NCBI GenBank assembly: GCA_905618915.1
Contig: CAJQTI010000050.1
Span: forward strand, 1-38,287
Source: an uncultured Candidatus Pelagibacter sp.
GTDB lineage: Bacteria > Pseudomonadota > Alphaproteobacteria > Pelagibacterales > Pelagibacteraceae
Direction: 5' to 3'
DNA: 38,287 bases
Shown here: piece after piece, positions 1-38,287 of the stretch
Layout: every line of letters begins with the position of its first letter
How positions within the stretch are numbered: the first letter of the stretch is position 1
Notes under the pieces: generated by a model
Database searches by the model: none
What the model was told of the DNA's origin: nothing
The model's input: the letters and a program-made list of their open reading frames with translations, nothing else
Position numbers and translations under genes: made by a program

Positions 1-236
1 AAAAGCATAAAAGAACCGACTTAAGTATAAAAAAAGAGAATACTTTAGAAAGATTTGTGTACGAGGATAAAAATCTAATCTTTACAGATAGAATTGGTTA
101 CCCTCAATTTTACACTCAACTAGTTTTTGAAAAAAATAACACCATAATTAATATTAAAACTGTAATTAATGGTGAAGAAGCTATTTCAAAAGTATCAACT
201 TGCAGCAATGTAGAAATTTTTGAAAAAGAAAGTTAA
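1..236 (+). CDS. C-terminal end of an unrecognised protein, cut by the window edge
   Basis: A frame is open from base 3 to a TAA at 234-236, giving about 77 residues. The product is mixed polar and hydrophobic, with an F-V-Y-E-D start, an internal G-Y-P-Q-F and a late cysteine (S-T-C-S-N). The start lies outside the window. The stop TTAA is shared with the small gene on the other strand (233-379), so the two genes converge with a 4-base overlap. I do not recognise the family and assign no function. Composition and codon use are like the neighbouring genes, which supports real coding. Confidence 0.6.
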   Translation, partial: KHKRTDLSIKKENTLERFVYEDKNLIFTDRIGYPQFYTQLVFEKNNTIINIKTVINGEEAISKVSTCSNVEIFEKES

Positions 237-379
237 GACTTTTTATTTATAACGCTAGTCTTGTTGGTCTTGATAACAAAATTTAATTTTTTTGCTCCAA
301 ATTTAGTATTTGTGATATTACTACGATGTTTAGCAAAAGCTTGTTTTTGAGCTAGCTTCATTGCTTTTTTTGATGACAT
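233..379 (-). CDS. 48-residue very basic small protein, unknown function
   Basis: An ATG at 379-377 opens 48 codons ending in TAA (235-233). The product begins M-S-S-K-K-A-M-K-L-A and is rich in Lys, Asn and Gln with almost no acidic residues, so it would bind nucleic acid or ribosomes if expressed; that role is only a guess from charge. A perfect 10-base palindrome (AGAGTACTCT, 381-390) lies just upstream of the start, where an operator or promoter element could be. The stop overlaps the stop of the partial plus-strand gene. Its clean fit between two neighbours and its low-complexity-free sequence make it a plausible real gene. Confidence 0.55.
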   Translation of the reverse strand: MSSKKAMKLAQKQAFAKHRSNITNTKFGAKKLNFVIKTNKTSVINKKS

Positions 380-416
380 TAGAGTACTCTATATTTTATT
401 ATAAAAAAATATACCT

Positions 417-977
417 TTAATTATTAGAAGTTTTTTGTCTAGCTAGAATATTAAAATTTTTATCTGCTATGACAATTTCACCCGATGAAACAGATAAATT
501 TAAAATTTCAGAAATTACAACATAATGTGTAACAAAAATTAAGTTACCTTTGCCATCCCACTTTTTTATAAATTCTTTTAATTCTTTGATCTGTTTAGCT
601 TTGTTATGAGCAAATTTTTGACTAAAAAATGAATTTAAGAAGCTTTTAGTTTTGTAATTTTTAAAGGCATATTTAGCCGTTTGCTTGCATCTGCACCATT
701 CACTAGATAGTACTGAGTTGCTGTCCATATGTTTTTTTAAAAAAAATTTATTAATATTCTTTGCTTGATTAATACCTTCCTGACTCAAATTTCTTTGTGA
801 AGCACAGTTAGATAAATCAAAATCATCTGGGTCACCACTACCTGGCGCGTACGCATGTCTTATAAATATTAATTTTCCTCCCTCACTTAGTAAATTCTGC
901 AAATCGTCATTTGAATTAGCTACTAACGTTGTATTAAAGGATATAAATAAGAATATAATGAATTTAATTAATTTCAT
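417..977 (-). CDS. Secreted histidine phosphatase family protein (branch 1, phosphoglycerate mutase-like)
   Basis: Residues 1-22 form a typical signal peptide (basic start, long hydrophobic core, A-N-S), so the enzyme should act in the periplasm. The phosphohistidine motif is present as I-R-H-A at residues 39-42 (R40, H41), a candidate acid E93 follows in S-S-E-W-C-R, and the second catalytic His is H151 in V-T-H-Y. At 186 residues it fits the small extracytoplasmic members of the superfamily. The substrate cannot be read from sequence; the family acts on phosphate esters and phosphoanhydrides. Its start lies 2 bases from the divergent uracil-DNA glycosylase start, so each promoter must lie inside the other gene. 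Confidence 0.85.
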   Translation of the reverse strand: MKLIKFIIFLFISFNTTLVANSNDDLQNLLSEGGKLIFIRHAYAPGSGDPDDFDLSNCASQRNLSQEGINQAKNINKFFLKKHMDSNSVLSSEWCRCKQTAKYAFKNYKTKSFLNSFFSQKFAHNKAKQIKELKEFIKKWDGKGNLIFVTHYVVISEILNLSVSSGEIVIADKNFNILARQKTSNN

Positions 978-979
978 TC

Positions 980-1660
980 ATGAGCATTAAATTTAAAAAA
1001 CTAAATAATTCAATAATTAAATGTAAAAAATGTCCTAGATTAATAAAATTTAGTAAAAAAATTTCAACTATTAAAAGAAAACAACACATGTCAGAAACTT
1101 ATTGGGGGAAGCCAGTTACGGGCTTTGGAGATATTAAGGCAAAACTAATGATTATTGGTCTCGCACCAGCAGCACATGGTGGAACAAGAACTGGCAGGGC
1201 TTTTACAGGTGATAAATCAGGAGATTTCTTATTTCATTGTTTAAGTAAAGTTGGTATTTCAAATTTACCCACATCTAAACATATAAAAGATGGTTTAAAA
1301 CTCAACAGAACATACATTACTAATATTTTAAAATGTGTTCCACCCGATGATAAACCTTTAGGTATAGAACTTAATAACTGTTCAAATCATTTTAATAATG
1401 AAATTCAAAGTTTAAAAAATTTAAAAGTTATAATTACATTGGGTAAAGTTGCATTTGATAATTGTATAAAGTTTTATAAGAAAAATTTTATAATTAATAA
1501 AAAATTAATTTTTAAACATGGTGTGAAATACTATCTACCTGATGGTAAAATTCTAATACCTAGTTACCATCCAAGTCCACGAAATGTTAACACAAAAGTT
1601 ATAGACACAGAAAAAATGATGAACTTACTTATAATGGCTAAAAAATACTCTAAACTTTAA
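980..1660 (+). CDS. Uracil-DNA glycosylase, family 5 (UDGb type) with Fe-S cluster
   Basis: Removes uracil and probably other deaminated bases from DNA in base-excision repair. The family-5 motif G-L-A-P-A-A-H-G-G is at residues 60-68, followed by R-T-G-R and F-T-G-D. The late motif S-Y-H-P-S-P-R near residue 197 supplies the conserved His. Four cysteines placed as for a [4Fe-4S] cluster are visible: C15 and C18 (K-C-K-K-C-P) and C119 and C134. Family 5 lacks the polar catalytic residue of family 1, and here the first motif has Ala-Ala after Pro, as expected. Length (226) is normal. It converges with the ybgC-like gene, with which it overlaps by 11 bases. Confidence 0.9.
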   Translation: MSIKFKKLNNSIIKCKKCPRLIKFSKKISTIKRKQHMSETYWGKPVTGFGDIKAKLMIIGLAPAAHGGTRTGRAFTGDKSGDFLFHCLSKVGISNLPTSKHIKDGLKLNRTYITNILKCVPPDDKPLGIELNNCSNHFNNEIQSLKNLKVIITLGKVAFDNCIKFYKKNFIINKKLIFKHGVKYYLPDGKILIPSYHPSPRNVNTKVIDTEKMMNLLIMAKKYSKL

Positions 1661-2072
1661 TACTGTCACAAAAATAGGGCTTAAAATCCTGAAATAAAGA
1701 CCCAGGTATTCTTATGGGTTTACCTTTGTTGTTAACAAAGACTAAATGTACTTTCGCTTCAACAATTACATCTTCTCCTCTTGAAATAAATTGGTTCATA
1801 AAAAATGATGTTTTTGTAATTGATTTAACAAAAGATCTAATACTTAATTCATCTTCTAAATAAGCTGATTTCTTGTAATCAATATTACAAGATTTAACTA
1901 TAATTAACGCTCCAAATTCATCTTTAATTTTTTTATTACTAAAACCTAAGCTAACTAAAGCTTCTGTTCGAGCTCTTTCAAGAAAATTTAAATAATTTGC
2001 ATAATAAACAACTCCACCAGCATCAGTGTCTTCATAATAAACTTTAAGTTTATGAAAAAAATTTTCATGCAT
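1650..2072 (-). CDS. ybgC: Acyl-CoA thioester hydrolase, YbgC-like hotdog fold
   Basis: A 140-residue single hotdog-domain thioesterase. The family signature Y-Y-E-D-T-D-A-G-G-V-V-Y is at residues 12-23, with D17 as the expected catalytic Asp, followed by A-N-Y-L and E-R-A-R. In E. coli YbgC the residue after V-V-Y is His; here it is Tyr, a change in a residue discussed as catalytic. YbgC is usually encoded beside tolQRA; no tol gene is visible next to it here. It probably hydrolyses short-chain or phospholipid-derived acyl-CoA or acyl-ACP. The alternative is a 4-hydroxybenzoyl-CoA-thioesterase-like enzyme of the same fold. Confidence 0.85.
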   Translation of the reverse strand: MHENFFHKLKVYYEDTDAGGVVYYANYLNFLERARTEALVSLGFSNKKIKDEFGALIIVKSCNIDYKKSAYLEDELSIRSFVKSITKTSFFMNQFISRGEDVIVEAKVHLVFVNNKGKPIRIPGSLFQDFKPYFCDSIKV

Positions 2073-2108
2073 GATTATATGATAACAAAAAAACTATTAA
2101 AAAACTCT

Positions 2109-2756
2109 TTATTCTGCAGAAAAATAAATATTTTGATAATATGATATTGCTTTTAATTTTGAGTTATCTGTATCTGTCATTATCGCAACACCAGATATAT
2201 CCAAAACTTCTATTCCGTGAAGCTTCATAAAATCCTCTTTAACATTAGCTTTAACAGTCACCCAGACATTAGAGTTGTCTTTTGTTGATGATAATACGTA
2301 ATCAATTGATTTTTTTGTATAGGGGCTAGGCCAATTTTTTCCTACCTCATTATTACTAGAAAATACATAGTTTACCGCCCTATTCGATAGAGCTGTAGAG
2401 CCAGTTTTTTTTATAACAAATACTCTAGCAGCATAATCGTGTCCCTTTTTACTATTTTCTACTATTCCAGATAAGTCTTTTTCAACTTTCCAGGTAATAT
2501 TAATAAAAGGAGTTTTTAATAAATTAATTAGAACTTCTTTACCTAGTCCCGATCCTTTACCTTCAGCCTCAGCCTTAATAAAATTACCATTTTGATTAGA
2601 GCCAAGAGTCCATGTTGTTTCACCTTTGTATTTTTTTCCAACTTTTAATGTTTTAAATTCTTTCTCCGTGAAATCAAAAACAGTAACTTTTTCAGCAATT
2701 ACAGCGTTTGAAAATATAAATGACACAAATGATATTAATAAAAAAATTTTAATCAT
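2109..2756 (-). CDS. Secreted DUF3047-like protein
   Basis: I place the start at M17 of the longer frame (ATG at 2756), because that yields a clean signal peptide (M-I-K-I-F-L-L-I-S-F, then V-I-A-E) of about 21 residues. The mature part of about 195 residues contains the pattern I first associate with DUF3047: a central I-T-W-K-V-E, A-A-R-V-F-V-I, a V-N-Y-V-F-S-S block followed by W-P-S-P-Y, and a late I-D-I-S-G-V-A-I-M-T-D-T-D-N segment. The family is periplasmic or exported and has no assigned reaction. The gene stands alone, upstream of ybgC with a 36-base gap. The longer start at 2804 would bury the signal sequence. Confidence 0.7.
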   Translation of the reverse strand: MIKIFLLISFVSFIFSNAVIAEKVTVFDFTEKEFKTLKVGKKYKGETTWTLGSNQNGNFIKAEAEGKGSGLGKEVLINLLKTPFINITWKVEKDLSGIVENSKKGHDYAARVFVIKKTGSTALSNRAVNYVFSSNNEVGKNWPSPYTKKSIDYVLSSTKDNSNVWVTVKANVKEDFMKLHGIEVLDISGVAIMTDTDNSKLKAISYYQNIYFSAE

Positions 2757-2848
2757 GATTTTGATTTTATATCTAATATTTTCTAAAAAACAATATTTGA
2801 ACAAAGTTTAAACATCCTAAGATCAATATTGAGATTTATTAATAATAG

Positions 2849-2968
2849 ATGAGATCAATTTCTATATTCATACTTTTAATTTATTGGTCAATAATCTTGT
2901 TAGCACCAGTTATCTCTAAGGAAAATAAAACTGATTTAAAAATACTAAAAACCAAGCTTAATAAGTAG
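2849..2968 (+). CDS. Candidate 39-residue membrane or exported peptide
   Basis: An ATG at 2849 opens 39 codons to a TAG at 2966-2968. Residues 1-20 (M-R-S-I-S-I-F-I-L-L-I-Y-W-S) form a strong hydrophobic segment with a basic start, followed by a short charged tail rich in Lys and Asp. It overlaps the end of the convergent SDR gene by 11 bases. No convincing ribosome-binding site is visible (a weak GAGAT lies about 13 bases upstream). It fills the only gap between two minus-strand genes, so chance is possible. I do not recognise it. Confidence 0.35.
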   Translation: MRSISIFILLIYWSIILLAPVISKENKTDLKILKTKLNK

Positions 2969-3704
2969 ATCTACCACCACTAATATCAAAAACTGCTGCA
3001 GTAGAAAATGAGTTTTCCTCAGATGAAAGCCAACTAACTAATGAAGTAAACTCTTCTATTTCAAGAAATCTTCTTCTAGGTACTTTTGATAACATTCTGG
3101 CAACATGCTCTTTGGACATCTGATCTAAAATTCTCGTTTTCGCACCTGCTGGTGTAATAGCATTAACTGCAATATTCTTATCAGCCAGTTCTTTTCCCAA
3201 TGACTTAGTCAATCCAATAACACCTGCTTTAGCTGAGCTATAAGCACTAGCATTAGCATTGCCATCTTTTCCCGCAACAGAAGCAACATTAACTATTCTT
3301 CCATAGTCATTTTTGATCATGTAAGGCACAATGCATTTACAGCAGTTAAATGTGCCCATTAGATTAATTTGAACAATTTTATTCCACTCATCAACATCAT
3401 AATCCCATAGTGATGATGTTGAACCAGTAATTCCAGCGTTATTGATTAAAATATCAATATTTGAAGATTTTGCTATTTCATCAACAGTTTCTTTTATATT
3501 TTTAAAATTAGATACATCAACAATATTGTACGAAAGATTTGGGTTATTCACGTCATTGATGGCTTTTTTACACTCTTCTTCATCAATATCCCAAATAATA
3601 GCTTTAGCACCAGATTTTAAAAAACGTTTAGCGATATCCAGACCAAAACCTTGAGCACCACCTGTAATAATTGCTGTTCTGTTCTTTAAATCAAATTGAT
3701 GCAT
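2958..3704 (-). CDS. Short-chain dehydrogenase/reductase (SDR)
   Basis: A classical 248-residue NAD(P)-dependent SDR. The nucleotide-binding T-G-G-A-Q-G-F-G is at residues 14-21, D-I at 39-40 suggests NAD preference, N-N-A-G is at 88-91, and the catalytic set is S142, Y155, K159. The C-terminus F-D-I-S-G-G-R-S-T-Y is typical. It starts 4 bases after the NCS1 permease stop and is last in the minus-strand run dctP-dctQ-dctM-NCS1-SDR, so it probably oxidises or reduces a compound imported by one of these transporters. A fatty-acid role (FabG) is less likely because no fab gene is near. Confidence 0.85.
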   Translation of the reverse strand: MHQFDLKNRTAIITGGAQGFGLDIAKRFLKSGAKAIIWDIDEEECKKAINDVNNPNLSYNIVDVSNFKNIKETVDEIAKSSNIDILINNAGITGSTSSLWDYDVDEWNKIVQINLMGTFNCCKCIVPYMIKNDYGRIVNVASVAGKDGNANASAYSSAKAGVIGLTKSLGKELADKNIAVNAITPAGAKTRILDQMSKEHVARMLSKVPRRRFLEIEEFTSLVSWLSSEENSFSTAAVFDISGGRSTY

Positions 3705-3708
3705 AAAA

Positions 3709-5166
3709 TTATTTATTTACTAACAGATAGTAAGTCAATGAAGAGATAAAAGCTCCAATCATCCAAGAATAAGAATGAAGAAACATTAAGCTTTCATTCC
3801 AAATGGATGAAGCTGCAAAAATAAAACCTAAGATTAATGAATAGATGGCTTTGATGTGCCAGCCATTAGAATAAAAATATAAACTATTAGGTTCTAAAGA
3901 AAAAATATCCTTGTTATCTAAATTGGTTTTTTTAATTAGAAAATAATCAACAACCATAATACCAAATAAAGGTCCAAAAAATGCCCCAAAAGTATCTACA
4001 AATGCTAAAATTCCTATTTGGCTTAATAGAGGTAACCAAAAAATACCAATAACAAAACCCAAAAGAGCAATAATAACAGCTGAAGTTTTTAAGTTAAGCT
4101 TCATCGGCATAAGATTTAACAATGTATTCTGTGTTGGAATATAATTAGCAATTAGATTTGTGGATGCAGATGAAAAAATTATGAAAAATAAAACTATTAC
4201 AGTTAATTCTGTATTATCAATCTTTCCAATAATGTCAGTTGGGTTTGTTAAAATTCTTTCCATATTTTCTAAATTCTTATTTAGAAAAATATCAGCACCA
4301 ATAACGATAAAGACAGCAAAAAAAGAAAAAATTATTAAGTTTAAAACTAAACTTAAATTTCCTTTTTTTAATTCATTTTCATTTTTTACATATCTGCTAA
4401 AATCACCATAATTTAAAATTACAATTGAAAAGTATGCAAAAATAGTACCCACAACTGTAATTAGTGGAGCTAAATTACCCTTATCAAAAAGGTTATTGAT
4501 TGAAAAAATATCTGCAAATGCTGCTGAAGTAGTTTTAACATCATAAAGGAATACTGTCAGAAAAAATATTAACATTCCTGAATAAACGGTTACTGCTGAA
4601 AACCTTATAATAGTTCTATTAAATTGATGACTTTTGCTAAACAAAAAGGCTTGCAAAATAATAGTAAAGACAAAAGATACCCAATCAATAATATTTAATC
4701 CTAAAAGAAAAATTAAGAATATATCGTTATCTAAAATAGAATTATCATAAGAGAAAATAGAAATTCTTATTAAAAAACTAAATAACCTTGATAAAAAATA
4801 TGTTTGAATACCAAACATAAAAATACCAACCAGTCCTCTAAACAGACCAAGGTATTTTGCACCTTTTACTCCTAGGGAAGTTCTTAAAATTACTGAAAAA
4901 GGTAGACCATATTTTTGAGATGGTTTTCCAATAAGGTTAGCTAAAAAGTACACAAGGATAGAAGCTAATAATGTACCAATTAAAACAACAAAGACATTTA
5001 ACTCATAAACCAAGTAAAGTGATGCTATTAAAGAAAATCCAATTACACTTTGAATATTACATCCCCAAAAACAGAATAAATCTTTCCAGTCCCAATTTTT
5101 ATCATTGGGGTTAGTTGAAACTAGTTCCCAGTTAAGTAGGGTATTTTTGGATTTTTTTTGATTCAC
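3709..5166 (-). CDS. NCS1-family nucleobase or related cation symporter
   Basis: 485 residues with about 12 membrane segments. The N-terminus N-W-D-W-K-D-L-F-C-F-W-G-C-N-I-Q and the following G-K-P-S-Q-K-Y-G-L-P-F-S-V-I-L-R-T-S block are hallmark NCS1 features (Mhp1, CodB, Fur-like carriers), and a G-A-F-F-G-P-L-F-G-I-M-V-V-D-Y block occurs near the end. The family imports purines, pyrimidines, hydantoins, allantoin or related ring compounds with H+ or Na+. It starts 25 bases after dctM and is followed 4 bases later by an SDR, so it seems to be co-transcribed with the TRAP system. Substrate is not predictable from sequence alone. Confidence 0.85.
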   Translation of the reverse strand: MNQKKSKNTLLNWELVSTNPNDKNWDWKDLFCFWGCNIQSVIGFSLIASLYLVYELNVFVVLIGTLLASILVYFLANLIGKPSQKYGLPFSVILRTSLGVKGAKYLGLFRGLVGIFMFGIQTYFLSRLFSFLIRISIFSYDNSILDNDIFLIFLLGLNIIDWVSFVFTIILQAFLFSKSHQFNRTIIRFSAVTVYSGMLIFFLTVFLYDVKTTSAAFADIFSINNLFDKGNLAPLITVVGTIFAYFSIVILNYGDFSRYVKNENELKKGNLSLVLNLIIFSFFAVFIVIGADIFLNKNLENMERILTNPTDIIGKIDNTELTVIVLFFIIFSSASTNLIANYIPTQNTLLNLMPMKLNLKTSAVIIALLGFVIGIFWLPLLSQIGILAFVDTFGAFFGPLFGIMVVDYFLIKKTNLDNKDIFSLEPNSLYFYSNGWHIKAIYSLILGFIFAASSIWNESLMFLHSYSWMIGAFISSLTYYLLVNK

Positions 5167-5191
5167 TCTTTAGATAATAAACTAATAAGTT

Positions 5192-6526
5192 CTACTGTCC
5201 ATATAGATAGGCTGGAAGCCACAAAGCAATCTGTGGAAATACTATAATTAAAATTAAACCAATAACTTGAATAACCATAAACTGCATCATTCCATGATAA
5301 ATATCTTTAAGATCCCATTCTGGAACTACACCTTTTAAAAAATAAGCTGATAGTGCAACAGGTGGTGAGAGCCAAGCGGTCTGGAGGTTTACTGCTACAA
5401 GGATTGCAAACCATGTTAAATTAAATCCAAGTGCTTCAACTAATGGCAATATTATTGGCACTATAATCATAACAATTGGTACCCACTCTAAAGGCCATCC
5501 TAAAAGGAAAATCATAACCATAATCATTCCAAGAATTAAGTATCTATTCATCTCTAAACCTAGCAAGAAATCAGTTAGCAACATTGGTGTTCCTAATCTA
5601 GAAAACACTGCTCCAAAAAAGTTTGATGCTGCAACAAGAACCATTATTAAAGCAGAAATTTCTAAAGTTTTAACTAAAGCTTCTTGTAATCTTCCAAATG
5701 TTAACTTTCTATAAGCAATAGCTAAAAGCAAAGAACCCATTGCGCCACAACCAGCTGCTTCTGTTGGTGTAGCAAAGCCGAATAAAATACTTCCTAGTGA
5801 AGCAAAAACTAATGCTGCTGGTGGAACTAAACCAATAAAAAATTCTTTCCAAACAGCCAACATACTAGTGGCTCTTAATTCGACTGGTAGAACTGGTCCT
5901 AAACTTGGATCAATCCAACATCTAATGGTTGTGTAACCAGCGTAAAGCGTTGCCAATAATATTCCTGGAATAATTGCTGCAGCAAATAGATCTGTAACTG
6001 GTATTTCCATTATTGGCCCCATAACAACAAGCATAATGCTTGGTGGAATTAAAATACCTAAGGTCCCTCCAGCTGTAATTGTTCCTGCTGCTAATCTAAC
6101 ATTGTAACCAGATTTGTTCATAGATTTAGCAGCCATTATTCCTAAAATTGTTACTGATGCCCCAACAATTCCTGTTGCTGCTGCAAAAATAACTGAAACA
6201 AATAGTACCGCGTAATATAAAGAGCCTCTTACTTTTGCCAGCATTAATTGAAATGCTGAAAATAATCTTTCCATTAACCCAGCTTGCTCCATCATTATTC
6301 CCATAAAGACAAAGAGTGGAACGGCTGCAAGAGTTTGTTCGGTCATGACCATTGAAAACTGTAAGGTCATTAAATAAAATACCAATTTACCAAATCCTAA
6401 ATACCCAAAGGAAAAACCTAGAAATATTAACGTAAATGATATTGGAAAACCTACAAATATAGAAAATAACATTACTCCTATAAGGATGAAACCTAGAATG
6501 GCTGGATCCATAAATTCAGCTAACAT
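5192..6526 (-). CDS. dctM: TRAP transporter large membrane subunit (DctM)
   Basis: The channel-forming subunit of a tripartite ATP-independent periplasmic transporter, about 444 residues with 12 or more membrane segments. Typical stretches include T-L-A-A-V-P-L-F-V-F-M-G-I-M-M-E, G-I-L-I-P-P-S-I-M-L-V, and F-A-T-P-T-E-A-A-G. The start is set at ATG 6526-6524: it overlaps the dctQ stop as TAATG and is preceded by a strong AGGAGG Shine-Dalgarno that at the same time encodes the last Gly residues of DctQ. An earlier ATG 21 bases upstream would give an odd M-A-R-R-R-R start and would lie ahead of that ribosome-binding site. Confidence 0.93.
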   Translation of the reverse strand: MLAEFMDPAILGFILIGVMLFSIFVGFPISFTLIFLGFSFGYLGFGKLVFYLMTLQFSMVMTEQTLAAVPLFVFMGIMMEQAGLMERLFSAFQLMLAKVRGSLYYAVLFVSVIFAAATGIVGASVTILGIMAAKSMNKSGYNVRLAAGTITAGGTLGILIPPSIMLVVMGPIMEIPVTDLFAAAIIPGILLATLYAGYTTIRCWIDPSLGPVLPVELRATSMLAVWKEFFIGLVPPAALVFASLGSILFGFATPTEAAGCGAMGSLLLAIAYRKLTFGRLQEALVKTLEISALIMVLVAASNFFGAVFSRLGTPMLLTDFLLGLEMNRYLILGMIMVMIFLLGWPLEWVPIVMIIVPIILPLVEALGFNLTWFAILVAVNLQTAWLSPPVALSAYFLKGVVPEWDLKDIYHGMMQFMVIQVIGLILIIVFPQIALWLPAYLYGQ

Positions 6527-7173
6527 TACTCTCCTCCTCCTGGCCACACACCTTTAGTGGCTGCCCAATAACTTTTAAATATTTCTGATACTCCTTGGAC
6601 AAGTAAAAATACTATTCCTAACCATAAAGATGATTTTATTGGCCACATGTATGGCATCCAAGCTGTATCCATACCTCTTTCACCTCTCATAATTGACTCC
6701 TGAACAAAGCCAGTAGTCATATATAAAAAGACAATTAATCCTGGGAAATAAAATAATAGATACAACCAAAAATCTACTTTGCCTTGTGTGGTGGTTTTAA
6801 AATTTCTATATAAAAAATCTGCCCTTATATGAACTCCCTTTGATAAAGCGTAACCCGCACCAAGCATAAATAGTGCACCATAAAAAAACCTACTCATATC
6901 GTACACCCACATCGTTGGAGCATTAAAAAGTTTTCTAGCTAAAACCTCATAAACCATTGCAAATATCAAGGGTATAATAATCCAACAAACCACGTTGCCG
7001 ATACACTTGTTGGCAAAATCAATTTTTGTAATAGTTAATGCCATCCATCTAGGCATATCTTTAGGCATTGGACCTGAACCACCTCTTCTTTCAGCAATCA
7101 TTTCATCTGAAATATCAAGCTTCATAGGCTTGATTTCTTTTTTTGGTTTTTGGGAGTCGTGGTTTCTTGGCAT
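6526..7173 (-). CDS. dctQ: TRAP transporter small membrane subunit (DctQ)
   Basis: 215 residues with four predicted membrane helices and a soluble N-terminal extension of about 45 residues (M-P-R-N-H-D through P-R-W-M-A). Family features are visible in Y-E-V-L-A-R-K-L-F-N-A-P-T-M-W and in G-A-G-Y-A-L-S-K-G-V-H-I-R-A-D. The long N-terminus and this motif set resemble the subfamily annotated as mannitol/chloroaromatic TRAP systems. It bridges DctP and DctM in the Na+-driven complex. It lies 74 bases after dctP, separated from it by a terminator hairpin, and overlaps dctM by one base. Confidence 0.9.
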   Translation of the reverse strand: MPRNHDSQKPKKEIKPMKLDISDEMIAERRGGSGPMPKDMPRWMALTITKIDFANKCIGNVVCWIIIPLIFAMVYEVLARKLFNAPTMWVYDMSRFFYGALFMLGAGYALSKGVHIRADFLYRNFKTTTQGKVDFWLYLLFYFPGLIVFLYMTTGFVQESIMRGERGMDTAWMPYMWPIKSSLWLGIVFLLVQGVSEIFKSYWAATKGVWPGGGE

Positions 7174-7186
7174 AAATAAATTCTGT

Positions 7187-7220
7187 AAAAAAAAACTAAA
7201 GCGAACAATTAAGTCCGCTT
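7187..7220 (-). terminator. Rho-independent (attenuating) terminator between dctP and dctQ
   Basis: On the minus strand, 8 bases at 7220-7213 (AAGCGGAC) pair with 8 bases at 7206-7199 (GTTCGCTT) around a 6-base loop, with one G-U pair. After the stem come TAG and a run of nine T (7195-7187). It lies 27 bases after the dctP stop and 14 bases before the dctQ start. In TRAP and ABC operons such a partial terminator gives more binding protein than membrane subunits; that function here is inference from position. Confidence 0.75.
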
Positions 7221-7247
7221 CAGTTATGATTATTTTTTATCTAAATA

Positions 7248-8342
7248 CTACTTTAATGTTGCTGCATGAGCCATTCCTAGCTTAGCATTTGACATTTGAG
7301 ATCCAGACCAAAAAGGAACGGCTATGTCAGCAAAGTCTTTTTGAGACTGCCAAACTTCAGCAAAGAATGGGTTTTTAGCCGCATTTTTTTCTAAAGCTGC
7401 TTTTGCTGCAGCCATATACGCTGGGAAATAGTCAGCTGGTGTATCATGTAAAATAACACCATGCTTCGTAGTCAACGTATGTAGAGCTTTTCCATTTTCG
7501 TATATTCTGTAACTCATTGATTTTGATAAAGATGCATTTGCAGCAACTTCTAAAGCTTTTTTCTCTAAAGCAGACATCTTGTTGTATTTAGATCCTGTAA
7601 TATAGAAATCAGCATTTACTACTACTTGGTGAAGACCTTGTAGGTAGTAATGTTTTAGAACTTTCTGGAAACCAAATGTCATATCCGGCTTAGGACAACA
7701 CCATTCAGCAGCATCAATTGTTCCTGCTTCAAGAGCTGGTAAAATATCTCCACCACCCATTGCAACAGAAGCTACACCAATATCTTTATAAGTTTGGCCA
7801 GGAATTCCCGGAGGAGTTCTGAACTTGTACTTTCTAAAGTCAGCCATGCTATTAATCGGTTCTTTGAACCAACCTAGAGCTTCAGGGCCTACTGGTTGCA
7901 ACATAAATCCTTTGATGTCTCTTCCCATCTCAGTCCATAGTTGGTCATAAAGTTCTTTACCACCACCGTATTGGAACCAAGATAAAAAAGCGATGTTATC
8001 GATACCAACACCTGCACCTGCTACTGGCGAACCAAATAACATAGCTGCTGGGTGATCGCCTGACCAATAGTGAGTCCAAGCAAAACCACAATCGATTAAT
8101 CCTTTATCAACTGCATCTAAAGTTTCTTTTACACCTACTACAGATCCAGCTGGCATAATTTCGAATTTAAGTGATCCACTAGTTAGTTCAGTTACTGTAT
8201 CAGTGAAATCTTTTAACATTACCACTTCATCAGCTTTTGCACTAATTACTGTTTGACACTTAAGAGTTTGTGCGGATGCACCTGTTACTGTCATTACAGT
8301 AAGTAGAAGCGATCCAACAAACAATGATATGATTTTTTTCAT
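7248..8342 (-). CDS. dctP: TRAP transporter substrate-binding protein (DctP)
   Basis: Periplasmic solute-binding subunit. I set the start at the second Met (ATG 8342), which gives a standard signal peptide (M-K-K-I-I-S-L-F-V-G ... A-S-A-Q) and has a GAGGG about 9 bases upstream. The mature protein (about 340 residues) shows F-R-T-P-P-G-I and the A-G-T-I-D-A-A-E-W-C-C-P segment; the E-W after the conserved D-A is typical of the subgroup annotated as mannitol/chloroaromatic, which also includes carriers of carboxylates and sulfonates. The gene is divergent from a GMC dehydrogenase. Substrate is unproven; an organosulfonate or a hydroxyacid is the contextual guess. Confidence 0.92.
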   Translation of the reverse strand: MKKIISLFVGSLLLTVMTVTGASAQTLKCQTVISAKADEVVMLKDFTDTVTELTSGSLKFEIMPAGSVVGVKETLDAVDKGLIDCGFAWTHYWSGDHPAAMLFGSPVAGAGVGIDNIAFLSWFQYGGGKELYDQLWTEMGRDIKGFMLQPVGPEALGWFKEPINSMADFRKYKFRTPPGIPGQTYKDIGVASVAMGGGDILPALEAGTIDAAEWCCPKPDMTFGFQKVLKHYYLQGLHQVVVNADFYITGSKYNKMSALEKKALEVAANASLSKSMSYRIYENGKALHTLTTKHGVILHDTPADYFPAYMAAAKAALEKNAAKNPFFAEVWQSQKDFADIAVPFWSGSQMSNAKLGMAHAATLK

Positions 8343-8492
8343 ATTTATTTTCCCTCTCATTGTGTTTTTTTATAAAAAAGAACTCTCTCAAAAAAATAAA
8401 TCTAAAACAAGAGCTAATATCATTATTAACAACCTAAAATTACCGTGAACACTAGTATTTTTAATTTTACAGATTATAAACTCACTATTCAT

Positions 8493-10088
8493 ATGGATAA
8501 TTTTGATTATATAATTATTGGTGCTGGGTCAGCTGGCTGTGTTTTAGCTAATAGACTTTCAGAAAATCCAAATAACAAAGTACTTTTAATTGAAGCTGGT
8601 GGAAACGATTCCTACCCATGGATTCATATTCCAGTTGGGTATTATAAAACAATGCATAATCCAAAAACTGATTGGTGTTATAAAACAGAGCCTGATGAAA
8701 CGATGGAAAACAGATCTATACCCTACCCTAGAGGAAAAACTCTTGGTGGAAGCTCCTCTATAAACGGACTACTTTATATAAGAGGGCAAGAGCAAGATTA
8801 TGATATTTGGAGACAATTGGGAAATAAGGGTTGGAGCTGGAATGATGTTTTGCCTTATTTTTTAAAAGCTGAAAATCAAGAGCGCGGCCAAAGTCAATTT
8901 CATGGTGTTGGTGGACCATTATCTGTTTCAGACCAAAGAATAAAATTACCTATATTAGATGCTTTCATGAATGCAGCTCAAGAAATTGGCATTCCTAAAG
9001 TGAATGATTTTAACAAGGGTGATAATTTTGGATGTGGTTACTTTCAAGTAACAGAGCAAAATGGTTTAAGATGTAGCACAGCTGTAGGGTATTTAAATCC
9101 AATTAAGAATAGAAAAAATTTAAAGATTGAAACAAAGTGTCATGTTGAAAAGGTAAACTTTGAAAATAAAAAAGCTATCAGTGTTTCTTACTGGAAAAGT
9201 AATCAATCTTTTACAACTAAAGCAAACAAGGAAATAATTTTAAGTGCTGGTTCAATTGGTTCTGCACAAATTCTTCAAACTTCTGGTATTGGTAATGGTG
9301 AAAAATTATCTAAACTTGGAATTGATGTTGTAAAAAACTCTATTGGTGTAGGTAAAAACTTACAAGACCATTTAATGTTTAGACCTGTTTATAAAGTTAA
9401 AAATATTAAAACTTTGAATAAAAAGATTAACAGTCTAATTGGTAAATTAATGATTGGAATGGAATATGTTTTTTTAAGAAGTGGTCCAATGACTATGGGT
9501 GCTAGTCAACTTTGTGGATTTGCAAAAAGTGACTCATCTAAAGAAACTCCTAATTTACAATTTCACGTTCAACCAATTAGTACAGATAAATTGGGTGGTT
9601 CAAATTTACATGATTTTGCTGCATTCACCCCTACTGTGGCAAACATCAGACCAACGAGTAAAGGTGAAATTAATATTATAAGTAAAGACAGTAGAGAAAA
9701 TCCAAAGATTAAGATGAATTATCTTTCAAGTGATGAGGATCGGATAGTTGCTGCTAAAGGTTTAAGATTAATTAGAAAAATTGTTCTAGAAAGCAATGAA
9801 TTCAAACAATATGAACCTGAAGAATTTAGACCTGGTGCGAATATTCAAGATGACGAAGAGCTAGTGAAAGCTGCAAGTAATTACGCACAAACAATATTTC
9901 ATCCAGTAGGAACTTGTAAAATGGGTAATGATGAGAATTCAGTAGTGTCAGATGAATTAAAGGTTCATGGAATTGAAAACTTAAGAGTAATTGATGCTTC
10001 TGTTATGCCTAATATCACTTCTGGAAATACTAATGCACCAACAATAATGATTGCTGAAAAAGGTGCAGATATGATATTAAACAGATAA
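8493..10088 (+). CDS. GMC-family FAD-dependent alcohol dehydrogenase (choline dehydrogenase-like)
   Basis: 531 residues. The Rossmann FAD motif G-A-G-S-A-G is at residues 10-15 and the GMC signature G-K-T-L-G-G-S-S-S-I-N-G follows near 85-95. The C-terminal active-site blocks are H-P-V-G-T-C-K-M-G and N-T-N-A-P-T-I-M-I-A-E-K-G. The start is taken at the second Met (8493) because the FAD fold begins within ten residues of it; the earlier ATG at 8445 adds an unrelated leader. The family oxidises primary alcohols such as choline, and the characterised isethionate dehydrogenase IseJ also belongs here. It is divergent from a TRAP transporter and lies in a window with xsc, so isethionate is a testable substrate; choline is the main alternative, but no betaine-aldehyde dehydrogenase is adjacent. 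Confidence 0.88.
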   Translation: MDNFDYIIIGAGSAGCVLANRLSENPNNKVLLIEAGGNDSYPWIHIPVGYYKTMHNPKTDWCYKTEPDETMENRSIPYPRGKTLGGSSSINGLLYIRGQEQDYDIWRQLGNKGWSWNDVLPYFLKAENQERGQSQFHGVGGPLSVSDQRIKLPILDAFMNAAQEIGIPKVNDFNKGDNFGCGYFQVTEQNGLRCSTAVGYLNPIKNRKNLKIETKCHVEKVNFENKKAISVSYWKSNQSFTTKANKEIILSAGSIGSAQILQTSGIGNGEKLSKLGIDVVKNSIGVGKNLQDHLMFRPVYKVKNIKTLNKKINSLIGKLMIGMEYVFLRSGPMTMGASQLCGFAKSDSSKETPNLQFHVQPISTDKLGGSNLHDFAAFTPTVANIRPTSKGEINIISKDSRENPKIKMNYLSSDEDRIVAAKGLRLIRKIVLESNEFKQYEPEEFRPGANIQDDEELVKAASNYAQTIFHPVGTCKMGNDENSVVSDELKVHGIENLRVIDASVMPNITSGNTNAPTIMIAEKGADMILNR

Positions 10089-10678
10089 TGTTTACTGAAT
10101 TATTTGGTGCTGAACAACTTGTAATCTTAGGTCAAATTATTTTTATAGATTTAATTCTAGCAGGAGATAATGCCATTGTAATTGGAATGGTTGCTTCTAA
10201 ATTTCCAGTGGAGCAAAGAAAAAAAGTAATCTTTTGGGGAATAGGTGGTGCAGTAATTTTAAGAATTATTCTTACCATGTTAACTGCATACTTATTGCAA
10301 ATAACAGGACTAAGACTAATAGGTGGGTTGCTTCTTCTATATATAGTCTACAAACTTTACACTGATGTAATCAAAGGACAATCGGGTAATGAAGATATTA
10401 AAGTAGACAATTCAAGTTTCATAAAAGCTATTTGGACTGTGTTACTTGCTGATTTTACAATGAGTTTGGATAATGTTTTAGGTGTCGCTGGTGCTGCTGG
10501 AGATCATTATGTTTTGCTAATTTTTGGATTAGCTTTATCAATAATTCTTATGGCAACTGCTGCAACCGTAATATCAAGGTGGATTACCGAATATAAGTGG
10601 ATAGCTTGGGTTGGTTTGATTGCTATACTGGTTGTTGCAATTGAATTAATCTATACTGATTTAAAATTATTTATTTAA
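10088..10678 (+). CDS. TerC/YjbE-family integral membrane protein
   Basis: 196 residues with about six membrane helices. The TerC signature is clear: D-L-I-L-A-G-D-N-A-I-V-I-G in the first helix pair and the matching D-F-T-M-S-L-D-N-V-L-G-V-A in the second half, each with the buried Asp-Asn pair thought to handle metal ions. Characterised relatives efflux Mn2+ or support metalation of exported enzymes. The start overlaps the GMC dehydrogenase stop (TAATG at 10086-10090), and the next SDR begins directly at the base after its stop, so it is translated as part of this run. Confidence 0.88.
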   Translation: MFTELFGAEQLVILGQIIFIDLILAGDNAIVIGMVASKFPVEQRKKVIFWGIGGAVILRIILTMLTAYLLQITGLRLIGGLLLLYIVYKLYTDVIKGQSGNEDIKVDNSSFIKAIWTVLLADFTMSLDNVLGVAGAAGDHYVLLIFGLALSIILMATAATVISRWITEYKWIAWVGLIAILVVAIELIYTDLKLFI

Positions 10679-11437
10679 ATGTACTTACAAAAAATAAATC
10701 TTAAAAACAAATATGCATTAGTTACAGGTGCTGGTAAAGGCCTGGGCAGAGCCTGCTCTATTGCATTAGCAGAAGCTGGAGCAACAATCATTGCATTAAG
10801 TAGAACTCAATCAGATCTTGATAAACTTGAAAAAGAAATAAAAAAAATCAAAGGCAAAGTTATCAAAATTAATTGTGATGTAATGAATTACAAAGATTTA
10901 AAAGAAAACCTAGATAAGATTAAAATTATAGATATTTTAGTTAATAATGCTGGCACAAATATTCCAGAACCTTTTGAAAAAATTAAACAAGAAAGTATGA
11001 ACTACTTGGTAGATTTAAACCTAAAAGCTGCTTTTAATGTGGCTCAATTAGTTGTTAAAAAGATGTTAAAAAATAAAAAAAGAGGTGGATCAATTATTAA
11101 TATGTCTTCTCAACTTGGTCATGTTGGGATGTCTGGTAGAAATGTTTATAATATGACAAAATTTGGTATTGAAGGTTTAACTAAAGGTATGGGTGTTGAG
11201 CTTGCAAAAAATAATATCAGAGTAAATACAGTGGCCCCTACTTTTGTAGAAACGCCAATGGTTAAAAGATTTTTTAAGAATAAAAAATTTAAAAAACTTG
11301 CTTTAGGAAACATTCCAATAGGCAGAGCTGCAACAGAAAGTGATGTTGCAACAAGTGTTTGTTTTTTAGCTTCTTCTGCATCATCAATGATTACAGGAAC
11401 ATCTATAGTAATAGATGGTGGTTGGACTGCTCAATAA
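10679..11437 (+). CDS. Short-chain dehydrogenase/reductase (SDR)
   Basis: 252 residues. T-G-A-G-K-G-L-G at residues 16-23 binds the nucleotide, and S41-R42 after the second strand suggests NADP. N-N-A-G is at 89-92 and the catalytic residues are S143/S144, Y157 and K161. The end, I-V-I-D-G-G-W-T-A-Q, is standard. It sits with zero spacing after the TerC gene and overlaps the M23 gene as TAATG. Gluconate-5-dehydrogenase-like and sugar-alcohol SDRs are close in pattern. The HpsO step of dihydroxypropanesulfonate breakdown is also done by an SDR, but nothing in this sequence singles that out. Confidence 0.85.
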   Translation: MYLQKINLKNKYALVTGAGKGLGRACSIALAEAGATIIALSRTQSDLDKLEKEIKKIKGKVIKINCDVMNYKDLKENLDKIKIIDILVNNAGTNIPEPFEKIKQESMNYLVDLNLKAAFNVAQLVVKKMLKNKKRGGSIINMSSQLGHVGMSGRNVYNMTKFGIEGLTKGMGVELAKNNIRVNTVAPTFVETPMVKRFFKNKKFKKLALGNIPIGRAATESDVATSVCFLASSASSMITGTSIVIDGGWTAQ

Positions 11438-12222
11438 TGCCTAGATTGCTAATATTAATAGCAATTTTTTTTACAACTCAATCTTTTGCGGCAGAATTTC
11501 AGGGAAAATTTATTCAAGGACATTACATTATTGGAAAAACTGAGCCTGGTGCTTCAATCTTAGTAGATAAAAAAAAAGTTAAAGTCTCAAAGGATGGTTA
11601 TTTTGCATTTGGGATTGAAAAAGATAGAAAATTTGACATTACAATCACTGAAAACAATAACAAAATTGTAAAAAAAATTAAAAAGAGAAAATATAATATT
11701 CAAAAAATTGAAGGGCTGCCTAAAAAAAAAGTTACACCACCTGAAGAATTTTATGCAAGGATTAAAAAAGAAAACAAATTAATAGCTGATGCAAGAGAGA
11801 TTGAAAGTGACTTACAGTTTTTTAAAGAAAAATTTATTATTCCTGTTGATGATGCAATAATAACTGGTGTTTACGGTAGTCAAAGAATTTTAAATGGCCT
11901 ACCCAAATGGCCACACTATGGTTTGGATTTTGCTCAAAAAAAAGGCACTCCTGTTAAAGCAATGAATAATGGTATTGTCACTCTAGCTGAAAAAGATTTG
12001 TTTTATACCGGTGCTACTTTAATATTTGATCACGGTCATGGAATTTCAACTCTCTATATGCATATGGATAAAATTTTTGTAAATGTGGGGGATCACGTTA
12101 AAAAAGGAGATATTATTGCAACTGTTGGTTCTTCAGGTAGATCAACTGGACCTCATCTTGACGTAAGACTTAATTGGTTTGGTACTAGACTAGATCCTGC
12201 AACAATTTTAGAAATCAAGTAG
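11437..12222 (+). CDS. Exported M23 (LytM) peptidase-like protein with altered metal site
   Basis: The start is ATG 11437, overlapping the SDR stop as TAATG; it gives a signal peptide of about 19 residues (M-P-R-L-L-I ... S-F-A-A-E). A beta-rich N-terminal domain (about 20-95) and a charged linker precede the LytM domain (about 140-260). H160 and D164 (H-Y-G-L-D) form the first half of the zinc site. The usual H-x-H is G-P-H-L-D here (H240, D242), so the last metal ligand is Asp in place of His. Related proteobacterial proteins with the same H-L-D are known to me, so it may be a subfamily trait and still active on peptidoglycan. Confidence 0.85.
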   Translation: MPRLLILIAIFFTTQSFAAEFQGKFIQGHYIIGKTEPGASILVDKKKVKVSKDGYFAFGIEKDRKFDITITENNNKIVKKIKKRKYNIQKIEGLPKKKVTPPEEFYARIKKENKLIADAREIESDLQFFKEKFIIPVDDAIITGVYGSQRILNGLPKWPHYGLDFAQKKGTPVKAMNNGIVTLAEKDLFYTGATLIFDHGHGISTLYMHMDKIFVNVGDHVKKGDIIATVGSSGRSTGPHLDVRLNWFGTRLDPATILEIK

Positions 12223-12228
12223 ATCTTA

Positions 12229-13086
12229 ATGATAATGTCTAAACAATCTATAGGTATAATATTTGCAATTCTTGCTTATTTTTCTTTCTCCATATTAGAT
12301 GCTACACAAAAAACATTAATCTTATATCACTCCGTATTTCAATTATTACTTGTTAAGTACTTTTTTGTTTTATTTTTAAGCCTAGTAGAATCAAAAAGAA
12401 AAAATAATATTAATTTTTACAAATCAAAAAAAATTAAGTTACAAATTTTCAGGAGTTTATTATCTGTTATAGAATCTGGATGCTTTGTATTATCTTTTAA
12501 ATATCTATCACTTGCAGACACTCACAGTGTAGGCTCTTTAGCACCGGTGATTGTTGTTGCTTTATCAGCTATTTTTTTAAAAGAAAAAGTATCCACAAAA
12601 ACATGGATAGCTATTTTTGTTGGATTTGTCGGTGTTTTAATTATTTTAAGACCAACCTCTTCAATTTTTGATCCTAAAGCCTTATTGCCACTTTTAGCAG
12701 CATTTGTATTGGGACTCTATCAAGTTGTAACAAAAAAAGTGTCTGAACATGACACGACTGAAACATCATTATTTTATACGTCCATCATTGGTATTTTTAT
12801 TATGTCTTTGTTGGCTTCAAACTTTTGGACTCCAGTATCCTCATCGTCTTACATTCTTTTTTTAATTGTTGGTATTTTTTTCTCATTAGGAATTTATCTT
12901 CAAATAATTGCTTTAAGTATGGCTAGCGCAAGCATTATTCAACCTTTTCATTATACTTTGATATTTTGGGCTATAATTTTTGGTTATATTTTTTATAACG
13001 ATATTCCTGATTTATTTACAATTGTTGGAGCTGTGATAATAACGCTTTCTGGTATTTTTGTACTTACTCAATCTACAAAGGATTAA
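12229..13086 (+). CDS. EamA/DMT-family transporter
   Basis: 285 residues with ten predicted membrane helices in two EamA halves. The first half ends in A-P-V-I-V-V-A-L-S-A-I-F-L-K-E-K-V and G-V-L-I-I-L-R-P, both typical, and the second half ends in G-A-V-I-I-T-L-S-G-I-F-V-L. Such carriers export amino acids, metabolites or drugs, or import some solutes; the substrate cannot be inferred. It begins 6 bases after the M23 gene. Two Met codons (12229 and 12235) are both possible starts, with no clear ribosome-binding site to choose between them. Confidence 0.85.
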   Translation: MIMSKQSIGIIFAILAYFSFSILDATQKTLILYHSVFQLLLVKYFFVLFLSLVESKRKNNINFYKSKKIKLQIFRSLLSVIESGCFVLSFKYLSLADTHSVGSLAPVIVVALSAIFLKEKVSTKTWIAIFVGFVGVLIILRPTSSIFDPKALLPLLAAFVLGLYQVVTKKVSEHDTTETSLFYTSIIGIFIMSLLASNFWTPVSSSSYILFLIVGIFFSLGIYLQIIALSMASASIIQPFHYTLIFWAIIFGYIFYNDIPDLFTIVGAVIITLSGIFVLTQSTKD

Positions 13087-13143
13087 ATTAATAAATAAGT
13101 TTTAATCTAGACTAAATCTTTTAATTATATTAATTAACTAAGA

Positions 13144-13920
13144 ATGAAAAAAACCTTAATAGAAAAAACAGCAGATAAATTAGTTAACGCATTTGTTAAC
13201 AATAAAATAATCGCACCCCTTCCAACAAAATTTACAAGAAAATTAAGTGAGGCTGAAAAGCTAAGAAAATTATGTGAGAGTAAAATTAAAGATCCAATAA
13301 TTGGATTTAAAGCTGCAGGAACAGGTATACCTGTCATGAAAAAGCTTAAAGAAAAAAAGCCTTTCTATGCTTCTATTTTTGAAAAGAATTTCATAAAAAG
13401 TGGAAAAAAAGTAAAAATTAATAAATCTACTTTAGGTGTAGAGCTTGAAGTTTGTTACCTAATTAAGAAAAACTTTTTCTCATCTAAAGGGTCAATTACT
13501 ATGAAAAATGTGACAAAGCACATTTCACATATGGCTCCTTGTATTGAGATTATTGGTTATAGGCAAAAGAAAAAAGGCATAACTAGTTTTGGCGATTTAT
13601 GTAGTGATTTTGGTGCTAATGTTAAGTTTTTGATTGGGCTAAAGAAAAAATATAAAAAAATTAATATTGGAAACTTAAAGACAAATATTGCTAATAAAAA
13701 AATTAGACAAAGTGTTGATGGGAATACAAACACTGTTTACATAAACCCACTAAACTCACTTAGATTTGTTCTTAATGAACTTAAGAAAGATAAAATTAAT
13801 CTAAATAAAGATTTTTATGTTTTTACTGGTTCTACTGTAGGTGTTGTTCCTATTTTAGGAAAAGGGCTATATGTAGGAAAAATAGAAAAGCTTGGAACAG
13901 CTAAAGCTATTATTAATTAA
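13144..13920 (+). CDS. 2-keto-4-pentenoate hydratase / fumarylacetoacetate hydrolase-fold protein
   Basis: 258 residues with the MhpD-like layout: an N-terminal helical part, I-I-G-F-K-A-A-G-T, the metal-binding G-V-E-L-E-V pattern near residue 100, and the C-terminal V-F-T-G-S-T-V-G-V-V-P-I block. In aromatic catabolism these enzymes hydrate 2-hydroxypenta-2,4-dienoate or decarboxylate oxalocrotonate, but no other meta-cleavage gene is in the window. It overlaps the M24 gene as TAATG (13918-13922), so the two products probably act together on one non-aromatic substrate. Lysine content is higher than usual, consistent with the base composition. Confidence 0.75.
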   Translation: MKKTLIEKTADKLVNAFVNNKIIAPLPTKFTRKLSEAEKLRKLCESKIKDPIIGFKAAGTGIPVMKKLKEKKPFYASIFEKNFIKSGKKVKINKSTLGVELEVCYLIKKNFFSSKGSITMKNVTKHISHMAPCIEIIGYRQKKKGITSFGDLCSDFGANVKFLIGLKKKYKKINIGNLKTNIANKKIRQSVDGNTNTVYINPLNSLRFVLNELKKDKINLNKDFYVFTGSTVGVVPILGKGLYVGKIEKLGTAKAIIN

Positions 13921-15071
13921 TGGCGCTTCACTTTAGTAAAGAAGAGTTTGAAAAAAGAAAGTTAAAAACTTTACAATCTATGAAAGAGCAAAATCTTGAT
14001 GCTCTACTAATGTTTAGACAGGAGTCAATGTTCTGGCTTACAGGCTATGACACCTTTGGTTATGTTTTTTTTCAAACTTTAATATTAGATCAAAAAGGAA
14101 ATGTTATTCTTTTGACAAGGGCTCCAGATTTAAGACAAGCACAAAACACCTCAAATATTAAAGATATAAGAATTTGGGTTGATAAAGATCAGTCAAACCC
14201 AACTGAAGATCTTAAAGTTATTTTAAATGATCTTAATTTAAAAGGTAAGAAAGTTGGTATTGAATATGAAGCTTATGGTATGACAGGTCGTAACGCTTTA
14301 AGACTTAATAAATCATTAGAAAGTTACTGTGAAGTAGAAGATCAATCAGAATTAATAACCAAACATAGAGTTATTAAATCCACTGAAGAAATTGTTTACG
14401 TAAAGAAAGCTGCAGAACTTGCAGATAAAGCTCTAGATGAGGCTTGGAAATATACAAAAGCTGGAGCCTCTGAAGCAAAAATTTTAGCAGAAATGCAAAG
14501 AGTAGTTCTTGAAAATGGTGGTGACTATCCAGCTAACGAATATATTATTGGCTCAGGACACAATGCCCTTCTATGCAGATATCAATCTGAAAAGAGAAAT
14601 TTATCAGATACAGACCAATTAAGTATTGAATGGGCTGGTACTTTTAAACATTACCATTCTGCAATGTTTAGAACTATTCCTATTGGAAAGGCTGACCCAA
14701 AACATATTAAAATGCATGAAGCATGTGTTGAAGCTTTAAATAATTGTGCAAAAACTTTGATACCTGGAAAAACAGCAGGAGATGTCTTTGATATTCATGC
14801 TAAAACCTTTGATGATCTTGGTTATAATAAAGCAAGAATGAATGCATGTGGTTATTCTTTAGGCTCAACGTTTTCACCTAATTGGATGGACTGGCCAATG
14901 TTATATACTGGTAATCCTTATAAGATTGTTCCTGGTAATGTCTTCTTCATGCACATGATATTGATGGATTCAGACAATGAATTAGCCATGAATTTAGGAG
15001 AAACCTATCTTGTAACCGAGAATGGTAACGAAAGATTAGGTAAGCAAAAACTTGATTTAGTTGTCTTATAA
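13920..15071 (+). CDS. M24 (Xaa-Pro peptidase / creatinase-fold) protein lacking most metal ligands
   Basis: 383 residues with the creatinase N-terminal domain (about 10-145) and the pita-bread domain (about 160-380). The five metal ligands of M24 peptidases are mostly absent: the first Asp is E237 (S-I-E-W-A-G), the second is A248 (H-S-A-M-F-R-T), the His is Y312 (G-Y-S-L-G) and the first Glu is H345 (F-F-M-H-M); only the last Glu (E361) is kept. This fits the metal-free hydrolase branch that includes creatinase and ectoine hydrolase (DoeA/EutD), not a true aminopeptidase. A doeB-like deacetylase is not seen. It is translationally coupled to the hydratase-like gene. Confidence 0.82.
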   Translation: MALHFSKEEFEKRKLKTLQSMKEQNLDALLMFRQESMFWLTGYDTFGYVFFQTLILDQKGNVILLTRAPDLRQAQNTSNIKDIRIWVDKDQSNPTEDLKVILNDLNLKGKKVGIEYEAYGMTGRNALRLNKSLESYCEVEDQSELITKHRVIKSTEEIVYVKKAAELADKALDEAWKYTKAGASEAKILAEMQRVVLENGGDYPANEYIIGSGHNALLCRYQSEKRNLSDTDQLSIEWAGTFKHYHSAMFRTIPIGKADPKHIKMHEACVEALNNCAKTLIPGKTAGDVFDIHAKTFDDLGYNKARMNACGYSLGSTFSPNWMDWPMLYTGNPYKIVPGNVFFMHMILMDSDNELAMNLGETYLVTENGNERLGKQKLDLVVL

Positions 15072-15102
15072 GAGTCTGTCTTACAGTCTGTCACCTAGTC
15101 AT

Positions 15103-15151
15103 CATATAAAATCCTATAACCCAGAACCACGATCCCTAAAAGTTTTTTCAT
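15103..15151 (-). repeat. Signal-peptide repeat, copy A (vestigial)
   Basis: 49 bases that on the minus strand read ATG then M-K-K-L-L-G-I-V-V-L-G before running into an unrelated tail and a TAG at 15095. By eye it differs from copy C at about 3 of 49 positions. Its ATG overlaps the TGA of the upstream membrane-protein gene as ATGA (15151-15148). The lipobox part of the signal peptide is missing, so it is a remnant, though a short peptide could still be translated. Confidence 0.8.
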
Positions 15152-15567
15152 CTAATATCTTTGAGTCCCTTTAACGTTGAGTAATATATATATATTGTTA
15201 AACCGTTTCTAATAAAATGACCAAGTGTATCTAAATCAAGGCCATTTTTTATTACAAAAGAAAGGTCACCCAAGATAGCAAAAATTATTAATGCTGCTGG
15301 TAATATTGTTGCAGTATTTACAATGACTTTTTTATAAATCTTCAAAATTATAAATGCTGAAAAAAATCCAGCAATAACTCCTGAAATAAAAGAGCTTGTT
15401 ATAATCTTAAAAAAACTAGGAAAGTTCCAGAAGGCAACATAATCATTAAACCAAACAATAAAGTTTCCAATATAGTTTCCACCTACTTGTCCTAATACAG
15501 CTAAAGGAATAAAAACTAATGAAACCAGCAAACTTATGGCGTGATTTGACCAACTAATTTTTTTCAT
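15148..15567 (-). CDS. Small multi-helix membrane protein, unknown function
   Basis: I set the start at ATG 15567, which overlaps the stop of the MGLFD gene upstream as ATGA; a longer frame to 15603 would overlap that gene by 40 bases. The product has 139 residues with about four membrane helices (around residues 10-27, 50-75, 80-105 and 110-130) and an acidic G-D-L-S-F-V-I-K-N-G-L-D-L-D-T-L-G segment. I do not recognise a family. Its TGA overlaps the ATG of signal-peptide repeat A. It is the last intact gene of the minus-strand island run. Confidence 0.6.
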   Translation of the reverse strand: MKKISWSNHAISLLVSLVFIPLAVLGQVGGNYIGNFIVWFNDYVAFWNFPSFFKIITSSFISGVIAGFFSAFIILKIYKKVIVNTATILPAALIIFAILGDLSFVIKNGLDLDTLGHFIRNGLTIYIYYSTLKGLKDIR

Positions 15568-15932
15568 TTTTTTAAACCAATATGTTTTTCCATTAATGGC
15601 CATCTAGAATCTAATTTATTTTTTTTTCTTTCTTTTTGCATAGTTTTGATATCACTAGATATAGCCACAATACTGATATAATTGATGTCTGTTTGATTAA
15701 AGTCTTCGATATGGCCTAATTTTTTTTCTTTTTGTAAAAACATTTTAATTCTTCTTTGAAGTTCTTTGCCCATGATAGTTTTTTTAGTGGTATCTTCTAC
15801 CCAACTTAAGTACATACCAAACTCTAAACCCATAAGACCATGATATTTTTCATCAAGGAGAGGAGTTTTTGTATCATTTTTTTTATTAGACTTAGTTTTT
15901 TGTTGGCCAAATATTGTATCAAATAAACCCAT
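15564..15932 (-). CDS. MGLFD-type small protein 1, unknown function
   Basis: 122 residues. The N-terminus M-G-L-F-D-T-I-F-G-Q-Q-K-T-K-S matches that of a second island gene (18445-18783; M-G-L-F-D-F-F-Y-G-N-S-K-T), also at DNA level around the start. A charged linker follows, then a helical domain with Y-H-G-L-M-G-L-E-F-G-M-Y-L-S-W and many Lys residues. No signal peptide or membrane helix is seen, so it is probably cytoplasmic. It starts 8 bases after the Lys-rich gene and overlaps the membrane-protein gene as ATGA. The bodies of the two MGLFD proteins do not align well by eye. Confidence 0.6.
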   Translation of the reverse strand: MGLFDTIFGQQKTKSNKKNDTKTPLLDEKYHGLMGLEFGMYLSWVEDTTKKTIMGKELQRRIKMFLQKEKKLGHIEDFNQTDINYISIVAISSDIKTMQKERKKNKLDSRWPLMEKHIGLKK

Positions 15933-15940
15933 AATAAATT

Positions 15941-16288
15941 TTAACCAAATAAACCTTTTTTTAAACCGTAAGCTTTTCTAAGTTCTCTATTTTCTAATGC
16001 CACTGAAGCAAGAACATAAGATGAAGCAAAAAAGAAATTATCGTACCATTTTTTTTTCTTGAACCATGAATGATATTTATTTCTTTTCATGTATTCGACT
16101 ATTTCATCATATATTTCTTCACAAGAAATAGTTTTTAAATCAATATATCCAGTCATTTCATATCTTCTAATCCAGGAACCAAAGCCATGAAATACTTCGC
16201 CTAAAAGCATTCTAAATGATAATGGAAGTTGAATTATTTCTGCCTCCATATGAGTGTCAAAAAAGTTTTTATCAAAATTATCGATCAA
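15941..16288 (-). CDS. Unknown protein with a frameshifted Lys-rich N-terminus
   Basis: The uninterrupted frame with a usable start codon begins at a TTG (16288) and gives 115 residues (L-P-L-S-F-R-M-L-L-G, F-K-K-K-K-W-Y-D-N, ending G-L-K-K-G-L-F-G). The same frame stays open upstream for about 46 more codons that are very Lys-rich, up to a run of 16 A. Just beyond that run is an ATG (16431-16429) that overlaps the stop of the preceding gene as TAATG, the same coupling used by its neighbours, but one base out of frame. I therefore think the true or ancestral start is 16431 and that the poly-A run is short by one base, or is corrected by slippage. The family is unknown. Confidence 0.55.
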   Translation of the reverse strand: MIDNFDKNFFDTHMEAEIIQLPLSFRMLLGEVFHGFGSWIRRYEMTGYIDLKTISCEEIYDEIVEYMKRNKYHSWFKKKKWYDNFFFASSYVLASVALENRELRKAYGLKKGLFG

Positions 16289-16407
16289 ATGTTGCAGATA
16301 TTCAGAATATGTATTGCTAGATATTTTTTTAAAATGGATACTTTTTGAAACAATTTTTATTTGTTTTTTTGCTTTCTTAGATTTCTTAACTTTTTTAACT
16401 TTTTTAG

Positions 16408-16423
16408 TTTTTTTTTTTTTTTT
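16408..16423 (-). repeat. Homopolymer of 16 A that breaks the coupled start
   Basis: On the minus strand the sequence ATGGTTAT (16431-16424) is followed by A x16 and then CT. With 17 or 14 A the coupled ATG would be in frame with the long Lys-rich extension of the gene ending at 15941. With 16 it reads M-V-I-K-K-K-K-K-N and stops. This is either a sequencing or replication slip, or a site of transcriptional slippage. Confidence 0.8.
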
Positions 16424-16430
16424 ATAACCA

Positions 16431-16610
16431 TTAGTGCAAAACCTTATCTAAAATATTAACAATAACATAACGATGCTGATCATCACTTTCAACATCAAAC
16501 ACTATTTGTGGATCAATATCTCCCTCCACAGCATCTGCCATTAAACTTATATAATCACCTAACTCGTTATCTGTTGCATAATAATCAAATGTTTTTTTAA
16601 AAGTTATCAT
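16431..16610 (-). CDS. Acidic DRVLH-type small protein, paralog 3 of 3
   Basis: 59 codons, start ATG 16610 overlapping the previous gene's stop as TAATG, and its own TAA overlaps the next ATG the same way. The product (M-I-T-F-K-K-T-F-D-Y ...) ends V-I-V-N-I-L-D-K-V-L-H, aligned with the ends of the two preceding genes, and shares the K-T-F start and a central acidic D-P segment. It is the most diverged of the three. No signal peptide or membrane helix. Net charge is clearly negative. The overlapped stop-start pairs on both sides and the conserved end are strong evidence that it is real. Confidence 0.72.
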   Translation of the reverse strand: MITFKKTFDYYATDNELGDYISLMADAVEGDIDPQIVFDVESDDQHRYVIVNILDKVLH

Positions 16611-16783
16611 TAATGTAATACCCTATCCCAAACTTCAATTCTTATAAACTGCCAGCCATCATCTTGCTGAAATTCAAGATCATAGTAATCATCTGGGTCT
16701 AAAGTTTTGAGAACTAAATTCACATATGTGTCTATTCTTTCATGTGAGATTTTACCTCTAAAAGTTTTGACAAAAGTTTTCAT
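16610..16783 (-). CDS. Acidic DRVLH-type small protein, paralog 2 of 3
   Basis: 57 codons, start ATG 16783 overlapping the previous stop as TGATG. The product has G-K-I-S-H near residue 10, L-D-P-D-D-Y at 28-33, and the end I-E-V-W-D-R-V-L-H. Against paralog 1 it aligns without gaps over the full 57 residues (shared G-K-I-S, I-D, L-D-P-D-D, Q-F-I, D-R-V-L-H). It has a likely beta-strand rich C-terminal half (W-Q-F-I-R-I-E-V-W). The family is not known to me. The function is unknown; possibilities include antitoxin, inhibitor or an adaptor for the neighbouring membrane protein. Confidence 0.75.
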   Translation of the reverse strand: MKTFVKTFRGKISHERIDTYVNLVLKTLDPDDYYDLEFQQDDGWQFIRIEVWDRVLH

Positions 16784-16956
16784 CAATGAAGTACTCTATC
16801 TATAACGTTAACACTTATAAATTGATAATCTTCTTGAATATGCCATTCAATATAAACATCATCATCAGGGTCTAATGCTGCTCTAGTTTTATCAACAAAA
16901 TCATCAATTGCTTTGTATGATATTTTTCCTTCAAAGTATTTTTCAATTTTTTTCAT
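16783..16956 (-). CDS. Acidic DRVLH-type small protein, paralog 1 of 3
   Basis: 57 codons, start ATG 16956 overlapping the stop of the membrane-protein gene upstream as TAATG. The product runs M-K-K-I-E-K-Y-F-E-G-K-I-S-Y, then an amphipathic stretch, A-L-D-P-D-D-D-V-Y-I-E-W, and ends Y-Q-F-I-S-V-N-V-I-D-R-V-L-H. It is the best match to paralog 2. Predicted shape from pattern: one helix followed by two or three strands. No cysteine, no signal peptide. The three genes are in direct tandem, so they arose by duplication, and the sequence has diverged well beyond synonymous change, which argues that selection keeps the common end. Confidence 0.75.
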   Translation of the reverse strand: MKKIEKYFEGKISYKAIDDFVDKTRAALDPDDDVYIEWHIQEDYQFISVNVIDRVLH

Positions 16957-17246
16957 TAATCAAAACCTTTATCTAAATCAATTTTAGTAATTAAAAACTT
17001 CCATAGAAGCGCCAATAGAGCAAGTGTTGATGCACCCATAAATATTATAAAGAGTATTGATAGACCAACCTGAATAAAACCTCCAAAAAGACCCAATGAG
17101 TTTGCCCAATCAAAACTATGAACTTCTGTGAAAAAAGAGATGAAACCATCAAGATTTTGATTTTTTGAAATGAAATGATACGCAAAATACAAACTGTTTC
17201 CCCAAAAATATAAAAAAAATGTTTTTGTTATTATATTTATAATCAT
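16956..17246 (-). CDS. Small two-helix membrane protein, unknown function
   Basis: 96 residues from ATG 17246. A hydrophobic stretch at about 5-28 and a longer one at about 55-88 (F-I-Q-V-G-L-S-I-L-F-I-I-F-M-G-A-S-T-L-A-L) flank an acidic, aromatic loop (F-T-E-V-H-S-F-D-W). The tail I-D-L-D-K-G-F-D is acidic. It lies 21 bases after signal-peptide repeat B and its TAA overlaps the start of DRVLH paralog 1, so it heads the DRVLH subset of the run. I do not recognise a family. Confidence 0.65.
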   Translation of the reverse strand: MIINIITKTFFLYFWGNSLYFAYHFISKNQNLDGFISFFTEVHSFDWANSLGLFGGFIQVGLSILFIIFMGASTLALLALLWKFLITKIDLDKGFD

Positions 17247-17267
17247 TAGTTAAATTATAATTTCTGC

Positions 17268-17324
17268 TTAAACATTACCACCTAACAACAAACCCAGAAC
17301 CACGATCCCTAAAATCTTTTTCAT
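17268..17324 (-). repeat. Signal-peptide repeat, copy B (complete 18-codon micro-ORF)
   Basis: On the minus strand, ATG 17324 opens M-K-K-I-L-G-I-V-V-L-G-L-L-L-G-G-N-V then TAA at 17270-17268. This is a lipoprotein-like signal peptide with G-G-N where L-S-G-C would be, and it stops at once. The ATG lies one base after the stop of the DUF4177-like gene. The 34-base core (17291-17324) differs from copy A at 2 positions by eye. Confidence 0.75.
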
Positions 17325-17325
17325 T

Positions 17326-17538
17326 TTAACTTCTCTTTTGAAAATATTCTCTTTTGAAAATATATTTAATACCGTTGTTTGGGCGTGTATCAATCGTAAC
17401 AAGCTCCCACCCTTTTTTTCCATATTGATTTAACATTTTTTCTCTAGCTTCTTCAAAATGTATATGGGGGAAATCACTTTTAGTTAGATCAGGTTCAATC
17501 ACAGCAGCATCTAATATTTTATATTCAAATCTTTTCAT
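17326..17538 (-). CDS. DUF4177-like small protein
   Basis: 70 residues. The family pattern is an initial beta strand (F-E-Y-K-I-L-D-A), a helix, then L-N-Q-Y-G-K-K-G-W-E-L-V-T-I-D and a final Y-I-F-K-R strand; all are visible. DUF4177 proteins are short, widespread in bacteria and have no assigned function. The start ATG overlaps the stop of the HD-domain gene as ATGA (17538-17535), so the two are translationally coupled. It ends one base before the ATG of signal-peptide repeat B. Confidence 0.8.
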   Translation of the reverse strand: MKRFEYKILDAAVIEPDLTKSDFPHIHFEEAREKMLNQYGKKGWELVTIDTRPNNGIKYIFKREYFQKRS

Positions 17539-18119
17539 TTAGATGAGGCTCTCTTAATTTCTTTAACTACCATTAAATAATTATCTTTAAGCACTTTATG
17601 ACCCTTTAGGTGTTTTGAAAACTCTTTGTATAAACTCTCATAGTACCAGGCAACTTGTTTTGGTGTTGCTGTAAATCTTTTCCAAATCTTCTTACCTACT
17701 CTTTTATGATCACTAACAATGCAAGTACCGTTATGTAATTTATCACAAAGGGACACAAACATAGAAGATTGGCCTTTCTTTTTAATATCAGAAATATATT
17801 TTTTCTTTCTAGCTAGCCAAGGTGGTTTAGGAACAACAATAGTATCACTACACTCATCAACTATTTTGGCAACTTTACTACCAAATAACTTTCTAATTTT
17901 GATTAAGGTTTTTATTCCTCCCTGATCTTCTACAGCATCATGTAATAAACCTCCAATAGCCTCATCGGTAGTACCACCATCTTCAATGACATTGTTACTA
18001 ACTGAAACTAAATGAGTAAAATAAGGAATTCCAGTTCCCTTACGGTTTTGTTTGATGTGTATCTTATAAGTAAAGTCTAAAGCTTTTTTGTATTTCTTTT
18101 TATCTATCTTTTTATTCAT
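17535..18119 (-). CDS. Small HD-domain phosphohydrolase, SpoT/MESH1-like (possible small alarmone hydrolase)
   Basis: 194 residues made of a single HD domain. The metal site of RelA/SpoT-type hydrolases is readable: H36 (Y-F-T-H-L), H60-D61 with the following E64-D65 (L-L-H-D-A-V-E-D), and D126 (L-C-D-K-L-H-N). The H-D-x-x-E-D form is specific to the alarmone-hydrolase lineage, and there is no synthetase domain, so (p)ppGpp or a related nucleotide could be its substrate. The N-terminal K-I-D-K-K-K-Y and the G-T-G-I-P-Y-F-T-H stretch also fit. It is coupled to the DUF4177-like gene and sits in an island of small unknowns, where such enzymes can act as stress or defence modules; that role is inference. 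Confidence 0.75.
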   Translation of the reverse strand: MNKKIDKKKYKKALDFTYKIHIKQNRKGTGIPYFTHLVSVSNNVIEDGGTTDEAIGGLLHDAVEDQGGIKTLIKIRKLFGSKVAKIVDECSDTIVVPKPPWLARKKKYISDIKKKGQSSMFVSLCDKLHNGTCIVSDHKRVGKKIWKRFTATPKQVAWYYESLYKEFSKHLKGHKVLKDNYLMVVKEIKRASSK

Positions 18120-18134
18120 TATTTATGGATTTCT

Positions 18135-18452
18135 TTATCCTATATTTTTTTTAATCTTAAAGAAACCATATATGTAGATTCCTGAAGTTATGAAGTTAAT
18201 CGGTATCCATAATTCTCTACTTAATTTAACTGGGATAATCGGATTATATAAAATTAAAATCAATCCAAATAAAATTATAATTTCATTAATACCACCTGCA
18301 TTTTTATAGCTATGATAAATTATTATGCCTGCTGTAATGCTTATTATTAAACGAAGAAGTGTATAGAAGCCGTAAGGAAAAGAAATTAAGGGTGCAAGTA
18401 CTAATAAGACTGCTGGTATTAAAAGAAAAAGAGCGATTGAGTTTTTATTCAT
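18135..18452 (-). CDS. Small four-helix membrane protein (DUF6804-like)
   Basis: 105 residues with four hydrophobic segments and short loops. The sequence P-Y-G-F-Y-T-L-L-R followed by I-L-I-L-Y-N-P-I-I-P-V-K-L-S-R-E-L-W-I-P-I-N resembles the small membrane family I associate with DUF6804; the family label is from memory. I choose ATG 18452, which overlaps the stop of the MGLFD gene by 8 bases; a TTG 9 bases earlier is less likely. Function unknown. It is followed 15 bases later by the HD-domain gene. Confidence 0.65.
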   Translation of the reverse strand: MNKNSIALFLLIPAVLLVLAPLISFPYGFYTLLRLIISITAGIIIYHSYKNAGGINEIIILFGLILILYNPIIPVKLSRELWIPINFITSGIYIYGFFKIKKNIG

Positions 18453-18783
18453 TATCGTCAATTTTAAAACTTATTGGAGTATACTCTTCTTCAAAAGACT
18501 TACCCATATAATTAAAATGTTCATTGTAAGATTTAACACATTCTTTTTTTAAATCCTTAAGTGCAAGAAAAGTTTGACCATCAAGTTTACCTTCAGATCT
18601 GTGAATACTTTGTATTTGATCAAGTATCTCTCTTTTGTTTTTTAACAATGGCATAAGATCTTTTTTCGAACCTTCTGACAGCGCTATTGAATAATGAAGA
18701 AAACCATCACATTGACCCATCATTTTTTTAACTTCTTTATGTAATGTTTTGCTATTACCATAAAAAAAATCAAATAATCCCAT
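18445..18783 (-). CDS. MGLFD-type small protein 2, unknown function
   Basis: 112 residues starting M-G-L-F-D-F-F-Y-G-N-S-K-T, like the gene at 15564-15932. The rest is a charged helical domain with one Cys in M-M-G-Q-C-D-G-F and another in L-K-K-E-C-V-K, ending in an acidic D-D-N-E. No membrane segment. The start codon lies inside the repeat unit shared with copies C and E, so part of its own 5' end is repeat DNA. It lies after the lipoprotein gene and signal-peptide repeat C. Confidence 0.65.
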   Translation of the reverse strand: MGLFDFFYGNSKTLHKEVKKMMGQCDGFLHYSIALSEGSKKDLMPLLKNKREILDQIQSIHRSEGKLDGQTFLALKDLKKECVKSYNEHFNYMGKSFEEEYTPISFKIDDNE

Positions 18784-18829
18784 ATTAAATCCTATAACCC
18801 AGAACCATGATCCCTAAAAGTTTTTTTAT
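18758..18829 (-). repeat. Signal-peptide repeat, copy C, continuing into the MGLFD start
   Basis: About 72 bases. The upstream part is the signal-peptide repeat with its ATG changed to ATA, directly at the TGA of the lipoprotein gene; the downstream part includes the ATG and first codons of MGLFD protein 2. It matches copy E over the whole length with roughly nine in ten bases the same by eye, and matches copy A over 49 bases. Confidence 0.8.
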
Positions 18830-19308
18830 CAAAATCCTAATGGGCAAATTTCTGCAGCACCAATTGTTTTAGTGTTTAAGCTGCCTAATTGATTGTAATA
18901 ACAAATCTTGTTCATTCCTGATCTTACATCAAAACTATAAAAGTTATAAGGCTGTTGGCTTTGAGTAGATCCTGTGGTGCCTGTACCTCCACTTAAAAGA
19001 GATAATCCTAACAGCATTTGATTGAAGCTAGCTTGCTTTTCACTTTCAGTCCATTCTCTAGTGTATACTTTTGTTAATTTATTATTTTCAAACACCTCAT
19101 ATCTATTTGATTGAGATTGCGAACCATCGGGACAGGTATAAACTTTTATACTTCCTTCAGCACTGACAAGCTTTGGTTTTACTAATGAAACTTTTTTACA
19201 TGCAGTGGCATAGTCAGAGAAATTAGTTCCAAGATTAAGAGCACTTTGATTAATCGCACATCCACTTAACAATAAACCCAGAACTATGACTACTAAAATC
19301 CTTTTCAT
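18829..19308 (-). CDS. Lipoprotein, unknown function
   Basis: I take ATG 19308 as start (an ATG 6 bases earlier only adds M-L). The signal peptide M-K-R-I-L-V-V-I-V-L-G-L-L-L-S-G-C has a clear lipobox with C17, so the mature protein (about 143 residues) is lipid-anchored in the cell envelope. It contains three further Cys (in Y-A-T-A-C-K-K, V-Y-T-C-P-D-G-S and the C-terminal pair in K-I-C-Y and E-I-C-P), a G-T-G-T-T-G-S-T linker and a Q-P-Y-N-F-Y-S-F segment. This is the only copy of the island's signal-peptide repeat still fused to a protein. I do not recognise the mature domain. Confidence 0.75.
   Translation of the reverse strand: MKRILVVIVLGLLLSGCAINQSALNLGTNFSDYATACKKVSLVKPKLVSAEGSIKVYTCPDGSQSQSNRYEVFENNKLTKVYTREWTESEKQASFNQMLLGLSLLSGGTGTTGSTQSQQPYNFYSFDVRSGMNKICYYNQLGSLNTKTIGAAEICPLGF
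19275..19308 (-). repeat. Signal-peptide repeat, copy D (functional, in the lipoprotein gene)
   Basis: 34 bases that align with the 34-base core of copy B with about 6 differences. Here the repeat encodes residues 1-11 of an intact lipoprotein signal peptide and is in frame. It is the most diverged copy at DNA level and probably represents the ancestral use of the sequence. Confidence 0.65.
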
Positions 19309-19498
19309 TAACAAACCCTACCAAATCTCTAATCAGGTGTCTAGGTGATGGAAAAACAGCACCTCCAGGTTCTAGTTTGTCACCTAGTTTACCCTAGGTC
19401 TTACTAGTTATATGGGGCTTTATTTTTAAAGAAATTTATTTTAAAAATCTAAAATTACTACTCTTGCACCAAATGCCTAGATAAATTAAACTTGCAAT
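19309..19498. promoter_or_regulatory. Divergent intergenic region with phased CTAG cluster and inverted repeat
   Basis: 190 bases between the lipoprotein gene and the plus-strand 156-residue gene. CTAG occurs at 19341, 19372, 19384, 19394, 19404 and 19477; three of them are exactly 10 bases apart, one helical turn. An 8-base perfect inverted repeat (CTAGGTGA 19341-19348 with TCACCTAG 19380-19387) spans the first part. This looks like an operator region for one or both genes. No confident -35/-10 pair was found. Confidence 0.4.
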
Positions 19499-19969
19499 AT
19501 GAGCATCGTAGACAAAAAGTATTCAAACGTAGACAAGAAGACAGCAGAAATACTTGAAGAAGCTAAATTATTATTAGAGAAAGAGGAATACGAAGCTTCT
19601 AAACCAAGAGAAAAATCTATAGCCCGAGAATTAATGAATGCTGCGTATGGTAACGCATTTAAAACAATGTCCAAAGATCCTGATTTAACAGTTAGAAAAA
19701 TATGCTTAAAAGCTATTGAAGATAAATTTTTTGATACCTGTTTAGATACTTTGATTAAGGGACCTAAAAAAAGAGCTGCATTCGATAACAAAAGTCCAAA
19801 AACATCGACCGAGAAAACAGTTACACAAGATATTAAAACAAAAGGTCATTTTAAAAGATTCAAACTTATAGAGCAATATATCAAGATGGATATGAGTGGG
19901 ACTAAGACTTTATTAGATCCTGATTACAGACCTCACGGTGATAAAGTTGCCATAAAAAAAAACAAATAA
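19499..19969 (+). CDS. 156-residue soluble, highly charged protein, unknown function
   Basis: The only long plus-strand gene inside the island before 20.8 kb. The product begins M-S-I-V-D-K-K-Y-S-N-V-D-K-K and is helical and charged, with A-R-E-L-M-N-A-A-Y-G-N-A-F-K and L-T-V-R-K-I-C-L-K-A-I-E in the middle and a basic C-terminus. There is no signal peptide. Its last six codons and stop (A-I-K-K-N-K) lie on the antisense strand of repeat copy E, so the present C-terminus was made by joining to repeat DNA. I do not recognise it. Confidence 0.65.
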   Translation: MSIVDKKYSNVDKKTAEILEEAKLLLEKEEYEASKPREKSIARELMNAAYGNAFKTMSKDPDLTVRKICLKAIEDKFFDTCLDTLIKGPKKRAAFDNKSPKTSTEKTVTQDIKTKGHFKRFKLIEQYIKMDMSGTKTLLDPDYRPHGDKVAIKKNK

Positions 19970-20018
19970 TCCTGTATTAAATCCTAACCCAGAACCACGA
20001 TCTTTAAAGGTTTTTCAT
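19950..20018 (-). repeat. Signal-peptide repeat, copy E, with a ghost MGLFD start
   Basis: 69 bases homologous to copy C including the region of the MGLFD start, which is ruined here (ATG changed, giving T-G-L-F-V-F-F-Y-G-N). The signal-peptide part is frameshifted and stops after M-K-N-L. Its ATG (20018-20016) overlaps the stop of the upstream 50-residue gene as TAATG. The distal end overlaps the plus-strand gene ending at 19969. Confidence 0.78.
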
Positions 20019-20170
20019 TAATCTATAATCCCTGCTAAATTTTTAGCAGCCTTTTTTTTGGATCCTGCAGTTAATCCCTTGACATAGGCCGTTGCTATTC
20101 TTTCTGGATTTTTAATATTTCTTTTTTTGAATTTTTTTAATAAATCTTTGTAGTTAGGTTTTCTAGGCAT
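20018..20170 (-). CDS. 50-residue basic small protein, unknown function
   Basis: ATG 20170 overlaps the stop of the upstream membrane-protein gene as TAATG. The product, M-P-R-K-P-N-Y-K-D-L-L-K-K-F-K-K-R followed by A-T-A-Y-V-K-G-L-T-A-G-S-K-K-K-A-A, is strongly basic and helical with no membrane segment. Its TAA overlaps the ATG of repeat copy E. Nucleic-acid binding would suit the charge but is a guess. Confidence 0.6.
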   Translation of the reverse strand: MPRKPNYKDLLKKFKKRNIKNPERIATAYVKGLTAGSKKKAAKNLAGIID

Positions 20171-20571
20171 TACTTCGGAGCTTTTTTTGTAATGGGTTTT
20201 TCGAAATCCTCTGTCATATCAGCAATCAGTGGTCGAAAGAAACTTGTAGCAATAATTATGAGTGCAGAAATTATTAGTAAAGCATCAAACTTAACTACAT
20301 CTACAATAACTCTTGTAGTGCCTAAAATAACATGAACTAGCATTGTTAAAAACATTGCACCTAGCCATAAATATATTACTGAAAATTTATATGGTTTAGC
20401 TACTAATCCAGCACCTAACAAAGCACCTAGTATAAGAATAATAGGATCAGTTCCGATAGCCATTAAACCACCCAAGAATGAACCAATGAAAACTATGTTA
20501 GCTATATAACCAACAGACAGAACTAAAATATTTGTGACCATGATTAGGTAGGAGAAATATAATAAGACCAT
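20170..20571 (-). CDS. Four-helix membrane protein, unknown function
   Basis: 133 residues from ATG 20571. Four or five hydrophobic segments cover nearly the whole chain, with G-S-F-L-G-G-L-M-A-I-G-T-D-P-I-I-L-I-L-G-A-L-L-G-A-G-L in the middle and a charged cytoplasmic tail (D-M-T-E-D-F-E-K-P-I-T-K-K). A start at the internal Met 11 (20541) is also possible. It is coupled to the 50-residue gene and lies 5 bases after the 54-residue gene. I do not recognise the family. Confidence 0.62.
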   Translation of the reverse strand: MVLLYFSYLIMVTNILVLSVGYIANIVFIGSFLGGLMAIGTDPIILILGALLGAGLVAKPYKFSVIYLWLGAMFLTMLVHVILGTTRVIVDVVKFDALLIISALIIIATSFFRPLIADMTEDFEKPITKKAPK

Positions 20572-20576
20572 TGAAT

Positions 20577-20741
20577 TTAAAAATTGATTAATAAAACTAT
20601 TATAGCGATAATTATTAACACAGCACTCACAATAATATAATTCAGCCTAATATTAAATTTTTTGAACACTATTTCAGTAATTTTTTCCCAGAATACTACA
20701 ATGAAGAGGACAATTATAGCTGGCAGAATAAATTTAATCAT
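20577..20741 (-). CDS. 54-residue two-helix membrane protein
   Basis: ATG 20741 to TAA 20577. Two hydrophobic helices (about 2-18 and 34-53) are joined by a basic loop (E-K-I-T-E-I-V-F-K-K-F-N-I-R), giving a small hairpin membrane protein. It stands first in a three-gene minus-strand set with the four-helix protein and the 50-residue basic protein. Unknown family. The fit to hydrophobic hairpin geometry and tight spacing support it. Confidence 0.55.
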   Translation of the reverse strand: MIKFILPAIIVLFIVVFWEKITEIVFKKFNIRLNYIIVSAVLIIIAIIVLLINF

Positions 20742-20832
20742 TAACTAAGACCATAACAAAACTTTCTAGTGGATAAAACAGTTAAAATTAATCTTTACTG
20801 TAAAAAATATTATAAAAATCCATTACAAATTT

Positions 20833-21030
20833 ATGTCTTGGTCCAGAGGTCACTCATCACTTACAGAAAATTCCACAACACCTGTTGTTGATCGCTGCAT
20901 TAATTGCGGAGATCATGAGGAGGTTCAAACTACAATTACAATGGAGTTTGGAGAGGGCAATTACAACACAGGACCTATTTGTAGGAGGTGTTATTCAAGC
21001 TGCAAAGGCCCAAGGATCGCTGAATTCTAA
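20833..21030 (+). CDS. 65-residue zinc-ribbon-like protein
   Basis: Two metal-binding knuckles are visible: C22-x-x-C25 (C-I-N-C-G-D) and C50-x-x-C53 (C-R-R-C), with an extra C57. The segment between them (V-Q-T-T-I-T-M-E-F-G-E-G) suits the beta hairpin of a zinc ribbon. Such small proteins bind nucleic acid or act as adaptors; partner and role cannot be told here. It stands alone, with 91 bases upstream and 53 downstream before the next small gene. Confidence 0.6.
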   Translation: MSWSRGHSSLTENSTTPVVDRCINCGDHEEVQTTITMEFGEGNYNTGPICRRCYSSCKGPRIAEF

Positions 21031-21083
21031 CTAGCGACTATCCTGCATATAGCCACTCAATTTAAGATTTAGTAGAGTTTATA

Positions 21084-21260
21084 ATGGCAACATTAGATGG
21101 AATTATTGAACCAATATATTTTTTGATTACCTCAATATCATTTATATTATTAAGTGTAATCCAATATAAAAAATTTGGGAAAACCAGGGAAACAAAATAT
21201 CTCGCAGGTTTGTCAATTTTTTTCTTATGTAGTTACATTGCTATAATTTTAAAAAATTAG
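21084..21260 (+). CDS. 58-residue two-helix membrane protein
   Basis: ATG 21084 to TAG 21258-21260. Helix 1 is about residues 7-27 and helix 2 about 40-56, with a basic loop K-K-F-G-K-T-R-E-T-K-Y between them. No recognised family. A possible weak promoter or ribosome site (AGAG) lies 8 bases upstream. It is probably the last island gene before the conserved tesA cluster. Confidence 0.5.
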   Translation: MATLDGIIEPIYFLITSISFILLSVIQYKKFGKTRETKYLAGLSIFFLCSYIAIILKN

Positions 21261-21348
21261 ATTCGGCAAAAAAATAAAATAAATAGTCATTAGCTTATAG
21301 ATTTAATTTTATTTTTAAGAGCAGTTGATTGTATTCAAAAACATTTTT

Positions 21349-21972
21349 TTACGGTATACTTTTTTTTATAAAACTGATGATACTTTTTGTAAGTGTATCA
21401 CTTATAATTATAGTTCCTTTGTCATTTGGGTGCATACCGTCATCTTGGTTAAGCTCAGGTTTTAAAGCTACACCCTCTAATAAAAAAGGTATTAAATTTA
21501 GATCATATTTTTTAGCTAAATTTGAATAAATATTATCAAACTTTTTTTTATAACTAATTCCATGAGTTGTAGGAGCAATCATACCTGCTAAAATTATTTC
21601 TATATTTTTTTTCTTTGCTGTTTGAATAATTTTTTCTAAATTTTTTTCAGTCTCAATGGGGCTTATTCCTCTTAGCATGTCATTAGCACCCAACCCTAAG
21701 ATCATCAGATCAATATCAGGTTGAGATAAAGACCACTGAGATCGGTTTAATCCTCCAGCAGATGTACTTCCAGATACACTTCCATCAATAACCTCAACGT
21801 TAAAACCACTGTCATTAAGATTATTTTGAAGAACAATGGCTAAATGTTTTTCCTGTGGAAGGCCATAACCAGCCATCAAGCTATCACCAAATAAGATAAT
21901 ATTCTCTATAGCATTGACATTTAAAGTCACTAGACAGAAGGCAATAATTTTAATAATAAATCTTTGAATCAT
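21349..21972 (-). CDS. tesA: TesA-like SGNH esterase/lysophospholipase (arylesterase)
   Basis: Exported SGNH hydrolase of about 207 residues. I set the start at ATG 21972, which gives a signal peptide (M-I-Q-R-F-I-I-K ... N-V-N-A); the longer frame to 22125 lies inside the ABC gene on the other strand. The four blocks are present: G-D-S (S31), G-S-T-S-A-G-G, G-A-N-D, and D-G-M-H-P-N-D. TesA-type enzymes hydrolyse acyl-CoA thioesters, lysophospholipids and aryl esters in the periplasm. It is divergent from ybbA with the two ATG codons sharing the palindrome CATG (21970-21973), and the same tesA/ybbA-ybbP order is known from E. coli. Confidence 0.9.
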   Translation of the reverse strand: MIQRFIIKIIAFCLVTLNVNAIENIILFGDSLMAGYGLPQEKHLAIVLQNNLNDSGFNVEVIDGSVSGSTSAGGLNRSQWSLSQPDIDLMILGLGANDMLRGISPIETEKNLEKIIQTAKKKNIEIILAGMIAPTTHGISYKKKFDNIYSNLAKKYDLNLIPFLLEGVALKPELNQDDGMHPNDKGTIIISDTLTKSIISFIKKSIP

Positions 21973-22636
21973 GGATAGTCTTCTTAAGCTAAAAAACGTT
22001 AATCTTAAATACCAAACTGGTAATGATACTATAAAGGTTTTAAAGAATATTAATTTAGAGACTAAAAAAAATGAGTCTATTTCAATAGTTGGCGAAAGTG
22101 GATCTGGAAAAACAAGCTTAATCATGCTTGCTGGAGGGTTGGAGAAAGTAACATCTGGTAAGATATTTTTTGAAGATCAAGAAATATCTAAAATGAGCGA
22201 AGATGAAGTTTCTAAAATTAGAAGGAAAAATATTGGTATTGTTTTTCAATCTTTCTATCTTATTCCAAATTACACAGCTGTTGAGAATGTTGCTCTAACT
22301 TTAGAGTTAAATAATTTAAAAAATCCCAACGAACGAGCTAAAGAATTGTTGGATCGATTTGGGTTAAAAAATAGGTTTAATAATTTACCAAGTCAACTCT
22401 CAGGTGGTGAACAGCAGCGTGTAGCAATTGCAAGAGCTATAGCCATGAAGCCTAAGCTAATATTGGCAGATGAACCTACTGGAAATTTAGATAGTGAAAA
22501 TTCACAAATGATTGCAGACATTTTGTTTAAATATATTAAGGAAGAAAAATCATCTTTAATTATGGTCACCCATGACCCAAAGCTTGCAAATAAAGCTAAA
22601 AGAAAAATTAAAATCAAAGATGGAAAAATTGTCTAA
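21971..22636 (+). CDS. ybbA: ABC transporter ATP-binding protein, YbbA/LolD type
   Basis: 221 residues. Walker A is G-E-S-G-S-G-K-T (41-48), the signature L-S-G-G-E-Q-Q-R is at 143-150 and Walker B is L-I-L-A-D-E (163-168) followed by P-T-G-N-L-D. This is the MacB/LolD-like class that works with FtsX-fold permeases, here the gene that follows with a 17-base overlap. Such pairs power extraction or mechanotransmission across the envelope instead of ordinary import. Divergent from tesA with overlapping start codons. Confidence 0.92.
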   Translation: MDSLLKLKNVNLKYQTGNDTIKVLKNINLETKKNESISIVGESGSGKTSLIMLAGGLEKVTSGKIFFEDQEISKMSEDEVSKIRRKNIGIVFQSFYLIPNYTAVENVALTLELNNLKNPNERAKELLDRFGLKNRFNNLPSQLSGGEQQRVAIARAIAMKPKLILADEPTGNLDSENSQMIADILFKYIKEEKSSLIMVTHDPKLANKAKRKIKIKDGKIV

Positions 22637-25157
22637 ACTTTCAGAGTACAAGTTGACTTTGATATATGCCTTAAGAGACTTAAGTAGAAATTATAAAAAA
22701 ATTTCAAGTATTATTTTAACACTTTTTATAAGTTTATTTATCTTAAGTTCAATTTTCACAATTGAGGATAGTTTGAATAAAGAACTAAATAATAACTCGA
22801 GAGCACTTTTGGGTGGTGATATAGAAATTGATTACAATCGTAATGTTGTCAATTTAGATTTAATTAACCAAGTTAAAGAATTTGCTACTGTTTCTCAAAT
22901 GGTTGAGTTTAGCACCATGATCTCAACTACTGATAAGACTAAAAATAAATCAATATTTTCTAGAATTAAAACAGTAGATAAAAATTATCCATTATTTGGC
23001 AAAGTGGGTTATGAACCAAGTGGTGCATTTGAAAAGTTACAAACTACAGAAAATACAATACTTGTTAATGAAAATATTTTCAAAAACCTTAATTTAAAAA
23101 TAAATGATAAAATTAAAGTTCAAGATAAACTCTTTACTGTAATTGGTATTGTAAAATCTGTACCTGATATCGGGGGTGCTTTTGTATTTGGTGATTTTGC
23201 TTTAGCTGGAAAACAAACATTAGAACTACTAAAACTTAACAACCTAGGCAGCTTTTTAAATTATGAATATAAGGTAAGATTTAATGAGGGAGATAATCCA
23301 AAGGCTTTATCTAAAAAAATTGAGCAATTATTTAAAGATGAAAAAAAAGTAAGACTTAGATATCACGAAAAATCTGACGGTCCTTTAAAGAGAATAATTG
23401 ATAATTTCTCTCAGTTTTTATCGCTTGTATCAATTAGTGCAATGTTAATTGCTGGAATTGGAATTGCTAACACCCTACTTTCATTCATTAATCAAAACAA
23501 TATGTCTATAGCAGTTAAGAAGTCTTTAGGCTTTTTTTCAAAGGACATTAAAATAGTCTACTATCTACAATTACTCATTCTATTATTCATAATATCTACT
23601 GCTGCCTATTCTTTTAGTTTCTTTTTAGTCCCAATTGTTGATGTTTATTTATCAGCCGGTCTTGGGTTAAATATTCAAGGTAGTTTTTCTATTCTTAATT
23701 ATTTCAAGGTTTTTTCAGTAGGTTTATTAGTGTTAATCATATTTTCTATACCAACTATTAATGCAATTGATCAGGTTAAAGCTTCAAACTTATTTAGAAA
23801 TGTATTTCAAAACCTTCAATTTTATTATTCAAAGAAATCAATTTTTTTAAGTCTATTTTTATTATCAGTTTTAATTTCTTTATTTACTATTGGTTCAGCT
23901 CGACCCATTTATAGCTTGGGTTATTTTGGAGCATTCTTTATTTGTCTATTAGTTTTTTATTTATTATCAAACTTGATTATTAAATTATTTAAAGGTCTTA
24001 AAGAGCACCCAAATATTTCAATTAAAGTATCTGTTAAAAATATTACTCAAACTAAAAGTATTACTCCTATAACTATTATGTCCTTGGGTTTAGGGGTCAC
24101 CCTATTATTAACTTTAGCTTTTGTTGGCTCAAACTTTAAAAGAGAAATTGCAAAATCAATACCAGAACTTGCTCCTGATTATTTTTTTATTGGCATTCAA
24201 AGTGATGAAAGGCAAATATTTGAAGATTTAATATTTGATATGGATAAAGAAGCTAACCTTGAAATTGTGCCGATGGTCTCAACAGGTATTGTAAAAATTA
24301 ATGGAATAGATCCGAAAACTTATACCGCTTCAAGTAATGATAGCAACTGGGCGATTAGAAATGACAGAAGGTCTTCTTGGACTGATAAAGTTTTAAAAGA
24401 TAATCCGATTGTAGAAGGTAAGTGGTGGGATTTAAGCAGGCCTGATAAACTTCAAATTTCGCTTGATAGTAAAGTTGCTAAAGATCTTAATATTAAAATT
24501 GGTGATATTTTTACTTTAAATATCTATGGTCGTGAAATTGAAGGTGAGATTGTAAACTTTAGATTGGTAGACTACAGGGATTTTACCATTAACTTTGCAA
24601 TGTTATTAAATCCTCAATTTGCAAAAAATATACCCCATGAATATTTGGCCACTGCAAAATTTAAAAGTTTAGAAAATTTTAATGAAATTACTTTGTTGGA
24701 TAAAATGCCCAGTCTTTCTATTATAAAAATTACTGATTACTTGGAAAAAGTAACCGATCTATTAAATAAAGTGTTTATTGCTGTAACTGTTATATCAGCC
24801 ATAACTATAGTCATTGGTTTAATTGTCATATCAAGCGCAATTATAGTACAGGGAAAAATTAAAGAATTTCAAAACTTAATATTTAAAATTCTAGGCTTTT
24901 CCAAAGTTGAGGTTGTGCTCTCTTCAATCATTGAGTTTTTTATTATATTCACCTCCATAATTTTAATAGCTCTATTTTTTGCAGTTATAGGTTCGCAATT
25001 TATCATCGAAAATATTTTCCAAATTACTTGGATGTTTGATTTAGCAATATTTTTAAAGGTAACTATTGGTATTGGACTTGCTACATTAATCTTAATTATG
25101 ATTACTAATTTTAAATATTTAAGCCCTAAAGTTTATCCACTTATAAGAAATCAATAA
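22620..25157 (+). CDS. ybbP: FtsX-like ABC permease, YbbP type
   Basis: 845 residues from ATG 22620, which I prefer over the earlier ATG 22572 because it overlaps ybbA by only 17 bases and begins at the amphipathic lead-in to the first helix. The layout is an N-terminal helix (about 25-45), a long periplasmic domain (about 46-255), three helices, a central helix pair, a second periplasmic domain (about 520-735) and three final helices, the double FtsX arrangement of YbbP. The family is thought to move lipids or enzymes' products out of the inner membrane; the pairing with TesA suggests lysophospholipid handling. That specific role is inference. Confidence 0.9.
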   Translation: MEKLSKLSEYKLTLIYALRDLSRNYKKISSIILTLFISLFILSSIFTIEDSLNKELNNNSRALLGGDIEIDYNRNVVNLDLINQVKEFATVSQMVEFSTMISTTDKTKNKSIFSRIKTVDKNYPLFGKVGYEPSGAFEKLQTTENTILVNENIFKNLNLKINDKIKVQDKLFTVIGIVKSVPDIGGAFVFGDFALAGKQTLELLKLNNLGSFLNYEYKVRFNEGDNPKALSKKIEQLFKDEKKVRLRYHEKSDGPLKRIIDNFSQFLSLVSISAMLIAGIGIANTLLSFINQNNMSIAVKKSLGFFSKDIKIVYYLQLLILLFIISTAAYSFSFFLVPIVDVYLSAGLGLNIQGSFSILNYFKVFSVGLLVLIIFSIPTINAIDQVKASNLFRNVFQNLQFYYSKKSIFLSLFLLSVLISLFTIGSARPIYSLGYFGAFFICLLVFYLLSNLIIKLFKGLKEHPNISIKVSVKNITQTKSITPITIMSLGLGVTLLLTLAFVGSNFKREIAKSIPELAPDYFFIGIQSDERQIFEDLIFDMDKEANLEIVPMVSTGIVKINGIDPKTYTASSNDSNWAIRNDRRSSWTDKVLKDNPIVEGKWWDLSRPDKLQISLDSKVAKDLNIKIGDIFTLNIYGREIEGEIVNFRLVDYRDFTINFAMLLNPQFAKNIPHEYLATAKFKSLENFNEITLLDKMPSLSIIKITDYLEKVTDLLNKVFIAVTVISAITIVIGLIVISSAIIVQGKIKEFQNLIFKILGFSKVEVVLSSIIEFFIIFTSIILIALFFAVIGSQFIIENIFQITWMFDLAIFLKVTIGIGLATLILIMITNFKYLSPKVYPLIRNQ

Positions 25158-26462
25158 CTAAATATCAGATCGAGATCTAAACCTCTCAAACATCAATCTT
25201 GTTTTAACTCCAATGTTTAAAAATGGCTGTGGTGGTAGCCAAGTAGGCTTACTTATAGATTCTATTATATTAATTTCATCACTATTTTCATTACTTGCTT
25301 TAATTGCTATCTGTTCACCAAATAAAGTTCCAACACCAATACCTGAACCATTATAACAACCTGCCACAAAGACATTATCATCAATTTTTTCAAAAATTTG
25401 TGAACTATTTCTAGTTCTAGACACAATCCCAGACCAACTAGATTTCATAATATCATTTGGTAAATTTGGAAATCTTTTTTTAATTCCAAGTTTTTGATTT
25501 AAGGATCTTTTATCTAACTCTGATTTAGACATTTTAAAAGGGCTATGAACTTCTGCAGTATTTCTAATTAAGATTCTTTTATCTTTTGTCATTCTGATAG
25601 TTGCACCCATTGGTCTAACGGGTAACACACCCCACTCTCTAGGCTCACCAATAGATTTAAACTCGGTATCAGTTAATGTTCTTGTCATGCTTGCAGTTAA
25701 AGTTAAGGGAAAATTATAATTATTTTTTATACCAAGTGATTTTAAAAAACCATTAGTACAAAAAATAACCTTTTTAGTAATTATTTTATAATTATTAAAT
25801 TTACAAACAATTGTATTACTATTTTTTGACCATTCATTTAATTGAGTGTTTTCTAATAGCTCAACATTATCTGGCAAGGTATCAACCATCGCTCTTACAA
25901 GTTTTCCTGGATGCAATAAAATTCCACCTTTTGTATAAAGAGCTAAATTGTAAAAATTTGTGCCTAATCTTTTACTTAAATCACCTTTGTCTAAAATATT
26001 ATGTTCAAAGTTTAACTTTAATAAGGTTTTGCTAAAATTTTCTAATATTTTTTTATCTTTTTGATTTGATGATGCAAAATATTTTCCACTTTCATTCCAA
26101 TCACAATCTACCTGATGTTCTTTAATAAATTTTTTTACAACATTAATTCCCAATTTATAAATATCAGTCTTCTTTTTATAATTAGAAAGTTCTTTATTTG
26201 AGGTAAAACCATCATTAAGGGTAGTATCGACTAAATACCCTGAGTTCCTTCCGCTTGCACCCTCACCTGCTAATTGTGCATCAACAATAATAATTTTTTG
26301 ATTTGGATGAAGTTCTGATAATTTTCTAGCAGCAGATAAACCTGTATAGCCAGCACCTACTATTAACCAATCACAGAATTCATCCTTATCTAAAGTTTTT
26401 ATATTAGATCTTGTATCAAGGTCATTAATCCAACTACAACCTGTATCATTAACTACATTCAT
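25158..26462 (-). CDS. FAD-dependent oxidoreductase of the DAO/DadA family (candidate taurine dehydrogenase subunit)
   Basis: 434 residues. The FAD fold is at V-G-A-G-Y-T-G-L (35-42) with E/D-like acid at V-D-A (about 74-76) and the family's G-A-S-G-R-N-S-G motif near 86-93. The C-terminal G-C-Y-N-G-S-G-I-G-V-G-T block closes the flavin site. Relatives oxidise secondary or primary amines such as sarcosine, glycine, D-amino acids or gamma-glutamylputrescine. It is just upstream-adjacent (39 bases) to xsc on the same strand, in the same order as a sulfonate pathway; TauY, the large subunit of taurine dehydrogenase, is of this class and this size. No TauX-like small subunit is present, which weakens that call. 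Confidence 0.82.
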   Translation of the reverse strand: MNVVNDTGCSWINDLDTRSNIKTLDKDEFCDWLIVGAGYTGLSAARKLSELHPNQKIIIVDAQLAGEGASGRNSGYLVDTTLNDGFTSNKELSNYKKKTDIYKLGINVVKKFIKEHQVDCDWNESGKYFASSNQKDKKILENFSKTLLKLNFEHNILDKGDLSKRLGTNFYNLALYTKGGILLHPGKLVRAMVDTLPDNVELLENTQLNEWSKNSNTIVCKFNNYKIITKKVIFCTNGFLKSLGIKNNYNFPLTLTASMTRTLTDTEFKSIGEPREWGVLPVRPMGATIRMTKDKRILIRNTAEVHSPFKMSKSELDKRSLNQKLGIKKRFPNLPNDIMKSSWSGIVSRTRNSSQIFEKIDDNVFVAGCYNGSGIGVGTLFGEQIAIKASNENSDEINIIESISKPTWLPPQPFLNIGVKTRLMFERFRSRSDI

Positions 26463-26501
26463 GTAGTTAGATTATGACAGATAAGATATTTTTAAAAGAT
26501 C

Positions 26502-28286
26502 TTAAGATACCAAAGAAGGTTGCTTAATCATGTCTTCTTTATTGATCCCCGCAACTTTAACAGGAGCTTTCATTGCATCTCTTCTAAAAGGCTCTCCTAG
26601 CTCTTGGTTTAGAATTACTTCAATAAATGTTGTAATTCCTTTCTTTTGATCTTCACAAGATTGTTTGATAGCAGCTGTAGTCTCTTCCATGGTTCGAACT
26701 GTAACTCCTTTTAATCCACAAGCATCAGCAACTTTTGCATAACTTAAATTAGGATCTAGTTCAGTTCCCACAAAATTGTCATCAAACCATAAAGTAGTAT
26801 TTCTTTTTTCTGCTCCCCACTGATAATTTCTGAAAATTACCATTGAAATTGCTGGCCATTCAGGTCTCGCTACAGAACTCATTTCATTCATACTTATTCC
26901 AAATGCACCATCACCTGCAAAACCTATTACTGGTGTATCAGGGCATCCAATTTTCGCTCCAAGAATCGATGGAAAACCATAACCACATGGACCAAATAAT
27001 CCTGGTGCTAAATATTTTCTACCTTTTTCAAATGTAGGATAAGCATTTCCAATTGCACAGTTATTACCAATATCACTTGATATAATTACATCATCAGGCA
27101 TTCCTGCTTGAATACCTCTCCAAGCTTCTCTAGGAGACATTCTGTCTGCATCTCTTTTTCTAGCTTCAGCATTCCAAACTGTACCTTCATCATCATCTTC
27201 GTGATCTAAACTTGATAATTCTTGTAACCATGCTGATTTAGTTTGATGAATAGTATTTTTTCTCTCTTCTCTATTCGTATCTCCTGCTGTTGGAGAGAGT
27301 TGAGCTAAAATTTGTTGTGCTACTAATTTTGCATCCCCACAAATACCAACTGATACTTTTTTGGTTAAACCAATTCTATCTGAATTCATATCAACTTGAA
27401 TAATACTCGCATCTTTTGGCCAATAGTCCATTCCATAACCTGGTAAAGTTGAGAAAGGATTTAGTCTTGTACCAAGTGCAAGAACAACATCTGCTTTGCT
27501 AATTAATTCCATACCAGCTTTTGATCCATTGTATCCTAATGGTCCTGCAGCTAACGGATGACTTCCTGGAAAACTATCATTATGTTGATATCCTGAACAA
27601 ACTGGAGCGTCTAGTTTTTCAGCTAATTTTTTACAATCTTCAATCGCCCCACCAATTACAACACCAGCACCAGATAATATCACTGGAAACTTGGCGTTTG
27701 ATAATAGGTCTGCTGCTTTTTTAATTGCTTCAACACCACCTGCTTGTTTTTCTAATCTTACAATTGGAGGAAGATCAATATCAATAACTTGTGTCCAATA
27801 GTCTCTTGGAACATTTATTTGTGCAGGAGCTGATCCTCTAATTGCTTTTTCAATCACTCTATTTAATACTTCTGCCATTCTAGAAGGGTCTCTAACTTCT
27901 TCTTGATAGCAAACCATATCTTTAAATAAATTCATTTGTTCTACTTCTTGAAAACCACCTTGGCCCATAGTTTTATTAGCAGCTTGGGGTGATACTAAAA
28001 GTAATGGTGTATGGTTCCAGTATGCAGTTTTAATTGGTGTAACAAGACCAGTAATTCCAGGGCCATTCTGTGCAATAACCATTGACATTTTACCAGTAGA
28101 TCTTGTGTAACCATCAGCAATTAATCCACCGTTAGTTTCGTGTGCTACATCCCAAAAAGTTATTCCTGCATCAGGAAAAATGTCTGAGATGGGCATAAAG
28201 GCTGAACCAATTATTCCAAATGCGTGTTCAATTCCGTGCATTTGTAAAACTTTTACAAAAGCTTCTTCTGTTGTCATTTTAGTCAT
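26502..28286 (-). CDS. xsc: Sulfoacetaldehyde acetyltransferase
   Basis: ThDP-dependent enzyme that converts sulfoacetaldehyde and phosphate to acetyl phosphate and sulfite. 594 residues, the usual Xsc length. The N-terminal pyrimidine-binding domain starts E-E-A-F-V-K-V-L-Q-M-H-G-I and continues V-A-H-E-T-N-G-G and A-Q-N-G-P-G-I-T-G, distinctive of Xsc over acetolactate synthase. The ThDP motif is G-D-G-A-F-G-I-S-M-N-E in the C-terminal domain. The start at 28286 has GAAAGG 10 bases upstream; a second Met 3 codons later is possible. It is divergent from suyAB, and acetyl phosphate would need a phosphotransacetylase that is not in the window. Confidence 0.93.
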   Translation of the reverse strand: MTKMTTEEAFVKVLQMHGIEHAFGIIGSAFMPISDIFPDAGITFWDVAHETNGGLIADGYTRSTGKMSMVIAQNGPGITGLVTPIKTAYWNHTPLLLVSPQAANKTMGQGGFQEVEQMNLFKDMVCYQEEVRDPSRMAEVLNRVIEKAIRGSAPAQINVPRDYWTQVIDIDLPPIVRLEKQAGGVEAIKKAADLLSNAKFPVILSGAGVVIGGAIEDCKKLAEKLDAPVCSGYQHNDSFPGSHPLAAGPLGYNGSKAGMELISKADVVLALGTRLNPFSTLPGYGMDYWPKDASIIQVDMNSDRIGLTKKVSVGICGDAKLVAQQILAQLSPTAGDTNREERKNTIHQTKSAWLQELSSLDHEDDDEGTVWNAEARKRDADRMSPREAWRGIQAGMPDDVIISSDIGNNCAIGNAYPTFEKGRKYLAPGLFGPCGYGFPSILGAKIGCPDTPVIGFAGDGAFGISMNEMSSVARPEWPAISMVIFRNYQWGAEKRNTTLWFDDNFVGTELDPNLSYAKVADACGLKGVTVRTMEETTAAIKQSCEDQKKGITTFIEVILNQELGEPFRRDAMKAPVKVAGINKEDMIKQPSLVS

Positions 28287-28333
28287 AATAATTGGCCTTT
28301 CTGTCTGAGTTATTTAAAATTTTATAAATTAAA

Positions 28334-28361
28334 TTGTTAATTTAAAGGATTAATATATAAG
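28334..28361 (+). promoter_or_regulatory. Candidate sigma-70-type promoter for suyAB
   Basis: TTGTTA at 28334-28339 (4 of 6 consensus) and TATAAG at 28356-28361 (5 of 6), 16 bases apart, ending 36 bases before the suyA ATG. The region is AT-rich, so chance matches are likely. It is offered because position, spacing and orientation all suit. Confidence 0.4.
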
Positions 28362-28397
28362 AATTAGAAAATTTCAAACAAACAAATCGACACAATT

Positions 28398-28682
28398 ATG
28401 GCTACAGATATCATTATACATGACGAAAAAGACAACGTTGGAGTTGTTGTTATTGATAAAATTATCCCTAAACAAGATTGTGCTTGCTGGATTATGGAAA
28501 ATGATAAAACAATAAAAATTCAATCAGAAGACGAGATTCAATTAGGGCATAAGATTGCAATGGTTGACCTTAATGAGGGTGATACTATTTTGAAATATGG
28601 TCATGATATTGGCAAAGTAGTTAAATCAATCAAAAAAGGTGAGCACGTTCATGTTCACAATGTTAAAACGAAGAAGTGGTAA
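28398..28682 (+). CDS. suyA: (2R)-sulfolactate sulfo-lyase small subunit
   Basis: 94 residues forming a SAF-like domain: strands at V-G-V-V-V-I-D-K-I and [20 protein letters not shown], then G-H-D-I-G-K-V-V-K and the H-V-H-V-H-N end. SuyA with SuyB converts (2R)-3-sulfolactate to pyruvate and sulfite. Split UxaA-family proteins are also annotated as altronate or galactarate dehydratase subunits; neighbours (xsc, TauE, YeiH, aprBAM) favour the sulfonate role. The stop lies 5 bases before the suyB ATG. Confidence 0.85.
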
Positions 28683-28687
28683 AAAAT

Positions 28688-29854
28688 ATGGAAATTCCAA
28701 AAAGTTTTTTAGGTTACAAAAGAGAAAATGGCAGAGTTGGTACTAGAAATCATGTGATTATCTTACCTGTAGATGATATCTCAAATGCTTGCGCTGAAGC
28801 TGTAGCAAACAATATTAAAGGCACAATAGCTCTTCCTCATTCTTATGGAAGGCTTCAATTTGGAGCTGACTTAGATCTACATTTTAGAACAATGATTGGA
28901 ACTGGAAAAAATCCTAACGTTGCTGCTGTAATCGTAATTGGAATTGAGCCTAAGTGGACAAAAAAAATTGTTGATGAAATAGCTAAAACTGGAAAACCAG
29001 TTGAAGGTTTTCACATTGAGAGAACTGGTGATATTGGAACTATCATGAAAGCTTCTAAAAAAGCTCAAGAATTTGCAATGTGGGCTTCTGAAAAACAAAG
29101 AGAAGAGTGTCCTTTAAGTGATTTATGGATTTCGGTTAAATGTGGTGAATCTGACACAACATCAGGTCTTGCTGCTAACCCAACAGTTGGGAACTTAATG
29201 GATAAATTAGAACCATTAGGAGTTCATTTATGTTTCGGTGAAACATCTGAATTAACTGGTGCAGAAAAAGTTTGTGCAACACGTGGTGCAACACCTGAAG
29301 CTTCAGAAAAATTCATGAAAACTTGGAGTGATTATAACGATTTTATTTTAAAAGAAGCAACTGATGATCTTTCTGATAGCCAACCAACAGCTGGTAATAT
29401 TGCTGGTGGATTAACCACTATTGAAGAAAAAGCATTTGGAAACTTCCAAAAAATTGGAAACTGTAAATTTATTGATGTTTTAGAGCCAGCTGAAGAACCA
29501 ACTAAAGGAAAAGGTTTATACTTTATGGATACCTCATCTGCAGCAGCTGAGTGTATTACACTTCAGGCAGCAGCTGGATTTAATATTCACTTATTTCCAA
29601 CAGGCCAAGGTAATATTGTAGGTAACCCTATTGAACCAGTTGTAAAATTAACTGCTAACCCACTAACCGTAAAAGGTATGGGTGAACATATTGATTGCGA
29701 TGTATCAAAAATACTATCACGTGAGATGACTATGTCTGAAGCAGGTGATGAGTTAATTAAATCTATGATTAGGGTAGCAAATGGTAGATTAACATGTGCA
29801 GAAAGTTTAGGACATAAAGAGTTTGTTATGACTAAGCTCTATAGAAGCGCTTAG
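28688..29854 (+). CDS. suyB: (2R)-sulfolactate sulfo-lyase large subunit
   Basis: 388 residues, UxaA-type C-terminal catalytic domain. Diagnostic stretches are [42 protein letters not shown] and [11 protein letters not shown]. The K-C-G-G/E-S-D-T block and the late Cys residues are likely to hold the metal or Fe-S site needed for C-S bond cleavage. I use ATG 28688; a GTG 12 bases upstream would overlap suyA. Altronate dehydratase is the main alternative name, but no uronate genes are in the window. Confidence 0.85.
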
Positions 29855-29880
29855 TTTTTAAAGTTCCTTACTCTGTAAAT

Positions 29881-30960
29881 ATGACTTATCAAAAAATTAT
29901 TAACATTCTTCCTGGTTTAGTACTTGCTTTAGTCTTCTGTTTATTTTCACAAGGAATAAACAATGTCATTGGTATAGAGATGTTTGGAACCACTAAAAGT
30001 CCTATTTCAACTGTGATGATTGCAATATTACTTGGAATTATTATGGGAAATGCATTCACACCAAGACCAGGCATGATGATTGGTTTGGATTTTACTCAAA
30101 AATATATTCTTAAATTAGGAATAATTTTTTTAGGAATAAGATTGAGCTTTGAGGAGTTTCTAAAATTTGGAACAGTTGCTATTCCATTAATTATTGTGTG
30201 TATATTAAGTGTTCTTATTCTTATTAAATTATTAATTAAAAAAGTTCCAATCTCATCTAAAATGTCTTACCTGATAGCAATTGGTACAAGTGTTTGTGGT
30301 GCAACAGCGATAGTGGCAGTAGCACCCGTTATAGAAGCAAAAAAAACTGAAGTTGCTTATGCAATAGCAAATATTACGTTGTTCGGTGTTATAGCTATGC
30401 TTGTTTATCCTTATTTTGCAGAATGGTATTTTTATGGAGAGCCCATAATGGCAGGCTTATTTTTAGGAACAGCTATTCATGAAACTTCACAAGTAGCAGC
30501 AGCTGGGTTAATTTACGACCAACAATTTAATAGCCCTGAAACTTTAAATGTAGCTACTGTTACCAAACTGATAAGAAATACATTCTTAGTAATCATGGTG
30601 CCACTATTTGGATTTTTATACAATAGGGGCAAGATTAAAGATAAAAACTACTCAATATTCAGTATTTTTCCATATTTTGTTCTTGGTTTCATTGGGATGA
30701 TTATTGTGAGGAATATTGGAGATCAAATATTTACTTTAGAAAATGGTAATTATGAATTTTGGGAAACTTTAATTAACTATATTAAAAGCTTGGCTACTGT
30801 CTTTCTTACCATGGCTATGGCTGCGGTCGGTATATCTATTAATTTGAATGAATTAAAATCTATGGGGTATAAACCATTTCTTGTCGGATTAATTGCTGCT
30901 GTCACAGTGGGTGTGGTTAGCATCGTAAGTCTTGAAACTTTTCTTAAAGTTTTTTTATAA
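29881..30960 (+). CDS. yeiH: YeiH-family (UPF0324) putative sulfate/sulfite exporter
   Basis: 359 residues with about ten membrane helices. Family stretches are visible: G-I-I-M-G-N-A-F-T-P-R-P-G, L-K-L-G-I-I-F-L-G-I-R-L-S, G-T-S-V-C-G-A-T-A-I-V-A-V-A-P, and G-T-A-I-H-E-T-S-Q-V-A-A-A-G. Members often sit beside sulfonate or taurine genes and are proposed to export sulfate or sulfite. It follows suyB with 26 bases and probably shares its transcript. It ends convergently against the TauE gene. Confidence 0.85.
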   Translation: MTYQKIINILPGLVLALVFCLFSQGINNVIGIEMFGTTKSPISTVMIAILLGIIMGNAFTPRPGMMIGLDFTQKYILKLGIIFLGIRLSFEEFLKFGTVAIPLIIVCILSVLILIKLLIKKVPISSKMSYLIAIGTSVCGATAIVAVAPVIEAKKTEVAYAIANITLFGVIAMLVYPYFAEWYFYGEPIMAGLFLGTAIHETSQVAAAGLIYDQQFNSPETLNVATVTKLIRNTFLVIMVPLFGFLYNRGKIKDKNYSIFSIFPYFVLGFIGMIIVRNIGDQIFTLENGNYEFWETLINYIKSLATVFLTMAMAAVGISINLNELKSMGYKPFLVGLIAAVTVGVVSIVSLETFLKVFL

Positions 30961-30961
30961 A

Positions 30962-32044
30962 TTATTTTGCTTTTAAAGCGTATTTCTTTCTTAAGGACGA
31001 AAAAAATTTTCTAATAAGGGCAGCACCTACTCCTAAAAAAATTGCAAACATAATTGAAAATAATCCATAAAAAAATGGCATATCTTCAGAAAATTCCAAA
31101 ATAAATAGTGAGAAAAAATTTAAATCTGAAGTTAATACTTGTATTATTTCTTTTTCAGTCTGCTCAGCAAAAAAAGTTTCATAAGCAATAGCTATTCCAA
31201 CTAACAATAATAAAATTGCAAGCAACGCTTTTAAGCCAGAACTATCAATTTTTTCACCAAGTTTTTGTCCTATTTGAACACCTATGATTGATCCAATAAC
31301 CAACATAACAACTAGCATTAGATCTATAGATCCAAAATTAAATGAATGTAAAAAAGTAACTATGACACTCACAAAAATAGTTACAAACAAAGAAGTTCCT
31401 GGAACTAATTTTGTTGGCATTTTAATTATATAAATCATTGCAGGTACCAATATAAAAGCACCTCCTATACCCATTATAGCAGCAATAAATCCTACAAATA
31501 AACCAATTATAATTGGGGTAAATATACTTTCGTATAGTTTTGATTTTGGAAACCTCATTCTTAATGGAAGACCATGTATCCAATAATGAACGTGTAATTT
31601 TTTTTTAACTATAAGGTTTCTTTTCGCTCTGTCTATTTCACTAAGGCTTTCGACTAACATTAGTGTTCCAATTATTGCAAGTATATACATGTACGCTAAA
31701 GAAATAACTGTATCAATTTTTCCAATACCTTTAAAATATGTGAAAGTATAAATACCTAATGCGGTACCAACTGTTCCGCCAATAACAATCATAAGGCCCA
31801 TTTTATAATCTAAAGTATTTTTTAAATAATGAGTTGTTGATCCTGATACTGATGTTGCAAGAATATTATTAGCTTCATTTGCAACAGCATATGCGGGTGG
31901 TACGCCTAAAAAAATTAAGAAAGGTGTCATTAAAAAACCACCACCTACTCCGAATAAACCTGAAAGTACTCCAACGATTGCACTCAATAAAAGTATTTCA
32001 ATAGGGTTAACAAAGACTTGAGCTATTGGTAAAAATACATCCAT
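30962..32044 (-). CDS. tauE: TauE/SafE-family sulfite exporter
   Basis: 360 residues, longer than the usual 250-260, with about nine membrane helices. The duplicated family motif is present twice: G-L-F-G-V-G-G-G-F-L-M-T-P near residue 30 and A-I-M-G-I-G-G-A-F-I-L-V-P near 190. A basic cytoplasmic loop (I-V-K-K-K-L-H-V-H-Y) separates the halves. The family removes sulfite made in sulfonate breakdown. It follows the 44-residue gene in the apr run, so sulfite oxidation and export genes share one strand and probably one transcript. Confidence 0.88.
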   Translation of the reverse strand: MDVFLPIAQVFVNPIEILLLSAIVGVLSGLFGVGGGFLMTPFLIFLGVPPAYAVANEANNILATSVSGSTTHYLKNTLDYKMGLMIVIGGTVGTALGIYTFTYFKGIGKIDTVISLAYMYILAIIGTLMLVESLSEIDRAKRNLIVKKKLHVHYWIHGLPLRMRFPKSKLYESIFTPIIIGLFVGFIAAIMGIGGAFILVPAMIYIIKMPTKLVPGTSLFVTIFVSVIVTFLHSFNFGSIDLMLVVMLVIGSIIGVQIGQKLGEKIDSSGLKALLAILLLLVGIAIAYETFFAEQTEKEIIQVLTSDLNFFSLFILEFSEDMPFFYGLFSIMFAIFLGVGAALIRKFFSSLRKKYALKAK

Positions 32045-32054
32045 AAAAATTAAC

Positions 32055-32072
32055 AGTTGTTAAAAAACAACT
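32055..32072 (-). terminator. Possible weak hairpin between ORF44 and tauE
   Basis: A 7-base perfect stem (AGTTGTT 32055-32061 with AACAACT 32066-32072) around four A/T bases. On the minus strand it is followed by GTTAATTTTT. AT-rich and weak; it may reduce read-through from the apr run into tauE, or mean nothing. Confidence 0.3.
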
Positions 32073-32206
32073 TAACCAAATGTGATAAAAGTTCCAACTA
32101 GTATAACACCCCAATAAGCAGCTAGACTAACAAAGATACCAGTTTTTATGAAAGTTACTTTAAAATTTGAAAGTTTTTTTACTGTTTTTATGATGGAAAA
32201 TGACAT
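32072..32206 (-). CDS. 44-residue single-helix membrane protein in the apr-tauE run
   Basis: ATG 32206 to TAA 32072. The N-terminal half is basic (K-T-V-K-K-L-S-N-F-K-V-T-F-I-K), the C-terminal half is one hydrophobic helix (G-I-F-V-S-L-A-A-Y-W-G-V-I-L-V-G-T-F-I), a tail-anchored topology. A TTGACA element lies upstream at 32242-32237, but no well-spaced -10 box follows. It sits between the 116-residue gene and tauE. It could be a small partner of AprM or TauE; this is only position-based. Confidence 0.55.
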   Translation of the reverse strand: MSFSIIKTVKKLSNFKVTFIKTGIFVSLAAYWGVILVGTFITFG

Positions 32207-32273
32207 TACAACCGTCAATACACCCAGTTAATTATTTGTCAAATAAATAGTTAATATAAAATGATTTTTTTTA

Positions 32274-32624
32274 TTAGTAGATGGTTGCTCCGAAAACTTT
32301 AACATCATCCCCTTCAACACCAAGGACTAACCTTCCAAGAAACTCACCTTCAATCTCTTTACTCTTTTGCTTGAATAAGACGGTAATATTCATGCCTCGT
32401 CTTAAACATCCAAATGCCTCATAATCCTCGGATAAACTAGTTAATAACTTGTTGTTAGCCCACTGCTTTCCAAGCTCTACTTCATTAGCCCCGAATAACA
32501 TTTGCGTTCCAAAATCTTTAGTAAATCCACCATAATCTTTCATATTTGAAGTTTTGACAAGATTATCCCAAATAGGTTTAGCAATTGCTATAATCTCATC
32601 ATCAGATTTCTCTAAAATATTCAT
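32274..32624 (-). CDS. 116-residue protein encoded directly after aprA, unknown function
   Basis: I take ATG 32624 (20 bases after the aprA stop) over an upstream ATG that would overlap aprA. The product is soluble: helix with E-K-S-D-D-E-I-I-A-I-A-K-P-I-W-D-N-L-V, then Y-G-G-F-T-K-D-F-G, a single Cys in F-G-C-L-R-R-G, and a beta-rich end (G-E-F-L-G-R-L-V-L-G-V-E-G-D-D-V-K-V-F-G-A shape). The helix-then-sheet pattern with a K-D-F-x-x-Q-M stretch recalls NTF2/SnoaL-like folds, but that is weak. Position makes it a candidate accessory protein for APS reductase. Confidence 0.7.
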   Translation of the reverse strand: MNILEKSDDEIIAIAKPIWDNLVKTSNMKDYGGFTKDFGTQMLFGANEVELGKQWANNKLLTSLSEDYEAFGCLRRGMNITVLFKQKSKEIEGEFLGRLVLGVEGDDVKVFGATIY

Positions 32625-32643
32625 AATTTTAAGTTTAATTTTT

Positions 32644-34503
32644 TTAAGAAGCTTTTCTCTTCTCGTTCTCGTCAACTATATGGTAAACCGGCACTTTTTC
32701 TAATGAAAATTTTCCAGTTTTTGGATCACGTCTAGAAACTGTTAAACAATGCCAATTGTCATCATCTAGTTTCATATGATCACCTCTGTAATAGTAACCA
32801 GGCCAACGAGTTTCTTCACGAAACATAGTATGTTCAGTTACACACTGAGAAGTTAAAGCTCTGTGCTTTAATTCCCAGGCTCTCATAAGTTGGTGTAAAT
32901 CTTCTGCTCCAACTTTTTCTAAATCTTCCTCTAACCAGGCCAAAAGCTCCAAAGCTCTTTTAAGCATATTACCATTTGTCATGTAGTTAGTGGCAATTCC
33001 CCCAACATACTCATCCATAATTCTCTGCAAACGTTGAAGTCCTTGAATTGGAGAAATATAACTAGGTGAAACTGTTCCACCGGTAATTTCATTTTGAGCT
33101 ACTTGATACGTCTCAAGCGGTTTAAATATAGCAACTTTAAAGTCTTCACATTGCTTGTCTGTAACATTAATACCTTCAGCTTTTTTGTCTTCAATATATT
33201 TAACTGCAGCTTTTGCAGCTAAACGACCTTCAGTAAATGATCCAGATGAAAATTTATGAGCACTTCCACCAACAGTATCACCAGCACCGAAAAGTCCATC
33301 AATAGTTAGCATTCTATTATACCCCCAGAAATACTCTGGTGGAGATAAATCTTCAGGACCACTAACCCAAGCTCCAGAACATGTTGCATGAGAACCCATA
33401 ACATATGGCTCAGATGTAGTTAATTCAGGATTTGTATATTTAGGATCAATATTTTGAGAAGCCCAAACAACAGCTTGTCCAACAGTCATACCTAAAAAAT
33501 TTTCCCAACCAACTGTTTCTAAATGTGGGTCTTGAAAGGCTTCAGTAGTAACCATATGAATTGGTCCACCACCTGCAATAGTTTCTTGAATAAATGCATG
33601 ATTTCTCAAACAAGTAGGAGTTGGGTGGTGATCAATATACTCACCAACTAATTCTTTAGTTTGATCATACCACTTCTTCTCATAATTTTCTCCGTTAGCA
33701 TTTTGAGTGTAAGTTTTAAGATGTAAGAAGTAAGCTCCAACAGGACCATAACCGTCTTTAAATCTACATAACACAATTCTATTTTCCATTTGTGTCATTT
33801 TAGCTCCAACAGCAATAGGTAATGCATAGGCAGAACCATTGCTCCATGGCGCATACCAAGTTCTTCCCATTCCCTCACCAACTGCTCGTGGCTTAAATAT
33901 ATGTGATGCTCCACCTGCTGCAACAATTACAGTTTTTGATCTAAATACATGGTAGTCTCCTGTTCTCATATTAAAACCAACAGCTCCACCTACTCTATTT
34001 TCTTGAGCCTCATCCATTAAAAGATGAGTAATCATTATTCTATTATAAATTTTGTCAGCTGATTTTTTTGCAGCCTCTGCAACGATTGGCTTGTAACTTT
34101 CACCATGAATCATGATCTGCCATTTACCTTCTCTAAGGTAACGACCTGTTTTTTCATTTTTCATCATTGGTAAACCCCATTCATCAAACATATGAACAGT
34201 TGAATCAACGTGACGAGCCATGTCATAACCTAAATCTTCTCTTACCATTCCCATTAAATCATTACGCGCATATCTTACGTGATCTTCAGGTTGGTTTTCG
34301 CCCCACTGCATACCCATGTAGCAATTAATAGCATATAGACCTTGAGCAACTGCTCCACTTCTGTCTATATTAGCTTTCTCAACACAAATAATTTTCATGT
34401 CTCTGCCCCAGTGTCTCGCTTCAAAAGTAGCACCAGTTCCAGCCATACCACCACCAACAACTAGAACATCGCAATCTTCGTAATGTGTTTTATGTTTAGC
34501 CAT
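32644..34503 (-). CDS. aprA: Adenylylsulfate (APS) reductase alpha subunit
   Basis: 619 residues, the standard AprA length. The FAD motif V-G-G-G-M-A-G-T-G is at residues 16-24, followed by the family's E-K-A-N-I-D-R-S-G-A-V-A-Q-G and later G-A-G-D-T-V-G-G-S-A-H-K-F-S-S-G-S-F-T-E-G-R. In aerobic marine bacteria without dissimilatory sulfite reductase it works in reverse, oxidising sulfite with AMP to APS. Its ATG overlaps the aprB stop as TAATG. Direction is inferred from the sulfite-producing neighbours. Confidence 0.95.
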   Translation of the reverse strand: MAKHKTHYEDCDVLVVGGGMAGTGATFEARHWGRDMKIICVEKANIDRSGAVAQGLYAINCYMGMQWGENQPEDHVRYARNDLMGMVREDLGYDMARHVDSTVHMFDEWGLPMMKNEKTGRYLREGKWQIMIHGESYKPIVAEAAKKSADKIYNRIMITHLLMDEAQENRVGGAVGFNMRTGDYHVFRSKTVIVAAGGASHIFKPRAVGEGMGRTWYAPWSNGSAYALPIAVGAKMTQMENRIVLCRFKDGYGPVGAYFLHLKTYTQNANGENYEKKWYDQTKELVGEYIDHHPTPTCLRNHAFIQETIAGGGPIHMVTTEAFQDPHLETVGWENFLGMTVGQAVVWASQNIDPKYTNPELTTSEPYVMGSHATCSGAWVSGPEDLSPPEYFWGYNRMLTIDGLFGAGDTVGGSAHKFSSGSFTEGRLAAKAAVKYIEDKKAEGINVTDKQCEDFKVAIFKPLETYQVAQNEITGGTVSPSYISPIQGLQRLQRIMDEYVGGIATNYMTNGNMLKRALELLAWLEEDLEKVGAEDLHQLMRAWELKHRALTSQCVTEHTMFREETRWPGYYYRGDHMKLDDDNWHCLTVSRRDPKTGKFSLEKVPVYHIVDENEKRKAS

Positions 34504-34973
34504 TAATAGTAAACTCCTTTTTTAAAGGTATCTTTTGGTATAGATGGTAATTTACCATCAATATTTAAACCATTAGGTTCAGTATAAAGCATTTGAGAGT
34601 TAATCTCACCTTCGTCTGGCTTTTCACCTTCAGCTAATTTTGGAATAAATTTACCCCAAGGCTTTGTTGTAATTGGAGATACAAAATCTTTTGTAGTTCC
34701 ATTTCTAAATTTAATTTTCCAAGAGATAGTTCCTTTTTCTTCTTCTCGTCTAACTCTAACACTGTGACCCATAGGAGCAAAGTCTGCATAACCACGAACA
34801 TCAATTGCATGATTAGGACAAGCTTTTACACAAGAATAACATTCCCAACAAAAGTTTGGTTCAATATTTACTGCTCTTCTAATATTCTCATCGATGTGCA
34901 TGATATCTGATGGACAAATATCTACGCAGTGACCACATCCATCACATCTCGTCATATATACAAAAGTTGACAT
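34503..34973 (-). CDS. aprB: Adenylylsulfate (APS) reductase beta subunit
   Basis: 156 residues. Two ferredoxin-type [4Fe-4S] motifs: C10, C13, C16, C20 and C42, C45, C48, C52 (C-W-E-C-Y-S-C-V-K-A-C-P). The C-terminal tail of about 90 residues, which wraps AprA in the known structures, has R-N-G-T-T-K-D-F-V-S-P and K-P-W-G-K-F. It passes electrons between AprA's FAD and the membrane partner AprM. It lies 19 bases after aprM and overlaps aprA. Confidence 0.95.
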   Translation of the reverse strand: MSTFVYMTRCDGCGHCVDICPSDIMHIDENIRRAVNIEPNFCWECYSCVKACPNHAIDVRGYADFAPMGHSVRVRREEEKGTISWKIKFRNGTTKDFVSPITTKPWGKFIPKLAEGEKPDEGEINSQMLYTEPNGLNIDGKLPSIPKDTFKKGVYY

Positions 34974-34992
34974 ATTATATTACCTTTCTCTT

Positions 34993-35787
34993 TTAATAGT
35001 GCTTTGGTTGTTCTCTTTTAATTCCTAATCCAAATTGTTTTGGTGCATCTGCTAATGGAGGAAGGTTGTCTCTTGATCCATCTGCTTCTGCTAAGTTTTT
35101 TTGGATAGCTGCACCAGGTTTGTAAATCATGTGTGCAAATTTTGACCAATAAACTCCCCCAAATAAAACAATGTTTGAGGTAATAAATAAAACTAAAAAT
35201 AAATATCCTAATCCGGTTGACCCTGAAGATTGAAAATAAGACCAAGCAAGTCCAGTGGTTGCGCATGCAAGAAGTGCTAGAACAAATAAGTCTGCTTTAA
35301 TAATTCTGTACCATGGATGAGCTTCTGCAAGTACATCCACTCTTAAAAATAACCAAAACCAATAACCACCAACACAAGTCATTATTGCTCCAACATGCCA
35401 AATTATAGGCCAAATTGATGGTGCAGCAATTCCTGTTCCTGTGTAACCAAAAACTAATACGACTGATGCAACCCAAAATAAAATAGTTCCATACATTCCC
35501 ATAACATGGGCAACTCTTCTTTTACCAGCACCTAACTCTGCAGTAGTTGCAATATCATGAACTACAGTTTTTAAAATAACTGATGTTTTTTCTCCAATAC
35601 CAAGCTCTCTTTCAGCAGCTAATTTTGCTTTTTTGGCATTATTGAAAAAATAAGTAACATTTTTATGATGTATCATTTGAACAACTGTTCCAATAACGAT
35701 TAAAGCTAACATTGCTAAAATAAAACCTTGAATTACAGAAGATGAAATTGATTCTGCTAATACAGAAAATGGACTAATTGACATCAT
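34993..35787 (-). CDS. aprM: AprM membrane partner of APS reductase
   Basis: 264 residues with about six membrane helices. His residues at helix ends (M-I-H-H-K-N, R-V-A-H-V-M-G, I-W-H-V-G-A, K-F-A-H-M-I) could hold heme or quinone. In sulfur oxidisers and SAR11-type bacteria AprM replaces QmoABC as the quinone link of AprBA. First gene of the apr run; two adjacent Met codons (35787, 35784) are equal as starts. A 115-base gap upstream should hold the promoter. Confidence 0.85.
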   Translation of the reverse strand: MMSISPFSVLAESISSSVIQGFILAMLALIVIGTVVQMIHHKNVTYFFNNAKKAKLAAERELGIGEKTSVILKTVVHDIATTAELGAGKRRVAHVMGMYGTILFWVASVVLVFGYTGTGIAAPSIWPIIWHVGAIMTCVGGYWFWLFLRVDVLAEAHPWYRIIKADLFVLALLACATTGLAWSYFQSSGSTGLGYLFLVLFITSNIVLFGGVYWSKFAHMIYKPGAAIQKNLAEADGSRDNLPPLADAPKQFGLGIKREQPKHY

Positions 35788-35902
35788 ATAGAATATTACC
35801 CTTTATTACTATTTTGTTGAATCTTAATTTTGAGTTTTTAATATAGTTAAAATGATAGATCAACCGTTATTAGGTGTTATATTTGTCATTAAAAAATACA
35901 AC

Positions 35903-36301
35903 TTATACTTTACGCTTATAGTGTTGTTTTAAAGGAATAACTGATCTTACACCGCCCTGTGGATTTTCAACATCACCCACTCTTCGTGGAATTAAATGAA
36001 TGTGACAATGTAAAACTGATTGACCGGCAATCTTTCCAGCATTTGATCCAATATTAAAGCCCATAACAGATGGATCTTTCAATAAAATTTCTTCTTTAAT
36101 CTTTTTTATTAAATCATTACAGGCAAGGACTTCGTTATTAGTTAATTCAAAATAATCCTTAACATGACGCTTTGGAATTACCAAACAATGTAACTCAGAA
36201 ACTGGATAACTGTCATAGCTTGCGTAAGCTAATGTATTTTCGTCAGCTAAACCACTTTCTTTAATATTACAAAATAAACATGGATTATTTGGGTCTCTCA
36301 T
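35903..36301 (-). CDS. HIT-family (histidine triad) nucleotide hydrolase
   Basis: 132 residues. The triad is H-C-H-I-H-L near residue 100, preceded by I-G-S-N-A-G-K-I-A-G-Q-S-V-L. The N-terminus has C-L-F-C-N-I, a likely zinc pair together with His residues. HIT proteins hydrolyse nucleoside phosphoramidates or dinucleoside polyphosphates. It starts 10 bases after pabC and is the last gene of the pab run. Confidence 0.88.
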   Translation of the reverse strand: MRDPNNPCLFCNIKESGLADENTLAYASYDSYPVSELHCLVIPKRHVKDYFELTNNEVLACNDLIKKIKEEILLKDPSVMGFNIGSNAGKIAGQSVLHCHIHLIPRRVGDVENPQGGVRSVIPLKQHYKRKV

Positions 36302-36310
36302 AATTAAGTT

Positions 36311-37081
36311 CTATCTATAAATGGGACATTTTGAAATTTCTTTTTTGTAAATATTAGAAAGTATTTTATAAAATTTTAAACCTTTTCTTTTCCAATTGAT
36401 CTCTTTAATAGTTTTAACAGAAGTAACTGCTTTTCCAGAGCCTATAAGTAAAATTTCATCATAATCATTTAAAGAGTTAACCAATATCTCTTTATTAATA
36501 ATTTTACCTAATTTTTTTTTAAAAAAACTATAAGTAACACCTCTATAAATATGTTTTGAAGGAGAGAATACTTTATTCTTCTTTATAAAAAAGAAATTTG
36601 AAGTTCCACTTTCTAATATCTTTTTTTTAAAACATAAACCTACATCTGAAATAGTATTATCCATTTTGGATAAGTGCTTTAATATTAAATTATATTTTAA
36701 ATTTTTGAGTTCTGGATCAATTCTTTTGTGATTAATTAATTTTAAATCAAATTCTAACTTAGGAGTTTTTCTATCTCTCAAGGAAATAGAGATCATTTTA
36801 TTATTTATAGCAACTCTGAGAAGGTGATTATAAGATTTGGTCTTATCAATATTTAATTTAATCAACTTAAGAATATCTTTTTTAATATTAACTTTATCTA
36901 ATTTGTAAATTTTTAATGATTTAATTAAATTTTTAATATGTTCTTTAAAAAAAATAATTTTAGTTGGTTTACCTAAAATCCGCATTGTAGTGAACATACC
37001 TTTGTCCCCCCAAAGATCTTTAAAATTAATTTCTTTGAGTGTTTTATGCTGATAAGATTTTTTTAATAAGTAAGTTACCAT
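36311..37081 (-). CDS. pabC: Aminotransferase class IV, 4-amino-4-deoxychorismate lyase-like
   Basis: 256 residues of the fold-type IV PLP family. L-W-G-D-K-G-M-F-T-T-M-R-I matches the G-D-G-x-F-E-T block, L-I-L-K-H-L-S-K carries the likely PLP lysine, and E-S-G-T-S-N-F-F-F is the E-x-x-x-S-N phosphate-cup motif. With PabA and PabB upstream, the reaction is aminodeoxychorismate to p-aminobenzoate and pyruvate for folate. The start at 37081 overlaps pabA by 38 bases; the conserved N-terminal blocks need this upstream start. Confidence 0.85.
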   Translation of the reverse strand: MVTYLLKKSYQHKTLKEINFKDLWGDKGMFTTMRILGKPTKIIFFKEHIKNLIKSLKIYKLDKVNIKKDILKLIKLNIDKTKSYNHLLRVAINNKMISISLRDRKTPKLEFDLKLINHKRIDPELKNLKYNLILKHLSKMDNTISDVGLCFKKKILESGTSNFFFIKKNKVFSPSKHIYRGVTYSFFKKKLGKIINKEILVNSLNDYDEILLIGSGKAVTSVKTIKEINWKRKGLKFYKILSNIYKKEISKCPIYR

Positions 37082-37601
37082 TTTCAGTTAAAAAAGATTC
37101 TGGATGAAATTGAAATCCATATATCTTGTCTATATTGTTTTCTATTGCCATTGCAGTATGTGAAATATCACACCTCATGGTAATTTCAAAATTTTTTGCA
37201 ACAAACGGTTCTTGCAATTTAAGTGAATGATACCTGCCCACTGTGAACTTTTGATTTTTTTTAAATAATGAATTATTACCAGTAACTTTAACTTTTGATT
37301 GATATCCATGATAAATCTTATTTTGCTGGACAATCTTACCTCTTTCACAATATAAAATTTGTTGGAAACCAAGACAAATTCCAATAATCTTTTTTTTTCC
37401 CTTAAGTTCCTTATAAATCCTTGAGCTATTGGGGTAGTCTTTTGGTGACCCTGGGCCTGGTGAAAAGACAACTACCTTAGCTTTATTAAGCTTACTCTGT
37501 TTGATATCATTAAAATTATCACAATAAACATCATCAAAATTTTCGAATTGATGCACCACGTTATGAGTGAATGAGTCTTTATGATCTATAATATAAATCA
37601 T
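37044..37601 (-). CDS. pabA: Aminodeoxychorismate/anthranilate synthase glutamine amidotransferase
   Basis: 185 residues, class I glutamine amidotransferase. S-P-G-P-G-S-P-K-D, the nucleophile in G-I-C-L-G-F-Q-Q, and the F-H-P-E-S His-Glu pair are all present. It supplies ammonia to the PabB subunit. The start overlaps the pabB stop as ATGA (37601-37598). TrpG use in tryptophan synthesis is possible as well, since PabA/TrpG can be shared, but the pabC neighbour favours PABA. Confidence 0.9.
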   Translation of the reverse strand: MIYIIDHKDSFTHNVVHQFENFDDVYCDNFNDIKQSKLNKAKVVVFSPGPGSPKDYPNSSRIYKELKGKKKIIGICLGFQQILYCERGKIVQQNKIYHGYQSKVKVTGNNSLFKKNQKFTVGRYHSLKLQEPFVAKNFEITMRCDISHTAMAIENNIDKIYGFQFHPESFLTENGNLLIKKILSA

Positions 37602-38287
37602 TTATAAAGATCCATTAATGCTTTGGCTTTAATATAATTTTCGTTGAACTCATGTTTTGCATTGCTATCTATCACAACACCAGATGCAACTGAAATTTCT
37701 GAATAATTTTGATAATTTAAAATAGATCTAATAATAATATTAAACCTCATATCTCCATTAAAATTAATATATCCAAAACTTCCGGTATAAATATTTCTTC
37801 CTTCTTTTTCTTGAGTGTTAAGGAGGTTAAGCGTACTGATTTTAGGACAACCAATAACAGAACCACCAGGCATCATTGCCTTAATAATCTCTAATGATGA
37901 GACTTTTTTCTTCAGTTTGCCACCTATCAAGCTTACATAGTGATAGAGATCTTTATACTCTTCTACTGTTTTCTTTTTGATAATTTTTACAGAACCTGGT
38001 CTACAAACTTTAGATAGGTCACTTCTTTCCATGTCAACTATCATATTATGTTCTTTAGTTTCTTTAATATTTTTTTTGAAAAATGATAACGCTTTAGCTT
38101 TGTTTAGTTTTTTAGTTTTTTTTAAAGTGCCTGCTATGGGCTTTGTTGTTATAAAATTATTTTTTTTTGTTATCAAATTTTCAGGTGAGCAACTTATTAT
38201 TGAATAGTTTTTATCTTTAATCATAAAAGCTTCTGGAGCTATATTAGTTTTTGTAAGTCTACAAAAAAAATCTAGAGCATCTATTTG
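37598..38287 (-). CDS. pabB: Aminodeoxychorismate synthase component I, C-terminal part (cut by window edge)
   Basis: The frame is open to the window end, so the ATG at 38224 is internal. The visible 229 residues form the catalytic half of the chorismate-binding fold: I-S-C-S-P-E-N-L-I, K-P-I-A-G-T-L, the H-N-M-I-V-D-M-E-R-S-D-L core, G-G-S-V-I-G-C-P-K and I-Y-T-G-S-F-G-Y. The P-I-A-G-T motif, as opposed to T-I-A-G-T, is one feature used to separate PabB from TrpE; with pabA and pabC next, PabB is the better call. It makes 4-amino-4-deoxychorismate from chorismate and glutamine. Confidence 0.88.
   Translation of the reverse strand, partial: QIDALDFFCRLTKTNIAPEAFMIKDKNYSIISCSPENLITKKNNFITTKPIAGTLKKTKKLNKAKALSFFKKNIKETKEHNMIVDMERSDLSKVCRPGSVKIIKKKTVEEYKDLYHYVSLIGGKLKKKVSSLEIIKAMMPGGSVIGCPKISTLNLLNTQEKEGRNIYTGSFGYINFNGDMRFNIIIRSILNYQNYSEISVASGVVIDSNAKHEFNENYIKAKALMDLYK

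What the first reader, a model, noticed from the sequence alone, without database searches (positions are those of the whole stretch)
16431..16956. Three tandem small paralogs ending in D-R/K-V-L-H, joined by overlapping stops and starts
The sequence shows three consecutive genes of 57, 57 and 59 codons whose products align end to end (G-K-I-S near residue 11, L-D-P-D-D around 28, Q-F-I and D-R-V-L-H at the end for the first two; D-K-V-L-H in the third), with TAATG or TGATG at every junction. I know of no family with this end. Tandem divergence with a fixed C-terminal motif suggests that each paralog binds a different partner through its body while a common partner or protease reads the tail. 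They lie after a two-helix membrane protein and before a Lys-rich protein, in an accessory island, so antitoxin, inhibitor or immunity roles are open. This is the strongest candidate here for an undescribed system.
Basis: partly seen in the sequence, partly recalled or inferred. Interest (0 to 1): 0.72.

Follow-up and report, generated by a model that had tools for sequence, protein, structure and literature searches.

The report
Small SAR11 island cargo protein family
Three tiny neighbouring genes in an ocean SAR11 bacterium belong to a real, so far unnamed protein family that turns up in very small DNA islands inserted mostly at transfer-RNA genes; what the proteins do is still unknown.

Summary
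Three overlapping minus-strand genes (57, 57, 59 codons; 16431-16956) encode homologous proteins ending D-[RK]-V-L-H. Pfam, NCBIfam, PHROGs and PADLOC hold no convincing match. I collected 41 genes in 36 non-redundant loci; 18 of 399 genomes of the genus have one. Selection is purifying (pooled dN/dS 0.09). Both subfamilies are predicted as beta-alpha-beta-beta; the most conserved stretches are the DPDD loop and the C-terminal tail.

In 25 of 36 loci the gene lies between direct repeats 0.8-4.3 kb apart, against 4.9% of control positions. In 20 of these the repeat is a piece of a tRNA or tmRNA gene. A 20.6-kb integrase-bearing element carries three more copies. So the genes are recurrent cargo of small att-type islands in which no integrase was recognised: a known kind of island, an undescribed cargo family. 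No partner gene is constant, which speaks against a toxin-antitoxin pair. The window trio are three older lineages brought together, not a recent duplication. Function: probably phage-conflict cargo, unproven.

The parts
16783..16956 (-). Family gene 1 (57 aa, ends IDRVLH); subfamily A
   Evidence: relative in G721 at 97.7% DNA identity
16610..16783 (-). Family gene 2 (57 aa, ends WDRVLH); subfamily A
   Evidence: closest L030, 91.4% DNA identity
16431..16610 (-). Family gene 3 (59 aa, ends LDKVLH); subfamily B
   Evidence: found by a profile trained without subfamily B
16956..17246 (-). 96-aa protein directly upstream, TAATG junction; hydrophobic stretches by eye; not a recurrent neighbour of the family
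15941..16430 (-). Lys-rich frame after gene 3; lacks an in-frame ATG near its start; 16-base homopolymer at 16408-16423
15103..15155 (-). D1 repeat copy 1, left edge of the island, shortly after the gene ending at 15071 (an M24-type peptidase by recall, not scanned)
17276..17328 (-). D1 repeat copy 2; with copy 1 it brackets the trio
18781..18833 (-). D1 repeat copy 3
19971..20023 (-). D1 repeat copy 4 (the most diverged), right part of the island

Best explanation
The three genes are members of one family of 57-61-residue proteins (here called DxVLH) that SAR11 bacteria carry as exchangeable cargo in very small genomic islands. SHOWN: the family is conserved as protein, is patchy, and in 25 of 36 loci lies between two direct repeats, mostly pieces of a tRNA or tmRNA gene, otherwise of one end of a small protein gene or of the D1 repeat. 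Such repeats are the scar that a site-specific integrase leaves at its attachment site. The bracketed stretches are 0.8-4.3 kb, hold a few small genes, and no integrase was recognised in them; an integrase-bearing 20.6-kb element also carries three copies. INFERRED: the islands move by an integrase supplied in trans or lost after insertion, and genes are swapped between islands roughly one reading frame at a time. INFERRED, weaker: the protein is a small, perhaps dimeric beta-alpha-beta-beta protein acting on its own on a phage or host component, with the DPDD loop and the D-[RK]-V-L-[HN] tail, which the predicted topology puts at the same end of the sheet, as the shared contact face while the rest varies; several paralogs in one island would widen the range of targets.
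For: Homology beyond chance. Purifying selection, pooled dN/dS 0.09 over 94 non-independent pairs. 18 of 399 genus genomes. Brackets in 26 of 36 loci, 25 after setting aside L062, against 139 of 2818 control positions. The 25 repeats: tRNA-Thr 5, tRNA-Met 8, tRNA-Ser 2, tRNA-Leu 1, tRNA-Val 1, tmRNA 3, 75-aa gene 3, D1 2 (the 75-aa assignment). No integrase among 80 cargo proteins with Pfam, none among the 25 shown of 52 PHROG families, and no match to the G721 integrase better than E 0.12. 129-bp exact terminal repeats of G721, with integrase, primase-helicase, ssDNA-binding protein and RusA-like resolvase. DNA identity of gene pairs often falls to background within 25 bp outside the ORF. Same predicted fold for both subfamilies. 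The most conserved 5-column windows are the DPDD loop and the tail. Nuclease and defence-model matches among the co-cargo.
Against: 11 of 36 loci show no credible bracket (some are short contigs or only about 3 kb were held; G721 is one of them, its own repeats lie beyond the 9-kb limit). The window's own island has no tRNA; its bracket is the D1 repeat, whose role as an attachment site is only inferred, and D1 also encodes the start of longer proteins. No excision or transfer was seen. ORF-exact homology limits may only mean that neighbours abut and broken ORFs are selected out, and several pairs do share a flank. Nothing measures function; no fold match is specific (best Z 5.9, many designed proteins). 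The control positions lie more than 3 kb away, mostly in core genes, and the 36 loci are not independent. The defence-model matches have no control set.
Confidence: 0.62

Rival explanations
1. Antitoxin, inhibitor or immunity proteins paired with a neighbouring toxin (the 96-residue or the Lys-rich neighbour in the window).
For: Small size, tight overlap with neighbours, tandem copies, island setting.
Against: No constant partner: the most frequent accessory neighbour (a 62-aa METWQ protein and its relatives) is near 6 of 36 loci, and the 96-aa and Lys-rich neighbours are not among the recurrent families listed. The near-identical gene 1 in G721 has different neighbours on both sides.
Confidence: 0.1
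2. The tail is conserved mainly because its codons carry the ribosome-binding site for the next gene (translational coupling), not because a partner reads it.
For: AGG makes up 14 of 30 tail Arg codons against 4 of 99 Arg codons elsewhere in the same genes and 9.1% of 3421 in longer genes (Fisher p 1.3e-7 for the first comparison, rows not independent). The tail Leu avoids TTA: 7 of 41 against 54% in longer genes. 23 of 41 genes overlap the next ORF by one base, against 83 of 267 background pairs with 1- or 4-base overlap.
Against: Leu is kept in 41 of 41 with five different codons and the last residue is only His or Asn, through CAT, CAC and AAT. Most tail residues are kept also in genes whose next same-strand ORF is 19 to 1167 bases away or not in the stretch.
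Confidence: 0.2
3. The protein acts in the mobility or maintenance of the islands themselves (for example an excision or replication accessory factor) instead of being passenger cargo.
For: It recurs in islands at eight kinds of repeat and in the integrase-bearing element three times.
Against: 381 of 399 genus genomes have no match, and in L033 a unit between two tRNA-Ser pieces (5364-6446) holds no family gene. Only weak excisionase-type PHROG matches, best E 0.063 in 2 of 28.
Confidence: 0.1
4. A small metal- or ligand-binding protein: the D-P-D-D loop next to a terminal His/Asn forms a site.
For: Profile match of positions 3-38, which include the loop, to calcium-binding EF-hand chains, E 3e-4.
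Against: The Gly and closing Glu of a canonical loop (recalled) are missing by eye; the predicted fold is beta-alpha-beta-beta; Pfam EF-hand_7 matches only 2 of 28 members, best E 0.037.
Confidence: 0.12

Closest known systems
Gene cassettes inserted at tRNAs in additive flexible genomic islands (Ca. Actinomarinales, PMC7771536; tRNA-Lys repeats in Methylophilaceae, PMC10872708; passages read)
   Same: [quoted passage not shown] for Methylophilaceae mostly proteins of unknown function.
   Different: Here in SAR11, also at tmRNA and at an end of a protein gene, with repeats of either the 5' or the 3' part of the tRNA; carries the DxVLH family.
Tycheposons (Prochlorococcus and others; seen only through passages of PMC10872708)
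   Same: tRNA-associated elements with a tyrosine recombinase and cargo; G721 resembles them loosely.
   Different: The DxVLH islands are 0.8-4.3 kb with no recognised recombinase; tycheposons are given there as 4-200 kbp. No tRNA was found in G721.
SAR11 polymorphic gene indels and hypervariable regions (PMC2217521, passages read)
   Same: Variable genes in SAR11 genomes, some shown to be under purifying selection.
   Different: In the passages seen, no such family is named; attC sites were not found there, and tRNA-fragment brackets of small units are not described.
DUF4177 (PF13783), present next door at 17326-17538
   Same: Small protein in the same island; a similar order of elements by eye.
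   Different: No DUF4177 match of 28 members at E 0.1; profile comparison with the single window DUF4177 protein gives nothing.

Membership tests
tRNA-targeted cassette of an additive flexible genomic island | Direct repeat of part of a tRNA/tmRNA gene at the far end of the insert | tested here: met
   20 of 36 loci (L056 only by sequence identity to the tmRNA repeats). Not met for the window's own island, which has D1 repeats instead
tRNA-targeted cassette of an additive flexible genomic island | Gene content differs between strains at the same site | tested here: met
   tRNA-Thr site: five loci with different cargo; L028 has tRNA-Thr without a repeat copy found
Tycheposon / phage satellite | Own site-specific recombinase and terminal repeats | tested here: inconclusive
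   G721: integrase E 4e-14 and 129-bp repeats. Small islands: repeats yes, integrase not recognised in 80 of 84 cargo ORFs
Phage satellite | Dependence on a helper phage for packaging | not testable with these tools
   No structural gene among the 29 of 36 G721 ORFs scanned with PHROGs; dependence itself cannot be tested
Toxin-antitoxin module | Conserved adjacent partner gene | tested here: not met
   no partner constant across 36 loci (ORFs of 40 aa or more within 3 kb)
DUF4177 | Match to PF13783 | tested here: not met
EF-hand protein | Paired helix-loop-helix with canonical loop | tested here: not met
   predicted beta-alpha-beta-beta; Pfam EF-hand_7 in 2 of 28, best E 0.037; against this, the PDB profile match
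Cas2 | Cas2 profile match and cas neighbours | tested here: inconclusive
   Cas2b model in 4 of 32 members, best E 0.0031; no cas gene noticed among the recurrent neighbour families
Integron gene cassette | attC sites and integron integrase | not tested
   no attC search was run

The most novel reading that the evidence does not exclude
DxVLH proteins are a SAR11-specific class of phage-conflict effectors that all engage one conserved host or phage component through a face made of the DPDD loop and the D-[RK]-V-L-[HN] tail. Cells combine several lineages in one operon, and the genes spread as reading-frame-exact units between integrase-less mini-islands at many attachment sites.
Probability: 0.18. 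Interest if true: 0.68.

Novelty: new member of a known kind. Interest (0 to 1): 0.46.

Why it matters
SAR11 bacteria are among the most abundant in the ocean, and many of their flexible genes have no known function. This gives a bounded family with a fixed motif, a predicted fold and a defined mobile setting. One copy (L025) appears to lie in a cultured strain: the contig of G035 has 1,456,888 bases, the length given for HTCC7211 in a table of PMC7771536; the identity is inferred from length alone. It also shows very small att-type islands at tRNA, tmRNA and a protein-gene end as a recurrent place where SAR11 carries tiny accessory genes.

Tried and rejected
Known-family searches: Pfam, PHROGs, NCBIfam and PADLOC gave only weak, scattered matches (best E 0.0031, Cas2b, in 4 of 32 members). 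The PDB sequence search gave EF-hand chains at E 3e-4, judged a loop-composition match. Foldseek had no match at E 0.001; the second look gave Z up to 5.9, to designed proteins, MinE and others, as a common small fold would. No dodecin, MinE or ferredoxin relationship is claimed.

Phages: tblastn with two members against 50,697 phage records gave, for one, four partial matches at E 0.1 to clamp-loader genes, read as chance, and for the other none. Three scans of viral contigs gave one record, G721, or none.

Rows dropped: 11 of the 21 genomes had matches at E 0.007-0.009 inside ORFs of about 270-320 aa (L013-L023). The three translations printed look like methyltransferases by eye; the family profile listed 6 of them, none above its inclusion threshold. 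L075 (20-residue match) and L095 (E 2.7e-4) were not followed up. L062 is bracketed only by a 25-bp match inside two coding genes and was set aside. L063 is a truncated copy, kept as a locus but not among the 41 genes. Four of 84 cargo ORFs were left out of the 80 aligned.

Idea of a fixed recombination sequence at the TAATG junctions: 5' junctions differ between loci, so rejected. Idea that homology limits at ORF edges prove a new transfer mechanism: not claimed, because abutting genes and selection give the same picture. In one search the ends of 112 selected matches lie within 5 bp of an ORF edge in 54.2%, against 2.2% of random points, but the matches are not independent and include the family genes.

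A DUF4177 relationship was tested and not found; only 1 of 59 genus genomes, the window's own, has a DUF4177 match, so no DUF4177 profile could be built.

Paper searches for the islands and the family; no title or abstract start listed there is on this family. That is a statement about those listings in that library only. Passages were read in PMC2217521, PMC10872708, PMC7318151, PMC7771536 and PMC8430335; PMC10803314 was seen in a listing only.

Full report
1. Check. Paralogs 1 and 2 are 46% identical over all 57 residues. Paralog 3 is too distant for a pairwise claim, so I trained a profile on the 28 genes of 57 residues only. It finds paralog 3 at E 4e-8 and all 13 longer test members at 4e-5 or better, while the best ORF that is not a family gene, in a set of 1375 that includes the family's own, scores E 0.075. 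The overlaps themselves are ordinary for these genomes: 83 of 267 other close same-strand pairs overlap by 1 or 4 bases.

2. The family. With paralog 1, 21 of 397 genomes of the family match at E 0.01, of which 11 are weak hits inside longer ORFs and were dropped. With profiles: 18 of 399 in the genus, 12 of 397 in the order, 1 of 142 in the class, the window's own, and 10 of 247 in the family again. In all of these the listed matches lie in the window's taxonomic family. A scan of GTDB genomes with one member gave 15 loci, titled Pelagibacteraceae or Candidatus Pelagibacter; the contig lengths of eight of them equal those of loci already held, which is how the unnamed family is identified. 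After removing those eight I worked with 36 loci (one of them the IMG/VR contig) and 41 genes, plus one truncated copy (L063). The members fall into 57-residue and 59-residue types, with two more distant ones of 59 and 61 residues; L073 has a further 57-residue neighbour with a similar start and a different end. The 94 closer same-length pairs give pooled dN/dS 0.09; the pairs are not independent.

3. Anatomy. AlphaFold2 gives beta-alpha-beta-beta for paralog 1 (mean pLDDT 81.8) and, run separately, for paralog 3 (82.3). Confidence drops at the last residues in both. Among 41 genes the second-last residue is always Leu, the last is His in 30 and Asn in 11, Asp is kept in 37, Arg in 30 and Val in 35. 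Mean column entropy is 0.72 bits in the last five columns and 1.68 in the others; the only other five-column window at or below 0.95 is the DPDD loop. The invariant Leu uses five codons, so the protein is under selection there. Some constraint is also on the RNA: AGG is 14 of 30 tail Arg codons but 4 of 99 elsewhere in the same genes, and TTA is only 7 of 41 tail Leu codons against 54% in longer genes, as a ribosome-binding site for the next gene might cause.

4. Setting. I compared every locus with itself for direct repeats of at least 25 bp and 85% identity, 300-9000 bp apart. In 26 of 36 loci such a pair brackets the family gene or genes; one (L062) is a weak match inside coding genes, leaving 25. 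Random positions in the same loci more than 3 kb away are bracketed in 139 of 2818 cases. The 25 repeats are pieces of tRNA-Thr (L029, L057, L058, L060, L061), tRNA-Ser (L033, L073), tRNA-Met (L032, L055, L064, L065, L077, L081, L082, L090), tRNA-Leu (L028), tRNA-Val (L080), tmRNA (L027, L071, and L056 by sequence identity to these), one end of a 75-residue protein gene (L072, L088, and L025 by alignment to L072) and the D1 repeat (window, L030). Some repeats are the 3' part of the tRNA and some the 5' part, both reaching the region of the anticodon loop. L033 has three partial copies besides the intact tRNA-Ser; L061, L065 and L090 have two each, as if units were stacked. Bracketed stretches measure 760 to 4256 bp, median 1668. 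Of their 84 other ORFs of 45 aa or more, 80 were scanned: no integrase with Pfam, none among the 25 PHROG families shown of 52 found, and no match to the G721 integrase better than E 0.12. Pfam alone would not settle this, since it also misses the G721 integrase.

5. A larger carrier. The one viral-contig hit, IMGVR_UViG_3300025425_002733 (21,814 bp, here G721), holds three family genes in the order 1, 3, 2 with other genes between them. It has exact 129-bp repeats at 366-494 and 20980-21108, a 20,614-bp unit. The right repeat covers the other end of the same 75-residue gene type that lies near the family genes of L052, L072, L087 and L088 (by eye). G721 encodes an integrase, a primase-helicase, an ssDNA-binding protein, a RusA-like resolvase and a restriction-helicase protein. 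No structural gene was found in the 29 of 36 listed ORFs scanned with PHROGs. It is best read as an integrated mobile element, possibly satellite-like, in a SAR11 chromosome.

6. The window's own island. ARAGORN finds no tRNA in the window. After the gene ending at 15071 there are four same-strand copies of a 53-base repeat, D1, at 15103, 17276, 18781 and 19971; the genome, as held (60% complete), has one further match. Copies 1 and 2 bracket the trio. In L030, at the same chromosomal spot by its neighbours, two D1 copies bracket the relative of gene 2. D1 encodes the start MKKLLGIVVLG, shared at DNA level by otherwise different small genes in other islands. Of 59 genus genomes searched, 20 have a match; in six of them two copies lie 1.3-2.1 kb apart, in one 161 bp apart. 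That D1 is an attachment site is a guess.

7. Movement of single genes. Gene 1 and its copy in G721 are 97.7% identical in DNA, yet identity is 0.32 and 0.36 in the first 25 bases on either side. Similar limits hold for L057_B/L060, L025/L054 and others, while some pairs share one flank (L061/L062, L055/L081, L053/L054, L054/L077). The genes are thus reshuffled nearly one ORF at a time. Since neighbours abut, selection against broken ORFs would give the same limits, so no special mechanism is claimed.

8. Function. No neighbour family recurs in more than 6 of 36 loci; the commonest are genes shared by loci at the same site and a 62-residue protein. This speaks against an obligate toxin-antitoxin or toxin-immunity pair. 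Of 80 co-cargo proteins a few match nuclease-type Pfam families (T5orf172 2, SNase 2, HNH 1) and one WYL, several PADLOC models of known or candidate defence proteins, and PHROG nucleases. No control set was run, so this is a hint that the cargo includes phage-conflict genes, no more. I judge a stand-alone role in phage conflict the most likely function, at roughly one in three.

9. Known or new. Cassettes at tRNA genes with tell-tale tRNA-fragment repeats are described for Ca. Actinomarinales (PMC7771536) and, as additive islands, for Methylophilaceae (PMC10872708); in both I read passages only. SAR11 gene indels under purifying selection are described in PMC2217521 (passages). So the island type is known in kind. 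No title or abstract start in the listings is on this protein family. Verdict: an undescribed cargo family in a known kind of island.

Noticed in passing
window 15103-15155, 17276-17328, 18781-18833, 19971-20023: D1: four same-strand copies of a 53-base repeat with a GC-rich core, encoding MKKLLGIVVLG or a decayed form; pairs of copies 1.3-2.1 kb apart in six other genus genomes. Possible attachment site or recombination anchor.
   Followed up: partly
window 16408-16423: 16-base homopolymer right after gene 3; the Lys-rich frame beyond it has no in-frame ATG near its start, and the ATG at 16431 is in another frame: slippage, sequencing error or a dead gene.
   Followed up: partly
L069 and L070 (IMGVR_UViG_3300025425_002733): A 20.6-kb integrated element with 129-bp terminal repeats, integrase and phage-type replication genes, no structural gene in 29 of 36 ORFs scanned, filed as viral.
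   Followed up: partly
L033:3609-8689: An intact tRNA-Ser followed by three partial copies (67 bp each), apparently stacked units; the last two spacings are about 1.0 and 2.2 kb.
   Followed up: no
L073:1687-1860: A second, more divergent 57-residue neighbour (starts MTIIEKYFDIK, ends FDEKIS), perhaps another branch of the family.
   Followed up: no
window 17326-17538: A DUF4177 protein (E 4e-7) with no match in the other 58 genus genomes searched.
   Followed up: partly
L029, L057, L058, L060, L061: About 100 bp of non-coding DNA next to the tRNA-Thr fragment is conserved among islands with different cargo, as integrase arm sites would be.
   Followed up: no
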